This document shows positions 1-64,000 of a stretch of 64,000 bases of DNA, piece after piece. The DNA lies in the NCBI GenBank assembly GCA_016868035.1, contig VGID01000010.1:24850-88849 (forward strand), given 5' to 3'. This DNA comes from Betaproteobacteria bacterium (GTDB lineage: Bacteria; Pseudomonadota; Gammaproteobacteria; Burkholderiales; SG8-41). Below the pieces are notes generated by a model, which was given only the letters and a program-made list of their open reading frames with translations, did not search any database and was not told the DNA's origin. Both the position numbers and the translations under genes were made by a program. Each line of letters opens with the position of its first letter. Within the stretch, counting starts at the first letter, position 1.

Positions 1-10
1 TCGAAGCTGA

Positions 11-907
11 ATGGAACATTCCCCGCCGCCGTTTTTCAAGACCGGACCGACACCGCTAGCCCGCCTGCTGATCTTCTCCGCGCTGTCGTTCATGCTGCTG
101 GCGGCCGACGCGCGTTTCGGCTATCTCGCGCCGTTGCGCCAGTTCGTGAGCATCGTCGTCTATCCGTTCCAGCGCATCGCCGCCGCGCCCGCCGACATCC
201 TCCGGCGCATCGGCGAGTTCTTCGTCACGCACTCCTCGCTACGCGAGGAGAATGCCCGCCTGCTCCAGGAGATGCTCGCAAACTCGGCCAGCCTGCTGCA
301 GCTCAAAGCGCTGCAGGCCGAGAACCGCCACCTGCGCGAGCTGCTCGCCGCGCGCAGCCGCATCACGCCCGAGGCGCGGCCGGCCGAGGTGCTCTACGCC
401 GCCCGCGATCCGTTCTCGCGCAAGGTCATCATCGACCAGGGCGCGCGCAACGAAGTGAAAGCGGGACAGGCGGTCGCGGACGCGCGCGGGGTGGTGGGGC
501 AGGTGACGCGCGTCTACCCCTGGCTCGCCGAGGTGACGCTGCTCACGGACAAGGGACACGCCGTGCCGGTGCAGAATCTCCGCAGCGGGCTGCGCGGCGT
601 GCTCTTCGGCGTGGGCCATGACGGCACCCTCGAGCTGAGGTTCATGCCGCTCAGCGCCGACGTGCAGCCGGGCGACCAGCTCGTCACCTCCGGAATCGAC
701 GGCACCTATCCCCCGGGCCTGCCGGTGGCGGAGGTGACCACCGTCGAGCGCGATGCGGCCCTCATGTTCGCGCGCATCCACGCAAGGCCGCTCTCCGGCG
801 TCGCGAGCCACACCCACGTGCTCGTGCTCTCCTGGCAGCGCGACGTGCCGGAGCTGCCCGCCGAGCCCGCGCCCCAGCCGAAGCGGCGCAAGGGAAAGAA
901 GGGCTGA
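11..907 (+). CDS. mreC: Rod shape-determining protein MreC
   Basis: 298 aa ORF with MreC-like N-terminal TM and coiled coil, followed by mreD/mrdA/rodA synteny. Confidence 0.95.
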   Translation: MEHSPPPFFKTGPTPLARLLIFSALSFMLLAADARFGYLAPLRQFVSIVVYPFQRIAAAPADILRRIGEFFVTHSSLREENARLLQEMLANSASLLQLKALQAENRHLRELLAARSRITPEARPAEVLYAARDPFSRKVIIDQGARNEVKAGQAVADARGVVGQVTRVYPWLAEVTLLTDKGHAVPVQNLRSGLRGVLFGVGHDGTLELRFMPLSADVQPGDQLVTSGIDGTYPPGLPVAEVTTVERDAALMFARIHARPLSGVASHTHVLVLSWQRDVPELPAEPAPQPKRRKGKKG

Positions 908-912
908 CGGCG

Positions 913-1440
913 ATGGCGCTGCGCCCCCCGCAATCGCACGAGATCCTGCGGCCCGCCCGGCCGGGCTTCATCGCGCTCACCCTCGCGGCGGCCCTGTTCG
1001 CGAACCTGCTGCCGTGGACCGGCGCCGCTCTCCTCATCAAGCCCGACTTTCTCGCCGTGATCCTGCTCTACTGGTGCGTGCGCGAGCCGCGCAAGATCGG
1101 CTTCGCCGTGGCGTGGCTGCTCGGGCTCACCATGGACATCGGCAACGCGACGCTGTTCGGCCAGCATGCGCTCGCCTACACGCTGCTCGCCTACGCCGGG
1201 GTGACGCTGCACCGGCGCGTGGAGAGATTCACGATCGCCCAGCAGACGCTGCAGGTCGTGCCCATGCTGCTGCTCGTGCAGGTCGCAACGCTGCTCGTGC
1301 GCATGGCCGCGGGCGCGGACTTTCCGGGGTTGCTCTACTTTTCCGGAAGCCTGACGGGGGCGGCGCTGTGGCCGCTGCTCTCCACGCTGCTGCCGCTGCC
1401 GCAGCGCCCGAAGGCGAGCCCCGACCAGCCGGCAATTTGA
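913..1440 (+). CDS. mreD: Rod shape-determining protein MreD
   Basis: 175 aa hydrophobic ORF between mreC and mrdA. Confidence 0.9.
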   Translation: MALRPPQSHEILRPARPGFIALTLAAALFANLLPWTGAALLIKPDFLAVILLYWCVREPRKIGFAVAWLLGLTMDIGNATLFGQHALAYTLLAYAGVTLHRRVERFTIAQQTLQVVPMLLLVQVATLLVRMAAGADFPGLLYFSGSLTGAALWPLLSTLLPLPQRPKASPDQPAI

Positions 1441-1442
1441 CC

Positions 1443-3344
1443 ATGTCGAACGGTTTCGAGATCCGCGACTCCGAGCTCGAGCTCCACCAGTTCCGCGCAC
1501 GGCTGTGGGTCGCGGCGGGCTTCGTGTTCGTCATGTTCGGCCTGCTCGCCGCGCGTTTCGTCTACCTGCAGGTCGTCAAGTACGACCACTACCACACGCT
1601 CGCGGAAGCCAACCGCATCTCGATCGTGCCGGTCGTACCCAACCGCGGGATCATCACCGACCGCAACGGCGTGGGGATCGCCCACAACTATTCGGCCTAC
1701 ACGCTGGAGATCAGGCCGGGTCGCGTGGACGACCTCGAGAAGCTCATCAACGAGCTCGCCGCCGTCGTCGAGATCGCGCCCAGGGACCGCCGCCGCTTCC
1801 GGCGGCTGCTCGAGGAGAGCAAGAACTTCGAGAGCCTGCCGATCCGCACCCGCCTCACCGAGGAGGAGATCGCGCGCTTCGCTGCCAACCGCTACCGCTT
1901 CCCCGCAGTGGAGATCAACGCGCGGCCGTTCCGCGAGTATCCCCACGGCGAGCTCTTCGCGCACGTGGTGGGCTACATCGGGCGCATCAACGAGCGCGAC
2001 GTGAAGCAGCTCGAGGCGGCCGAGCAGCTCTCCAATTACCGCGGCACCGATCACATCGGCAAGGTCGGGATCGAGCAGAGCTACGAGCGGCACCTGCACG
2101 GCACCACCGGCATGGCGAAGGTCGAGATCGACGCCGCGGGCCGCGCGATCCGTTCCCTCTCGCGCGTGGCGCCGATCTCCGGCAACAACCTCGTGCTCAC
2201 GCTGGATGCCCGGCTGCAGGAGGTCGCCTACAACACATTCGGGGAATTCCGCGGCGCCCTCGTGGCGATCGATCCCCGCAATGGAGAGGTCCTCGCCTTC
2301 GTCTCGAAGCCCGGCTTCGACCCGAACCTCTTCGTGGACGGCATCGACGCGCAGAGCTGGTCCGAGCTCATCAACTCCCCCGACAAGCCGATGACCAACC
2401 GCGCGCTGCACGGCCAGTACCCGCCGGGGTCCACGATCAAGCCCTTCATGGCGCTCGCCGCCCTCACGCTGGGCAAGCGCACGCCGCAGTACACGATCAA
2501 CGATCCCGGCTTCTTCACGCTGCCCGGCGTATCGCACCAGTGGCGGGACTGGAAGAAGGGCGGGCACGGTGCCGTGGACCTGCACAAGTCCATTGTCGTA
2601 TCGTGCGACACCTATTACTACGGGCTCGCGAACGACCTCGGCATCGACAACATCCACAATTACCTGTCCCAGTTCGGCTTCGGGGCGCGCACCGGCATCG
2701 ACATCGAGGGCGAGGCGATCGGCATCCTGCCGTCCCAGCAATGGAAGCAGCGCCGCTTCAAGCAGAAATGGTTCGTCGGTGACACCATCTCCGTGGGCAT
2801 CGGCCAGGGCTACATGACGGCCACGCCGCTGCAGCTTGCCCACGCGACCGCGATCATCGCCAACGGGGGCAACGTCGTGCGTCCGCACCTCGTGCAGCAC
2901 GTGCAGGACAGCCGGACGCTGCAGCTACAAAGCATCGCGCGGCCATCCGCCCCCAGTCTGGAAATCCGGGCCGATTTCCTGGGCCGAGTGCAGAACGCTC
3001 TCGTCGACGTGCTGAGGCCGGGCGGCACCGCGGCGCGCTCGGGAGCGGGCGCGTCGTACCCCTTCGCGGGCAAGACCGGCACCTCGCAGGTGATCGCGAT
3101 CAAGCCGGGCGAGCGCTACGACGCGGCCAAGGTGCACGAGCGCCACCGGGACCATGCATTGTTCATCGCCTACGCGCCCGCGGAGAACCCGGTGATCGCG
3201 CTCGCCGTGCTCGTGGAAAACGGCGGCAGCGGCAGCTCGACCGCCGCCCCGATCGCGCGCCAGGTGCTCGATTACTACCTGCTCGGCCGCGATCCGCAGC
3301 CGCTGCGCCGGGGCAAGGAGGAGCCCGATGAGCACCGTGATTAG
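1443..3344 (+). CDS. mrdA: Penicillin-binding protein 2 (peptidoglycan D,D-transpeptidase)
   Basis: ATG at 1443 (MSNGFEIRDSE..) inside the longer ORF 753-3344; PPGSTIKP and KTGTSQ transpeptidase motifs. Confidence 0.95.
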   Translation: MSNGFEIRDSELELHQFRARLWVAAGFVFVMFGLLAARFVYLQVVKYDHYHTLAEANRISIVPVVPNRGIITDRNGVGIAHNYSAYTLEIRPGRVDDLEKLINELAAVVEIAPRDRRRFRRLLEESKNFESLPIRTRLTEEEIARFAANRYRFPAVEINARPFREYPHGELFAHVVGYIGRINERDVKQLEAAEQLSNYRGTDHIGKVGIEQSYERHLHGTTGMAKVEIDAAGRAIRSLSRVAPISGNNLVLTLDARLQEVAYNTFGEFRGALVAIDPRNGEVLAFVSKPGFDPNLFVDGIDAQSWSELINSPDKPMTNRALHGQYPPGSTIKPFMALAALTLGKRTPQYTINDPGFFTLPGVSHQWRDWKKGGHGAVDLHKSIVVSCDTYYYGLANDLGIDNIHNYLSQFGFGARTGIDIEGEAIGILPSQQWKQRRFKQKWFVGDTISVGIGQGYMTATPLQLAHATAIIANGGNVVRPHLVQHVQDSRTLQLQSIARPSAPSLEIRADFLGRVQNALVDVLRPGGTAARSGAGASYPFAGKTGTSQVIAIKPGERYDAAKVHERHRDHALFIAYAPAENPVIALAVLVENGGSGSSTAAPIARQVLDYYLLGRDPQPLRRGKEEPDEHRD

Positions 3345-4431
3345 GCGCATCGGGGGCTACGCGACGCGCCATCTCGACGGGCCGCTGCTCGGCATGCTTG
3401 CAGTGCTGATGCTGACCGGGCTGCTCGTGCTCTACAGCGCGTCCAGTGCGAGCGTTCCGCGGGTATCAGGGCAGTTCATAAACATGCTCGTGGCGCTCGC
3501 GGTCATGTGGGTGTTCGCCAACGTTCCGCCGCATTACCTGCTGCGCCTCGCGTTTCCGGTGTACTTCGTCGGCGTCGCGCTGCTCCTGGCGGTCGCCCTG
3601 TTCGGCGAGGTCATACAGGGCGCGCGGCGCTGGCTCGACGTGGGGGTGACGCGCATCCAGCCCTCGGAGCTCATGAAGATCGGCGTGCCGCTGGCGCTCG
3701 CGTGGTACTTCGAGCGGCACGAGGCGGCGCTCAAGCTGCGCAACCACGCCGTAGCCGCAGTGATGCTGCTCGTCCCCGTCGCGCTGATCCTGCGCCAGCC
3801 GGACCTGGGAACCGCGGTCCTCATCGCGGGCTCGGGATTCTTCGTGCTGTTCCTGGCGGGCCTGTCGTGGCGCGTGATTGCCGGGCTCGCGGCGGCCGCG
3901 CTCGCGAGCCTGCCGCTCGCTTGGTCCGCGCTGCACGACTACCAGCGCCAGCGCGTGCTCACCCTGCTCGACCCGATGCAGGACCCGCTCGGCGCGGGCT
4001 ACCATACCATCCAGTCCACGATCGCCGTGGGCTCCGGCGGGCTGTTCGGAAAGGGATGGATGAACGGTACCCAGACCCACCTCGATTTCATCCCGGAGCG
4101 CACGACCGACTTCGTATTCGCGGTGTACTCGGAGGAGTTCGGGCTGTTCGGCAACCTGGTGCTGCTCGCGCTGTTCCTGTTCGTGATCAGCCGCGGTCTC
4201 GTGATCACCGCCAACGCCCCGACGCTGTTCACGCGGCTGCTCGCGGGGGCGATCACGCTCACCTTCTTCACCTACGCGTTCGTCAACATGGGCATGGTGA
4301 GCGGCGTGCTGCCGGTGGTGGGCGTGCCTCTGCCGCTCATCAGCTACGGCGGCACCTCGCTCGTCTCGATCTGCCTCGGATTCGGCATCCTGATGAGCAT
4401 CGCCACGCGCAAGAAGCTGGTCCAAACATGA
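3328..4431 (+). CDS. rodA: Rod shape-determining protein RodA (SEDS family)
   Basis: 367 aa polytopic ORF, SEDS C-terminal motif (GVPLPLISYGGTSL). Confidence 0.95.
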   Translation: MSTVIRRIGGYATRHLDGPLLGMLAVLMLTGLLVLYSASSASVPRVSGQFINMLVALAVMWVFANVPPHYLLRLAFPVYFVGVALLLAVALFGEVIQGARRWLDVGVTRIQPSELMKIGVPLALAWYFERHEAALKLRNHAVAAVMLLVPVALILRQPDLGTAVLIAGSGFFVLFLAGLSWRVIAGLAAAALASLPLAWSALHDYQRQRVLTLLDPMQDPLGAGYHTIQSTIAVGSGGLFGKGWMNGTQTHLDFIPERTTDFVFAVYSEEFGLFGNLVLLALFLFVISRGLVITANAPTLFTRLLAGAITLTFFTYAFVNMGMVSGVLPVVGVPLPLISYGGTSLVSICLGFGILMSIATRKKLVQT

Positions 4432-5441
4432 AGTCGAAAGTCGAAAGTCGAAAGTCGAAAGGGACGACAGCGCTGTCTTGCCGATTCCACTTCCGCCTTC
4501 CGCCTTCCGCCTTCCGCCTTGCGTCGGCGATGCTGTTCGCTGCGGCGTTGAGCGGCTGCGGCACCGCGCCCAGCCGCGATGCGCCCGTCGCGAAGGCGCC
4601 GCCAGCGCGCGCCGGAGGCTACTATCTCGACGACGGTCCCGGCGAGAACCCGCCCGCGAATCTCGACAGCATCCCCGATGCGGTGCCCAGGCTCGAGCCC
4701 CTGCACCGCGGCGCGATCCGCCCTTACGTCGTCATGGGCCGGCACTACACCCCGATGACCGCGCTCGCGCCGTACAAGGCCCGCGGGCTCGCCACGTGGT
4801 ACGGGCGGCGCTACCACGGCAAGATGACCTCTACCGGCGAGATCTACGACATGTACGGCATGACCGCGGCGCACACGGTGCTCCCGATCCCCAGCTACGT
4901 GCGCGTCACCAATTTGCAGAATGGCCGATCCGTGATCGTGCGCGTCAACGACCGCGGTCCTTTCATCGACAACCGCCTGATCGACGTCTCGTATACCGCC
5001 GCGCACAGGCTCGGTATCCTCGCGACCGGGAGCGCGCAGGTCGAGGTGGAGAGCATCCTTCCGGACGCCACGGGCGCAATGGTCGCAGCGGCGCCCACGC
5101 CGGCGCCAGCGCCCCGCGAAGCCGCCCCGGGCCCTGCGGCTTCACCGGCGGCCGATTCCCCTCCCGCGCCGGCGCACGCCGCCCCCCAGGTCGCGCTCGC
5201 GGCAGGTGCAGGCGGTTTCTACCTGCAGCTCGGGGCATTCGGATCGAGGGAAAATGCGGAGAGCTTTCTTGCGCGCCTGAGGGCGCAGATGGACTGGCTC
5301 GCGCAGGCGCTGCACGTCTTCCCCCGCGACGGGCTCCACCGCGTGCATGCCGGCCCCTATGCAAGCCAGGCCGAGGCGCGGCAGGTCGCGGAGCGCATCA
5401 CCGAGGCGCTCGGCGCGAAACCGTTCGTGCTCACGCGCTGA
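4428..5441 (+). CDS. rlpA: Septal ring lytic transglycosylase RlpA (DPBB + SPOR domains, lipoprotein)
   Basis: ATGA overlap with rodA stop; ATWYGRRYHGKMTSTGE, VNDRGPF motifs; LSGC lipobox at about 4530; N-terminus encoded by heptamer repeats. Confidence 0.9.
   Translation: MKSKVESRKSKGTTALSCRFHFRLPPSAFRLASAMLFAAALSGCGTAPSRDAPVAKAPPARAGGYYLDDGPGENPPANLDSIPDAVPRLEPLHRGAIRPYVVMGRHYTPMTALAPYKARGLATWYGRRYHGKMTSTGEIYDMYGMTAAHTVLPIPSYVRVTNLQNGRSVIVRVNDRGPFIDNRLIDVSYTAAHRLGILATGSAQVEVESILPDATGAMVAAAPTPAPAPREAAPGPAASPAADSPPAPAHAAPQVALAAGAGGFYLQLGAFGSRENAESFLARLRAQMDWLAQALHVFPRDGLHRVHAGPYASQAEARQVAERITEALGAKPFVLTR
4433..4518. repeat. Heptamer inverted repeat locus: (GTCGAAA)x4 ... (TTCCGCC)x4
   Basis: Direct reading; arms 4433-4460 and 4491-4518, inside the 5' end of the rlpA ORF. 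Confidence 0.9.
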
Positions 5442-5455
5442 CGCCCGGCGCGTGC

Positions 5456-5483
5456 GTCACTCGTCGATCGTCGCTCGTCACCC
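5456..5483. repeat. Heptamer array GTCACTC GTCGATC GTCGCTC GTCACCC
   Basis: Four degenerate 7-bp units between rlpA and hslU. Confidence 0.7.
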
Positions 5484-5486
5484 GCG

Positions 5487-6812
<1,326 letters not shown>

Positions 6813-6831
6813 GGCTGGTCAGCGGAAGCGG

Positions 6832-6948
6832 TAAGCGATAAGCGATAAGCGATAAGCGATAAGCGATAAGCGATAAGCGATAAGCGGTGAATTGGACTCG
6901 CGCCTTACGGGAAGTTCCCGCTCACTGCTCACCACTCACTGCTCACGG
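6832..6948. repeat. Heptamer inverted repeat locus: (TAAGCGA)x8 ... (CTCACTG)x4
   Basis: Direct reading; 6832-6887 and 6921-6948 in the hslU/hslV gap. Confidence 0.93.
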
Positions 6949-6949
6949 G

Positions 6950-7492
6950 TCATTCGAGCAGTTCGATGACGTGCTGCTGGTTGGTATAGATGCAGAGATC
7001 GCCCGTGATGACGAGCGACTTGCGGACGATCTCTTCCGGCGCGAGTTCCGTATTCTCCAGCAGGGCGCGCGCGGCCGCCTGCGCGTAGGGCCCGCCGCTG
7101 CCGATCGCAAGCAACCCGAGCTCGGGCTCGAGCACGTCGCCGTTGCCGGTAATGACCAGGGAAGTGTCGCGGTCCGCCACGGCCAGCATCGCCTCCAGGC
7201 GCCGCAGCACGCGGTCGGTGCGCCAGTCCTTCGCGAGCTCCACCGCCGAGCGCAGGAGATTTCCCTGGTGCTTGTCGAGCTTGGCCTCGAAGCGTTCGAA
7301 CAGCGTGAACGCATCGGCCGTCCCGCCGGCAAAGCCCGCGAGTATCCTGTCCTGGTAGAGGCGGCGCACCTTGCGCGCGCTCGACTTCAGCACCACGTTG
7401 CCATGCGTCACCTGGCCGTCGCCGCCCAGCGCAACACGCTTGCCGCGCCGCACGGAGAGTATGGTGGTACCGTGAAAAAGATCCCGTGTCAT
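6950..7492 (-). CDS. hslV: ATP-dependent protease peptidase subunit HslV
   Basis: 180 aa, [24 protein letters not shown]. Confidence 0.97.
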
Positions 7493-7592
7493 CGGAACAG
7501 GGGCTGGAACGTGCCCGCTCGGCTAAAGTGGGCGCCGGAAACGCTGCGTCAAGCGCAAATTATACAGGCGGCTCAATGCCCCAGTATTCCGG

Positions 7593-7674
7593 GTTCCAAG
7601 TTCCAGGTTCCAGGTTCCAGGTTACGAATTCCGAGTTTCGGTATTCTTGAACTTTGAACCTTGAACTTTGAGCT
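7593..7674. repeat. Heptamer inverted repeat locus: GTTCCAG units ... TTGAACT units
   Basis: Seven GTTCCAR-like units 7593-7641 and four TTGAACY units 7647-7674. Confidence 0.9.
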
Positions 7675-7681
7675 GGGAGCC

Positions 7682-8416
7682 TCAAGAGGTGCCTTCGAGA
7701 CGGAACACGATCGGCACCAGCACCCATGATTCGATCGGCTCGGTCCCGCGCCGCGCTGGCGTAAAGCGCCAGGTCTTCACGGTCTCGAGCGCCGCGCTAT
7801 CCAGGTGGGTCGAGCCGCTCGTCTTTTCGATATCCACGCGTGCGGCCATCCCTTCCCGCGAAACCAGCACCTTGAGGGTGACGGTGCCCTGCTCCCCTGC
7901 GCGACGCGCTGCCAACGGGTAGCGGGGCGGCGGGTTGCGCAGATACGCCGCTGCGGCGGCCGCGGGCGCAGGGGCTGCGGCAACGGCCTCGGCCTTCGGC
8001 TCCGCGGGCGCGGCGCGGCTCTCGGCCGCCTTCGCCACCGGCACAGTGTAGGCCGGCTCGGCTGCCGGGCGCTTCTCCGGCAACGCGAGTACCGGGTTTT
8101 CTGCCCGCGGGCGCGATGTTTCCACCGGTGGTTGCGCGGGGACCGGGGCCGTCGGGCGCTTGCGCGCGCGCTGCGCCGGTTCCGGTTCGGCCTGCGGCTC
8201 GGCCACCGGCAGCGGCTCGGGTTTCACCAGCACCACTTCCAGCGCGCTGAGTCGGGTGATCTCGTAATCGTCGTAGCCGAAGCGGGGCAGGAACGCGATC
8301 GCCACCGCATGCACCACAGCGCTCGCCGCCAGTGCGAGCGCAAGCAGGCGCCGGACCCGCCGTGCAGCCGCGTGCCTCGCATCGATCTGTTCCAGACTGT
8401 GAAATTCCAGGCTCAC
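7682..8416 (-). CDS. TonB family protein (energy transducer)
   Basis: N-terminal TM, Pro/Ala/Glu-rich linker, C-terminal YPLAARRAGEQGTVTLKVLVSREG TonB motif. Confidence 0.85.
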   Translation of the reverse strand: MSLEFHSLEQIDARHAAARRVRRLLALALAASAVVHAVAIAFLPRFGYDDYEITRLSALEVVLVKPEPLPVAEPQAEPEPAQRARKRPTAPVPAQPPVETSRPRAENPVLALPEKRPAAEPAYTVPVAKAAESRAAPAEPKAEAVAAAPAPAAAAAAYLRNPPPRYPLAARRAGEQGTVTLKVLVSREGMAARVDIEKTSGSTHLDSAALETVKTWRFTPARRGTEPIESWVLVPIVFRLEGTS

Positions 8417-8589
8417 GGAGTAAGCAACGCTGCAAACGGCGATTATCCGTCCGGCGCAAGCGCCGCATCAAACGCGTGCGGGGGCCGGAAACAAATACCC
8501 GGAAAGAAGGCCCGCTCCAGGGCTTACTTGGTGCTCGAAAATCCGCCGCAGCGAGTGCGCCGGACGCGATCGGCGCGGCGGCGGAAAGG

Positions 8590-9108
8590 CTACTGCGTGA
8601 TCGCTACCGCGTCGGTGAGGCGGTAGTAGAGCCCCATCGGGTCGTCTCTCAGCACCACGAACCGGCCGGACAGGACGATGGGCTCGAAGCCGTACTTGAT
8701 CGGTACTTTCGCCTGCACCTCGACCAGCTGGTCGGGGCCTCCCGGCAGGCAGAACGCGCAGGTGGGCGGCATCGCGACGAGCAGGAAGCGCTTCTGCCGA
8801 TCGCCCATGTCGAGCGGCATCATGAATCCCTGGAGCCGCACTTCTTTCTTGTCGAGGGCGACGATGCTGCTGGAGAACTGCGGCACGAATTTGTCGCGCT
8901 GCCTGACCGGAGTCACCTCGGCGAGCGTCCTCCAGGACACCACGCCTTTCAGCTCGGGCAGGGGCTTCATCACCATCGGAGCGGGGGGCGGCGCTTCCGC
9001 CGGGGCTCTCGCATCCCGGGAGAGCTCCTTCTCCGGCATGCCCTTGAACGCCCAGACCGCGGTCTGCGAGCCCAGCAGCAGCGCAAAAAACCAGATGAAA
9101 AGCCTCAT
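8590..9108 (-). CDS. DUF3299 family secreted protein
   Basis: Start MRLFIWFFALLL at 9108; LQGFMMPLDMGDRQKRFLLVAMPPTCAFCLPGGPDQLVEV. Confidence 0.75.
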   Translation of the reverse strand: MRLFIWFFALLLGSQTAVWAFKGMPEKELSRDARAPAEAPPPAPMVMKPLPELKGVVSWRTLAEVTPVRQRDKFVPQFSSSIVALDKKEVRLQGFMMPLDMGDRQKRFLLVAMPPTCAFCLPGGPDQLVEVQAKVPIKYGFEPIVLSGRFVVLRDDPMGLYYRLTDAVAITQ

Positions 9109-9243
9109 ACCCCCTCCTTCAGCCTGTGCGCTGCGCGCGTTGAGCGGCGGCAATCCGTCCGTTCCAACGCGCGAGGTCAAACCGGCGCCATGCGTCCGGT
9201 TTGACAGGAATTCTACTTCAAGTTCCCGCACCCGGCACCCCGC

Positions 9244-9528
9244 TCAGTGCCGGTGCTTCATCCCGCAATACTTGCCGATCCCCAGCCCCTTGCAGTCCTT
9301 GGCAAGCTGGGCATGGCATTCCTTCACCGTCTTGCCGGCCTCCAGGCACTTCGCGGCCGCGAGATGCGCGTCGGCCATGGCGCGATGGTTGGCGATGTCC
9401 TCTTTCACTTCGGCGGCGCTATGCGGCTTCTCCTTCTCCCGCTTCTTGGTCTCCTGGGCCGGCGCCGGGAATGCCAGAGCGGCTGTCACCATCAACGCAA
9501 CAATTCCCGACTTCCAATCTACTTTCAT
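9244..9528 (-). CDS. Small secreted Cys/His-containing protein, unknown function
   Basis: 94 aa with signal peptide and C-terminal CGMKHRH. Confidence 0.6.
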   Translation of the reverse strand: MKVDWKSGIVALMVTAALAFPAPAQETKKREKEKPHSAAEVKEDIANHRAMADAHLAAAKCLEAGKTVKECHAQLAKDCKGLGIGKYCGMKHRH

Positions 9529-9558
9529 CGGCTCGTCCTCCTCAATGAAACTTCGCGC

Positions 9559-10776
9559 TCAACCCCGGGCCAGGGTGCCGGCGATGTCCGTGCGATAGGC
9601 GCGCCACGCCGGCAGCAGCGCCGCGACTACCCCCACGCCGAGCGCGAGCGCGAAGAGCCATAGCTCGGCACTCATCCACGTCCAGCCCGTTATGGCGACC
9701 TGCTTCGCCGCCCGGAACGCGACGCCCAATGCCTCGGTCAGCGCGTGCCCGATCACGATACCGAGCGCCGCTCCGAAGCCCGCCAGCAGCGCGCCCTCGA
9801 ACAGCATCAGAACCATCAGCTTGGCCGGGCTCGCGCCGAGCGTCCGCATAACGGCGAGATCGTAGCGGCGCTCGAGCAAAGCGTTGTAGAGCGCGATGAA
9901 TACGGAAAGCCCCGCAGCGAGGATCAGCACCAGGGCGAAGCCACGCAGCACGTCCACGCCCACCCCGATGATGGTGAAGAGCCGCGCCGTTTCGTAGGCC
10001 GGCGAGGCCGCCTGCATTTCGCTGTTCTGGTTGATGTAGCGGGGTAGGGTCGCGGCCGCGATCGGCGAGGCGTACTGAACGAGCAGGGCCGTCAGCTCCT
10101 TCTCGTCGTCAGGTAGCAGCTCGGCGATGCGGGCAACGTCCCGGATGTCGTATTGATCGGCGTGCACCGCCCAAACACTCGTGACGTCGGTGAGCACGAT
10201 GCGGTCCACCACGGTGCCGGTGGGCGCCAGCACCCCCACGACCTGATAGGCGTGTGCCTCGTGCATGTGCTCGCCCTCCCCCACGCCCATGCCGTGCGCG
10301 CCAATGAAGGTCGCCCCCGGCCCGAATTTCGTGCGCATGGCGACTTCCGCCCCGAGCACCGCCTCCAGCGGCGCCTGCCAGAGCCGGCCCTGCGCGAGCC
10401 GCGCGTTGTAGTGCTTCACGTAGTCGTGATTCGTGCCGACGATGCGAAATCCCTTGTAGTTGTCAGCCAGAGCGAGCGGTATCACGGTCTTCACCGCGCG
10501 ATGGCGCGCCAGCTCCTGCGCCTGCTTCCACGAGATGTTGCCGGTCGGCACGTCGAGCTGGTAGATGCTCGAGAGTATGATCTGCATCGGGCTGCCCTTC
10601 GCGCCCACCACGAGGTCGATGCCGCGCGCGTCGCGCTGCATGCGCTCCTCCAGCTGGGACGTGGTCAGCAGCAGCAGGGTGATCGTCGCGATGCCGAGCG
10701 CAAGCAGCAGCACGTTGAGCGTCGTATTGAGCGCCCGCGCGCGCAGGTAGGCCAGACTCACCGTCGCGAGATTCAC
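9559..10776 (-). CDS. ABC transporter permease (FtsX/MacB type)
   Basis: GTG start (MNLATVSLAYLRARALNTTLNVLLL); FtsX-like TM layout. Confidence 0.85.
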   Translation of the reverse strand: MNLATVSLAYLRARALNTTLNVLLLALGIATITLLLLTTSQLEERMQRDARGIDLVVGAKGSPMQIILSSIYQLDVPTGNISWKQAQELARHRAVKTVIPLALADNYKGFRIVGTNHDYVKHYNARLAQGRLWQAPLEAVLGAEVAMRTKFGPGATFIGAHGMGVGEGEHMHEAHAYQVVGVLAPTGTVVDRIVLTDVTSVWAVHADQYDIRDVARIAELLPDDEKELTALLVQYASPIAAATLPRYINQNSEMQAASPAYETARLFTIIGVGVDVLRGFALVLILAAGLSVFIALYNALLERRYDLAVMRTLGASPAKLMVLMLFEGALLAGFGAALGIVIGHALTEALGVAFRAAKQVAITGWTWMSAELWLFALALGVGVVAALLPAWRAYRTDIAGTLARG

Positions 10777-11411
10777 GGTCGCCCCCTCAGCTCGAAGCGA
10801 TTGGACATGCGCGCCCTGATGCGCTGATCGTGCGTGGCGATCACCAGGGTCGCGCCGCAGGCGCGCGCCTGCGAATCGAGCAGCTCGTAGGCCTGCTCGC
10901 ACCGCGCGTCGTCGAGGTTGGACGTCGGTTCGTCGGCGAGCAGGAGCTTCGGCCGGTTCACCACGGCGCGCGCTACGGCGACGCGCTGTGCCTGGCCGAA
11001 GGAAAGCTCGTGCGGGTAGGCATCGGCCTTGCCGGAGATATCAAGGGTCGTCAGCACCTCGCGCACCCGCGCCCCGTCCCGGGGCAGGCCGGAGAGATAC
11101 TGCGCGAGCAGGAGGTTATTCATGACCGTCAGGCTCGGCATGAGATGCAGGCGCTGCAGGACGATGCCGATGTGCTCGCCGCGGAAGCGGTCGAGAGCGG
11201 CGGGCTTGAGCGCCGCAAGATCCTGGCCCGCAATGCCCACGCTGCCGGAGGTGGGCCTGAGTATCCCTGCGAGTATGTGCAGCAGCGTCGTCTTGCCGCT
11301 GCCGGAGGGCCCGAGCACGAGCCAGTGCGCCCCCTGCGCGGCGCGCCATTCCGGCACTCTCAGCACCTCCCGCCCGTCGTACGCGTGGACCAGTTCGCGC
11401 AGCGCGAACAT
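10773..11411 (-). CDS. ABC transporter ATP-binding protein
   Basis: ATG at 11411; Walker A GPSGSGKTT, LSFGQAQRVAVARA, LLADEPTSNLD. Confidence 0.92.
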   Translation of the reverse strand: MFALRELVHAYDGREVLRVPEWRAAQGAHWLVLGPSGSGKTTLLHILAGILRPTSGSVGIAGQDLAALKPAALDRFRGEHIGIVLQRLHLMPSLTVMNNLLLAQYLSGLPRDGARVREVLTTLDISGKADAYPHELSFGQAQRVAVARAVVNRPKLLLADEPTSNLDDARCEQAYELLDSQARACGATLVIATHDQRIRARMSNRFELRGRP

Positions 11412-11467
11412 GCCCTCTCTCCTTTCGCCGCGGTCCCTGCTTGGAACGTCGCGCGCTCCAATGGTTC

Positions 11468-12178
11468 TCAATGCAGCAGCGAAAACGGCAGCGCGATCGC
11501 CGCGATGCCCGCTGCGATCAGCCCGATCTGCCACAGCGTGCTGCGCGTGTCGTTCGCCCGGTGCATGTCGGGCATCAGGTCGGCCACCGCGATATAGATG
11601 AAGCTCGCCGCCGCGAGCGCCAGCATGTACGGGGTCGCCTCGCGCGCGCCCTCCAGGGCGAAGTAGCCGAGGACCCCGCCCGCCACCGCGGTGAGGCTGG
11701 AAACCACGTTGAGCAGCAGCGCCTTCGCCTTGTCGTAGCCCGAGTGCAGCAGGATCAGGAAATCGCCGACCTCCTGTGGAATCTCGTGCGCGATGATCGC
11801 CGCGGTGGTCACGAGGCCCACGGTGACGTCCGTGAGAAACGCCGCCGCGATCAGGATCCCGTCCACGAAATTGTGGAAGCCGTCGCCGACGACGATCAGC
11901 AGGCCCGCGCGGCACGAGCCCGCGTGCGCGCCGTGGCCGCCGTCGTCGTCGTGGCGGTGGCGCCACAGCGCGGTCTTCTCCAGCAGGAAGAACGCCAGCA
12001 CCCCCGCGAGGGTGACGGCGAAGAGGCCCTCGATGCTGCCCGCCTGCATGAACGCCTCGGGGAGCAGGTGCAGGAACGCGGCGGCGAGCAGGGCGCCCGC
12101 GGCGAAGCTCACCATGCGCGGCACCCACGCCGAGAAAACCGCGAACGCGAACAGCGCCGCCGCGAGGACGCTGAGCAC
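11468..12178 (-). CDS. ZIP family metal transporter
   Basis: VVGDGFHNFVDGILIAAAF and HEIPQEVGDF ZIP motifs; true start may lie upstream of 12178. Confidence 0.88.
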   Translation of the reverse strand: MLSVLAAALFAFAVFSAWVPRMVSFAAGALLAAAFLHLLPEAFMQAGSIEGLFAVTLAGVLAFFLLEKTALWRHRHDDDGGHGAHAGSCRAGLLIVVGDGFHNFVDGILIAAAFLTDVTVGLVTTAAIIAHEIPQEVGDFLILLHSGYDKAKALLLNVVSSLTAVAGGVLGYFALEGAREATPYMLALAAASFIYIAVADLMPDMHRANDTRSTLWQIGLIAAGIAAIALPFSLLH

Positions 12179-12240
12179 GCCGCCCGCGAGGGTCGCGCCG
12201 ATGATCCATAGCAGGTTCGTTTCGATGGTGCGTCACCCGA

Positions 12241-12255
12241 TGCAAGCAAGTTGCA
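12241..12255. promoter_or_regulatory. Candidate Fur-family (Zur) operator upstream of ZIP gene: TGCAAG-CAA-GTTGCA
   Basis: Same spaced palindrome as at 12782-12796. Confidence 0.45.
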
Positions 12256-12291
12256 CTACGCGCCCGCGCCGGGCGCTGCCCGACCGTCCTC

Positions 12292-12759
12292 TCAGTGCCG
12301 GTGCCGCGCCGCGGGCGGCGCGCGGCGCGCAGGGCGGCACGCGGCGCACAGGCCCCTGACCGTGAGCTCCAGCTCCTGGGAGCGGTAGCCCTGAGGCAGG
12401 CGGAGGTTCCGCGCCGCGGCCACCTCGTCGAGGCAGATCACTTCCCCGCAGTCGCTGCAGTGGAAGTGGGCGTGCGTCCGGCCGTGCCCTTCGGCCGCGT
12501 TGAACCGCCAGACGCGATCGTCTCCGGCAATCTTGTGCGCCAGCCCGTTCGCAGTAAGCCATTCCAGCACCCGGTAGATCGTCACCCTGTCCATCCGCGG
12601 CCCGCGGTGCGCGCGCTGCTCGATCTCGTGGTGCGTCAGCGCGCGCGGTGCCGCCAGCAGAATCTTCAGCACCTCGACGCGCTGACGCGTCACCCGTGCG
12701 CCCGTGCGCTCAACCAGGGTCTCCGCGCGATCACGATCGGTCAGTGTCACCGCCCGCAT
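12292..12759 (-). CDS. Fur family transcriptional regulator, Zur-like
   Basis: TRQRVEVLKILL, HHEIEQRA, THAHFHCSDCGEVICLDE and CAAC metal-binding motifs. Confidence 0.88.
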   Translation of the reverse strand: MRAVTLTDRDRAETLVERTGARVTRQRVEVLKILLAAPRALTHHEIEQRAHRGPRMDRVTIYRVLEWLTANGLAHKIAGDDRVWRFNAAEGHGRTHAHFHCSDCGEVICLDEVAAARNLRLPQGYRSQELELTVRGLCAACRPARRAPPAARHRH

Positions 12760-12781
12760 TAGAACACGCTCGACGCAGTCC

Positions 12782-12796
12782 TGCAACTCTGTTGCA
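12782..12796. promoter_or_regulatory. Candidate Fur-family (Zur) operator: TGCAAC-TCT-GTTGCA
   Basis: Perfect 6-3-6 palindrome 23 nt upstream of the Fur-family start codon. Confidence 0.5.
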
Positions 12797-12849
12797 TTAG
12801 ACCGGTCGCGCCCGACGGCCGCCGACGGTCGCCCCGGTATACTGACCCG

Positions 12850-13101
12850 GTGAAATGGCTGCTGCTGTGCCTGATCGGCGCCTACCGGTTGCTGCTTTCG
12901 CCCTTTTTCGGGCAACAATGCCGGTTCTATCCGACGTGCTCCGAGTATGCGAAGGAGGCGATCGAGCGCCACGGGTCGCTGCGGGGCTCATGGCTGGCGG
13001 TGAGGCGGATCGCGCGCTGCGGGCCGTGGCATCCGGGCGGCCCGGACCCCGTCCCGCCCAAAGTCAAAAGGCGAAAGGCGAATGGCGAAAGTGACAATTA
13101 G
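12850..13101 (+). CDS. yidD: Membrane protein insertion efficiency factor YidD
   Basis: GTG start; [28 protein letters not shown]. Confidence 0.95.
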
Positions 13102-13162
13102 CGGCCGGCTCCGCCGGGTCTTGCCAACTTCCGCCTTTCGACTTTCGACTTCCGACTTGCCT
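13061..13162. repeat. Heptamer inverted repeat locus: AAGGCGA units ... CTTTCGA/CTTCCGA units
   Basis: Left arm 13061-13095 forms the 3' end of yidD; right arm 13121-13162. Confidence 0.9.
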
Positions 13163-13191
13163 TTGCCGCCTACTCCGTTCGGCGGCAAAGG
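13160..13191. terminator. Perfect 11-bp hairpin CCTTTGCCGCC/GGCGGCAAAGG at the convergent yidD/rlmI 3' ends
   Basis: Inverted repeat spanning the rlmI stop; no long T-run. Confidence 0.4.
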
Positions 13192-14351
13192 AGACCCTTC
13201 AGGTAGTCCCCTTCCGGAAAGTTCAGCGCGACCGGATGATCGGGGCCGGGTCCCGTTCTCCCGATGATCTGCGCTTGAACGCCCGCATCAAGCGCGGATC
13301 CGGCGACGATCTTCCGGAACAGGTCGGCCGTCACGCCCCCCGAGCACGAGAACGTGAAGAGCAGCCCCCCTGCACGCAATAGCTTGAAGGCGAGCAGATT
13401 GATGTCCTTGTAGCCGCGCGCGGCCTTCGCGGCCAGTGCCGCGGTCGGGGCGAACTTGGGCGGGTCGAGCACGATAAGGTCGAATCGCCTCCCTTCATCG
13501 AGAAATTTTCGTAGCAGGTGAAATACGTCGCCTTCGATCCAGTCCACGCCGGGGAGGCGATTAAGCTCCGCATTTTTCCGCGCCAAATCCAATGCATCGG
13601 CCGAGCTTTCCGCCGCGGTCACCGCGCGCGCTCCGCCGGCGGCCGCGTTCAGCGCGAATCCGCCCGTGTAGCTGAAGCAGTCGAGCACGTCGCGCCCGGA
13701 CGCGGCCGCGCGCACCTGCTGCCGGTTGACGCGCTGGTCGAGGTAGAAGCCGGTCTTGTGGCCATGTTCCAGGTCGACGCGGAACATGAGTCCATTTTCG
13801 GTAACGGTGATTTGCGTTGGCTGCGGGTCACCACGCAGAGGCCCGGTTGCCGCGGGCAAGCCTTCCAGGTTCCGCACCTCGGCGTCCGAGCGCTCCCAGA
13901 CGCGCGTGACTCCCGGCAGCGCGGCAAGTGTGTCGGCGATGGCCTCGCGCCAGTGCTCCGCGCCCGCGCTCGAGAGCTGAAGTACGATCGTACTGGCGTA
14001 ACGGTCGGCGACGATGCCCGGCAGCCCGTCGGATTCCGCGTGCACCAGGCGCACGGCGTCCGTCGCGCCGGGATTCAACAGCGTCTGGCGCTGATCCACG
14101 GCTTGCTTGATGCATTCGTTAAAAAACGCGCCGTCTATGGCGCGTTTTTCCCAGTCCCAGACGCGCGCGACGATCTGGGAACGGGGGCTGTAGGCCGCAA
14201 CGGCCAGGAACGCCCCGGATGAGGAGCGCACCTCGACCGTTTCTCCGGCGCCCGGCTCGCCCTCGACCCGGGCTACCGCGCCCGAGAACACCCATGGATG
14301 GCGGCGCTTGAGCGACTTCTCGCGCCCGGGCTTGAGGATCAGCTTTTTCAA
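13170..14351 (-). CDS. rlmI: 23S rRNA m5C methyltransferase family (RlmI-like, PUA domain)
   Basis: TTG start (MKKLILKPGREKSLKRRHPWVFSGAV); DCFSYTGGFALNAAAGGA; LDPPKFAP. Confidence 0.88.
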   Translation of the reverse strand: MKKLILKPGREKSLKRRHPWVFSGAVARVEGEPGAGETVEVRSSSGAFLAVAAYSPRSQIVARVWDWEKRAIDGAFFNECIKQAVDQRQTLLNPGATDAVRLVHAESDGLPGIVADRYASTIVLQLSSAGAEHWREAIADTLAALPGVTRVWERSDAEVRNLEGLPAATGPLRGDPQPTQITVTENGLMFRVDLEHGHKTGFYLDQRVNRQQVRAAASGRDVLDCFSYTGGFALNAAAGGARAVTAAESSADALDLARKNAELNRLPGVDWIEGDVFHLLRKFLDEGRRFDLIVLDPPKFAPTAALAAKAARGYKDINLLAFKLLRAGGLLFTFSCSGGVTADLFRKIVAGSALDAGVQAQIIGRTGPGPDHPVALNFPEGDYLKGLLCRRTE

Positions 14352-14356
14352 GAGCG

Positions 14357-14448
14357 GTAAATGGTGAATCGTGAATCGACTAACCCGAGACGCGAACTCC
14401 GGGAACCGGACGGAGTGTCCACTCACTCCTCATCACTCACCAGTCACG
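14357..14448. repeat. Heptamer inverted repeat locus: GTGAATC units ... ACTCACC/AGTCACG units
   Basis: 14357-14377 and 14421-14448, between rlmI and xerC. Confidence 0.82.
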
Positions 14449-15367
14449 ATTTTTTCTTGGCGCGAGGGTGTGCGGCGTCGTAGACCTTCGCCAAGTGCTG
14501 GAAGTCGAGGTGCGTGTATACCTGCGTGGTCGAGACGCTCGCATGCCCCAGCATGTCCTGCACCGCGCGCAGGTCTCCGCTCGACTGCAGCAGGTGCGAG
14601 GCGAACGAATGGCGCAGCACGTGCGGGTACACCTTGCCGGCGAGCCCGAGCTTCTTTCCCCACTGCCTGACCCGTTGCTGCACCGCCCGCGCGCCGAGCG
14701 GCGCGCCGCTCCGCGCCACGAACAGCGCGTTCACTTCCGGGCGCGCGAGCCGCTCGCGCTCGTCGAGCCATGCCTTGAGCGCCGTGAGCGCGAAGCTGCC
14801 CACCGGCACGACGCGCGTCTTCGCGCCTTTGCCCGTGACGCGCACCGTCGCGTCCCGGAAGCTGACGTCGTCCGCCACGAGCGAGGTCAGCTCGGAGAGC
14901 CGCAGCCCGGAGGAATAGAGCAGCTCCAGCATCGCCCGGTCGCGCACCGCGAGCGCGTCGCCAGCGCCAAGTTCCATCAACCTTCCGGCCTCGTCCGGCG
15001 AGAGCGCGTGCGGCAGTCGCTTGGGCGTCCTCGGAGGGCGGATACCCACGCAGGGATTCTGTGCGAACCCATGGTCCCGGGCGAGGTAATTGAAAAAGCC
15101 GCGCCAAGCCGAGAGCATGCGCGCGAGCGTCTTGCCATGCAGCCCTCTTGCGTGCAGCTGTGCAACGAAGCGCCGCACTTCGTGCACCTCGAGGCGCTTG
15201 AGCGAAGTGCCCTCCGCCAGGCCGAGTAGCACGCCGATGTCGCGCGCGTACGCCTCGATGGTGTGCCGGCTCACCCGGCGCTCGTGCTCGAGATGTCCGA
15301 GGTAGCTCTGGAGCAACGCGCTCGCGGCCCCGCGTTGCGTGTTTTCTCCCCCCCAGTTAGCGCCCAC
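14444..15367 (-). CDS. xerC: Tyrosine recombinase XerC
   Basis: ELLYSSGLRLSEL, HVLRHSFASHLLQSSGDLRAVQDMLGHASVSTTQVYTHLD. Confidence 0.95.
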   Translation of the reverse strand: MGANWGGENTQRGAASALLQSYLGHLEHERRVSRHTIEAYARDIGVLLGLAEGTSLKRLEVHEVRRFVAQLHARGLHGKTLARMLSAWRGFFNYLARDHGFAQNPCVGIRPPRTPKRLPHALSPDEAGRLMELGAGDALAVRDRAMLELLYSSGLRLSELTSLVADDVSFRDATVRVTGKGAKTRVVPVGSFALTALKAWLDERERLARPEVNALFVARSGAPLGARAVQQRVRQWGKKLGLAGKVYPHVLRHSFASHLLQSSGDLRAVQDMLGHASVSTTQVYTHLDFQHLAKVYDAAHPRAKKKS

Positions 15368-15445
15368 TTACCTGCCTAACCGCTTGTTTCGCGGCAGGTT
15401 GCCGGGGAAACCCCTGTTCGCTGCCCGCTGCCTGCTGCGCACCGG

Positions 15446-16093
15446 TCATTGCAGGTGACGTACGACGGCGGCGGCGATCAGGTCGCCCATTCGCTTGAGG
15501 TAGAGCGTGCCCATCTCGGGGTAGAACCGCTGCGGGTCCTCGCTTGCCAGTGCGAGCAGCCCGAACGTCTCACGGTCGCGCAACGGCACATAGGAAAACG
15601 AGCGCAGGTGCGCACCCGCCTCGCCGAACAGTGCCGCGGTGTCTACCACGGCGTGGCTGCTGCAGTAGGGTTGAGTGAGGCTCGCTGCGAACTCCCGCGA
15701 GGCCTCGCTCACGGGATCGAACTCCGGCAACCCGGCATGTCCATCGGCGCGCCAGGCGCGCAGCGCCACGTGCGGCACCGCGAAGTCCTCGCGCAGGCTC
15801 AGATAGACGGCGTTGAGCAGCGAGCGGATGTCGGTCGAGGCCAGCAGCGCGAGCGACATGCGATGGACCTTCTCGCTGATCGCGTCGTTTTCCTCGCCGA
15901 ACTGGATCACGTCGCGCAGCTTGCCTTCGAGCTGCTTGCCCTTCTCGCGCAGCGTCAGGATCTGCCGCTCGCTGATCGAGATCGCGCGCCCGCCGTGCGG
16001 ATGCGGGATGTAGATCTCGGACAGGATGTCGGCATAGTTTTCGAAGAATTCCGGGTGTTCCTTCAAATAGCCTGCGACTTCGTCGGCTTTCAT
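15446..16093 (-). CDS. DUF484 family protein
   Basis: MKADEVAGYLKEHPEFFENYADIL, typical dapF/xerC neighbour. Confidence 0.9.
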   Translation of the reverse strand: MKADEVAGYLKEHPEFFENYADILSEIYIPHPHGGRAISISERQILTLREKGKQLEGKLRDVIQFGEENDAISEKVHRMSLALLASTDIRSLLNAVYLSLREDFAVPHVALRAWRADGHAGLPEFDPVSEASREFAASLTQPYCSSHAVVDTAALFGEAGAHLRSFSYVPLRDRETFGLLALASEDPQRFYPEMGTLYLKRMGDLIAAAVVRHLQ

Positions 16094-16123
16094 TGCGCTC
16101 CCTTGATCCGCTTGCAGTCTATA

Positions 16124-16208
16124 CAGTGGGCAGTTGGCAGTAACACCGTTTCGTCGCGCCTGCGGCTCCTTGCCGCAAACTGCGAACTGACCGCTGCCCA
16201 CTTACAGT
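16124..16208. repeat. Degenerate heptamer inverted repeat locus: CAGTNNN units ... NNNACTG units
   Basis: CAGTGGG CAGTTGG CAGTAAC 16124-16144; CAAACTG CGAACTG ACCGCTG CCCACTT ACAGTTC about 16176-16208. Confidence 0.65.
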
Positions 16209-17032
16209 TCGATCTCGCCTTCGAACACGGTCACCGCCGGACCCGTCATCATCACCGCGGCGCCTTCATGCGCCCATGATATACCGAGGTCGCCGCCGCG
16301 CGTGCTTACCGTGACGCTCCGGTCGAGCAGGCCGCGCGCAATCCCGGCCGCGACCGCCGCGCAAGCGCCCGTGCCGCAGGAGAGGGTTTCGCCCGCGCCG
16401 CGCTCGAACACGCGCAGCCGGATATGGCCGCGGCCGAGCACCTGCATGTAGCCCGCGTTGACCCGCTGCGGAAAGCGCGGATGGCGCTCGATCAGCGGGC
16501 CCTCGGCAGCGACCGGCGCCCGGTCCACGTCCGGCACGACCTGCACGGCATGCGGATTGCCCATCGAGACCGCGCTGATCTCGACGCGCTTTGCGTCGAG
16601 CTCCAGCTCGTATACGGGCGCGCGCCGCTCGGCCACGAAGGGGATGCGCGCGGGCTCGAACTCCGGTGCGCCCATGTCCACGGTCACCTGTCCGTCCGGC
16701 TCGAGCCGCGGCACGATCACCCCGCCGCGCGTGCCCACGCGGATCTCGGTCTTGGCGCTGAGCCCCTTCTCGTGCACGTAGCGCACGAAGCACCGCGCGC
16801 CATTGCCGCATTGCTCCACCTCGCCGCCATCGGCGTTGAAGATGCGGTAGTAGAAATCGGTGCCGGCCTCACGCGGCGGCTCGACCTGCAGCATCTGGTC
16901 GCAGCCGATTCCCAGGTGCCGGTCGGCAATCCGGCGTAGTTGCCCGGGGCTGAGGGCCAAAGGCCGGGCGAGCGCATCCAATACCACGAAATCGTTACCC
17001 AGACCGTGCATTTTAGTGAATTTTAGACGCAT
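16202..17032 (-). CDS. dapF: Diaminopimelate epimerase
   Basis: [31 protein letters not shown]. Confidence 0.97.
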
Positions 17033-17446
17033 TTAGCTGCAGAATCGCAGATAATCACGGTAGATACACCGGTCCATAACCACCGTCATGCCCCCGCGCA
17101 GGGCCCGCACCGCAGCGCGGTCATTGATGATACCTTCTTGAATCCAAATGGCTTTCAGACCAAGCGCCAGGCACTCGCCCACCACGCCGTCGATGTGCTC
17201 CGCCCGGCGGAACACGTTCACGAGGTCGATGGCAACCGGCACCTCGCTCAGCGCGCCGTAGGCCTTCGCCCCGAGCACCTCGGCAACGCCCGGGTGCACC
17301 GGGATGATGTTGAATCCGTAGCCCTGCATCGCGCGCGCGACGCCATGGCTCGGGCGCCAGGGGTGCGGCGAGAGCCCGACCACGGCAATGTTCCGCACCC
17401 GCTTCAGCAACGCGCAGCGCTCCCGCTCGTCCGGATTCTCAAACAT
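17033..17446 (-). CDS. CoA-binding domain protein (YccU-like)
   Basis: VRNIAVVGLSPHPWRPSHGVARAMQGYGFNIIPVHPG. Confidence 0.88.
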   Translation of the reverse strand: MFENPDERERCALLKRVRNIAVVGLSPHPWRPSHGVARAMQGYGFNIIPVHPGVAEVLGAKAYGALSEVPVAIDLVNVFRRAEHIDGVVGECLALGLKAIWIQEGIINDRAAVRALRGGMTVVMDRCIYRDYLRFCS

Positions 17447-18107
17447 GGCCCCATGCCAGCCAGTGGCGATCGCTCACGACCTCGACCCGCAGGTGCGCGA
17501 GCGCGGCTACCCGAAGCTGTTCCCTCACTTCTTCCGCGCGGTACGCGGCGAGCAGGGAATGGGAGAAATCGCGCCGCAGAACGGGCGGCGCATCCGCGGC
17601 GTGCAGCTGGACGAGCTGGCGCACCGCCTCGTGCGATTCCGGTCGCATCAGGTCCATCACCAGCACCGGCGCCCCGCGCTCCGCGGCCGCCGCCACAGTC
17701 TGCCACAGCACAAGGGGCTCGGCCAGATGATGGAGCAGGCTGTTGCTGATGACCGCGTCATAGCCCGCGCCGGCAAGACCCGCCGCCGGCAGCCGCAGCC
17801 GGCGCAACGCGATCCTCGATGAAAGCGCCGCGCGCGCGACCGCGTCCCGTCCATGACGCAGCATCGCTGCAGCCCCGTCCACGCCCTCGAGCATCGCCCC
17901 GGGAAAAGCGCGGGCAAAGCGGATGGTGACGTCGGCCGGCCCGCAGCCGAGATCGAGCACGCGTCCGCCCGCGAAGGCGGGGAAACACCGCCGGAAGTGC
18001 TCGACGAATGCCTGGTGCGGCTCCGAGAAGTCGGCCGCCGCGTAGGCCGCCGCTTGCTCCGGATCTTCCATCAGTTCGGGCTCGGGAACCCGCTCGATGG
18101 CGCTCAA
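17439..18107 (-). CDS. Class I SAM-dependent methyltransferase
   Basis: VLDLGCGPADVTIRFARAFPGAMLEGVDGA; likely TTG start overlapping upstream gene. Confidence 0.8.
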   Translation of the reverse strand: MSAIERVPEPELMEDPEQAAAYAAADFSEPHQAFVEHFRRCFPAFAGGRVLDLGCGPADVTIRFARAFPGAMLEGVDGAAAMLRHGRDAVARAALSSRIALRRLRLPAAGLAGAGYDAVISNSLLHHLAEPLVLWQTVAAAAERGAPVLVMDLMRPESHEAVRQLVQLHAADAPPVLRRDFSHSLLAAYRAEEVREQLRVAALAHLRVEVVSDRHWLAWGHV

Positions 18108-18970
18108 TAGAGCCTCTCCTCCCCCGGCGGGCGCGTCTTGAAGCGCTTGTGAAGCCAGAAGTATTGCTCGGGCATTTCGAGCACGCGCTCCTCGATGAAT
18201 GCGTTCATCCGCCTCGTGTCGCGCTCGAGGTCCTCGCTCGGGAAGTCGCGCCAGGCCGGATAGAACGTGAGCACGTACCCGTCTGCGCCCGGAAGCTGGC
18301 GCGTGACCGCTGGCACCACCACCGCATCGGCCAGGCGCGCGATGCGCGAGAGCCCCGTAACGGTGGCGGCCGGCACGCCAAAGAAGGGTAAGAAGATCGA
18401 GTCGCGGTCGCCAAAATCCATGTCGGGCAGGTAGTAGAACGGCAGGCCCGCGCGCATCGCCTTGACCACGGGCCGGATCCCGTCCTGCCGCGAGTAGAGC
18501 TCGGGGACGACGAAGCGCGTGCGCCCGCGGTAGAGCAGCGCGTCCACGGCCGGGTCCTTCTGGCGGCTGTAGACCGAAACCAGCGGGAAATCCGCGGTGA
18601 GGCGGATGCCCCCCATGTCGAGGCCGACGAAGTGCGGGGCGAGCCAGATCACCGGCCGATCCGCGACCGCGCGCCAGTGCTCCAGCCCCTCGATGCGCAC
18701 GAGCTCGTGCACCCGCGCTTTGGCAGACCACCACAGCACCCCATGCTCCAGAACGCTGCGGCCGAATGCGCGGAAGTGCCGGCGCGCGAGGCTGCGCCGC
18801 CGGGCCTCGTCCCATTGCGGGAAACACAGCCGCAGGTTGGTCAGCGCCACGCGGCGCCGCTCGCGCCCCAGCCCATAGAACACCATTCCCGCTGCCCCAC
18901 CCAGGCGGGCAAGCGCTCGGAGGGGCAGGAAGTGCAGGAGCCACAGCAGGAAAATCGCGACCCGCGTCAT
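18104..18970 (-). CDS. Lipid A biosynthesis acyltransferase (LpxL/HtrB family)
   Basis: NLRLCFPQWDEARRRSLARRHF; APHFVGLDMGGIRL. Confidence 0.88.
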   Translation of the reverse strand: MTRVAIFLLWLLHFLPLRALARLGGAAGMVFYGLGRERRRVALTNLRLCFPQWDEARRRSLARRHFRAFGRSVLEHGVLWWSAKARVHELVRIEGLEHWRAVADRPVIWLAPHFVGLDMGGIRLTADFPLVSVYSRQKDPAVDALLYRGRTRFVVPELYSRQDGIRPVVKAMRAGLPFYYLPDMDFGDRDSIFLPFFGVPAATVTGLSRIARLADAVVVPAVTRQLPGADGYVLTFYPAWRDFPSEDLERDTRRMNAFIEERVLEMPEQYFWLHKRFKTRPPGEERLY

Positions 18971-20073
18971 GCGCCCGGCCCGGCGTGCTCGAGCACGATG
19001 TGCGCAACCCTCGCGATCTGCTCCTCTGTGAGCTCCGGGTACATCGGCAGGGACAGCACGCGCGCCGCCGCGCGCTCCGCCACCGGCAGCGACACGCCCG
19101 CGTTGTCGGCCGCGTAGACTTCCTGCTGGTGCAGCGGCACCGGATAGTAGATCGCGCTCGCGATGCCCGCGGCCGCGAGGCCGGCCCGGATCGCGTCGCG
19201 CCGGTCGGCCTGGATCGTGTACTGGTGAAAGACGTGCAGCCCTTTCCCGTCCTGCACTGGAGTGGCGACGCGGCCCCCGGCGAGATGGCGGCTGTAGCGC
19301 GCTGCGTTCTCCCGGCGGGCCCGGTTGAACGCGTCGAGGCGCCGGAGCTTCACGCGCAGCACTGCCGCTTGCAGCTCGTCGAGCCGGCTGTTGTAGCCGA
19401 TGACCGAGTGGCGGTAGGTTCCGGTGCGCCCGTGGTCGCGATAAACGCGCGCGCTGCGCGCGATTTTCTCGTCGTTGGTCACCAGCATGCCGCCGTCTCC
19501 GCACGCCCCCAGGTTCTTGCTGGGGTAGAAAGAAAAGCACCCGGCATCGCCATACGCCCCCGACTTGCGTCCGCCGTACTCGGCCCCGAACGACTGGGCG
19601 CAATCCTCGATGAGTTTCAACCCGTGATGGCCGCACAGCGCGGCCAGTGGCGCGAGATCCGCCGGCTGGCCGTAGAGGTGCACTGGCAGGATCGCGCGGG
19701 TGCGTTTCGTGATCGCCCGCTCGACGCGCGCCGGGTCGAGGTTGAGGCTCGCCGGGTCGATGTCCACGAACACCGGGCGCGCGCCCGTGTAGGAGACGGC
19801 GCCTGCACTGGCGATGAAGGTAAAGGCGGTGGTGATGACCTCGTCTCCGGGGCCGATTCCGGCCGCGCGCACCGCGAGATGCAGCGCGTCGGTCCCGCTG
19901 GCGCAGGAGATCGCGTGCGCCACTCCGCAGTAAGCGGCCACTTCCCGTTCCAGTGCCTCCACGTTGGGGCCGAGTATGAACTTTCCCGAGCGGATGACCC
20001 CCGCAAACGCCGCTTCGAGCTCGTCCCCGATTGCCGCGTGCTGGGCGTTGAGGTCGACCATCGGGATGTTCAT
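18967..20073 (-). CDS. DegT/DnrJ/EryC1/StrS family aminotransferase (GnnB candidate)
   Basis: MVDLNAQHAAIGDELEAAF; IEDCAQSFGAEYGGRKSG; SFYPSKNLGACGDGGM PLP-Lys motif. Confidence 0.9.
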   Translation of the reverse strand: MNIPMVDLNAQHAAIGDELEAAFAGVIRSGKFILGPNVEALEREVAAYCGVAHAISCASGTDALHLAVRAAGIGPGDEVITTAFTFIASAGAVSYTGARPVFVDIDPASLNLDPARVERAITKRTRAILPVHLYGQPADLAPLAALCGHHGLKLIEDCAQSFGAEYGGRKSGAYGDAGCFSFYPSKNLGACGDGGMLVTNDEKIARSARVYRDHGRTGTYRHSVIGYNSRLDELQAAVLRVKLRRLDAFNRARRENAARYSRHLAGGRVATPVQDGKGLHVFHQYTIQADRRDAIRAGLAAAGIASAIYYPVPLHQQEVYAADNAGVSLPVAERAAARVLSLPMYPELTEEQIARVAHIVLEHAGPGA

Positions 20074-21038
20074 TCGCGCCGCTCCTTCGCACCGTCCCGC
20101 GGGTGGTTGATGCCGCGGGTGATCGCGAGCGCCACCTCGAGCGCGCGTTTGCCGTCCTCCCCGGACACGACCGGGGCTCCCCCTTCGCGCACCGCGCGCG
20201 CGAAGGCGCGTACTTCCTCCATCAGCAGGTCCGCCTCGCCGAAGCTCCGCTCATCGAGCTCGAGCCGCGGCTCCCCGCCCGCGCCCCGCGCCCGCTTCCA
20301 GTGCACGAGGCGCCGCTCGTTGTAGTCGATCGAGAGATAGCCGTCGCGCTGGAACACGCGGATCTTGCGCATCGCGGCCTGGCTCACGCGGCTCGCGGTG
20401 ACGTTCGCCACGCAGCCGCTCGCGAACTCGAGGCGCGCGTGCGCGATGTCCACGTCGTCGGTAAGCACCGGGAAGCCGGTGGGGCGGATGTCCGCGATTC
20501 CGCTGCGGACGAGATTGAGAATGATGTCGATGTCGTGAATCATGAGATCAAGGACCACGTTGACGTCGGTACCCCGCGGCTTGAACGGCGCGAGCCGGTG
20601 GGACTCGATGAACAGCGGCTCGTCGAGCAGCGCCTGCGCCGCCACGATCGCGGGATTGAACCGTTCCACATGGCCCACCTGCAGAACGCGCCCCTTCTCC
20701 GCCGCCAGCCGGATCAGCGCGGCGGCCTCCTCGGCGGTCTGGCTGACCGGCTTCTCCACCAGCACGTGCACGCCGGCCTCGAGGCATGCCTGCGCGACCG
20801 GAAAATGGTACTCGGTAGACACCACGATGGAAGCAAGGTCCACCCCGGGCAGCACCGACCGCAAGTCAGTCGCGGATCGCACGTTGAGCTCGGCGCCGAC
20901 GTGCGCGGCGCGCGCACCGTCGCTGTCCACCACTGCCACCAGTTCCACGTCCGGCAGCGCCATGTATTTCTGCGCGTGGAACCGCCCGAGATAGCCCACG
21001 CCGATCACCGCCGCCCGCAACTTGCGCTCAGGCTTCAT
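20070..21038 (-). CDS. Gfo/Idh/MocA family NAD(P)-dependent oxidoreductase (GnnA candidate)
   Basis: AVIGVGYLGRFHAQKYMALPDVELVAVVD; VEKPVSQTAEEA; VGHVERFNPA. Confidence 0.9.
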   Translation of the reverse strand: MKPERKLRAAVIGVGYLGRFHAQKYMALPDVELVAVVDSDGARAAHVGAELNVRSATDLRSVLPGVDLASIVVSTEYHFPVAQACLEAGVHVLVEKPVSQTAEEAAALIRLAAEKGRVLQVGHVERFNPAIVAAQALLDEPLFIESHRLAPFKPRGTDVNVVLDLMIHDIDIILNLVRSGIADIRPTGFPVLTDDVDIAHARLEFASGCVANVTASRVSQAAMRKIRVFQRDGYLSIDYNERRLVHWKRARGAGGEPRLELDERSFGEADLLMEEVRAFARAVREGGAPVVSGEDGKRALEVALAITRGINHPRDGAKERRE

Positions 21039-21891
21039 GCTCGGTCTCCGGACGGGCGGGCCGCTGCGCCCCTGCTGGTATCTTGTAGCGGTTGTAGCTC
21101 CATAGGTACTGCGCCGGGTGCCGCCGCACCAGCGCCTCGATCGCCCGGTTGAGCGCGGGCTCGTCGAGCTCGTCCGGCAGACGCTGCAAGTGCAGCCGGT
21201 AGCCGGCGCCCGCAGGCAGGCGCTCGGCGAACGCCATGATCGCGGCGGCCCCGCTCGTCTGCTGCAAGCGTCGCACGAGCGTCATGGTATAGGCAGGCCG
21301 CCCGAAAAAGTCCGCCCACACTCCCTCGCCCACGCCCGGCGCCTGGTCCGGGAGCACCCCGATGGCCTCCCCGCGCGCGAGAGCCTTGTAGAGCATGCGC
21401 ACGCCTCTCAGAGTGGCAGGCGCCACCCGCATCTGCCAGCGGCTGCGCCCCGCCACCATCAGCGGCTCGAGCCACCGCAGCTTGGGCGGGCGGTAGAGCA
21501 CGGTGAGCGGCAGCCGCTGCGCGCCGTAGATCGCCGCGACCTCGAAACAGCCAAGATGCGGCGTAACAAAGATGATCCCCCTGCCCGCCGCGCGCGCGGC
21601 CTCCGCCTGTTCCCAACCGCGGCATTCGACCACCGCGCGCGCCACGTTCTCGTCTTTGCCAAACCACACCGCGATCAATTCCGTCACTCCCTTGCCGGTC
21701 TCCGCTACGACCTGCCTGAGCAGCGCGCGGCAGGCGGCCTCGTCGCACACACCGCTCGAATAGAGATTCTCCCGCAGGCGCGCGGCATACACGGGGGAAG
21801 CCAAGTAGACGAGCCAGCCGAGCGCCGTGCCCGCGCGGTGCAGCCACGCCAGCGGTACCCGCGCGAGCAGCCGCAGCAGTCCAGTCAGCAT
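21028..21891 (-). CDS. LpxL-type lysophospholipid/lipid A acyltransferase
   Basis: [42 protein letters not shown]. Confidence 0.88.
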
Positions 21892-21959
21892 GGATTTTGT
21901 TTTTTAAATCGGGGCTTATCTGTTATTCTATGCGCCTTTTCCCGTTCCCGAAACAAAAA

Positions 21960-23126
21960 ATGAGCGATTTCCTATTCACGTCGGAATCCGTTTCCGAAGG
22001 CCATCCCGACAAGGTCGCCGACGCCATCTCCGACGCCGTGCTCGACGCGGTGCTGGCGCAGGACAAGAGCGGGCGCGTTGCCGCAGAAACGCTGGTGGCC
22101 ACGGGCCTCGTCGTCATGGCGGGGCAGATCACCACCGGCGCGAACGTAAATTACGGCGAGCTCGCGCGCGAAGTCATCAAGCGCATCGGCTACGACGACT
22201 CCTCGATCGGGTTCGACTACCGCTCGTGCGCGGTGCTCATCGCGTTCGACAAGCAGTCGGCCGACATCAAGCAAGGCGTCGACGAGGGCACCGGCCTCGA
22301 TCTCGAGCAGGGCGCGGGCGACCAGGGCCTGATGTACGGCTTTGCGTGCGACGAGACGGCGCAGCTGATGCCGATGCCGATCTACTACGCGCACCGCCTG
22401 ATGGAGCGGCATTCGGAGCTGCGCCGCGACGGGCGCTTGCCGTGGCTGCGGCCCGACGCGAAATCGCAGGTGTCGGTACGCTACGTCGAGGGCAAGCCGC
22501 ACCACATCGACACCGTCGTCATCTCGACTCAGCACCGCGAGGACATCTCCCACGAGCCTCTCACCGAGGCGGTGATCGAGGAGATCGTGAAGCCGGTGCT
22601 GCCGAAGAACATGGTCACGAAGGACACGCGCTACCTGATCAATCCCACCGGCCGCTTCGTGATCGGCGGGCCGCTCGGCGATACCGGGTTGACCGGGCGC
22701 AAGATCATCGTCGACACCTACGGCGGCTACTCGCGCCACGGCGGGGGCGCGTTCTCCGGCAAGGATCCTTCCAAGGTCGACCGGTCGGCCGCGTACGCCG
22801 CGCGCCATGTCGCCAAGAACATCGTCGCCGCGGGGCTTGCGAAGAAGTGCGAGATCCAGGTCGCCTACGCCATCGGCGTGGCGCGGCCGGTGAGCGTGCT
22901 GGTCGACACCTTCGGCACCGGCAAGATCCCCGACGAGAAGATCGCCGCGCTGGTCGGCAAGCACTTCGACCTGCGGCCCAAGGGCATCATCCACGCGCTG
23001 AACCTCCTGCGTCCGATCTATTCGAAAACCGCGGCCTACGGGCACTTCGGGCGCGACGAGCCGGAGTTCACGTGGGAGGCGACCGATAAAGCCGCAGCAC
23101 TCAAGGCCGACGCGGGCATCAGGTAG
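21960..23126 (+). CDS. metK: S-adenosylmethionine synthetase
   Basis: [51 protein letters not shown]. Confidence 0.98.
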
Positions 23127-23167
23127 CGGGCGAGCCCGCACCGTGGCCGGTTGGCCGACGCTTCGTG

Positions 23168-23173
23168 TATAAT
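23168..23173 (+). promoter_or_regulatory. Putative -10 element TATAAT upstream of the SAH riboswitch
   Basis: CGTGTATAATTCGC; aptamer P1 begins about 7 nt downstream; no clear -35. Confidence 0.55.
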
Positions 23174-23179
23174 TCGCTT

Positions 23180-23241
23180 CGCTGAGGAGCGTTGCGACCG
23201 GGCAGTCCCCGGCCAGGCTCAGCGAAAATCAACGGCGCTCG
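23180..23241 (+). ncRNA. SAH riboswitch, copy 1
   Basis: cgctGAGGAGCGTTGCGACC..GGCCAGGCTCagcg..AACGGCGCTC; P1 CGCTGAG/CTCAGCG, P2 CCGGG/CCCGG, pseudoknot GAGCGT/GCGCTC. Confidence 0.92.
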
Positions 23242-23270
23242 CATCGGAAACGATGCGGGCGTTTTTTCTT
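23236..23270 (+). terminator. Intrinsic terminator overlapping the pseudoknot strand of SAH aptamer 1
   Basis: CGCTCGCATC-GGAAAC-GATGCGGGCG followed by TTTTTTCTTT. Confidence 0.85.
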
Positions 23271-23278
23271 TATGGCTC

Positions 23279-23348
23279 CCCGAGGGGCGCTGCGACCAGG
23301 ACGGCCTGGCCAGGCTCGGGAGCGGGCCGTGTCGCGGGAACGGCGCCC
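23279..23348 (+). ncRNA. SAH riboswitch, copy 2 (tandem)
   Basis: cccGAGGGGCGCTGCGACC..GGCCAGGCTCggg..AACGGCGCCC; P1 CCCGAG/CTCGGG, P2 CCAGG/CCTGG, pseudoknot GGGCGC/GCGCCC. Confidence 0.9.
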
Positions 23349-23369
23349 GTTATTTGAGGACCTTCACCC

Positions 23370-24788
23370 ATGAACGCTGTCGTATCGAAATCGCATTCCC
23401 CCGACTACCACGTCGCCGACATCGGCCTGGCGGACTTCGGCCGCAAGGAGATCGCGATCGCGGAGACCGAGATGCCGGGCCTCATGGCGCTGCGCGAGGA
23501 GCACAAGGGCCGCCAGCCGCTGAAGGGCGCGCGCATCGCCGGCTCGCTGCACATGACGGTCCAGACGGCGGTGCTGATCGAAACGCTCGCCAAGCTCGGC
23601 GCGGAGGTGCGCTGGGCCTCGTGCAACATCTTCTCGACGCAGGACCACGCGGCGGCCGCGATCGCGGCCGCGGGCATCCCCGTGTTCGCCTACAAGGGCG
23701 AGAGCCTCGAGGAGTACTGGGAGTTCACCCACCGCATCTTCGAATGGGCCGACGGCGGCACGCCCAACATGATCCTCGACGACGGCGGGGACGCGACGCT
23801 GCTCGCAATCCTGGGCGCCAAAGCCGAGAAGGACTCCTCGGCGATCGGACGCGGGACGAACGAGGAGGAGCGCGTGCTCTTCAGCGCGATCCGCAAGCGG
23901 CTGGAGAGCAGGCCGGGCTGGTACTCGAAGGTGCTCGCCAACATCCGCGGCGTGACCGAGGAGACCACGACCGGCGTGCACCGCCTCTACCAGATGGAGA
24001 AGGAGGGGCGCCTGCCGTTTCCGGCGATCAACGTCAACGACTCGGTCACGAAGTCGAAGTTCGACAACCTCTACGGCTGCCGCGAATCGCTGGTGGACGG
24101 CATCAAGCGCGCGACCGACGTGATGATCGCGGGCAAGGTGGTGGTGGTCGCGGGCTACGGCGACGTGGGCAAGGGCTGCGCGCAGTCCCTGCGCGGGCTG
24201 GGCGCGATCGTGTGGGTGACCGAGATCGACCCGATCTGCGCGCTGCAGGCGGCCATGGAAGGCTACCGCGTGGTGACGATGGATCACGCCTGCGACAAGG
24301 CGGACATCTTCGTCACCGCCACGGGCAACGTCAACGTGATCACGCACGAGCACATGAAGCGCATGAGGCACAACGCGATTGTCGCGAATATCGGCCACTT
24401 CGATTCCGAGATCGACATTTCCGGCCTGCGGCAATACAAGTGGGAGAACATCAAGCCCCAGGTGGACCACGTGGTTTTCCCCGACGGCAAGCGGCTCATC
24501 GTGCTCGCCGAAGGCCGGCTGGTGAACCTCGGCTGTGCCACCGGCCACCCGAGCTTCGTCATGTCGAGCTCCTTCACGAACCAGGTGCTGGCGCAGATCG
24601 AGCTCTTCGCGAATACCAGCAAGTACCAGAAGAAGGTCTACGTGCTGCCGAAGCAGCTCGACGAGAAAGTGGCGCGCCTGCACCTGAAGAAGCTCGGCGC
24701 CGAGCTCACCGCGCTCAGCGAGGCGCAGTGCCGTTACATCGGCGTCAACATCGACGGACCGTACAAGCCGGACTACTACAGATACTAA
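23370..24788 (+). CDS. ahcY: Adenosylhomocysteinase
   Basis: [34 protein letters not shown]-terminal [11 protein letters not shown]. Confidence 0.98.
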
Positions 24789-24848
24789 GGCAGAAGGCAG
24801 AAGGCAGAAGGCGACAACGGTACCGCCTTCCGCCTGTTCCTTCATCCT
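24787..24848. repeat. Heptamer inverted repeat locus: (AAGGCAG)x3-4 ... CCGCCTT/CCGCCTG units
   Basis: 24787-24814 starts at the ahcY stop; right arm 24823-24848. Confidence 0.88.
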
Positions 24849-24864
24849 TAGCTCCTCGTCGCGC

Positions 24865-25797
24865 ATGAGCCTCGCCGAAAGACTGCGCTCCACCTCCGGC
24901 ACGGTGCTGCTCTACGGCACCACGCCGCCGCGCGAGGGCGCTCCCGAGGACACCGTGCATTTTGCGGCTGGCAAGCTCGAAGAGCGCATCCGCGGGCTCC
25001 CGCTCGACGGGATCGTCGTCTATGACCTGCAGGACGAGAGCGTGCGCACGAGCGTGCCGCGTCCTTTTCCGTTCTCCCGCACGATCGATCCGCGCGCCTA
25101 TTCCACGCTGCTCGCCACGCTGACCGGAAAAAGCGCGGTGTGCTACAAGTGCATCGGCCAGATGGACGTGGCCGGATGGGATGATTGGCTCACGCGCACG
25201 AGCGCGGATTTCGGCTTGCGGCTCATTTCGATCGTGGGCCGGCCGAGCTCGCGCGGCGCGGCCCACGCGATGTCGCTCACGCGCGCTTTCGACGTCGCTG
25301 CGGCGCACCCGGCCCGCTTCCAGCTCGGAGCCGTGGCCATTGCCGAGCGGCATTCGGGCGCGGACGAGAGCCGGCGCATGCTCGAGAAGATCGCCCACGG
25401 CTGTGCGTTCTTCGTGTCGCAGGCGGTCTACGACCCCGAGCCCACGATCCGCCTGCTCACGAATTACCTGCGCGGCTGCCGCGAGTCCGGCATCGCGCCG
25501 CGCCGCGTGGTGCTCACGTTCTCGCCCTGCGGCCGGGACAAGACGATGGCGTTCATCAAATGGCTGGGAATATCCGTGCCGGTGGAAACCGAGCGCGCAA
25601 TCCTGTCGGCATCCCGGCCCGTCGCGAAATCCATCGAGATCTGCCGCGAGAACCTGCTGCGGATACTCGACCAGGATGATGCCGGCGCCCTGCCGCTCGG
25701 CCTGAACATCGAGAGCGTTTCGATCAACCGGGAGGAAATCGACGCCTCGGTGGATCTTTTTCACGCGCTCGCGGAGGTCCTGCGGCGCGCGCGTTAG
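24865..25797 (+). CDS. Divergent methylenetetrahydrofolate reductase-like protein
   Basis: 310 aa following ahcY; TIM-barrel-like motifs (GCAFFVSQAVYDPEPT, GLNIESVSINREEI); N-terminal LLYGTTPPREG in place of EFFPP. Confidence 0.6.
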   Translation: MSLAERLRSTSGTVLLYGTTPPREGAPEDTVHFAAGKLEERIRGLPLDGIVVYDLQDESVRTSVPRPFPFSRTIDPRAYSTLLATLTGKSAVCYKCIGQMDVAGWDDWLTRTSADFGLRLISIVGRPSSRGAAHAMSLTRAFDVAAAHPARFQLGAVAIAERHSGADESRRMLEKIAHGCAFFVSQAVYDPEPTIRLLTNYLRGCRESGIAPRRVVLTFSPCGRDKTMAFIKWLGISVPVETERAILSASRPVAKSIEICRENLLRILDQDDAGALPLGLNIESVSINREEIDASVDLFHALAEVLRRAR

Positions 25798-26303
25798 CCG
25801 GCCGGGACGGCGGCGATGACCTCGATCTCGACCAGGAATTCCGGCTCCGCGAGGGCGCTCACCACCAGCAGGGTGTTGGCGGGCGGTGCCTTGAGACTTG
25901 CGTAGCGTGCGGCGCGCGCTTCGCGCAACGGCGCGATGTACGCAGCATCGGTGAGGTATGTCGTCGTCTTGACGACATGGTTCATCCGTGCGCCCGCCGC
26001 GCGCAGCGCGATTTCGATGTTGTCGTAGACCTGGTTCACCTGCGCGCGGAAATCACCGCTTTTCACGCGGTACTCGGCGTCCGCGGGCGTCTGTCCCGAA
26101 AGATAGATCAGCCGCGCACCCTCGACCTCGACCACCTGTGTGAGCCGCCCCTTGTTCCACAGCCCCTGCGGATTGAAGTAGTGGACCCGGTAGCCGGGGG
26201 CGCGGGCGTCCGTGACGGTGTGCCCGCCTACCGCGGCACTCCACATGGTCCAGCGCTGCGTGAGCGGCGCCAACAGATTCTCAAGCACAAGGCGAAGATG
26301 CAT
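25794..26303 (-). CDS. RidA family protein
   Basis: LIYLSGQTPADA; QVYDNIEIALRAAGARMNHVVKTTTYLTD. Confidence 0.85.
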   Translation of the reverse strand: MHLRLVLENLLAPLTQRWTMWSAAVGGHTVTDARAPGYRVHYFNPQGLWNKGRLTQVVEVEGARLIYLSGQTPADAEYRVKSGDFRAQVNQVYDNIEIALRAAGARMNHVVKTTTYLTDAAYIAPLREARAARYASLKAPPANTLLVVSALAEPEFLVEIEVIAAVPAG

Positions 26304-26437
26304 CGGATACTCCTCGGGGTCGTGATGGGGAAAAAGGTGCCGCGCTTGCGCGCAACCGGAAGGAAAAGTGTATTCTTCCCGCCGGCGCGGTCAAGCGATC
26401 GCGCCGCAGAAGAATCCAACAGACCGGGATCCGAGCC

Positions 26438-27358
26438 ATGACCTTTCACGCCCCGCCCGCCCCGATCGAGGCCGAGCCGTTCGCGGCCCTGCCGCGCGAG
26501 CTCATGCGCAGCGGCCAGCCATCGAGCTGGCTCGACGCGAACCATCCCGGCTCGCAGCTCGGGTGCTTCCTCGAGGGGCCCGCATTCGACCGCGAGGGGT
26601 ATCTCTACGTGGTGGACATTCCCTTCGGGCGCCTGCTGCGCATCTCGCCGCAGGGGCGGTATCAAGTGGCCGTGCAGTACGACGGCTGGCCCAACGGTCT
26701 CGCGATCCACCGCGACGGGCGCGTGTTCATCGCCGACTACCGGCACGGGATCATGGTGTACGAGCCGTCCACGGGGCGCGTCACGCCCCACCTCGCGCAC
26801 CGGCACTCGGAGGGATTCAAAGGAGTGAACGACCTCACGTTCTCCCGCAACGGCGAGCTGTACTTCACGGACCAGGGTCAGACCGGAATACACGATCCGA
26901 CCGGCCGGGTGTACCGGCTGACGGCCGCGGGCAGGCTCGAATTGCTGATTGACAACGGACCGAGCCCCAACGGAATCGCGCTCGCTCCGGACGAGCGCGC
27001 GCTCTTTGTCGCCATGACGCGCGCGAACTGCATGTGGCACCTACCCCTGCGCGGAGGCGGCGTCTCGAAAGCGGGCGTTTTCGCCTACTTGCCCGGCATG
27101 CACGGCCCGGACGGGCTCGCGGTGGACGAGGCCGGCAATCTCGCTGTCGCCCACGCGCGCGCGGGGATCGTGTGGCTGCTGAGCCCGCTGGGCGAGCCGC
27201 TCTACCGCATCCAGGCGAAGGACGGCCAGGGACGGTTCACCAACATCGCCTACGGCGGGGCCGATCGCAAGACGCTCTATATCACCGACTCGTACCGCAG
27301 CACCGTGTTCAGGGCGGAAATGCCCGTTGCGGGCCTGAAGCTCTACTCGCACTCGTAG
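26438..27358 (+). CDS. SMP-30/gluconolactonase/LRE family protein
   Basis: EGPAFDREGYLYVVDIPFGRLLRIS; NDLTFSRNGELYFTDQG. Confidence 0.88.
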   Translation: MTFHAPPAPIEAEPFAALPRELMRSGQPSSWLDANHPGSQLGCFLEGPAFDREGYLYVVDIPFGRLLRISPQGRYQVAVQYDGWPNGLAIHRDGRVFIADYRHGIMVYEPSTGRVTPHLAHRHSEGFKGVNDLTFSRNGELYFTDQGQTGIHDPTGRVYRLTAAGRLELLIDNGPSPNGIALAPDERALFVAMTRANCMWHLPLRGGGVSKAGVFAYLPGMHGPDGLAVDEAGNLAVAHARAGIVWLLSPLGEPLYRIQAKDGQGRFTNIAYGGADRKTLYITDSYRSTVFRAEMPVAGLKLYSHS

Positions 27359-27410
27359 GCTCGCGCGGCGCTCGCCGGGCGCACGGCGTCCGCGAGTCCC
27401 GAAAACGAAA

Positions 27411-27431
27411 CCGGCCGCACGAGGCGGCCGG
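27411..27431 (-). terminator. Probable intrinsic terminator for the aminotransferase gene
   Basis: CCGGCCGC/GCGGCCGG hairpin followed on the minus strand by TTTCGTTTT. Confidence 0.6.
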
Positions 27432-27453
27432 CCGGCGGGGAGAGAACTTCCGT

Positions 27454-28983
27454 TCAGGCCGCAGCCTTCGCGGCAGCGGCCTTGCTCTTCGCCTTGGCCT
27501 GCGCGGCCCGGGTATGCATCGAAGCGTACGCATCGTGGGCCGCCGCCTCCGCGTCGCCCACGTGCACCGGCAGGCCCATGTCGGAGAGCACAGAGCCCAG
27601 CGCCGCGAGGCAGAGCATGACGTTGTCGGGCCGGCACGAGTAGCCCATGATTCCGAAGCGCCAGATCTTGCCCTTGAGCGGCCCGAGACCCGCTCCGATC
27701 TCGATATTGAATTCGGCGAGCAGCGTCTTCCTCACCTCCTCCTCGTTGACGCCCTCGGGGCAGACCACCGCGTTCATCTGCGGCAGCTGGAAGGGCTCCT
27801 TCACCAGAAATTTCAGCCCCATGGCTTCGAGCCCGGCCTTGAGCGCGACATGGTGGCGCCGGTGGCGCGCCCAGCAGTTGTCCAGCCCTTCCTCCTGGAT
27901 CAGCAGCAGCGCCTCGTGCAGCGCAAAGAGCGCGTTGGTCGGCGCGGTATGGTGGTAGGTACGCGTCGTGGCGCCCCAGTACCCGAGCAGCAGGTTCATG
28001 TCCATGAACCAGGAATGGATCTTGTCCTTGCGCGATTTCACGTAATCCACCACGCGGTCCGAAAAGGACACGGGCGAGAGCCCCGGGGTGCACGAAAGGC
28101 ACTTCTGGCTCGCCGAGTAGATCGCGTCGATTCCCCACTCGTCCACCAGCACCGGCGTTCCCGCGAGCGAGGTTACCGCGTCCACGATGGTGAGCGCATC
28201 GTAGCGGTGCGCGATCTCGACCAGGGCCTTTGCATCCGACTGCACGCCGGTCGAGGTCTCCGCGTGAATGAACGCGACCACGCGTGCATCGCGGTTTTTC
28301 CTGAGCGCGTCCTCGAGCTTGTCGGGATCCACCGGATCGCCCCAATTCGCCTCCACCACGACCGGCACGCCGCCCATGCGCTCGACGTTCTCGATCATGC
28401 GCCCGCCGAAGACGCCGTTGCGGCACACGACCACCTTGTCCCCCGGCGCGACCAGGTTGACGAAGCAGTACTCCATGCCGACCGAGCCCGGACCGGAGAG
28501 CGGGAAGGTGAGCGCGCTCTTCGTCTGATAGACGTAGCGCAGCAGCGCTTTCAGCTCCTCCATCATCTCGAGGAAGACCGGATCGAGGTAGCCGATCGCC
28601 GGCTGGCTCATGGTCGTCAACACGCGCGGGTGGATCTCCGTTGGCCCCGGGCCCATGAGGGTGCGCTGCGGCGGGTGGAAGGAGCGGATGCGTTTCGCGG
28701 GCGAAAAATCATTCATGGTGTCGTTCCCCAATAGCAGTGAACCGAACAGGCTTTCTCCGTGCGGCCGCGATTTGAGCCGGATCGGCTTGCGGGAATTGGC
28801 TTCGTTGAGGACGTCGCGTGTGGCGATCTGGCCCGAGCTGAGCGCCTCGACTTCCATCGCCCAGCGCGCCGGGATGTAGCCCGACTTTACCCAGTTGCTG
28901 ACCACCGCGCGGTCCAGGCGCAGCCTGCGCGCGACTTCCGCCTGGCTTCCGAAGAGTGCGACGAGACGCTCTGCGCAATTCAT
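27454..28983 (-). CDS. Serine-glyoxylate-type (class V) aminotransferase with N-terminal Cro/YdaS-like HTH in frame
   Basis: HTH FGSQAEVARRLRLDRAVVSNWVKSGYIP then class V PLP domain (MGPGPTEIHPRVL, SASQKCLSCTPGLSPVSFS); internal ATG at 28716 with GGGGA upstream. Confidence 0.82.
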   Translation of the reverse strand: MNCAERLVALFGSQAEVARRLRLDRAVVSNWVKSGYIPARWAMEVEALSSGQIATRDVLNEANSRKPIRLKSRPHGESLFGSLLLGNDTMNDFSPAKRIRSFHPPQRTLMGPGPTEIHPRVLTTMSQPAIGYLDPVFLEMMEELKALLRYVYQTKSALTFPLSGPGSVGMEYCFVNLVAPGDKVVVCRNGVFGGRMIENVERMGGVPVVVEANWGDPVDPDKLEDALRKNRDARVVAFIHAETSTGVQSDAKALVEIAHRYDALTIVDAVTSLAGTPVLVDEWGIDAIYSASQKCLSCTPGLSPVSFSDRVVDYVKSRKDKIHSWFMDMNLLLGYWGATTRTYHHTAPTNALFALHEALLLIQEEGLDNCWARHRRHHVALKAGLEAMGLKFLVKEPFQLPQMNAVVCPEGVNEEEVRKTLLAEFNIEIGAGLGPLKGKIWRFGIMGYSCRPDNVMLCLAALGSVLSDMGLPVHVGDAEAAAHDAYASMHTRAAQAKAKSKAAAAKAAA

Positions 28984-29098
28984 AGTGATCCCTGCGCTGC
29001 GGAGATTACCATGACAAAATTATTTTGACAAAATGGCGTGGAGGAGACATTACCGACATTAATCAAAGACTTGGGCCGGGAGTGCAGTCGAGATCTTA

Positions 29099-29974
29099 TT
29101 AAAATTCAGCGTGTTGCAGTTGGGAGCCGTATTGGCTTCGGCTCGGCGGCAACCCCACGAAATCGAACGCTTCCGGGTCGAGGAGGTGTGAGGCCCGCAC
29201 GTGGCGCAGGGCGTTGACCATCGTTTCCACCCGGCCCGGGTGGCGCCGCTCCCACTCCCGCAGCAGCGCCTTCATTTCCGCGCGCTTGAGGTTATCCTGC
29301 GACCCGCACAGGTTGCACGGAATGATCGGGAACTGCCGGAGCTCCGCGTACGCCGCGAGATCGCGCTCCTCGCAATATGCGAGCGGCCGGATCACGACGT
29401 GTCGCCCGTCGTCGCTCCTCAGCTTGGGCGGCATCGCCTTCAGCTGCCCGCCGAAGAAGAGGTTCAGCAAGAAGGTCTCGAGGATGTCGTCGCGGTGATG
29501 GCCGAGCGCGATCTTGGTCGCACCGAGCTCCCGCGCCACGCGGTAGAGCACGCCGCGGCGCAGCCGCGAGCACAGCGAGCACATGGTTCTGCCCTCCGGT
29601 ATGACGCGCTTCACCACGCTGTAGGTGTCCTGCTCCACGATCCGGTACGGCACGCCCTGCCGGGCGAGATACTCCGGCAGCACGTGCGCCGGATAGCCGG
29701 GATGCTTCTGGTCGAGGTTGACCGCGACGATGTCGAAACGCACCGGCGCACGGTCACGCAGATAGGTGAGGATGTCGAGCAGCGCATAGCTGTCCTTACC
29801 GCCGGACATGCACACCATCACCTTGTCGCTCCCGGCGATCATGTCGTAATCGACGGCCGCCTCGCCAACGAGACGGCGCAGTCTTTTCACGAGCTTGTTC
29901 GCCTCGTACGAAGCCTTGCGCTCCTCGTTGCTTTTGGGCTGCATGCGTATTACGGTCTGGTCCATGTCGTCCAT
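29099..29974 (-). CDS. ttcA: tRNA 2-thiocytidine(32) synthetase TtcA
   Basis: [15 protein letters not shown]-loop; [17 protein letters not shown]; upstream extension to 30049 is repeat-encoded. Confidence 0.95.
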
Positions 29975-29978
29975 CCGG

Positions 29979-30131
29979 TAATTCGTTTCTCGATTCTCGT
30001 TTCTCGATTCTCGTTTCTCGTTGTTCGTTGCTCGTGCTTCGACGTTCACTTCAGCCGCCCGCGCCCCCTGAGGAAGGGTTGGGCTGAGAGGTAAGCACGA
30101 GTCACGAGCAACGAGTGACGAGTCACGGGTT
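29979..30131. repeat. Heptamer inverted repeat locus: TTTCTCG/ATTCTCG x8-9 ... CGAGTCA/CGAGCAA x5
   Basis: Left arm about 29979-30041, right arm about 30091-30131. Confidence 0.92.
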
Positions 30132-30884
30132 CTAGAGGCCGCCGCTGCGGCCGCCGTCCACCGCGATGATCTGTCCCGTGACGTACGGGGCCTCGGCGAT
30201 CAGGAATTGTACCGCTCTCGCGATATCGTCGGGCTCGCCGATGCGCTTCAATGCCGTCTGGTTGATGATGCGCTGGCGGGCCACCTCGTCGCGCCAGGCA
30301 TCGTCTTCGGGCCAGAGGATCGTCCCGGGCGCAACGCCGTTGACGCGGACCTCCGGCCCGAGATCGCGCGCCAGCGCGCGGGTGAGCGCGGCCAGCCCGC
30401 CTTTGGCCGCGATGTAAGCCGCGTGGTTCCGTATCGGCCACTGCGCCTGGATGTCGATGATGTTGACGATGCACCCGTGCTGCTTCCTCAACTCGGGAGC
30501 CGCCGCCTGGGCGAGGAACAGCGGCGCCTTGAGATTCGTGCCCACGATATCGGTCCACGCTTCTTCGGTCAGCTCCCCGATCGCCGTGGCGTAGAAACTC
30601 GAAGCGTTGTTGACCAGCGCGTCGAGCCTGCCGAACTGCTTGAGCGCCGACTTCATGAGCTGGGCCGGCGCCGCGTTTTTGAGCAGATCGGCCTGGACCA
30701 CCGCCACTGAATCGGCGCGCAGCGCGTTGAGCTCGACCTGCAGCGCGCGCGCCTCGAGCGCCGAGGAACGGTAATGCACGAGCAGATCGGCGCCGGCGGC
30801 GTGGAGCCCGCGGCAGATGGCCGCGCCCACGCGCCTCGCGCCGCCCGTGACGAGCACCGCTTTTCCCTGCAGAGTATCCGTCAT
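30132..30884 (-). CDS. SDR family oxidoreductase (pteridine reductase-like)
   Basis: [51 protein letters not shown]. Confidence 0.85.
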
Positions 30885-30947
30885 GTCCGGTTAGTGCGGC
30901 TCGGATGAGCGTGTAGAATTGTAGTCTAATCAACCGGCTTTCACCGC

Positions 30948-32114
30948 TTGAATCCTCCCTCACCCGCCGCGGGGCTGCCCGCGCCGCCACCCGAAGCGCT
31001 TGCATTGAGCGAGAAGCTCGCGCAGGCGATCGGCGAGGAGATCCGCCGCTCCGGCGGGTGGGTGAGCTTCGCCCGCTACATGGAACTTGCCCTCTACGCG
31101 CCTGGGCTGGGCTACTACATGGCCGGCGCGCGCAAACTGGGGCGGGACGGAGATTTCATCACGGCCCCGGAGATTTCCTCGCTGTTCGGCCGCACGATTG
31201 CGCGCCAGGTGGCGCAGCTTCTGCGCCTCGGCTACCAGGAGATCCTCGAGATCGGCGCGGGCAGCGGCGCGCTTGCCGCGGACCTGCTGCTCGAGCTCGA
31301 GCGGCAGGAATGCGCCCCCGAGCGCTACCTGATCCTGGAGTTGAGCCCTGACCTGCGCGACCGCAGCCGCGATACGATCGCCGCGCGCGCGCCGCAGATG
31401 ATCGAGCGCGTGGCCTGGCTCAACCGGCTGCCACCGTCGTTCTCGGGCGTGGTGCTCGGCAACGAGGTGCTGGATGCGATGCCGGTGCACCTGTTCGAGC
31501 GCCGGCAGCAGGGAGTGATGGAAATGGGCGTAGCGCTCGAGGCCGGGAAGTTCGCGTGGGCCCTCCGGCCGCCGCAAGCCGCGCCCGGTCCGGTGGACGC
31601 CTCGCTGTTCCCGGGGGCGGGCTACCGCACCGAGATCCAGTTCCTCGCGCGCGCGTTCATCCGCAGCGTGGGCGACGTGCTCGAGCGCGGCGCGGTGCTT
31701 TTTCTCGACTACGGGTTTCCGCGCCATGAGTACTACCATCCGCAACGCGCGCAGGGCACGCTCATGTGCCACTACCGGCATCGCGCACACGACGATCCGT
31801 TCCTGTTCCCGGGGCTGCAGGACATCACATCGCACATTGATTTCTCGGCAATCGCGCAGGCCGGGCGGGAGGCAGGGCTCGAAGTGCTCGGCTACACCAA
31901 CCAGGGGCAATTCCTGGTGAACTGCGGGATCACGGAAATCCTGGGCGAGACCGCGGCCGAGGAAGCGGTGCGCTACACACCGCTCACCGCCCAGGCCAAC
32001 AAGCTGCTCTCTCCGGCGGAGATGGGAGAACTCTACAAGGTAATCGCGCTCGGCAGGGACGTGCGCGATCCGCTGCTCGGCTTCTCGAGCGGGGACAAGC
32101 GCCACACGCTCTGA
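30948..32114 (+). CDS. MidA/NDUFAF7 family SAM-dependent methyltransferase
   Basis: YMELALYAPGLGYYMAGARKLGRDGDFITAPEISSLFG; GNEVLDAMPVH. Confidence 0.9.
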   Translation: MNPPSPAAGLPAPPPEALALSEKLAQAIGEEIRRSGGWVSFARYMELALYAPGLGYYMAGARKLGRDGDFITAPEISSLFGRTIARQVAQLLRLGYQEILEIGAGSGALAADLLLELERQECAPERYLILELSPDLRDRSRDTIAARAPQMIERVAWLNRLPPSFSGVVLGNEVLDAMPVHLFERRQQGVMEMGVALEAGKFAWALRPPQAAPGPVDASLFPGAGYRTEIQFLARAFIRSVGDVLERGAVLFLDYGFPRHEYYHPQRAQGTLMCHYRHRAHDDPFLFPGLQDITSHIDFSAIAQAGREAGLEVLGYTNQGQFLVNCGITEILGETAAEEAVRYTPLTAQANKLLSPAEMGELYKVIALGRDVRDPLLGFSSGDKRHTL

Positions 32115-32123
32115 GCCGGGTTC

Positions 32124-32897
32124 GTGGACAGCGAGCTCGTATTGTCATGGCCCTTGTGGGCGGCGGCGGGCGCGGTCTTCCTCGCCGCAGGATTCACGCA
32201 GGGCGCGCTCGGTTTCGGCTTTCCGACCATCTCCACGCCGGTGCTCGTGCTGCTGACCGACGTCAAGACCGCGATCATTCTCAACCTGCTGCCCAACTTC
32301 ACCGTCAACACGATCAGCATCGTGCGCGGCGGCAACTGGGGCGCGAGCCTGGGCCGGTACTGGCCCGTCGCGGTCTACGTGCTGATCGGGTCGTTCCTGG
32401 GGGCGATGTTCCTGATCATGGCGCCGCCCGCACCGCTGCGCCTGTTGCTGGCGCTGATCATAATCGCCTACCTCTACCAGCACCGCCTCGCGAAGCTCGA
32501 CTGGAGCTGGCTCGCGCGCCGGCCGTATATCTCCGCGCTGGGCTTCGGGCTGACGGGCGGGTTTTTCTCGGGATCGCTGAACCAGTCGCTGCCGCCGCTG
32601 CTGATCTACTTCACGCTGCTCGGCCTCGAGATCACCGCGATGACGCAGATTTTGAATCTGTGCTTTCTCGGCGGCAAGGCCGTGCAGGCGGCGACCCTCG
32701 GCCTCGCTGGCCAGATCGCGCTGTCGGCCGTGCTCGCAAACATTCCGATGACGCTGATCGCGCTGGCCGGCATGTACCTCGGGACCCATGCGCAGCGGCG
32801 ATTCAGCGTAGAGACCTACAACCGGGTGCTGCGCAGGATCCTGTTCGCAATCGCGCTCGTTCTGATATGGCAGGCCTCGGCCTCTGTCCTGCGCTGA
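32124..32897 (+). CDS. TSUP family (TauE/SafE) membrane transporter
   Basis: FTQGALGFGFPTISTPVLVLLTDVKTA; polytopic. Confidence 0.85.
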   Translation: MDSELVLSWPLWAAAGAVFLAAGFTQGALGFGFPTISTPVLVLLTDVKTAIILNLLPNFTVNTISIVRGGNWGASLGRYWPVAVYVLIGSFLGAMFLIMAPPAPLRLLLALIIIAYLYQHRLAKLDWSWLARRPYISALGFGLTGGFFSGSLNQSLPPLLIYFTLLGLEITAMTQILNLCFLGGKAVQAATLGLAGQIALSAVLANIPMTLIALAGMYLGTHAQRRFSVETYNRVLRRILFAIALVLIWQASASVLR

Positions 32898-32968
32898 GCA
32901 GGCTGCGCTAAGATAAGGGGGCGCGCACCGGGGCCCGCGCCTGCGGGACGCGCCATCGGGGATCACAC

Positions 32969-33658
32969 ATGACCTTGCCGAGCCGATCGAGATACTCGGC
33001 GCTCGCGCTTGCTGCCGCTCTCACTGCGGGCAACGCAGCGGCCGCCGAAGCGCCCGAAGTCGCCCGGGCGCGATACCTGTGGTCGCAAAGCCCGCACGGC
33101 GCGTTCCTCGAGCGCATCCTGCCGCGGGCGGTCGAGCCCCATCAGTTGCCCGAGCCGAGATCGGAAGGGGCGGGGCTCGCGACCCGCTATTGCGTGCAGT
33201 GCCACTACCTGCCGAGCCCGCAAATGCACACGGCCGCGAAATGGAAGCCGATCGTGGACCGGATGTACTGGCGCATGAAGGGCCACGGCAACATGGGCGC
33301 GCTGATGAAGGACATGATGGACAGGGTCGAGGCGCCCTCCGACAGGGATCTCGCCGTCCTCACCCGCTACCTTCAGAAGCACGGGATGAGCGAGATCGAT
33401 CCCAAGCGCTATCCGTCGCTCGAAACCAGCGCCGGAAAGATGTTCACCTTTGCCTGCAACCAGTGCCACGCGCTGCCGGACCCCAGGCGCCACACCGCGA
33501 GTGACTGGCCGAAGGTGGTCGAACGCATGAAGCGCCACATAGCCTGGGCCAATGTCGTGGTTGGTGTGGATGTGCTGCGGACTGTACCGGTGCTCGAGAC
33601 CGAGGAAATCATTCGCTTCCTCCAGCGCCACGCCCGCTCCGAGCCCAAACCAAAATAG
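32969..33658 (+). CDS. Secreted di-heme cytochrome c-like protein with internal duplication
   Basis: Signal peptide; CVQCH and CNQCH, each followed by YLPSP..HTA / ALPDP..HTA. Confidence 0.75.
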   Translation: MTLPSRSRYSALALAAALTAGNAAAAEAPEVARARYLWSQSPHGAFLERILPRAVEPHQLPEPRSEGAGLATRYCVQCHYLPSPQMHTAAKWKPIVDRMYWRMKGHGNMGALMKDMMDRVEAPSDRDLAVLTRYLQKHGMSEIDPKRYPSLETSAGKMFTFACNQCHALPDPRRHTASDWPKVVERMKRHIAWANVVVGVDVLRTVPVLETEEIIRFLQRHARSEPKPK

Positions 33659-33746
33659 ACAGGATTCACAGGATTTCAAGAAGATTTACAGGATTCCTTC
33701 TCGGATCTAATCCTGTTGATCCCGGGTAATCATGTGAATCCTGTCC
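33658..33746. repeat. Inverted repeat of mainly 9-bp period: GACAGGATTCACAGGATT...TTACAGGATT / AATCCTGTTGATCC...GTGAATCCTGTCC
   Basis: Direct reading between the cytochrome and ADH genes. Confidence 0.85.
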
Positions 33747-33756
33747 ATTTTTTTCC

Positions 33757-34740
33757 ATGAAAGCGATGCAGCTCGCGGCGCCGCGCACGGCGCTCAGGCC
33801 CGCCGATCTGCCGGCGCCGCGTCCCGGCCCGGGCGAGCTGCTGCTGAAGGTCGCCGCATGCGGGGTGTGCCGCACCGACCTGCACGTGGTGGACGGCGAT
33901 CTCGCGCAAGGAAAGCTTCCCATCATCCCGGGACACGAGATCGTAGGCAGAGTCGTGGACAAGGGCTCTGCGGTGGAGCGCTTCGAGCGCGGAGACCGCG
34001 TTGGCGTACCGTGGCTCGGCTACACCTGCGGCGCATGCGACTACTGCACGGGCGGGCGGGAAAACCTCTGCGATCGGGCGCGCTTTACCGGCTACCATAT
34101 TGACGGCGGCTACGCCGAATACACGGTCGCCGACCAGCGCTACTGTTTCCATCTGCCCGCCGCGTACGAGGACGCCGCAGCGGCGCCTCTGCTGTGCGCG
34201 GGGCTGATCGGCTACCGTGCGCTGGTCATGGCGGGCGACGCGCGGCGCCTCGGTATATACGGCTTCGGGGCCGCGGCGCACATCGTGGCGCAGGTCGCGC
34301 GCCATCAGGGGCGGCGCCTGTTCGCTTTCACGCGGCCGAACGATGCCGCGGCACAGGACTTTGCGCGCAGGCTAGGCGCCGAGTGGGCGGGCGATTCCGG
34401 TGCGCCGCCGCCCGAGGAACTCGACGCCGCGATTCTCTTTGCGCCAGTCGGAACGCTCGTGGTCGAAGCCCTGCGCGCCACCGCCAAGGGCGGCACCGTG
34501 GTGTGCGCCGGCATCCACATGAGCGAGATCCCGGCCTTTCCCTACGACATCCTGTGGGGCGAGCGCGTCGTGCGCTCGGTGGCCAACCTCACGCGGCGCG
34601 ACGGCGAGGAGTTCCTCGCGCTGGCGCCCAAGGTGCCGGTACGCACGACCGTGGAAACGTACCCGCTGGCACGGGCAAACGAGGCGCTCGCGCGGCTGCG
34701 CGAGGGGCGCGTCACCGGCGCGGCGGTGCTGGTGCCGTGA
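33757..34740 (+). CDS. Zinc-dependent alcohol dehydrogenase
   Basis: CGVCRTDLHVVDGDL; PGHEIVGRVVDKG; CGACDYCTGGRENLCD. Confidence 0.92.
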   Translation: MKAMQLAAPRTALRPADLPAPRPGPGELLLKVAACGVCRTDLHVVDGDLAQGKLPIIPGHEIVGRVVDKGSAVERFERGDRVGVPWLGYTCGACDYCTGGRENLCDRARFTGYHIDGGYAEYTVADQRYCFHLPAAYEDAAAAPLLCAGLIGYRALVMAGDARRLGIYGFGAAAHIVAQVARHQGRRLFAFTRPNDAAAQDFARRLGAEWAGDSGAPPPEELDAAILFAPVGTLVVEALRATAKGGTVVCAGIHMSEIPAFPYDILWGERVVRSVANLTRRDGEEFLALAPKVPVRTTVETYPLARANEALARLREGRVTGAAVLVP

Positions 34741-34746
34741 GGCGCG

Positions 34747-34985
34747 GGTCGTGAGGGGTGAGTCGTGATTCGACCTAAGCCTGCCGCTCCGTGTCTGGTT
34801 CTCGTTCTTGTTTCTCTCCGCGGCTTGGCGCTTCCATTCTTGTTCCTGGTTTTCCTCTGCGTCCTCCGCGTCCTCTACGGTTCAGCTTTTCGTTCCGTCG
34901 GCGTTCATCGGCGTGCATCGGCGGGCAGGGCATTTAGCTTTTCGACTCACCAGTCACCGGTCACGAGTCACCAGTCACCAGTCAC
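34747..34985. repeat. Composite repeat locus: heptamer arms flanking 9-mer and 10-mer arrays
   Basis: Heptamers 34747-34774 and 34943-34984; CCTCTGCGT-type 9-mers 34854-34880; TCGGCGTTCA-type 10-mers 34898-34927. Confidence 0.85.
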
Positions 34986-34990
34986 GCGTT

Positions 34991-35542
34991 TCAGGCTTTG
35001 GCGAGCGTGACGTCGAAGCTCGCCGCGAGCGCGCCCTCCTTCGCCGTAGCCGACGTGACGAGTTCCTGCGGAATCCCGCGCTCGCGCGCGAAGTAGAGCT
35101 GCGTGACCAGCGTCGCGTAGCCCTTCGCGCTCACGCGGTAATGGATGTGGCGCGGGCGCCCCGGATATTCGCCGGGCATCACGGTGCGAAACGTGTAGCG
35201 CCCGTCGGCGCCGGTCTTGAGGCTCGCGCGCAGCAGGCAGCCGGGGTCGTCCTGCCTCGCGCCGACCTGCGTGTAATCGCCGCGCGCGTCCGCCTGCCAC
35301 ACCTCGACCAAGGCGCCCGCGAGCGGCGTGCAATCCGGCATGCCGAGCACGCGGCCGGAGACCGCGAGCTTCTGGGTTCCGCCCGATCCGCTCGCGCACA
35401 GCTCGGGCTGTGACGGAGCGCCCTTGATGTAGAACGGCCCCAGCGCATCGCGCGGCGTCACGCGGCATAGTTGCGCGTGCAATGCATCGGGCACGACGAA
35501 AATCGCGCCTGCGACGAGGAAACGTCTGCGGTTGACATTCAT
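34991..35542 (-). CDS. Intradiol ring-cleavage dioxygenase family protein, exported
   Basis: Tat-like MNVNRRRFLVAGA; TPLAGALVEVWQADARGDY; YRTFRTVMPGEYPGRPRHIHYRV-like segment. Confidence 0.8.
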   Translation of the reverse strand: MNVNRRRFLVAGAIFVVPDALHAQLCRVTPRDALGPFYIKGAPSQPELCASGSGGTQKLAVSGRVLGMPDCTPLAGALVEVWQADARGDYTQVGARQDDPGCLLRASLKTGADGRYTFRTVMPGEYPGRPRHIHYRVSAKGYATLVTQLYFARERGIPQELVTSATAKEGALAASFDVTLAKA

Positions 35543-35614
35543 GCCATACCCCCTCACCCCACCCTCTCCCCCTGTTCAGGGGGAGAGCGGGTCTTATGTC
35601 CCCTTGTCACCGCG

Positions 35615-36241
35615 TCACTTCTTCACTTCCGGCACGTTCATGCCCTTCTGCACCGCCGGCCGCGCGGAGATCGTGCCGAACCAGCGCTTCACGTGCGGAT
35701 AGCCGGAAAGATCGGTCTTGTGCCATTCGTAGCGCGCCACCCAGGGATAGGTCGCGATGTCGGCGATCGTGTACTCGTCGGCCAGGAACTCGTGGTTTGC
35801 CAGATGCTGGTTTAGAACGGCGTACAGGCGCCGGGTTTCCCTGGTGTAGCGCTCGATCCCGTACGGAACGGGCTCTTTGGCGGCGCGCAGGAAGTGGTGC
35901 ACCTGGCCGAACATCGGCCCCACGTGCCCCATCTGGAACATCAGCCACTGCAGCGTCACGTACTTGCCGCGCGTGGACCCGGGCAGCAGCTTCCCGGTCT
36001 TGCCGGCGAGGTAGACGAGGATCGCGCCGGACTCCATCATCTCGATCGGTTTGCCGTCGGGGCCGTCGGGGTCCACGATCGAGGGAATCTTGCCGTTCGG
36101 GTTGATCATCACGTACTGCGGCTTGAACTGGTCGCCCTTGCCAATGTCGATCGGGTGCACGCGATACGGCAGCGCGAGCTCCTCCAGCATGATCGAGACC
36201 TTGCGGCCGTTCGGTGTGCTCCAGGTGTACAGATCGATCAT
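35615..36241 (-). CDS. Glutathione S-transferase family protein (YfcG-like)
   Basis: MIDLYTWSTPNGRKVSIMLEELALPYRVHPIDI; PNGKIPSIVD. Confidence 0.9.
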   Translation of the reverse strand: MIDLYTWSTPNGRKVSIMLEELALPYRVHPIDIGKGDQFKPQYVMINPNGKIPSIVDPDGPDGKPIEMMESGAILVYLAGKTGKLLPGSTRGKYVTLQWLMFQMGHVGPMFGQVHHFLRAAKEPVPYGIERYTRETRRLYAVLNQHLANHEFLADEYTIADIATYPWVARYEWHKTDLSGYPHVKRWFGTISARPAVQKGMNVPEVKK

Positions 36242-36302
36242 CGCACTCCTTCTTCCGAGTAACTGAGTGATTCAGTGATTTAGAGCCCGCTTGGTCTCAA
36301 TC

Positions 36303-37350
36303 AACAAGTGCAACACTAATGTTAGTCCCCGACAGGAGTGTTGCCATGGGTCAATGCTATAGCCATCTGAGTATCGTGGAGCGTGAGGAGATCAGCCGCG
36401 GTTTGGCGCGGGGTGAATCGGTGCGGGCGATTGGTCGCGAGCTCGGGCGCAGTGCCTCGAGCATCCGTCGCGAGATCGGCCGCAATATCGGAGGGCGGGC
36501 GTTGTATCGGGCGAGCTTGGCACAGCGCCGAGCTCAGCGCTGCGCCCACCGGGCACGGCGACGGCGTAAGCTGCTGTGGCGCTGGCTGGCGCGCTATGTC
36601 GGACTGCGGCTGATGCTGGGCTGGTCGCCCGAGCAGATTGCCGCTCGGCTCAAACGTGACTACCCTCAGGACATGCGCCGACGCATCTCCCACGAGACGA
36701 TCTATTGCTCGATCTACATCATTCCGCGCGGGCAGTTGCGCCGCCTGCTCATCTCCTGCTTGCGCCAGCACCGTAAGCGGCGTCGAGCCCGCTACCGCAG
36801 CGGCGAGCGCCGCGGCCAGATTCCCAATCGCACCCCCATTGGGCTGCGCCCGCCGGAGCTCGAGACCCGGCGCGTGCCGGGCCACTGGGAAGGCGATCTG
36901 CTCAAGGGGCGCGCCAACCGCTCCGCCGTGGGCACCCTGGTCGAGCGCACCACGCGCCTGGTGCTGCTGGCGCGGCTGCCGGGACTGGACTCGCATGCCG
37001 TGTGCAGCGGCTTTGCCCGCAAGCTGGGCATGGTGCCACAGCCGTTGCGTAAATCGCTCACCTACGATCAGGGCCGCGAGATGGCGCGTCACGAGTTGCT
37101 GCGTAAGCGGCTCAAACTTCAAACCTACTTCGCCGACCCGCACAGCCCGTGGCAACGCGGCTCCAGCGAGAACACCAATGGGCTGCTGCGCCAATACCTT
37201 CCCCGCAATATCGATCTGAGCCGGCTGTCTCAGCGCGAGCTCAACGCCATTGCCGCACGACTGAACAACCGGCCTCGCAAAACGCTCGACTGGATGACCC
37301 CGAACGAGGCGTGGGCTACTCAACTAAAATCCCCCAGTGTTGCACTTGGA
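36303..37350 (+). mobile_element. IS30 family insertion sequence
   Basis: Terminal inverted repeat core AAGTGCAACACT (36306-36317) / AGTGTTGCACTT (37336-37347) flanking an intact transposase. Confidence 0.85.
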
Positions 37351-37356
37351 ACTTGA
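36346..37356 (+). CDS. IS30 family transposase
   Basis: HTH (VEREEISRGLARGESVRAIGRELGRSASSIRREI); DDE context GHWEGDLLKG, TYDQGRE, SSENTNG. Confidence 0.92.
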   Translation: MGQCYSHLSIVEREEISRGLARGESVRAIGRELGRSASSIRREIGRNIGGRALYRASLAQRRAQRCAHRARRRRKLLWRWLARYVGLRLMLGWSPEQIAARLKRDYPQDMRRRISHETIYCSIYIIPRGQLRRLLISCLRQHRKRRRARYRSGERRGQIPNRTPIGLRPPELETRRVPGHWEGDLLKGRANRSAVGTLVERTTRLVLLARLPGLDSHAVCSGFARKLGMVPQPLRKSLTYDQGREMARHELLRKRLKLQTYFADPHSPWQRGSSENTNGLLRQYLPRNIDLSRLSQRELNAIAARLNNRPRKTLDWMTPNEAWATQLKSPSVALGT

Positions 37357-37370
37357 GAGCGAGCCGGTTC

Positions 37371-38480
37371 TTAGTCACGAGCGATAGCGCGGCGGATGGC
37401 GGCGAGCCGCGCCTCATCCACGCGCCCGCGGATCTCGTGAGGCGCTCTTGCGGTCTTTGCGATCGCGCCGGCATCGACCGCGGCGGCGGCGGCCCGTGCA
37501 CGCTCGAGCAGCCGGCGCGCGGGCTCCGCGTCCTGCTGGTCCGCGAGCACGGCGGCAACGAGCTCCGCGAATCGCCCGGGTCGGCGCCATGCGTCGGTCG
37601 CGTCGAGGAGCTCCAGCATCCCGGGGGCATCCAGTTCCACGGCGTCGATCACGGTATTGGCGTGGCGGGCGGCAAGCAGCGCAAGATCTCGCGCGGCTGC
37701 GGGCGCTTTGAGCCGGCTGGCGAGCGCTTCCACGGCGTGCGGATCGAGCGCCGCAGTAAGGGCGGCAAAGCGCCCCTCGAGCGAACAGCCCGCACGCGCG
37801 GCCGCGTCAAGCGCCCGCATCACCGCCTGGCCCGCCTCGGGGTTCTCGAGCGGCGCGTCGAGTTCCGGCACGATCCGCGACAGCGCCCCGCACTCCCGCA
37901 GCTCCGCGAACATCCGTGAGGGGCGCGCCTCCATGAGTCCCCGCGACAGTTCCTGCCACACGCGCTCGGGCACCAGCGCATCGGCCTCGCCGTCCGCGGC
38001 CATCCTGCGCATCAACGCCTGCGTCTCGGGCGCGACGCGGAAGCCGAAGCGCGCCGCGAAGCGCGCCACGCGCAGGATCCGCACCGGGTCTTCCGCGAAC
38101 GCCGGGCTCACGTGGCGCAGCACGCCCGCCTTGAGATCGGCCGCGCCGTTGAACGGGTCGACGATGCGCCCCTCGGGATCTCTGGCGATCGCGTTGATCG
38201 TGAGGTCGCGCCGCGCGAGGTCCTGCTCGAGCGTCACGTCGGGCGCGGTGTAGAACTCGAAGCCGTGATAGCCGCGCGCGGTTTTCCTCTCGGTGCGCGC
38301 GAGCGCGTACTCCTCGTGGGTCTGCGCGTGCAGGAAGACGGGGAAATCCCGGCCCACGGGCTTGTAGCCGAGCCGCACCATCTCCTCCGGGGTGGCGCCG
38401 ACGACAACGTAGTCGCGGTCCTCGACCGGGAGCCCCAGCAGCTCGTCGCGCACCGCCCCTCCCACACAGTAGATCTTCAT
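37371..38480 (-). CDS. cca: CCA-adding enzyme (tRNA nucleotidyltransferase)
   Basis: [34 protein letters not shown]. Confidence 0.95.
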
Positions 38481-38484
38481 GAGC

Positions 38485-38592
38485 TCGTGATTCGTGAATC
38501 GTGATTCGTGAATCGTGAATCGGCGGCACCGCGCGAGCCGCGAGCCGGAGAAAACCGCAGTTTACCGCTCACGGACCACCGGTCATGCGTCA
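38485..38592. repeat. Heptamer inverted repeat locus: (TCGTGAA/T)x5 ... CCGGTCA-type units
   Basis: 38485-38519 starts 5 nt upstream of the cca start; right arm 38565-38592. Confidence 0.9.
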
Positions 38593-39261
38593 CGATTTCG
38601 CAGCGTACGGCTCGTCGGCCGCAACGAACGCCGTCTCGCGGCACGCCGCGTCCATCCACTCGGTGACGGACGGAAGGCCGCGCACGGCCTCGACGTAATC
38701 GCGCGCGAGCGGCGGGAGTGACACCACGTAGGTGAGGAACCGCATCACCACCGGCGCGTAATAGGCATCCGGCACCGTGAATTTCCCGAACAGCAACGCG
38801 CCGCCTTCGCCAAAACGCCCGCGGCATTCGCTCCAGATGGCCGAGACGCGCGCGATTTCGCGCGCGACCGCATCGCTCATGCCCTTGCGCGGGTGCGAGG
38901 CGCGGATGTTCATGGGCATGGCCTCGCGCAGGCTGCGGAACCCCGCGTGCATCTCGGCGCAGACCGCGCGCGCGTGTGCGCGCGCGCCGGCTTCCTCGGG
39001 CCACAACCGCTTTTCCGGAAACAATTCGGCGAGCGTCTCGCAGATCGCGAGGGAATCCCACACCGGCGCGCCGTCCACGAGCAACACGGGCACCTGCCCG
39101 GCCGGCGAGTACTGCCCGATGCCCCGGGGCCGCGCCTCGTCGTCGAACCACAGCTGGATCTCCTCGAAAGGGATCTGCGCCTGGCGCATGAGCACCCAGG
39201 GACGCATCGACCACGAAGAATAGTTCTTGTTGCCAATGACCAGTGTCAGCGCAGCGCTCAT
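38590..39261 (-). CDS. Glutathione S-transferase family protein
   Basis: LTLVIGNKNYSSWSMRPWVLM; N-terminal thioredoxin-like fold motifs. Confidence 0.88.
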   Translation of the reverse strand: MSAALTLVIGNKNYSSWSMRPWVLMRQAQIPFEEIQLWFDDEARPRGIGQYSPAGQVPVLLVDGAPVWDSLAICETLAELFPEKRLWPEEAGARAHARAVCAEMHAGFRSLREAMPMNIRASHPRKGMSDAVAREIARVSAIWSECRGRFGEGGALLFGKFTVPDAYYAPVVMRFLTYVVSLPPLARDYVEAVRGLPSVTEWMDAACRETAFVAADEPYAAKS

Positions 39262-39283
39262 CCCGTTAACCCAACGGCGTGGC

Positions 39284-39368
39284 GGGTGATTCGCGGCCCG
39301 CTTCGCTTCCCTCGCTTCCCGCGATTCGTTCCTCGTCTTCCCGTATCACGACTCACGATTCACGGAAT
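39284..39368. repeat. Degenerate heptamer repeat locus (TTCCTCG / GACTCAC-GATTCAC units)
   Basis: GGGTGATTCG .. CTTCGCTTCCCTCGCTTCCCG.. ATCACGACTCACGATTCACG. Confidence 0.65.
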
Positions 39369-40311
39369 CATTGCGGCCCGCGCGGCCCCGCAGGCGCTGG
39401 TAGCGCGAGCGCGGTGTGTTCTGCGCGAGGTAGCTCGGCGCGACCGCCTCCAGCGCCACGGGCGCGATGCCGAACGGAAACGCGCAATCGCACACGCTGT
39501 CGGCTTTCATCGAATGGTAATTGTCGCGCGTAAGGAGCTTCACCGGAAGCAACTCCATCGCGAACGCCTGCCAGTAGGACAGGGTATCGTTGAGGCCGAT
39601 GACCGGCCGCCGCCTGCCGGTCGCCACACCCACGAATTCGACGAGCTCGCGCAGCGTGTAGACCCCGGGGCCGCACAGATCGTAGCTCCTGCCGATGCTC
39701 GCGGGGTCCGTGAGGCTGCGCACGAACGCAGCCGCCACGTCCTCGACGTACACCGGCTGAAAGCGCGCCCCCGGGCACGCGAGCACGACGAACGGCGAGA
39801 ACCGGAGCAGCTGGGCGAACAGGTTGAGAAAGGTGTCCTCGCGGCCGAACACCACCGAAGGCCGGAACAGCGTCGCCTCCAGCCCGGATGAGCGGACGAT
39901 GTTCTCGGCCTCGCCCTTGCTGCGCAGATACCTGCTCGGGCCATCGGGCGCGGCGTTGAGAGCGCTCATGTGAAGCAGCCGCCGCACGCCGCGCTCGCGG
40001 CACGCCGCCACGACCTTGCGTGCGAGTTCGACGTGCGCCGCCTGGAAGCTCCCGGTGCCGCGACCGTCGTGGAGCACGCCGACCACATTGATGACCGCCT
40101 CCGACCCGCGCACGAACTCGCGCAGAGCCTGCGGGTCGTGCACGTCCAGCTCGATCACGTCCACGGTCGGCAGCAGGATCAGCTGCTCCTTGGCGCGCTC
40201 GCGGTCGCGCGTGGCCACCCGCGCCCGGTAGCCTTCGGCCGCCAGCAGCTGGCAGATGTTGCGGCCGATGAACCCGGACCCGCCGAGGATAGCAACGGTA
40301 TTGATTTCCAT
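39346..40311 (-). CDS. Complex I NDUFA9 subunit family protein (extended SDR)
   Basis: VAILGGSGFIGRNICQLLAAEGYRARVATRDRERAKEQL. Confidence 0.88.
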   Translation of the reverse strand: MEINTVAILGGSGFIGRNICQLLAAEGYRARVATRDRERAKEQLILLPTVDVIELDVHDPQALREFVRGSEAVINVVGVLHDGRGTGSFQAAHVELARKVVAACRERGVRRLLHMSALNAAPDGPSRYLRSKGEAENIVRSSGLEATLFRPSVVFGREDTFLNLFAQLLRFSPFVVLACPGARFQPVYVEDVAAAFVRSLTDPASIGRSYDLCGPGVYTLRELVEFVGVATGRRRPVIGLNDTLSYWQAFAMELLPVKLLTRDNYHSMKADSVCDCAFPFGIAPVALEAVAPSYLAQNTPRSRYQRLRGRAGRNDSVNRES

Positions 40312-40327
40312 GCCCGATTATTATGCC

Positions 40328-40355
40328 GTGAGTCGCGAATTGTGAATCGTGAATC
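40328..40355. repeat. Heptamer array GTGAGTC GCGAATT GTGAATC GTGAATC
   Basis: Four units upstream of the NDUFA9-like gene; no clear opposite arm. Confidence 0.75.
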
Positions 40356-40410
40356 GAAGGCCCGCCCATCGGCGGCCATCCTGCTCATCGCATACGGTTC
40401 GTGGTGGGGC

Positions 40411-42333
40411 TCAGGGCGTGTCGTTCAGCGACGATTCGCGGTCGCGCCGGCGCGGGCTGACGATCCCAATGCGCTGCCGGAGCGATTGCATCGTATCGCC
40501 GAAGCTGTGCGCGTAGAACGTCGCGTTCGACATCACTTTTTTCACGTAGTCGCGCGTTTCGTTGAACGGGATCGTTTCGGCGTAGATCGCGCCCTCGACC
40601 GCAGTGTCGGGACGCCAGGCCCGGGCGCGGCCCGGCCCCGCGTTATAGGCTGCCGAGGCCAGCACCGGATGGCCGTCGAGCGCATCCAGGACATGCCTCA
40701 GATAGTAGGTCCCGAGCCTCACATTGACGTCGATCTCGTTGACCTGCGACCAGCGCCAGTCCTTGAACCCCAGCTGCTTGGCCACCCAGCGCGCCGTGGC
40801 CGGCATCAGCTGCATCAGCCCGCTCGCTCCCGCATGCGACCTGGCGTCCGCGATGAACCGGCTCTCCTGCCGGATCAGCCCGTAGACCCACGCCTCGTCG
40901 AGCGCGAAGCGTGCGGCGTGCGTCTTGAGCACGTCACGGTAAGGAGCAAGGTAGCGCAGCCCGAAGTCGTGCACCTCGACCGTGCGCTCGGCAGTGCCGA
41001 TCGCGCGATCATAGACATCGTAGCGACGCGCGAGCTCGGCCGCGGCGAGCAACTGCTGGTCGTCAAAGCCGCGGATCGTCCACAGCCATTCGCGGTTGGC
41101 CTCGGGGCGGAGATTGAGCCGATAAAACTCGAGCGCCCGACTGAACCCCGGGAGCTGATTCATCGCCCGCACGTCCTCGGCGCTCGGCTTGAAGGGTGCG
41201 GACGGCACCGCGATTCTCGCGCCGAGTTCCTCCTGCGCGAGCAACCCGTAGAAGTTGAACTCGGCCGCAAGCGGCCTGAATAGCGCCTCGGATTCCTCGG
41301 CGCGTCCAAGCTCTCTCAGCGCGCGCGCCTTCCAGTAACGCCAGGCGGGATCATTTGCTTCGGTCCCGATCATGGCGTCAACCGCCTCAAGCACGTCCGG
41401 CCAGCTCTGGGCGCGCAGGGCGGCGCGCGCTTTCCACGCGAGCTGCACGTCGGAGAGGTCGCCCGCGCGCTGGAACCAAGCAAGCGCATCCGGTTGGTGG
41501 CGCATGGCCCCCAGATGCCCGAGCATGCCCCATACGTAGCCGCGCTCCTCCGCGGAGAAACGCTCTTCGAGCTTCGCCCAGTGGCGCGCCGCCGGCTGGG
41601 GCGCGGTGCGCGCGAGCCGGTGCACCGCGAACATCGCGGCCTCGCGTCCGGCGCGGGTTCTGAGGTTCAAGCCCCGGCGCTCAAGATATCCGTTCGGATC
41701 GGACGCGATCGCTTCGAGCACGCGCGCCTCGGGCGCCTGCCCCGCGGGCAACAGCTCCGCGAAGCGGCGCGCCGCCGTGACGCGTCCCGCTTCGAGCGCA
41801 ACGCGGATGCGCATCCACACGTCCTCGGTGGACAGCAGCTGTGCCCCGGCCAGCGCGCTGACCAACGGCATGCAACTGTCGGGCAGCGCGCGGGGGATGA
41901 ACCACACCGCGCGCGCCTCGCGCAATGCCTCGGCCCCGTCGTGCTCCAGGCGCGATTGCAGGGCATAACACGTGATCTCGAGATCGTCGCCCACGAGCAG
42001 GGGCAACTCCTGCCGGAAGAGCTCCCACTGCCGCGTCTTGCCAAGCTGCTTGAGCCAATCGTTGCGCATCCGCTCGGCAAGCGGGCCATCGCGGTTCGCG
42101 GCCAGGAACGCGCGTATTTCCTCGGGCGCGGTGTCAGCAAGCCTGAGGCTCAACCTCCAATAGGTGACGTAGGGCTCGAGAATGTGGCCTTTCAGGCGCT
42201 TCGCATGGGCCTCGAGGCGCGCGCCATGGCCGGCTCGGAAGGCTTCCCGTGCCGCGAGAAACTCGTCATCGAGCTTGCTGCCATGGGCCAGACCGGCAGC
42301 CAGCGCCATCAGCAATGCCAGAATTCTATTCAT
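40411..42333 (-). CDS. slt: Soluble lytic murein transglycosylase
   Basis: VYGLIRQESRFIADARSHAGASGLMQLMPATARWVAKQLG; ASAAYNAGPGRA. Confidence 0.93.
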   Translation of the reverse strand: MNRILALLMALAAGLAHGSKLDDEFLAAREAFRAGHGARLEAHAKRLKGHILEPYVTYWRLSLRLADTAPEEIRAFLAANRDGPLAERMRNDWLKQLGKTRQWELFRQELPLLVGDDLEITCYALQSRLEHDGAEALREARAVWFIPRALPDSCMPLVSALAGAQLLSTEDVWMRIRVALEAGRVTAARRFAELLPAGQAPEARVLEAIASDPNGYLERRGLNLRTRAGREAAMFAVHRLARTAPQPAARHWAKLEERFSAEERGYVWGMLGHLGAMRHQPDALAWFQRAGDLSDVQLAWKARAALRAQSWPDVLEAVDAMIGTEANDPAWRYWKARALRELGRAEESEALFRPLAAEFNFYGLLAQEELGARIAVPSAPFKPSAEDVRAMNQLPGFSRALEFYRLNLRPEANREWLWTIRGFDDQQLLAAAELARRYDVYDRAIGTAERTVEVHDFGLRYLAPYRDVLKTHAARFALDEAWVYGLIRQESRFIADARSHAGASGLMQLMPATARWVAKQLGFKDWRWSQVNEIDVNVRLGTYYLRHVLDALDGHPVLASAAYNAGPGRARAWRPDTAVEGAIYAETIPFNETRDYVKKVMSNATFYAHSFGDTMQSLRQRIGIVSPRRRDRESSLNDTP

Positions 42334-42458
42334 ATCAAACGCGAACTCCCCTGCTTACCCCGTTCATTCTAGCCGGAATTCCCGTCAGAACGCAGGGCAA
42401 ATAACGCGCGATAGCGGGCGGGTGTTGACCGCCTCACGGCAAGACCGACCGGGCGCGG

Positions 42459-43976
42459 CTAGCTCAGGAACAGCCGGTAGGCGGGATTGCGGGTCTCGTC
42501 CCAGTACGGGTAGCCGATCCTGGCGAGGAAGGACCGGAACTTTCGCTTGTCCCGGCGTGGCACCTGCATGCCAACCAGCACCCGCCCGTAATTGGCGCCG
42601 TGATTGCGGTAATGAAACAGGCTGATGTTCCACCCCCTGCTCATTGCCGTGAGGAACTTCATCAGCGCGCCCGGGCGCTCCGGGAACTCGAAGCGATAAA
42701 GGATCTCGTTGTCCAGCCGCGGAGCGTGCCCGCCCACGGTGTGGCGGATGTGCAGCTTTGCGAGCTCGTTGTGGCTGAAGTCGAGAGTCTTCAACCCCTT
42801 GCGGCGCAGCTTGCGGATCAGCTTCTCGGTCTCCGCACGGTCGTGCACCTGGATGCCCACGAAAACATGCGCCTGCGCGGGGTCCGCGTAGCGATAGTTG
42901 AACTCGGTGATGTTGCGCGCGCCCACCAGGGAGCAGAACTCGCGGAAGCTGCCGGGACGCTCGGGAATGGTGACCGCGAGGATGGCCTCGCGCTCCTCGC
43001 CAAGCTCGGCCTCTTCCGCCACGAAACGCAGGCGGTCGAAATTCATGTTGGCCCCGCACGCGAGCGCCACCAGCGTCTTGCCGCGCACGCGGGTGCGTTC
43101 GACGTAGGCCTTGGCCCCGGCGATCGCGAGCGCGCCAGCCGGCTCGAGCACCGCGCGCGTGTCCTCGAACACATCCTTGATCGCGGCGCAGATGGCGTCC
43201 GTGTTCACCAGGATGACGTCATCCACCAGCTCGCGGCAGAGGCGGAAGGTCTCGGCGCCCACCTGCTTCACCGCGACGCCGTCGGCGAACAGCCCTACCT
43301 GCGGGAGCGTGACGCGGCGGCCGGCCTTGAGCGAGCGGTACATGGCGTCAGCGTCCTCGGGTTCGACCCCGATCACCTTGATTTCCGGGCGCAGGCTCTT
43401 CACGTACGCGGCGATCCCGGCGATCAACCCGCCGCCGCCGACGGCGACGAAGATCGCGTGGATCGGTTTCGCGTGCTGGCGCAGGATCTCCATCCCGATC
43501 GTGCCCTGTCCCGCGATCACTTCCGGATCGTCGTAGGGATGAACGAAAGTGAGCCGGCGACGGCGCTCGAGCTCGCGCGCGTGCGCGTGCGCTTCGTCGT
43601 AGGAATCGCCGCGGAGCACGACCTGCGCGCCGCGCGCCTTGACCGCAGACACCTTTATCTGCGGGGTCGTGACCGGCATCACGATCGTCGCGCTGCAGCC
43701 GAGCTTTTGCGCCGCGAGCGCCACGCCCTGGGCATGATTGCCGGCGGAAGCAGCAATCACGCCGCGCTTGAGGGCGGCAGGCGGCAGATGCACCATCTTG
43801 TTGTAGGCGCCGCGCAGCTTGAACGAGAACACCGGCTGCATGTCCTCGCGCTTGAGAAGCAGCCGGTTCCCGATGCGCGCCGACAGGGCCGGCGCAAGCT
43901 CGAGCGGCGTCTCCATCGCCACGTCGTAGACCCGGGCGTTCAGTATGCGTTCGAGGTAGTCGCGTTTTTTCCTCAT
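42459..43976 (-). CDS. ilvA: Threonine ammonia-lyase, biosynthetic
   Basis: [37 protein letters not shown]; two C-terminal ACT-like domains. Confidence 0.95.
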
Positions 43977-44037
43977 GGCTGCCGCCGCACCCTGGCCGTT
44001 TCGTAAGAGTAGAAGGTTATCAGCCCTTTGCACCCCG

Positions 44038-44148
44038 GGGAAATGGGGAATGGGAAATGGGAAATGGTATAGTCGGCAAGCCGGACACGGTTCACGGAAA
44101 GCAGATCATGATTTTCCCATTCACTATTCCCGATTCACCACTCACCGC
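44038..44148. repeat. Heptamer inverted repeat locus: GGGAAAT x4 ... TTCCCAT/TCACCAC units
   Basis: 44038-44072 and 44114-44148, between ilvA and rpiA. Confidence 0.88.
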
Positions 44149-44154
44149 CGTTCG

Positions 44155-44814
44155 ATGACCCAGGACGAAATGAAAAAGGCGGCTGCCGCGGCCGCGATCC
44201 GCCACGTTCCGGACGGCTGCGTGGTGGGCGTAGGCAGCGGCTCGACCTCCAATTTTTTCATCGCGGAGCTCGGCGCAATCCAGCACCGCATCCGGGGCGC
44301 GGTCGCGAGCTCGGAGGCCACTGCCCGGCGGCTGAAGAACCTCGGCATCGCAGTGCTCGATCTCAACAGCGTGGAGGAGCTGCCCGTGTACGTGGACGGA
44401 GCCGACGAAGTAACGCGCCAGCTCGCCATGATCAAGGGCGGTGGCGGCGCATTGACGCGCGAGAAGATCGTCGCGGCCGTGGCGCGCCGCTTCGTGTGCA
44501 TCGCCGACCAGTTCAAGCTCGTGGACGTGCTCGGGAAATTTCCGCTGCCGGTGGAGGTCGTCCCGATGGCCCGCGCCTACGTCTCGCGCGAGCTCGTCCG
44601 GCTGGGCGGCAGCCCGGAGATGCGGAAGGATTTCACGACGGACAACGGCAACGTCATCCTCGACGTGCACAAACTCTCCATCCGTGCCCCGGCGGAGCTG
44701 GAGGGCGCATTGAACCAGATTGTGGGGGTGGTGACGAACGGGTTGTTCGCGCGGCGCGCCGCGGACGTACTGCTCCTCGGCACCGAGCGCGGCGTGCAGA
44801 CGTTCGAGCGCTGA
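44155..44814 (+). CDS. rpiA: Ribose-5-phosphate isomerase A
   Basis: [36 protein letters not shown]. Confidence 0.96.
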
Positions 44815-44895
44815 GACCGGGCGCCCCGCCCGGACACAAAGCTGTCATAATTCCCCGATATCGTTGCCTGTTCCTGGACAGACGGAGGCGCGGCG

Positions 44896-45609
44896 ATGCC
44901 CAACACCAACCACACGCTGAAAAAGTTCGACGCCGAGCTCGAAGCGGTGCGCGCGCGCGTGCTGCAGATGGGCGGCCTGGTCGAGGAGCAGATCGCGCGC
45001 GCCATGGATGCGCTGGCGAGCGGCGATCTCCAGGTCGCGGCTCGCGTCGTGGAGGACGATCACCGGGTCAATGCCCTGGAAGTCGGGATCGACGAGGAGT
45101 GCAGCACGATCATCGCGCGGCGCCAGCCGGCCGCCGTGGACCTGCGCATGCTGCTGATGGTGGTGAAGACCATCACGGATCTCGAGCGCATCGGGGACGA
45201 GGCGGCGAAGATCGCGCGCATGACCAAGCTCATCTACGAGTCCGACCGCCCGTACGGGCTGCGCCCCCCCGAGCTCCGGCACGTCGCGGACCTCGCGCTC
45301 GGAATGCTGCGCAACGCGCTCGATGCTTTCGCCAGGCTCGATCTCGCGGTCGCGGCCAAGGTCGTGCGCCAGGACCAGCAGGTGGACGATACGTTCCGCG
45401 GGATTTTGCGCCAGCTCATCACGTTCATGATGGAGGATCCGCGCACCATCTCCCACGGACTCGAGATCCTGTTCATCGCCAAGGCGATCGAGCGCATTGG
45501 CGACCACGCGAAGAACATGTCCGAATACGTCGTCTATATGGTGAAGGGCAAGGACGTGCGGCACATCGGCCTGGAAAGCTTCGAGCGCGAGGTGCTCGCG
45601 CCGCACTGA
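44896..45609 (+). CDS. phoU: Phosphate signaling complex protein PhoU
   Basis: RRQPAAVDLRMLLMVVKTITDLERIGDEAAKIA. Confidence 0.95.
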   Translation: MPNTNHTLKKFDAELEAVRARVLQMGGLVEEQIARAMDALASGDLQVAARVVEDDHRVNALEVGIDEECSTIIARRQPAAVDLRMLLMVVKTITDLERIGDEAAKIARMTKLIYESDRPYGLRPPELRHVADLALGMLRNALDAFARLDLAVAAKVVRQDQQVDDTFRGILRQLITFMMEDPRTISHGLEILFIAKAIERIGDHAKNMSEYVVYMVKGKDVRHIGLESFEREVLAPH

Positions 45610-45622
45610 GAAGGTTGAAGCC

Positions 45623-45782
45623 GCCGATGAACGCGGACGGATGCCGATAGCACCCGGTAAGCAGTAAGCAGTAAGCAGTAAGCAGTAAGCGGTGAGTAAG
45701 ACGCGATTTCCAGGTTCGTGCCGCTCACTGCTTACCGCTCACGGCTCTCCATATCTCGATCGGTGTTTATCTGCGGTTGATA
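45623..45782. repeat. Nested repeat locus: outer 10-mer arms (GCCGATGAAC) enclosing inner heptamer arms (GTAAGCA)x4-6 / CCGCTCA units
   Basis: 10-mers 45623-45652 and about 45760-45782; heptamers 45657-45698 and 45721-45748. Confidence 0.9.
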
Positions 45783-45817
45783 ATTGCTGATCCGGCTCTT
45801 GGTCCCAGACCGGGCCA

Positions 45818-46270
45818 TCACGCCAGGTCGGGCGCGACGACTGCGCGGACGACCACCTCGCCCTCGCCGCGGCTGGCAAGCCACCAGACCGCGCCCTTCC
45901 TCAAGCTCCACTCGGCGGGCCTGCCGGTGAGGACAAGCGCCGCTGCCTGCCCGAGCGTGGGCTGGTGCCCCACCACCAGAACAGCGCCCTTGCCGTGCGG
46001 CCACTTCGCGGCCGCGAGGATCGATTGCGGGGTCACCCCGGTTCCGACCTCGGGGCTCGCATTGAATTCGCCGGAGAATGCCTGCGCGGTTTCGCGCGCA
46101 CGCCGCGCCGGGCTTACGAGGATCACGACGTCTCCCGGCAGCCGCTGCTTGAGCCACGCCGCCATGCGCTGCGCCTGCTGAAGGCCCGCGCCGGTCAGCC
46201 TGCGCTCTTCGTCGGGTATCCCGTCCTCGGCGTCAGCGTGACGCCACAAGATCAGGTCCATGTTCGGCAT
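45818..46270 (-). CDS. SixA-like histidine phosphatase
   Basis: MDLILWRHADAEDGIPDEERRLTGAGLQQA; VGHQPTLGQAAA. Confidence 0.9.
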   Translation of the reverse strand: MPNMDLILWRHADAEDGIPDEERRLTGAGLQQAQRMAAWLKQRLPGDVVILVSPARRARETAQAFSGEFNASPEVGTGVTPQSILAAAKWPHGKGAVLVVGHQPTLGQAAALVLTGRPAEWSLRKGAVWWLASRGEGEVVVRAVVAPDLA

Positions 46271-46275
46271 TCGCC

Positions 46276-46348
46276 GTTCAAAGTTCCGGGTTCCACGTTA
46301 CGGGTTCCGGGTTTACAGACCTTGAACGTTGAACTTTGAACCCGGGAC
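46276..46348. repeat. Heptamer inverted repeat locus: GTTCCGG units ... TTGAACN units
   Basis: 46276-46317 and 46321-46341. Confidence 0.9.
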
Positions 46349-46400
46349 TGCCCGCGCGGCGCACAATCCGCGCCGGGGCAAAAATAGCCGCGTCCGGGGA

Positions 46401-46676
46401 TTATTTGCTGGAGGGAGGAACGTAACCGGACGCGACGTCGGCGCCCGCGCCGAAAAAGTGCTTTTCCATCTGCTGCGCGAGATAGTCGCGCGCCTTCTTG
46501 TCCGCCAGGTTCAGCCGGTTCTCGTTGACCAGCATCTTCTGGTGCTCGAGCCACTGCTTCCAGGCCTCCTTCGACACCTGCTCGTAGATGCGCTTTCCGA
46601 GCTCGCCCGGGTACGGCGGAAAGTCGAGGCCCTCGGCCTCGCGCCCGAGCTTCACGCACTCGACCATCCGGGACAT
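46401..46676 (-). CDS. yggX: Oxidative damage protection protein YggX
   Basis: [52 protein letters not shown]. Confidence 0.96.
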
Positions 46677-46733
46677 GATGCAATCTCCAGAGCGGAACAC
46701 CGATGATGCCCGAATGTTACGGCGCTCCGGCGC

Positions 46734-49598
46734 TCAAGTAAATCGCAATTCCAGATTGCCGGCCTGCAGGCGCGTCGCGGTGATCAGCATCGGGTGGTCC
46801 ACGCGCGGCTTCTCCAGGTAATAGCCCTGCACGCAATCCACGTCGAATTTCTTGAGCATCGCCATCGTCTCCTCGTCCTCCACGCATTCGGCGATCGTGG
46901 TCTTGTGCAGGCCGCGCGCGACCGACACGATCGCCTTCACGAACAGCTGGTTGTCGTGGTCGTTCGGAAGGTTGCGGATGAACAGCCCGTCGATCTTCAC
47001 CGAGTCCGCCTGCAGGTGCTTGAGGTAGGCGAACGAGGAAAATCCGGTGCCGAAGTCGTCGAGGCACACGCCGCACCCGGTCTGGCGCAGCGCCTCGATG
47101 AAGCGCTGCGCGTCGTGCAGGTCGGAAACCGCCGAGGTCTCGGTCAACTCCACCATCAGCCGCCGCGGCGCCACCCCGTAACGCTTCAACTGCTCGGCGA
47201 TGTATTGGGGCAGCATCGGCTCGTCGAAGGAGCGCCCGGAGATGTTCACCGCCAGCGCGGGGATCGATTTCACCTCGGCGAGCATCTGGATCGCCTCGCG
47301 CAGCACCCACCGGTCGATTTCGAGGATCTTGCCGGACTTTTCCGCCACCGGGACGAACTGCCCGGGCATGAGCAGCGCCGTTGGGTCGTCCTGGTCGCGC
47401 ATGCGCACCAGCACCTCGAAGTGCGACAGGGACCGGTCCGCCGTGAAGTACACGCCCTGGAATTGCAGATCCATGAGGTTGTGCTCCAGCGCGTGCAGGA
47501 TGCGGTCGTTCCACGAGAGCCTCGAGACCATGCGCTGGGAAGCATCGAGATCGCTGCGATAGATGCGCCAGGCGTTTTTGCCGGCCTCCTTCGCCTGGTA
47601 CATGGCGGTGTCCGCCCGCGAAATGAGGTCCTCGGCGCCCTCGGCATGGTCCGGGAACACCGCAACGCCAAGCGAGCTCGTGAGCCGCAGGCTCTGGCCC
47701 TCGAACTGGAAGCGGACCTGCGCAATGGAGTGGGTAATGCGCTCGGAGAGCACGCGCAGCATGTCGTCCGAGATGTCCGGCACCAGGATCGCGAACTCAT
47801 CGCCGCCGAGCCGGGAGAAGATTTCGTTGCGGCGCACCTGTCCCGCCATCTCCCCGGCGATGCGGATCAGCATCGCGTCGCCCGCGCGATGGCCGAAAGT
47901 GTCGTTGATGTACTTGAAGTCGTCGAGATCGAAGAAAAGCAGCGCCACGCGCGAGCTGTTGCGCTGCGCGTCCGCGATCATGCGCGCGAGCTCCTCGTTG
48001 AAGCGGTGGCGGTTGTAGAGCCCGGTCAAGGCGTCGCGCTCGGCGAGATAGACGAGCTGGTCCGCGGTCTGCCGCGCGCGCGTGATGTCCTCGAACAGCC
48101 ACAGGTGGCCGACCGGCCGGCCGTAGACGTCCTCCACCGAGTACACCTGCTGCGTGATGACGCGGCCGTCGGCGAGCTGTATCTCGAGGGTGCCGAAGAT
48201 GTCGCCCGGCCGCGGCGCATGCAAGATGTGGCGCGCCTGCTCGTCCGGCCGCGCCAGCACGGACGCCGAGGTGGCCAGCACTTCCTGCACGTTGCGGCCC
48301 ATCAGCCGCACGCCCGGGGCGATCGTCCAGATCTTGGCGAAGGCCGGGTTGCTGTACACCACCTTCTCGTCGTGCGACACGAAGAGTATCCCGATGTCCA
48401 TCGCCGCGAGCAGCGCCGAAAGGCGGGCATGCTCGTCCTGGGCGCGGGTCAGGTATTCCTGCTGCACCGCCTGCGCCTCGCGCAGCTCCGCGACCGTGGT
48501 TTCCAGCCGCTGCTCGGCCTCCTTGCGCTGCGTGATGTCGCGAATACTGATGCGGATGCCGAGGTAGCCGCCGTGCGTATCGTAGATGGGCCGCCAGTCG
48601 GCCGCGGCCCAGAACTCGCTACCGTCCTTGCGGCGGGCGCGAAACTCGTAATCCGCCCCGCTGTTGCCGCGCAGCGCACGGCGGATCTGGCGCACCGTGC
48701 GCGCGACGTCGTCGCCGGCAATGAACGGTGCCGGGAAGTTCTCGATGGCGAGGCACTCTTCCGGGGTGTAGCCGAACATGTCGAGCACCCGCGGATTGAT
48801 CCAGATGAGCTTCGTCTCGGGGCTGATCCACAGCTCGCAGTCGTAGCTGTAGTCGGCGATCGCGGTGAACTTCGCCTCGCTGTTGGCGAGCGCCTTGATC
48901 CGCCCCTGCAGCGCCGCGGCCATCGTGTTGAATGCGTGGGTGAGCTTGCCGACCTCGTCGCCCCCGCCCACCGGCAACCGCACGTGGAGATCGCCCCCGG
49001 CGAGGCTCTCGCTCGCCTTCGTCAGTCTGGTGAGACTGCGCGTGAGCCAGTAAGCGAGCGCCGTCATCGACACGATCGACAGCAGCAACGCGAGACCGCC
49101 GATCGCGAGGTGCTCGCGGACGAGCTTCGTCCGGGCGACGGCCAGAAACCCGGTCGCGACCCCGAAGCGCAGCTTGCCGAGTGCCTGTCCCGCCGACTCG
49201 ATTTCGAGCTCGGTGTGGAACAGCCCCTCCTGTTTCGCTGCCGGAGCGCGCAGCGCGGCGTCAATCGGCGGCAGCGTCGCGTCTCCGCCCCAGCCCGAAC
49301 CGGCAACGACCCTGCCCTCGTGATCGAACAGCACCAGGTAGGCAATGCCGTCGTCGCGGCGCATGCGCTCGAGCAGCTCGCCCGCCGCGCGGTACTCGCG
49401 CGCCGCGAGCGGCGGAGCGAGCGCGGCGTTGAGCAGCCGCTTCTGGTCGGCAAGGTGGATCTGCGTGCGCTCGTCGAGCTTGTCCTCGATCACCCGCACG
49501 CTGTCGCCGATGAGCAGCGCGAGCATCAGCGCCTGGACCAGCGCGCTCGCCATCAGCAGGCGCGTGCGCAATGAGAGCGAGGCGGGAAGGAATCTCAC
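46734..49598 (-). CDS. Membrane HAMP-PAS-GGDEF-EAL signalling protein
   Basis: GTG start; two TM segments, HAMP, PAS x2, LGGDEFAIL, EVLVRM, DDFGTGFSS. Confidence 0.93.
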   Translation of the reverse strand: MRFLPASLSLRTRLLMASALVQALMLALLIGDSVRVIEDKLDERTQIHLADQKRLLNAALAPPLAAREYRAAGELLERMRRDDGIAYLVLFDHEGRVVAGSGWGGDATLPPIDAALRAPAAKQEGLFHTELEIESAGQALGKLRFGVATGFLAVARTKLVREHLAIGGLALLLSIVSMTALAYWLTRSLTRLTKASESLAGGDLHVRLPVGGGDEVGKLTHAFNTMAAALQGRIKALANSEAKFTAIADYSYDCELWISPETKLIWINPRVLDMFGYTPEECLAIENFPAPFIAGDDVARTVRQIRRALRGNSGADYEFRARRKDGSEFWAAADWRPIYDTHGGYLGIRISIRDITQRKEAEQRLETTVAELREAQAVQQEYLTRAQDEHARLSALLAAMDIGILFVSHDEKVVYSNPAFAKIWTIAPGVRLMGRNVQEVLATSASVLARPDEQARHILHAPRPGDIFGTLEIQLADGRVITQQVYSVEDVYGRPVGHLWLFEDITRARQTADQLVYLAERDALTGLYNRHRFNEELARMIADAQRNSSRVALLFFDLDDFKYINDTFGHRAGDAMLIRIAGEMAGQVRRNEIFSRLGGDEFAILVPDISDDMLRVLSERITHSIAQVRFQFEGQSLRLTSSLGVAVFPDHAEGAEDLISRADTAMYQAKEAGKNAWRIYRSDLDASQRMVSRLSWNDRILHALEHNLMDLQFQGVYFTADRSLSHFEVLVRMRDQDDPTALLMPGQFVPVAEKSGKILEIDRWVLREAIQMLAEVKSIPALAVNISGRSFDEPMLPQYIAEQLKRYGVAPRRLMVELTETSAVSDLHDAQRFIEALRQTGCGVCLDDFGTGFSSFAYLKHLQADSVKIDGLFIRNLPNDHDNQLFVKAIVSVARGLHKTTIAECVEDEETMAMLKKFDVDCVQGYYLEKPRVDHPMLITATRLQAGNLELRFT

Positions 49599-49608
49599 GT
49601 GCCGGGCC

Positions 49609-51039
49609 CTACAGGCGCTTCGCCAGCACCACCGAACGGCGCTGGAAATTGTAGAGGTCGCGCTTCCGGCGCGGCAGCGCGCCCGGCTCTTCCTCGGTGA
49701 AGCCGCGCTCCACGAACCAGTGCTCGGCGCGCGTGGTGAGCACGAACAGACGCTTCGACTTCTGGCGCCGCGCGCGCGCCTCGGCTTCTCCGAGCAGCCG
49801 CTCGCCCGCGCCGACATTGCGGAAATCAGGATGCACGACCAGGCAGGCAAGTTCCGTCGCCCGCTCCTCCTGGAACGGATAGAGCGCCGCGCAGCCGACG
49901 ATCATGCGATCGTGCTCGAGCACGACGAAGCGCCCGATCTCGCGCTCCAGGCGGTCGCGGTCGCGCTTGACCAGCGTGCCGTCGGCCTCGAGCGGCTCGA
50001 TCAGTTTCAGAATGGCCCCGATGTCCTCGATTTTCGCCTGCCGCAGCTTTTCGATCGGGTCCGGCGTGAGCATGGTGCCCACGCCGCGATGCGTGAAGAG
50101 CTCGAGCAGCAGTCCGTCGTCCACGCGCCCCGAGATGAGGTGCGCGCGGCGCACCCCCTCGCGGCAGGCGCGTACCGCAAGCGGAAGATAGAGCTGCGCA
50201 TCGCCGCCGGGAACCGCCCCCTTCGCGAGCAGCGTCTCGGCCTGGTGCACGGTGAGGTCGCGCAGCAGTTCCCCGCGCCGCCCGGTAACGCCGGTGGTGT
50301 CCATGAGAAAGATGAGCTTCTCGGCCTTCAGCGCGATGGCCGTGGAGGCAGCGACATCCTCCAGTGCGACATTGAACACTTCTCCGGTCGGCGAGTAGCC
50401 GAGCGGGGAGAGGAGTACGAGCTCGCCGTCCTCGAGGCGTTTCGCGATCGCTCCCGCATGCACCTTGCGCACCTCGCCCGTGTGCAGGAAGTCGATGCCG
50501 TCGACCACGCCGATCGGCTTCGCCGTGATGAAGTTGCCGCTCGCGACGCGGATGTCGGCCCCGGCCATGGGCGAGTTGGGCAGCCCCATGGAGAGCAGCG
50601 CCTCGATCTCCACGCGCAGCCGTCCGCTCGCCTCCTTGGCGCAGGCGAGCGCGAACTCGTCGGTCACGCGCAGGCCCTTGTGGAACCGGCTGCGCCGCCG
50701 GCGCTCCTTGAATTTCGCCTCGATCTGGGGGCGCGCGCCGTGCACAAGCACCAGCCGCACGCCGAGGGCGGCGAGCAGATTGAGATCGTGCGTGAGGTCG
50801 AAGAACCTTCCATCGCTCACCACCTCCCCGCTGAAGGCGATGACGAAGACCTTGCCGCGGAAGGCGTGGATATAGGGCGCGACCGACTGGAACCAGTCGA
50901 TGAACCGGTCCTGCGCGGACAGCCGGGTCCGCGTTGCGGCACGCGGCGCGGAGTCGTCTTGCACCAGCGCGGTGACTTCGAACTTGTCGTTGTTGCGCGG
51001 AATGTTACGCTCCCCTGCCGTTTTCGCCCGGTGGCGCAC
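49609..51039 (-). CDS. argA: Amino-acid N-acetyltransferase (N-acetylglutamate synthase)
   Basis: AAK + GNAT architecture; VFVIAFSGEVVSDGRFFDLTHDLNLLAALGVRLVLVHGARPQIE. Confidence 0.95.
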   Translation of the reverse strand: MRHRAKTAGERNIPRNNDKFEVTALVQDDSAPRAATRTRLSAQDRFIDWFQSVAPYIHAFRGKVFVIAFSGEVVSDGRFFDLTHDLNLLAALGVRLVLVHGARPQIEAKFKERRRRSRFHKGLRVTDEFALACAKEASGRLRVEIEALLSMGLPNSPMAGADIRVASGNFITAKPIGVVDGIDFLHTGEVRKVHAGAIAKRLEDGELVLLSPLGYSPTGEVFNVALEDVAASTAIALKAEKLIFLMDTTGVTGRRGELLRDLTVHQAETLLAKGAVPGGDAQLYLPLAVRACREGVRRAHLISGRVDDGLLLELFTHRGVGTMLTPDPIEKLRQAKIEDIGAILKLIEPLEADGTLVKRDRDRLEREIGRFVVLEHDRMIVGCAALYPFQEERATELACLVVHPDFRNVGAGERLLGEAEARARRQKSKRLFVLTTRAEHWFVERGFTEEEPGALPRRKRDLYNFQRRSVVLAKRL

Positions 51040-51162
51040 CGCCAGCGCGCCGTCCCCATGGCTTTCACTGCAATTTCAGACGGATATTATGCGAGAAACG
51101 GCGCAAGGAAAAGCGCAATTGCGCGCCGCCAGCGCCCGCTCCTCGCATGCAGCCCCGCTCGA

Positions 51163-51369
51163 TAGCAGCCTGTCGGACTTGAGGTCGCGACAGGCTGCTA
51201 AATGCAAAACCGCCCGCAGGTATGAGACAAAGCGAGAGGAGATGAGCTTTCTTGGCTACCAAATGCGTAACGAGCAGGGCCGGGTTCATGAATTTCGAAT
51301 ATTGTTTGCCGTTTGCCTGCGGGCGGTTTTGCGTAAGGAGTGTGTCGGGGCAAAGTCCGACACACTCCT
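51163..51369. repeat. Structured element with three perfect inverted repeats (REPIN/MITE-like)
   Basis: TAGCAGCCTGTCG/CGACAGGCTGCTA (51163-51200); GCAAAACCGCCCGCAGG (51204-51220)/CCTGCGGGCGGTTTTGC (51316-51332); AGGAGTGTGTCGG/CCGACACACTCCT (51336-51369). Confidence 0.85.
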
Positions 51370-51487
51370 AGTGTACGGGAGCATACGGGCCGGCAACGAG
51401 GGCGTATGCGACATCCATCACGGAAGCGTTCGCCAGCGATTCGTGAGCCCGCGCGGACACGATCCGGCGCTTTCGCCCGTTGTCCGT

Positions 51488-52249
51488 CTAGACGTCTCCC
51501 CACAACGCCTGGAGCGCGGCGAGCCCGACAAGAGCCGCCGTTTCGGTGCGCAGCACGCGCGGGCCGAGGCGCACGGCCAGAAACCCCGCGGCCAGGGCGG
51601 CGCGCTCCTCCTCCGGCGCGTATCCTCCTTCCGGCCCGGCAAGCAGCGCGACCGCGCCCTGAGGCCGGGCGAGCTCGCGCACGGTGCGCGGCGCGTCGGG
51701 CGCAAGCAGCAGCCCGAGCGCGCATGCGCGCAGCGGCGCCTGCGCGATCCATTGGCCAAAGGGAAGCAGGGGCAGCACGATCGGCACGCGGTTGCGTCCG
51801 CACTGCTCGCACGCGGCGATCGCCACGGCCTGCCAGTGCGCGACGCGCTTCGCTGCGCGCGCGGCATCCAGCCGCAGAATCGTGCGCGCGCTCGTGACCG
51901 GCTGAATCGCCACGACGCCGAGCTCCACCGCCTTCTGCACGGTATAGTCCATGCGCTCGCCCGCCGACACGGCCTGCGCGAGCGTGACGGCAAGTGGCGA
52001 CTCCCGGTCGACTTCGAGTCTCTGCGCAACGAGCACGGTGATCTCACGTTTGCCGATCCGGACGATCCGCGACGGATACTCCGCGCCGGAGCCGTCGAAC
52101 AACGTGACGGGATCACCGTCGCGCAGCCGCAACACGTCGCGCACGTGATGCGATTGTGCGGCGGGCAGCGTGCACTCCGCGTCGGGCGCAAACTGTCCAG
52201 AAAAGTATATTCGGTTCAAAGACTTGGAGTGCCGCATCGGGTGTCGCAT
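51488..52249 (-). CDS. rsmE: 16S rRNA m3U1498 methyltransferase
   Basis: HHVRDVLRLRDGD; LLAGPEGGYAPEEERAA; LGPRVLRTETAALVGLAALQ. Confidence 0.93.
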   Translation of the reverse strand: MRHPMRHSKSLNRIYFSGQFAPDAECTLPAAQSHHVRDVLRLRDGDPVTLFDGSGAEYPSRIVRIGKREITVLVAQRLEVDRESPLAVTLAQAVSAGERMDYTVQKAVELGVVAIQPVTSARTILRLDAARAAKRVAHWQAVAIAACEQCGRNRVPIVLPLLPFGQWIAQAPLRACALGLLLAPDAPRTVRELARPQGAVALLAGPEGGYAPEEERAALAAGFLAVRLGPRVLRTETAALVGLAALQALWGDV

Positions 52250-52349
52250 TATGACACACCGCGACGCGCCGACCGCGGCAGTCATATCCGTGAGCGCTTG
52301 GTCGCGCATGCCGGGGGGGACTAAAATCGCGCTTTTTGCGGGGGCGTGC

Positions 52350-53774
52350 GTGCGGATCGTGATCCTGGGTGCCGGGCAAGTCGGCTCTTCGGTGGCGGAG
52401 AGCCTGGTGTCCGAGGCGAACGACATCACGGTCGTTGACGTCGATCCCTCGCGCCTGAAGCGCCTGCAGGACCGCCTCGATCTGCGCACGGTCACCGGCA
52501 ACGCCGCACATCCCGCGACGCTCGAGCGGGCGGGCGCGCGCGACGCCGATCTCATGCTCGCGGTCACCCAGAGCGACGAAACCAACATGGTGGCGTGCAA
52601 GCTGGGGGCGACCATGTTCAACATTCCGACCAAGATCGCGCGCATCCGCTCCGCCGATTACCTTTCCCACCCCGAAATCTTCGCCTCGGAAAACTTCGCG
52701 GTCGATCATTCCATCTGTCCCGAGCAGGTCCTCACCGATTACATCGTCAAGCTGCTCGAGTTCCCGGAGTCGCTGCAGGTGCTAGAGTTCGCCGACGGCA
52801 AGGTGAGCCTCGTCGCCGTGCGCGCCTTCCATGGCGGCCCGCTGGTCGGGCACGAGCTTCAATACCTGCGCCAGCACATGCCGCAGATCGATGCGCGCGT
52901 GGCCGCGATCTTCCGCCACGACAGCCCGATCATCCCGGAGGGCGGCACGGTGATGCAGGCGGACGACGAGGTCTTCTTCATCGCCGCCACGGAAAACATC
53001 CGCAAGGTGCTGCGGGAGCTGCGGCGCATGGACAAGCCGGTGAAGCGGGTCATGATCGGCGGCGGCGGCAACATCGGCCGGCGGCTCGCGACCGCCATCG
53101 AGGGCCGCTACGAGGTGAAGATCATCGAGCACAACAAGGCGAATGCGGAGCGCCTCGCGACGGAGCTCGGCAATACGCTGGTGCTCGCGGGCGACGCCAC
53201 CGACGAGGAGCTGCTGCGCTCCGAGAACGTCGCGGACATGGACGTCTACTGCGCGCTCACCAACGACGACCAGACCAACATCATGTCCTCGCTGCTCGCG
53301 AAGCGCATGGGCGCGCGCAAGGTGATCGCGCTGATCAACCGCGGCTCGTACGTCAACCTGCTGCAGAGCGGGCAGATCGACATTGCGATCTCGCCCGCGC
53401 AGGCCACGATCGGCACGCTGCTCGCGCACGTGCGCCGCGGTGACTGCGCGGTGGTGCACTCTTTGCGCCGCGGCGCCGCGGAGGCGCTCGAGATCATCGC
53501 CCACGGCGACCCCAAGTCCTCGAAGGTGATCGGGCGCCGCATCGAGGAGATCGACCTGCCCAAGGGCACCACCATCGGCGCGATCGTGCGCCAGCGCGAG
53601 GGTAAGCCCGGGGAGGAAGTTCCCGCCAGGAAGAACGGCCACGAGTACGACGTCATCATGGCCCACCACGACACGGCGATCGAGCCCGGGGACCACGTGA
53701 TCGTGTTCGTCGTCAACAAGCGCATGGTCCCGAGCGTCGAGAAACTGTTCCAGGTGGACGTCGGTTTCTTCTGA
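52350..53774 (+). CDS. trkA: Trk potassium uptake regulatory protein TrkA
   Basis: GTG start; MRIVILGAGQVGSSVAESLVSEANDITVVD; second Rossmann MIGGGGNIGRRLA. Confidence 0.95.
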   Translation: MRIVILGAGQVGSSVAESLVSEANDITVVDVDPSRLKRLQDRLDLRTVTGNAAHPATLERAGARDADLMLAVTQSDETNMVACKLGATMFNIPTKIARIRSADYLSHPEIFASENFAVDHSICPEQVLTDYIVKLLEFPESLQVLEFADGKVSLVAVRAFHGGPLVGHELQYLRQHMPQIDARVAAIFRHDSPIIPEGGTVMQADDEVFFIAATENIRKVLRELRRMDKPVKRVMIGGGGNIGRRLATAIEGRYEVKIIEHNKANAERLATELGNTLVLAGDATDEELLRSENVADMDVYCALTNDDQTNIMSSLLAKRMGARKVIALINRGSYVNLLQSGQIDIAISPAQATIGTLLAHVRRGDCAVVHSLRRGAAEALEIIAHGDPKSSKVIGRRIEEIDLPKGTTIGAIVRQREGKPGEEVPARKNGHEYDVIMAHHDTAIEPGDHVIVFVVNKRMVPSVEKLFQVDVGFF

Positions 53775-53851
53775 GACGGCATCGCCCGACTGCCCAGGCG
53801 AGTCTCCCCCACCATGTTCCCGGGACGCATGTCCCCGGCCGGCCGAAGCCC

Positions 53852-55309
53852 ATGAAGAATCTTGCTCCGGTACTGCAAGGGCTCGGCCTCATGACGATGC
53901 TCTTCAGCGCCACCATGCTGGTGCCCGTCGCGACCGCGCTCTGGTACGACGACGGCACGTTCCACGCCTACGACGAGGCACTGCTCGTCACGCTCGCCAC
54001 GGGTGCGGCACTGTGGTTTGCCACACGCGGCAGCGCCCAGGAGCTGCAGCCCCGCGACGGTTTCCTCCTGGTGACGCTGGTGTGGTCGGTGCTGCCGGCT
54101 TTCGCCGCCTTGCCCCTGCTCATCCACATCGACGGGCTCAGCTTCACGGACGCGTATTTCGAAACCATTTCCGGGCTGACGACGACCGGAGCGTCGGTGC
54201 TCTCCGGCCTCGACGAATTGCCGCCCTCCATCAACATGTGGCGCTGCCTCCTGCAATGGCTCGGCGGCATGGGGATCATCGTGCTCGCGGTCGCGATCCT
54301 GCCGCTGCTGGGGGTAGGCGGAAGCCAGATCTTCAAGGCGGAGACGCCGGGCCCGATGAAGGACACCAAGCTCACGCCGCGCATTACCGAAACCGCCAAG
54401 GGGCTGTGGCTGGTGTACAGCGGCATCTCCGCCGCCTGCGTCGTTTCGTTCCGGCTCGCGGGCATGAGCTGGTACGACGCGGTGCTGCACGCCTTCACCA
54501 CCATGAGCCTCGGCGGCTTCTCCAACCACGATGCGAGCTATGGCTTCTTCGACTCGCCGCTGATCGAAGCGGTCACCATTTTCTTCATGCTGGTTTCCGG
54601 GATCAACTTCGCCACCCATTTCACGGCGCTGCGCGCGCGCAGCCTCGGTCCCTACCGGCGTGACCCGGAGGCCCCGTGGTTCCTCATCGCGATGGTCGGC
54701 AGCGTGCTCGTGATCACCGCCTATCTGTGGCTCACGGGGACCTACTCCGACGCGCTGACAGCGCTGCGTTTCGCGGCGTTCAACGTCGTGTCCGCGGGCA
54801 CGACAACGGGCTACGCCAACACGGACTACGGCCTGTGGCCGGTTTTTGCGCCGTTCACGATGCTGCTCCTGTGCGTGATCACCTCGAGCTCGGGCTCGAC
54901 CGGCGGGGGCATCAAGATGATACGCACGCGGCTGCTCGCGCAGCAGGGCATGCGCGAAATGCTCAAGCTCCTGCACCCGCAGGCGCCCGCCCCGATCAAG
55001 CTCGGCGCTCAGGTCGTTCCGAACCAGATCGTGTTCGCGGTGCTCGCGTTCATGTCCCTCTACGGCGCGAGTGTCACGGTGATGACGATGGTGCTGCTCG
55101 CCAGCGGGCTCGATTTCATCACGGCGTTCACCGCGGTGATCGCCTGCATCACGAACACCGGACCCGGACTTGCCCAGGTCGGCCCTGCGACGAACTACGC
55201 TTCCCTCACGGATTTCCAGACCTGGGTGCTCGCGTTGGCGATGCTGCTCGGGCGACTCGAGCTCTTCACCGTGCTGGTCCTGTTCACTCCCGCGTTCTGG
55301 CGGAAGTGA
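53852..55309 (+). CDS. trkH: Trk potassium transporter membrane subunit TrkH, copy 1
   Basis: FETISGLTTTGASVLSGLDELPPSINMWRCLLQWLGGMGIIVLAVAILP. Confidence 0.95.
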   Translation: MKNLAPVLQGLGLMTMLFSATMLVPVATALWYDDGTFHAYDEALLVTLATGAALWFATRGSAQELQPRDGFLLVTLVWSVLPAFAALPLLIHIDGLSFTDAYFETISGLTTTGASVLSGLDELPPSINMWRCLLQWLGGMGIIVLAVAILPLLGVGGSQIFKAETPGPMKDTKLTPRITETAKGLWLVYSGISAACVVSFRLAGMSWYDAVLHAFTTMSLGGFSNHDASYGFFDSPLIEAVTIFFMLVSGINFATHFTALRARSLGPYRRDPEAPWFLIAMVGSVLVITAYLWLTGTYSDALTALRFAAFNVVSAGTTTGYANTDYGLWPVFAPFTMLLLCVITSSSGSTGGGIKMIRTRLLAQQGMREMLKLLHPQAPAPIKLGAQVVPNQIVFAVLAFMSLYGASVTVMTMVLLASGLDFITAFTAVIACITNTGPGLAQVGPATNYASLTDFQTWVLALAMLLGRLELFTVLVLFTPAFWRK

Positions 55310-55407
55310 GGCCGTCGTTCCGCGCGGTGCCGGCGGTCTGGTACAGTGCTCGTGACCCGGCTGGTGCAAAGAGGCGAGGAACGAACGAAAACGCATAACC
55401 GCGCCCC

Positions 55408-56865
55408 ATGAACTGGTTCCTTTCGATAGCGCCGCTCCTGGGCGTGATCGCGATGGGCATGAGCCTGTCGCATCTCGTCCCCATCGCCTGCTCGCTCCTG
55501 CTGGGGGACGGCACCGCCCGGCTCTTCCTCCTGTCGCTCGCCGTCAACTTCTTCGCGGGCCTGCTGGTCTGGGTCGCCACGCGCCGCTACCGGCGCGAGA
55601 TCGGGATCCGCGAGGGCATCCTGCTGGTGGTGCTGGTGTGGAGCGGGGGGGCGTTCTTCGCCACGCTGCCCCTGCTGCTCGTCATCCCCGGGCTCAGCTT
55701 CACCGACGCGTTCTTCGAGGCCGTCTCCGGGCTCACGGCGACCGGCGCCACGGTGTTGACCGGCCTGGACGATTTGCCGCCTTCGATCAACCTGTGGCGC
55801 GGGCTGCTGCAATGGCTCGGCGGCATGGGTGTCATCGTGCTGGCGGTGGCGATCCTGCCGCTCCTGGGCGTGGGCGGGCGCCAGCTCTTCAAGTCCGAGA
55901 TCCCGGGGCCCATGAAGGAAGAGCAGCTGACCCCGCGCATCACCGAGACCGCGAAGGGCCTGTGGCTAGTCTACGCGCTGCTCACGCTCGCGTGCATGCT
56001 CGCCTACCGCGCGGCAGGCATGAGCTGGTTCGATGCCGTGATGCACAGCTTCACCACGATGGCGCTCGGGGGCTTTTCCTCGCACGATGCGAGCTTCGGA
56101 TATTTCAACTCGCCGCTGATCGAGGGCATCGCGGTCTCCTTCATGCTCATCGCCGGCATCAACTTCGCGACGCACTTCATGGCCTGGCGCGGGCGCAGCC
56201 CCTCCTCCTACCTGCGCGACCCCGAGGCGCGCGTCTTCCTGTCGATGGCAGTGGCGAGCGTGCTCGCGGTCGCCGCCTTCCTCTGGACGCGCGGCGTCTA
56301 TCCCGATTTCGCGACGGCCCTGCGCTACGCCGCCTTCAACGTGATCTCGGTCGGCACCACGACCGGCTACTCGACGACGGATTACAACCTGTGGCCGGTA
56401 TTCGCGCCGCTGTGGATCCTCTTTCTCGGCACCTTCCTCAGCTCCTCGGGCTCGACGGGAGGCGGGGTGAAGATGATCCGCGCGATGGTGCTGTTCCGGC
56501 AGGTCTATCGCGAGTTCAGCCGGCTTGCGCACCCGGGGGCAATCGTGCCGCTCAAGATCAGCGGCATGCCGATCTCGGCGCAGGTGATCTTCGCGGTGCT
56601 CGCCTTCTTCTTCGCGTGGATTGCCGCGCTCGTCACCATGACTCTCGTGCTCGCGGCCACCGGGCTGGACGCCATGACCGCCTTCTCCGCGGTGGTGGCA
56701 ACGCTCAGCAACATCGGGCCCGGCCTGCAGGAGGTCGGGCCCGCCGCGAGCTACGCCACGCTCACGGATTTCCAGACCTGGGTGCTCGCGTTCGCGATGC
56801 TGCTCGGGCGCCTCGAGCTCTTCACGCTGCTCATCGTCTTCACCCCCGCGTTCTGGCGCCGGTGA
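55408..56865 (+). CDS. trkH: Trk potassium transporter membrane subunit TrkH, copy 2
   Basis: FEAVSGLTATGATVLTGLDDLPPSINLWRGLLQWLGGMGVIVLAVAILP; 485 aa as copy 1. Confidence 0.95.
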   Translation: MNWFLSIAPLLGVIAMGMSLSHLVPIACSLLLGDGTARLFLLSLAVNFFAGLLVWVATRRYRREIGIREGILLVVLVWSGGAFFATLPLLLVIPGLSFTDAFFEAVSGLTATGATVLTGLDDLPPSINLWRGLLQWLGGMGVIVLAVAILPLLGVGGRQLFKSEIPGPMKEEQLTPRITETAKGLWLVYALLTLACMLAYRAAGMSWFDAVMHSFTTMALGGFSSHDASFGYFNSPLIEGIAVSFMLIAGINFATHFMAWRGRSPSSYLRDPEARVFLSMAVASVLAVAAFLWTRGVYPDFATALRYAAFNVISVGTTTGYSTTDYNLWPVFAPLWILFLGTFLSSSGSTGGGVKMIRAMVLFRQVYREFSRLAHPGAIVPLKISGMPISAQVIFAVLAFFFAWIAALVTMTLVLAATGLDAMTAFSAVVATLSNIGPGLQEVGPAASYATLTDFQTWVLAFAMLLGRLELFTLLIVFTPAFWRR

Positions 56866-56897
56866 CGCGGGTTGGGTCGTCTCTCAAAACACTTTGA

Positions 56898-56999
56898 AAC
56901 CGCCGATGAACGCAGATGAACGCGGATAGAAGCAAGACTGCGAACGTCGACGCGTTCTTCATTTCTGATCGGCGTTAATCGGCGTTTATCTGCGGTTAT
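56898..56999. repeat. 10-bp period inverted repeat: AACCGCCGATGAACGCAGATGAACGCGGATA / TGATCGGCGTTAATCGGCGTTTATCTGCGGTTA
   Basis: Arms about 56898-56929 and 56967-56999, between trkH2 and phr. Confidence 0.9.
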
Positions 57000-58449
57000 T
57001 CCTTTTTGCGCGCGGCACGATATAAAGCGCCAGCGCGCGCTTGCGCTGCACGTCGTGGTCGACCGCCGGCGCGGGGTAGTCCTTGCCGATAAGCACTTTC
57101 GCGCGCCGCTGCGCCTCCCGGTCCATGCGCCACGGCTCGTGGATGAACCGGTCGTCGCAGCCGGCAAGCTCGGGCACCCACATGCGGATGAACTCTCCGG
57201 AGGCGTCGAACTTCCGTGACTGGGTGACGGGATTGAAGATGCGGAAATAGGGCTGGGCATCGCAGCCCGTCGAGGCGGCCCACTGCCAGCCGCCGTTGTT
57301 CGAGGCAAGCTCGAAGTCGATCAGGTGCTCCGCGAAATAGCGCTCGCCCCAGCGCCAGTCCACCAGCAGGTCCTTGACCAGGAAGGAGGCCGTCACCATC
57401 CGCAGGCGGTTGTGCATGTAGCCGGTGCGGTTGATCTGGCGCATCGCGGCGTCCACGAGCGGATAGCCGGTGCGCGCCTCGCACCACGCGGCAAACAGCT
57501 TCTCATCGTTCGGGTAACGCAGACCGGCATACCGCGGCTGGAAGGCCCGCTCGACGACATGCGGGTGGTGATGCAGGATCATCTGGTAGAAATCGCGCCA
57601 GATGAGCTCGTTCAGCCACGCGCGCGCCCCGGCGCTCTTCGCGCGCGAGGCCGCGCGCGCGAGCTCGCGTATGGAGATCGTGCCGAAGCGCAGGTGCACC
57701 GAGAGGTACGACGGCCCCTTCAACGCCGGGTAATTGCGCCGTTCGTGGTAGCGCGCCATGCGCTTGCGGAAGGCGCGGAAGAGCGCCCGCGCCCCGGAGG
57801 TTCCCGGGCGCACTCCGATCCCGGCGAGGCCGGTCTCGCGAAAGCCGATCTGCTCAAGCGTCGGCAGCGCCGTCCCGCGCGAGCGGGCCAGCCGGCTGCG
57901 GTATTTCTCCACGGGGTACGCCCTCAGATGGAAAGGCTCGAGCTTCTTCAGCCAGGCGTTGCGATATGGCGTGTAGACGCTGTAGGGCTTGCCGGTCCCC
58001 GCCAGCACCTCGTCCCCCTCGAAGATGACCTGGTCCTTGGTGGCGTGGAACTCGATTCCCATGTCCGCGAGCGCCCGCTCCACCGCCCGGTCGCGCTCGG
58101 TCGCCCGCGGCTCGTAGTCGCGGTTGGCATACACCGCCCCCACCCCGAGCCGGGCCGCAAGCTCGGGAATGAGCGTTCGCGCCGGCCCGTGCAGCACGAT
58201 GAGGTCGCCGCCCAACTTCCGGAGCGCCTGCTTGAGCTCGGCGAGGCTCTCACGGATGAACTCGACCCGGCGGTCGTCCCGGCGCGGGAGCCGGTCGAGA
58301 ATCTCGGTGTCAAAGACGAAGGCGCAGTGCACCTCCCCGCTCGCCCGCAGGGCGGCGTGGAGGGAGGCGTGGTCGTAGGCGCGAAGATCCCGCCGGAACC
58401 AGCACAGGCTGGCGGCATGGCGGGCTGCGGATGCGGGATGCGCGGGCAT
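56986..58449 (-). CDS. phrB: Deoxyribodipyrimidine photolyase
   Basis: LCWFRRDLRAYDHASLHAAL; GYMHNRLRMVTASFLVKDLLVDWRWGERYFAEHLIDFELASNNGGWQWAASTGCDAQPYFRIFNP. Confidence 0.95.
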   Translation of the reverse strand: MPAHPASAARHAASLCWFRRDLRAYDHASLHAALRASGEVHCAFVFDTEILDRLPRRDDRRVEFIRESLAELKQALRKLGGDLIVLHGPARTLIPELAARLGVGAVYANRDYEPRATERDRAVERALADMGIEFHATKDQVIFEGDEVLAGTGKPYSVYTPYRNAWLKKLEPFHLRAYPVEKYRSRLARSRGTALPTLEQIGFRETGLAGIGVRPGTSGARALFRAFRKRMARYHERRNYPALKGPSYLSVHLRFGTISIRELARAASRAKSAGARAWLNELIWRDFYQMILHHHPHVVERAFQPRYAGLRYPNDEKLFAAWCEARTGYPLVDAAMRQINRTGYMHNRLRMVTASFLVKDLLVDWRWGERYFAEHLIDFELASNNGGWQWAASTGCDAQPYFRIFNPVTQSRKFDASGEFIRMWVPELAGCDDRFIHEPWRMDREAQRRAKVLIGKDYPAPAVDHDVQRKRALALYIVPRAKRNNRR

Positions 58450-58512
58450 GTTTGTGAAGGCGCTCCCCGATATTTACAATAGACGCCAAGGCAAGCTCAA
58501 GTTGCGCACGAA

Positions 58513-59070
58513 ATGAACCTCACGCACCACTTTCTCATCGCCATGCCGGCGATGGCGGACCCGCATTTTGCACGGACCCTGACCTTCGTGTGCGAGCACA
58601 ACGAACAGGGCGCGCTCGGCATCGTCGTCAATCGGCCGATCGAGATGAACCTGCAGACGCTGCTCGAGCAGGTGAGCATCCCGCTCACGGGCGATGATTT
58701 CAAGTCCGTGCCGATCCACTTCGGCGGCCCGGTGCAGGTGGACCGCGGCTTCGTGCTGCACACCCCCCTCGGCCAGTGGCAGTCCACGCTGGCAGTCAGC
58801 TCCGAAATCGGCCTCACCACCTCCAAGGACATCCTGCAGGCAATCGCCCGTGGCGAGGGCCCGGGCAAGAGCAAGATACTGGTCACGCTCGGCTATGCGG
58901 GCTGGGCGCCGGGACAGCTCGAGCACGAGCTGGCGCAGAACGCCTGGCTCACCGTACACGCCAAGCCGGAAGTGATCTTCGACCTCTCCGCCGAGGAGCG
59001 GCTGCAAGCGGCGATGAGCCTGCTCGGAATCGATTTCGCCAGCCTCTCGGAGCAGGCCGGGCACGGCTGA
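58513..59070 (+). CDS. YqgE/AlgH family protein
   Basis: [42 protein letters not shown]. Confidence 0.95.
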
Positions 59071-59075
59071 CACCG

Positions 59076-59164
59076 GTAAACAGTGAGCGGTAAGCAGTAA
59101 GCAGAAAGGGAGCCGGAACCGGCCATACGCTTTTGTCCGCTCACCGCTCACCGCTCACCGCTCA
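59076..59164. repeat. Heptamer inverted repeat locus: GTAAGCA/GTGAGCG units ... (CCGCTCA)x4
   Basis: 59076-59110 and 59137-59164; right arm lies in the 5' end of the yqgF ORF. Confidence 0.92.
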
Positions 59165-59609
59165 CCCGAGGACCGGAACGGTCCTCGCGTTCGATTACGG
59201 GGAGAAGCGCATCGGTGTGGCGGTCGGAGATCTGCAGACCGCGCTCGCTCATCCCCTCACTACGATCACGGCCGCGGACAACCGCTCCCGCTTCGACGCG
59301 ATCGCCGGATTGATGGCCGAATGGCGGCCGGTGCTGCTGGTGGTCGGAATTCCCGCGCGTGCCGACGGGTCGGCGCACGAAGTAGGCCGGCTCGCGCGGC
59401 GGTTCGCACAGCGGCTGCACGGGCGTTTCGGGGTCGGGGTCGCACTCGTGGACGAGCACCTCACCTCGCACGCCGCGGAGAGCGCGCTGCGGGAGGCGGG
59501 CGCGCGCGGCAGGCGGCTTAAGCGCGCGCTCGATCCCGTTGCCGCCCAGCGCATCCTCGAGGCGTATTTCGCCGCCGCGAAGACCGGGGAAATGGGAAAT
59601 GGAAAATAG
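59133..59609 (+). CDS. yqgF: Holliday junction resolvase-like protein YqgF/RuvX
   Basis: LAFDYGEKRIGVAVGD; VVGIPARADGS; VDEHLTSHAAE; start uncertain (TTG at 59133; no ATG before the core). Confidence 0.92.
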   Translation: MSAHRSPLTAHPRTGTVLAFDYGEKRIGVAVGDLQTALAHPLTTITAADNRSRFDAIAGLMAEWRPVLLVVGIPARADGSAHEVGRLARRFAQRLHGRFGVGVALVDEHLTSHAAESALREAGARGRRLKRALDPVAAQRILEAYFAAAKTGEMGNGK

Positions 59610-59668
59610 GAAATCGGCGGCGGGACGCGCGGCCCGGCCGTTCCCGTTTTCCGTTCCCCGTTCCCCAC
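59587..59668. repeat. Heptamer inverted repeat locus: GGGAAAT x4 ... TTCCCGT/TCCCCGT x4
   Basis: 59587-59614 (spans the yqgF stop) and 59641-59668. Confidence 0.9.
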
Positions 59669-59735
59669 CGCGCATTTGCCGCTCGCGAGCGGGCGGCAAA
59701 CTGTGGTAGGCTAGCGCCCCGCGCAAGTCCTGAAC

Positions 59736-60245
59736 ATGGCGGGCATCCCGTTACCCGACGCCGAAGCGCTGCTCGCGGCGCTCGCCGAGCAGATGCGGCC
59801 CATGGTGGGGCCGGAAGCCGGCTTGATCGGGGTGCATACCGGGGGCGTGTGGGTCGCCGAGCGGCTGCACCAGGCGCTCAAGCTCAAAGCCCCCTGCGCG
59901 AGCCTCGACGTTTCCTACTACCGCGACGACTACGAGAGCCGTGGGCTGCGCCGCGATGTCCGGCGCTCCGAGATCCCGTTCGAGGTCGAGGGCCGCGAGC
60001 TCGTGCTGGTCGACGACGTGCTCTACACCGGCCGCACCATACGCGCGGCGCTGAACGAGATCTTCGATTACGGCCGCCCGGCCAGCGTCCGGCTTGCCGC
60101 CCTGGTGGACCGCGGCGGCCGCCAGCTTCCGATCGCCGCGCAGTTCGTGGGGGCGACGATACAACTGGGACCGGAACACAGCATCGAGCTCACGCGCGAC
60201 GCCGGGGGCCGGCTCGCGCTGGTGCTGCGCGAGGAGGGACCCTAG
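59736..60245 (+). CDS. pyrR: Pyr operon regulator/uracil phosphoribosyltransferase PyrR
   Basis: LIGVHTGGVWVAERL; VLVDDVLYTGRTIRAALNE. Confidence 0.95.
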   Translation: MAGIPLPDAEALLAALAEQMRPMVGPEAGLIGVHTGGVWVAERLHQALKLKAPCASLDVSYYRDDYESRGLRRDVRRSEIPFEVEGRELVLVDDVLYTGRTIRAALNEIFDYGRPASVRLAALVDRGGRQLPIAAQFVGATIQLGPEHSIELTRDAGGRLALVLREEGP

Positions 60246-60431
60246 TGTCCCGAGTCGCTAATTCGCTGAACAAAAGATGCCGAGAATCGACGCCATACTT
60301 TGGCGCAAATCCTCGCCAGGTGTGCAACCTGGCTGCGGTTTGCTTCGCGTCTGGCGCCGATTTCGGCCCTTTTGCGATGCGAAGAGGTGGGTAGCGCGAC
60401 CAATCGATCAACGAACTAGCGACTCGGGACA
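60246..60431. mobile_element. MITE-like element, 186 bp, near-identical 20-21 bp TIRs, CTAG flanking duplication
   Basis: TGTCCCGAGTCGCTAATTCG ... CGAACTAGCGACTCGGGACA, one mismatch; CTAG on each side. Confidence 0.82.
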
Positions 60432-60438
60432 CTAGCCG

Positions 60439-61398
60439 ATGTGGCTCAACCCCGCCAATCCCCAGCTCGGCCGCGACGGAGAACTGCACCACCTGCTGTC
60501 GCTCGAAGGGCTGCCCGCCGAGATCATGTGGCGGATCCTCGATACCGCGAAGACCTTCGTCGGCGTCAAGATGAAGAAGGTGCCGCTGCTGCGGGGAAAG
60601 TCGGTGTTCAATCTCTTCTTCGAGCCTTCGACGCGCACGCGCACCACGTTCGAGATCGCGGCGAAGCGGCTGTCCGCCGACGTCATCAACCTCAACATCA
60701 GCGCCTCTTCCCAGACCAAGGGGGAGAGCCTGCTCGATACCGTGGACAACCTCTCGGCGATGCATGCCGACATGTTCGTGGTGCGCCACGGCGAGAGCGG
60801 CGCGCCGCACTTCATCGCGCGCCACGTGGCGCCCGAGATCCACGTGATCAACGCCGGCGACGGGCGTCATTCACACCCGACGCAGGGGTTGCTCGACATG
60901 TACACCATCCGCCACTACAAGAAGGATTTCGGCAGCCTGAGGGTGGCCATCGTCGGGGACATCCTGCACTCGCGCGTGGCGCGCTCCCAGATGCACGCGC
61001 TCGCCACCCTGGGTTGCCCCGAAATCCGCGTGATCTGCCCCAAGACGCTGCTGCCGGCGCACGTCGAGCAGCTCGGCGTGCACGTCTACCACGACATGCG
61101 ACAGGGGCTGAAGGACGTGGACGTGGTGATGATGCTGCGGCTGCAGAACGAGCGCATGCAGGGCGCGCTGCTGCCCTCCGCGCAGGAGTTCTACAAATTC
61201 TACGGGCTGACCGAGGACAAGCTCGCGGTTGCCAAGCCCGATGCGATCGTGCTGCACCCGGGCCCGATGAACCGCGGCGTGGAGATCGACTCCAGCGTCG
61301 CCGACGGCAAGCAATCGGTGATCCTGCCGCAGGTCACGTTCGGCATCGCGATCCGCATGGCGGTGATGAGCATCCTCGCCGGCGCCAAAGCGAAGTGA
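60439..61398 (+). CDS. pyrB: Aspartate carbamoyltransferase catalytic subunit
   Basis: [31 protein letters not shown]. Confidence 0.97.
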
Positions 61399-61448
61399 CG
61401 AGTGATGAGTAAAGGCCAAGCCAGTCACCAGTCACCAGTCACCAGTCA
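61392..61448. repeat. Heptamer inverted repeat locus: CGAGTGA/TGAGTAA ... (CCAGTCA)x4
   Basis: 61392-61412 and 61421-61448, between pyrB and pyrC'. Confidence 0.9.
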
Positions 61449-61460
61449 CGCTTTTCCACG

Positions 61461-62738
61461 ATGAAGATCCACATCAAGGGCGGCCGGCTGATCGACCCGA
61501 AGAACGGCATCGACGCCGCGCGAGATCTCTACATCGCAGCCGGCAAGGTGGTGGCGGTCGGCGAGGCGCCCAAGGGCTACGCGGCCAACCGCGTGATCGA
61601 CGCGACGGGGCTCGTCGTCTGCCCGGGGCTGGTCGATCTCGCGGCCCGGCTCCGGGAGCCCGGCTTCGAGTACATGGCCACGCTCGAATCCGAGATGGAA
61701 GCGGCGGTGGCGGGCGGCGTGACCAGCCTTGCGTGCCCGCCCGACACCGACCCTCCGCTCGATGAACCCGGACTGGTGGAGATGCTGAAGTTTCGCGCCA
61801 GAACGCTCAATCGCGCGCGCGTCTACCCAGTGGGGGCCCTGACCGAGGGCCTGAAGGGCGAGCGGCTGACCGAGATGGCGGAGTTGAGGGATGCCGGCTG
61901 CATCGCGTTCTCCCACGCCGACGCCCCGCTCGCCGACAACCAGGTCCTTTACCGCGCCCTGCAATACGCCGCGACCTTCGGCTTTCACGTCTGGCTGCGC
62001 CCGCACGATACCGCGCTCGCGCGCAATGGCGTCGCCCACGACGGGCAAGTCGCCACGCGGCTCGGGCTTCCCGCCGTCCCGGTGTGCGCCGAAACGGTGG
62101 CGCTCTCCACGATCCTGATCCTCACGCGAGAGACGGGCGCGCGGGTCCACCTCGCGCGCCTCTCGACGGCGGAAGGCGTGGACATGGTGCGCAAGGCCAA
62201 GCAGCAGGGCCTGCCCGTCAGCTGTGACGTCGGTGCGCACCACGTCCACCTCACGGAGATGGACATCGGCTACTTCGATGCGAACAGTCATCTCACTCCG
62301 CCGTTCCGCAGCCTGCGCGACCGCGAGGCGCTCTGCGCCGCGCTTGCCGATGGAACCGTGGATGCGATCTGCTCCGACCATACCCCGGTGGACGATGACG
62401 CCAAGCAACTGCCCTTCGCCGAGGCCGAATCCGGCGCCACGGGACTCGAGCTTCTGCTCCCGCTCACGCTGAAATGGGCGGAAGAATCGGGCGTGAAACT
62501 GCCCGCCGCGCTCGCCAGGGTCACCTCCGAGCCCGCGCGCGTGCTCGACATCGACGCCGGTCACCTGACACCGGGGCACTCGGCCGATGTCTGCATCTTC
62601 GATCCCGCCCGCTACTGGAAGGTCGAGCCTGCCTCTCTGCGCAGCCAGGGCAAGAACACGCCGTTCCTCGGCTTCGAGCTGAAGGGCCGGGTACGCCACA
62701 CCCTGGTCGAAGGCCAACTGGTTTACGAGGCGAAATAG
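61461..62738 (+). CDS. Dihydroorotase-like PyrC' (probably non-catalytic)
   Basis: Follows pyrB; GLVDLAARLREPG in place of D-x-H-x-H-LREPG; ICSDHTPVDDD. Confidence 0.92.
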   Translation: MKIHIKGGRLIDPKNGIDAARDLYIAAGKVVAVGEAPKGYAANRVIDATGLVVCPGLVDLAARLREPGFEYMATLESEMEAAVAGGVTSLACPPDTDPPLDEPGLVEMLKFRARTLNRARVYPVGALTEGLKGERLTEMAELRDAGCIAFSHADAPLADNQVLYRALQYAATFGFHVWLRPHDTALARNGVAHDGQVATRLGLPAVPVCAETVALSTILILTRETGARVHLARLSTAEGVDMVRKAKQQGLPVSCDVGAHHVHLTEMDIGYFDANSHLTPPFRSLRDREALCAALADGTVDAICSDHTPVDDDAKQLPFAEAESGATGLELLLPLTLKWAEESGVKLPAALARVTSEPARVLDIDAGHLTPGHSADVCIFDPARYWKVEPASLRSQGKNTPFLGFELKGRVRHTLVEGQLVYEAK

Positions 62739-63165
62739 CCCGGTTCCGTCAAAACCTGGTCCCGGCTGCGTGACAGCGTTTCCTGAACGTAGCGCGCCCA
62801 CTCCGAGGCATTAGGCTCGCCGTAACCTCGCCGATTGCCGGGCACTCGTGGAGCCAGCCGGCGACGACGAAATTCACGAGCGTGATCACCACGTACTTGG
62901 CCCCGTGGTGCACCATGAGCTGCAACCAGAAGCTCCCGCGCAGCGGAAAGACCCCCCGGAACTCGTATCGAGCGCGGCCCGTGAGCGGCCTGTTCGCATC
63001 GATGGCGAAGTCAACGGGCTGAGCAAAAACTCACCGGACCCGCGAGAATTCCTTCACAAAAAAATCACAAGTCATGGGGTACAAAGAATGTCTGGCGCCA
63101 CCAGTTCATCTGCCCGGCGAGCCGGCTGGATGTCGGCGGCCGCGGGCGGTTGAGATTCTGAGGAG

Positions 63166-63315
63166 ATGGCCGTGGTTATATCGAAACAGGGGGCTCCCCA
63201 GCCTGTGAAGCAATGGGGTGAGATGAATTTTCTCGAGAAAATGCGCTTTCTTGGAAAAGCGTGTGTATTTTTCCTGACGGGGGGCTTTGCGTATCCGAAT
63301 CTTTTCAGTGACTGA
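63166..63315 (+). CDS. Small membrane protein, 49 aa, unknown function
   Basis: MAVVISKQGAPQPVKQWGEMNFLEKMRFLGKACVFFLTGGFAYPNLFSD*; TGAGGAG upstream; not in the supplied ORF track. Confidence 0.6.
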   Translation: MAVVISKQGAPQPVKQWGEMNFLEKMRFLGKACVFFLTGGFAYPNLFSD

Positions 63316-63485
63316 CTGTTACGGCGCCGCGGGTCATGACATGCCGTTGCGGCCCTTCTGTCGCCTTCCACACGGTGTCTGCATACCCGCTTAAATCCAC
63401 GAGGCCGAAAAAGGCCTTCACCCAAGCTTCGTTACGGTAGAGGGCCCGCCGATCGGCGCCCGCGATAACAACGGCCATTGCCTCC

Positions 63486-63737
63486 ATGGAAAATTCGCTC
63501 CGCAGCACAACCCTGATGCCTCGAAGGCTTTCGCCGCCTGTTCTCTTGCTCGTGGTTGGTTCGGCGCACGCCCAGCAGAAGGGCGCGGCCGAAATCCCGC
63601 CTTCCGAAACCGTCGACATGATCTACGTCGTGCTATTCGGCGTCATCTTCGTGGGCATGATCGTCCTTTTCCTCTGGTACGTCTGGTGGAACGAGCGGAA
63701 GCGGGAGCCGGAAGAGAAGGCACCGGAAGACGCATGA
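63486..63737 (+). CDS. Small single-TM protein with N-terminal signal-like segment
   Basis: 83 aa; hydrophobic MIYVVLFGVIFVGMIVLFLWYVWW followed by charged tail. Confidence 0.5.
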   Translation: MENSLRSTTLMPRRLSPPVLLLVVGSAHAQQKGAAEIPPSETVDMIYVVLFGVIFVGMIVLFLWYVWWNERKREPEEKAPEDA

Positions 63738-63854
63738 CCGGTTTGTCACGTGACCGAATGGACGGTTCCGCACGGAATCGGGAGGGGTGGCTCGTGTCGC
63801 AGCTGGGTTGCCGCCGACGCCTCTCGGCGCGTCGTCTGATCATCCCGCGCGCTG

Positions 63855-64000
63855 CATGAGATCCGATCTCGCGAACAACAAGGATTTTCTGGCGGGCCTG
63901 TTGCTGCTCGCCATCGGGGCCATCGGGTTCTACATGGCGCTCGACTTTCCGATGGGAACCGCGCGGCGCATGGGTCCGGGCTATTTCCCGCGGGTGCTGA
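63855..64000 (+). CDS. Tripartite tricarboxylate transporter TctB family protein (truncated by window end)
   Basis: MRSDLANNKDFLAGLLLLAIGAIGFYMALDFPMGTARRMGPGYFPRVL. Confidence 0.8.

Follow-up and report, generated by a model that had tools for sequence, protein, structure and literature searches.

Two SAH riboswitch aptamers in series between metK and ahcY: a known riboswitch class in a new arrangement

Tandem riboswitches and the SAH class

Two complete riboswitches for the same ligand within one leader are known from the pseudo-cooperative tandem TPP riboswitches, in which control by the two copies is exerted at the same level; the leader described here is built likewise, and differs in that the platforms of its two copies are not the same. 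A likeness also exists with the SAM-II/SAM-V tandem of Pelagibacter (PMC9481103; PMC11508383), where a terminator aptamer again stands first, an RBS-adjoining aptamer second, and one ligand serves both. That system, however, combines two aptamer classes, is an OFF switch and has another ligand, whereas here a single class occurs twice, the expected direction is ON and no RBS sequestration is visible. Tandem SAM-II riboswitches with mixed platforms (PMC9481103) also present one class twice, with the terminator first and the RBS second, but they are OFF switches for SAM, while the ligand of the present leader would be SAH.

The SAH riboswitch (RF01057) found before ahcY shares with our locus the aptamer model, the gene context, a Burkholderiales host and a pseudoknot overlapping a terminator, for which an ON switch is expected; it normally has one aptamer per leader, whereas two are placed in series here. 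The passage of PMC4239095 that describes the SAH regulon assigns to it ahcY and metF of beta- and gammaproteobacteria, with no mention of tandem aptamers in that description. Furthermore, a survey of tandem riboswitches from the Breaker laboratory (2022; PMC9481103) lists SAH in its Table 3 among the classes not found in tandem, in agreement with an earlier note on this DNA that had considered the arrangement unusual. No report of tandem SAH riboswitches was found in the literature searched, although an older mention may exist. SAH aptamers placed in series before ahcY are a novel layout for an established riboswitch class, and a tandem conserved in many species fills a printed gap, in which SAH stands as a class without tandems.

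The metK-ahcY leader and its first aptamer

Analysis of the window, i.e. the whole stretch of 64,000 nt, with cmscan against Rfam returned exactly two matches, both to RF01057, both over model positions 1-78 and both above the gathering score of 37 bits used as the cut-off for SAH matches (Table 1). The two complete aptamers lie between metK and ahcY in one leader, with a gap of 28 nt (less than 300 nt being the limit for a tandem), no open reading frame between them and one putative promoter; in the whole 3.9-Mb genome they are the only SAH matches. The position of ahcY is in concordance with the SAH-recycling gene context expected for RF01057. The two matches are those that the earlier note, having read two complete SAH aptamers from the letters, had expected of such a search. 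Its claim of perfect pairing held for P1 of copy 1 and for both pseudoknots, but not for P1 of copy 2, where the covariance model (CM) marked a non-standard outer pair. The class-defining pseudoknot (GAGGNGCG core with a GCGCNC strand) is 6/6 paired in each copy, and the two copies differ in it by an A-U to G-C exchange; double-sided changes in the pseudoknot also occur among single SAH leaders.

Table 1. Coordinates of the leader elements and flanking genes, given as positions in the window
Feature	Position	Strand	Details
metK, methionine adenosyltransferase, upstream gene	21960-23126	+	TIGR01034, 586 bits
TATAAT, -10 box	23168-23173	+	5-6/6 match, fixed spacing in 31/31 tandem leaders
SAH aptamer 1 (RF01057)	23178-23247	+	63.8 bits, E 1.9e-9, full length
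P1 of aptamer 1	23178-23186/23218-23226		TTCGCTGAG/CTCAGCGAA, 9/9 paired
Pseudoknot of aptamer 1	23187-23192/23235-23240		GAGCGT with GCGCTC, one G-U
Intrinsic terminator of aptamer 1	23235-23268	+	stem 23235-23246/23251-23262, T-run 23262-23267
SAH aptamer 2 (RF01057)	23276-23355	+	53.1 bits, E 5.7e-7, full length
Pseudoknot of aptamer 2	23285-23290/23343-23348		GGGCGC with GCGCCC
GAGG, Shine-Dalgarno (SD) of ahcY	23356-23359	+	read from sequence
ahcY, adenosylhomocysteinase, regulated gene	23370-24788	+	TIGR00936, 625 bits

The 3' strand of the aptamer 1 pseudoknot, for which the coordinates of the earlier note (23235-23240) proved exact, lies within the 5' arm of an intrinsic terminator. 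This terminator was also called by a pattern scan, and its hairpin (23235-23262 plus Ts) reached -22.8 kcal/mol (z = -6.9), with 0/200 shuffles as good. We read 31 tandem leaders in full for layout counts, and a terminator sharing the pseudoknot strand was present in every one of them, at -21 to -28 kcal/mol and with at least five T in the next eight bases; it was seen too in a 32nd leader (G119), read by eye. Across the tandem leaders the pseudoknot of aptamer 1 is GAGCG[U/C]/GCGCUC, 13-16 nt separate P1 from its 3' strand, and pairing of the terminator stem is kept through variation at two positions (U-A, C-G, U-G and G-C, U-A, A-U, respectively). Since the pseudoknot strand is common to the terminator stem, SAH binding should antiterminate, as had been predicted, and the layout underlying this prediction thus recurs in 31/31 tandem leaders. 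At the level of sequence and structure, the first aptamer would therefore control an intrinsic terminator, and copy 1 is well supported as a SAH-ON transcription switch, its ON direction being presumed by analogy with the published SAH class.

In 31/31 tandem leaders the GAG of aptamer 1 is preceded, at a distance of 9-11 nt, by a -10 hexamer with 5-6/6 matches; in the window, no good -35 hexamer was found upstream of TATAAT, and transcription is predicted to start near 23180, where the 5' strand of aptamer 1 P1 lies. No -10 box stands ahead of aptamer 2 (3.06 matches vs 2.80 in shuffles), and a separate promoter for copy 2 was ruled out, no promoter-like element preceding it. The -10 box before aptamer 1 and its lack before aptamer 2 therefore point to one transcript.

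Occurrence and conservation of the aptamer pair

The same ordered SAH pair was found in 31 other genomes from at least four families of Burkholderiales; this, together with the copy-specific pseudoknots, ruled out chance or an assembly duplicate. Two same-strand SAH matches with starts about 100-170 nt apart were present in 25/64 SAH-positive genomes of the window's own family, where tandems occur in three species of its own genus, in 19/19 SAH-positive genomes of genus g6, in 2/3 of g7 and in one of g3. In an order-wide sample of 399 genomes, 337 were SAH-positive and at least 13 of these have the tandem, with families f11, f40 and f47 represented, while the checked two-copy genomes of families f48, f21 and f35 have their copies far apart and not in tandem. 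Outside Burkholderiales, none of 60 SAH-positive genomes from other orders in the class had the tandem. A pattern scan of GTDB r220, with one genome per species, gave 26 stretches. Three of these, in Naasia (an actinobacterium), a planctomycete and Ruania, were due to chance and had no SAH match; the named remainder were Burkholderiales/Betaproteobacteria MAGs, SG8_41 among them. A single origin of the tandem was considered on the AhcY tree, where at least five label changes are forced; either an old pair has lost one of its copies several times, or the pair may have been gained more than once.

The pseudoknot of aptamer 2 is GGGCGC/GCGCCC in 30/31 tandem leaders and AGGCGC/GCGCCU in the remaining one, with 19-28 nt ahead of its 3' strand. 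Aptamer 2 adjoins the ahcY RBS, and the start codon follows 26-31 nt after the start of the pseudoknot 3' strand in 28/31. That copy 2 lacks a terminator and has its pseudoknot next to the RBS, as the earlier note had read, was confirmed by 0/31 terminators after aptamer 2 and by the distance of 7 nt between the pseudoknot end and GAGG in the window.

Pairing in copy 2 over the 31 leaders exceeds that of column shuffles both in P1 (0.80 vs mean 0.69, max 0.74) and in P2 (0.845 vs 0.739, max 0.794), with both-sided changes in 4/5 columns of each. The aptamer core is near-invariant in all families, which is partly by construction of the search pattern; the tandem pairs had first been found with the independent Rfam model, before that pattern. 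The CM scores of copy 2 are below those of copy 1, and the C that precedes its AACGG varies. The P1/P2 covariation and the near-invariant core argue that copy 2 would still fold and bind SAH. It should be added that in the g6 tandem leaders (e.g. L036) copy 2 carries CUG-GNAA-CGG ahead of the pseudoknot strand, possibly a GNRA hairpin that would hold this strand when ligand-free.

Either half of the leader is also found by itself. In three genomes of the window's own genus (G001, G006 and G009), the -10 box, aptamer 1 and the terminator are followed directly by SD-ATG, whereas G005 (own genus) and G021 have the copy-2-type aptamer only, directly behind the metK stop and with no -10 box. Relatives carrying a single copy of either type indicate, therefore, that each half can stand alone as a complete switch, which by its elements would be transcriptional with its own promoter in the case of copy 1, and translational in the case of copy 2. 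Such relatives constitute a natural deletion set for the value of double reading in terms of steepness, leakiness and timing. In G005 (L042) and G021 (L059), metK and ahcY form apparent operons with a predicted translational SAH switch between the genes. A third platform was observed within the same family, in leaders with one SAH aptamer such as L003, L006 and L010, TCACGnAC-T-run-...AAAGGAG(A/C/G)GCGTGATG, where the hairpin hides SD and start codon and has its 5' arm in common with the pseudoknot strand.

Possible action of the second aptamer

With a probability of roughly two in three, we read the leader as promoter, aptamer 1, terminator, aptamer 2, RBS and ahcY, with two complete same-ligand aptamers in series of which copy 2 acts post-transcriptionally. 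At low SAH, the terminator stem would take the 3' strand of the aptamer 1 pseudoknot and transcription would stop near 23268; at high SAH, the bound pseudoknot would hold this strand, no terminator would form and RNA polymerase would proceed into aptamer 2 and ahcY, the product of which would remove SAH. We infer that both copies bind SAH, and aptamer 2 would be a second SAH sensor on the finished mRNA, most likely acting post-transcriptionally on translation initiation or mRNA stability, with ahcY expressed only upon SAH being sensed twice.

The earlier note had suggested translational control by copy 2. In such a bi-mechanism switch, the ON counterpart of SAM-II/SAM-V, copy 2 would hide the ahcY RBS without SAH and free it with SAH, making an AND gate of transcription and then translation. 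We calculated with ViennaRNA the free energy needed to open SD-ATG both when the pseudoknot strands were left free and when they were withheld, in a model where neither pseudoknot nor SAH ligand can be represented. The modelled opening in the window costs 4.0 kcal/mol with and 4.6 kcal/mol without the pseudoknot, a difference of 0.6; over the 31 tandem leaders the mean difference is -0.1 kcal/mol, indistinguishable from that of shuffled flanks, and opening the SD takes little energy in either state (about 4.8 kcal/mol, modelled). The 12 single copy-2-type leaders, by contrast, have a median difference of about 4.6 kcal/mol, with the SD hidden without ligand. This contrast gave p = 0.001 (Mann-Whitney) on related sequences that are not independent, and p = 0.012 without the over-sampled genus g6. 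The anti-SD hairpin of the single leaders was missing, according to the model, in the window and nearly all tandems, and longer or shorter folding windows had no consistent effect on it; when 19 tandem leaders from one genus were folded comparatively, no conserved pairing partner of the SD emerged. Pairing of the copy 2 pseudoknot strand with codons 2-4, considered as an OFF state in the window, was no better than in shuffles (z -0.08) and was discarded.

Modelling has thus found no structure linking copy 2 to the RBS in the window, and opening differences of about zero in the window and 31 tandem leaders, against about 4.6 kcal/mol in singles, speak against the claim of translational control. 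Because the model treats neither pseudoknot nor ligand, the claim is lowered rather than dismissed, and RBS gating by copy 2 stays plausible from its place and its single-copy relatives. Copy 2 stands directly ahead of the RBS with nearly fixed spacing; in G005 and G021 a hairpin CCATTC...GAATGGAG joins the last pseudoknot-strand bases to the SD; G112 and G030, alone among tandem leaders, show a predicted RBS effect beyond all 20 shuffles; and mixed platforms have a published precedent (PMC9481103). With the mean effect nil in the tandems and their SD open in both states, we nevertheless consider the bi-mechanism switch a possibility against which the odds are somewhat tilted. As no RBS gating by copy 2 was modelled in the window or on average in the tandems, the steeper or two-layer response proposed by the earlier note is therefore kept as a hypothesis.

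Copy 2 might instead influence the stability of the mRNA or 30S standby binding with the SD left unhidden, a reading that we consider less likely than not. It would agree with a tight pseudoknot-to-ATG spacing that persists despite the lack of conserved SD pairing, and with the end of the SAH-bound pseudoknot, which would border the 30S footprint some 20-25 nt upstream of the start codon, although the spacing may merely reflect a short leader. Copy 2 could also be the remnant of a former translational riboswitch, redundant beside the copy 1 terminator switch and being lost, but this seems unlikely. Most tandems do lack the anti-SD hairpin, CM scores of copy 2 are the lower ones and copy-1-only leaders exist in the own genus; yet every tandem leader, across at least four families, has retained the core, the pseudoknot and covarying P1/P2, and both copies are kept in all 19 SAH-positive genomes of one genus. 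Cooperative SAH binding of the glycine-riboswitch type, with two aptamers on one shared platform, would fit two homologous aptamers lying side by side, yet it is highly improbable, given that the copy 1 terminator overlaps its own pseudoknot only, that this shared strand already exists when transcription reaches copy 2, and that each copy occurs alone in relatives.

Within the preferred reading of two sensors in series, aptamer 2 is strictly conserved while a hairpin to hide the RBS is missing, a mismatch suggesting that the SAH class has a platform still to be described. We tentatively suggest that aptamer 2 may be a conserved sensor tuning ahcY without hiding the SD, through 30S standby or mRNA decay; SAH would then be read twice, by RNA polymerase and afterwards by ribosome or nuclease, in what would be the first tandem of its class, ON-ON, with a new platform type.

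Directly behind ahcY, in the usual place of metF, a 310-aa protein is encoded at 24865-25797 (+). It has no Pfam match and a weak NCBIfam match to MTHFR (E 5e-4), and is a clear relative of the solved 'uncharacterized protein' 3ijd (E 2e-51). Because no canonical MetF above cut-off is present anywhere in the 98%-complete genome, this protein could represent a diverged MTHFR controlled by SAH.
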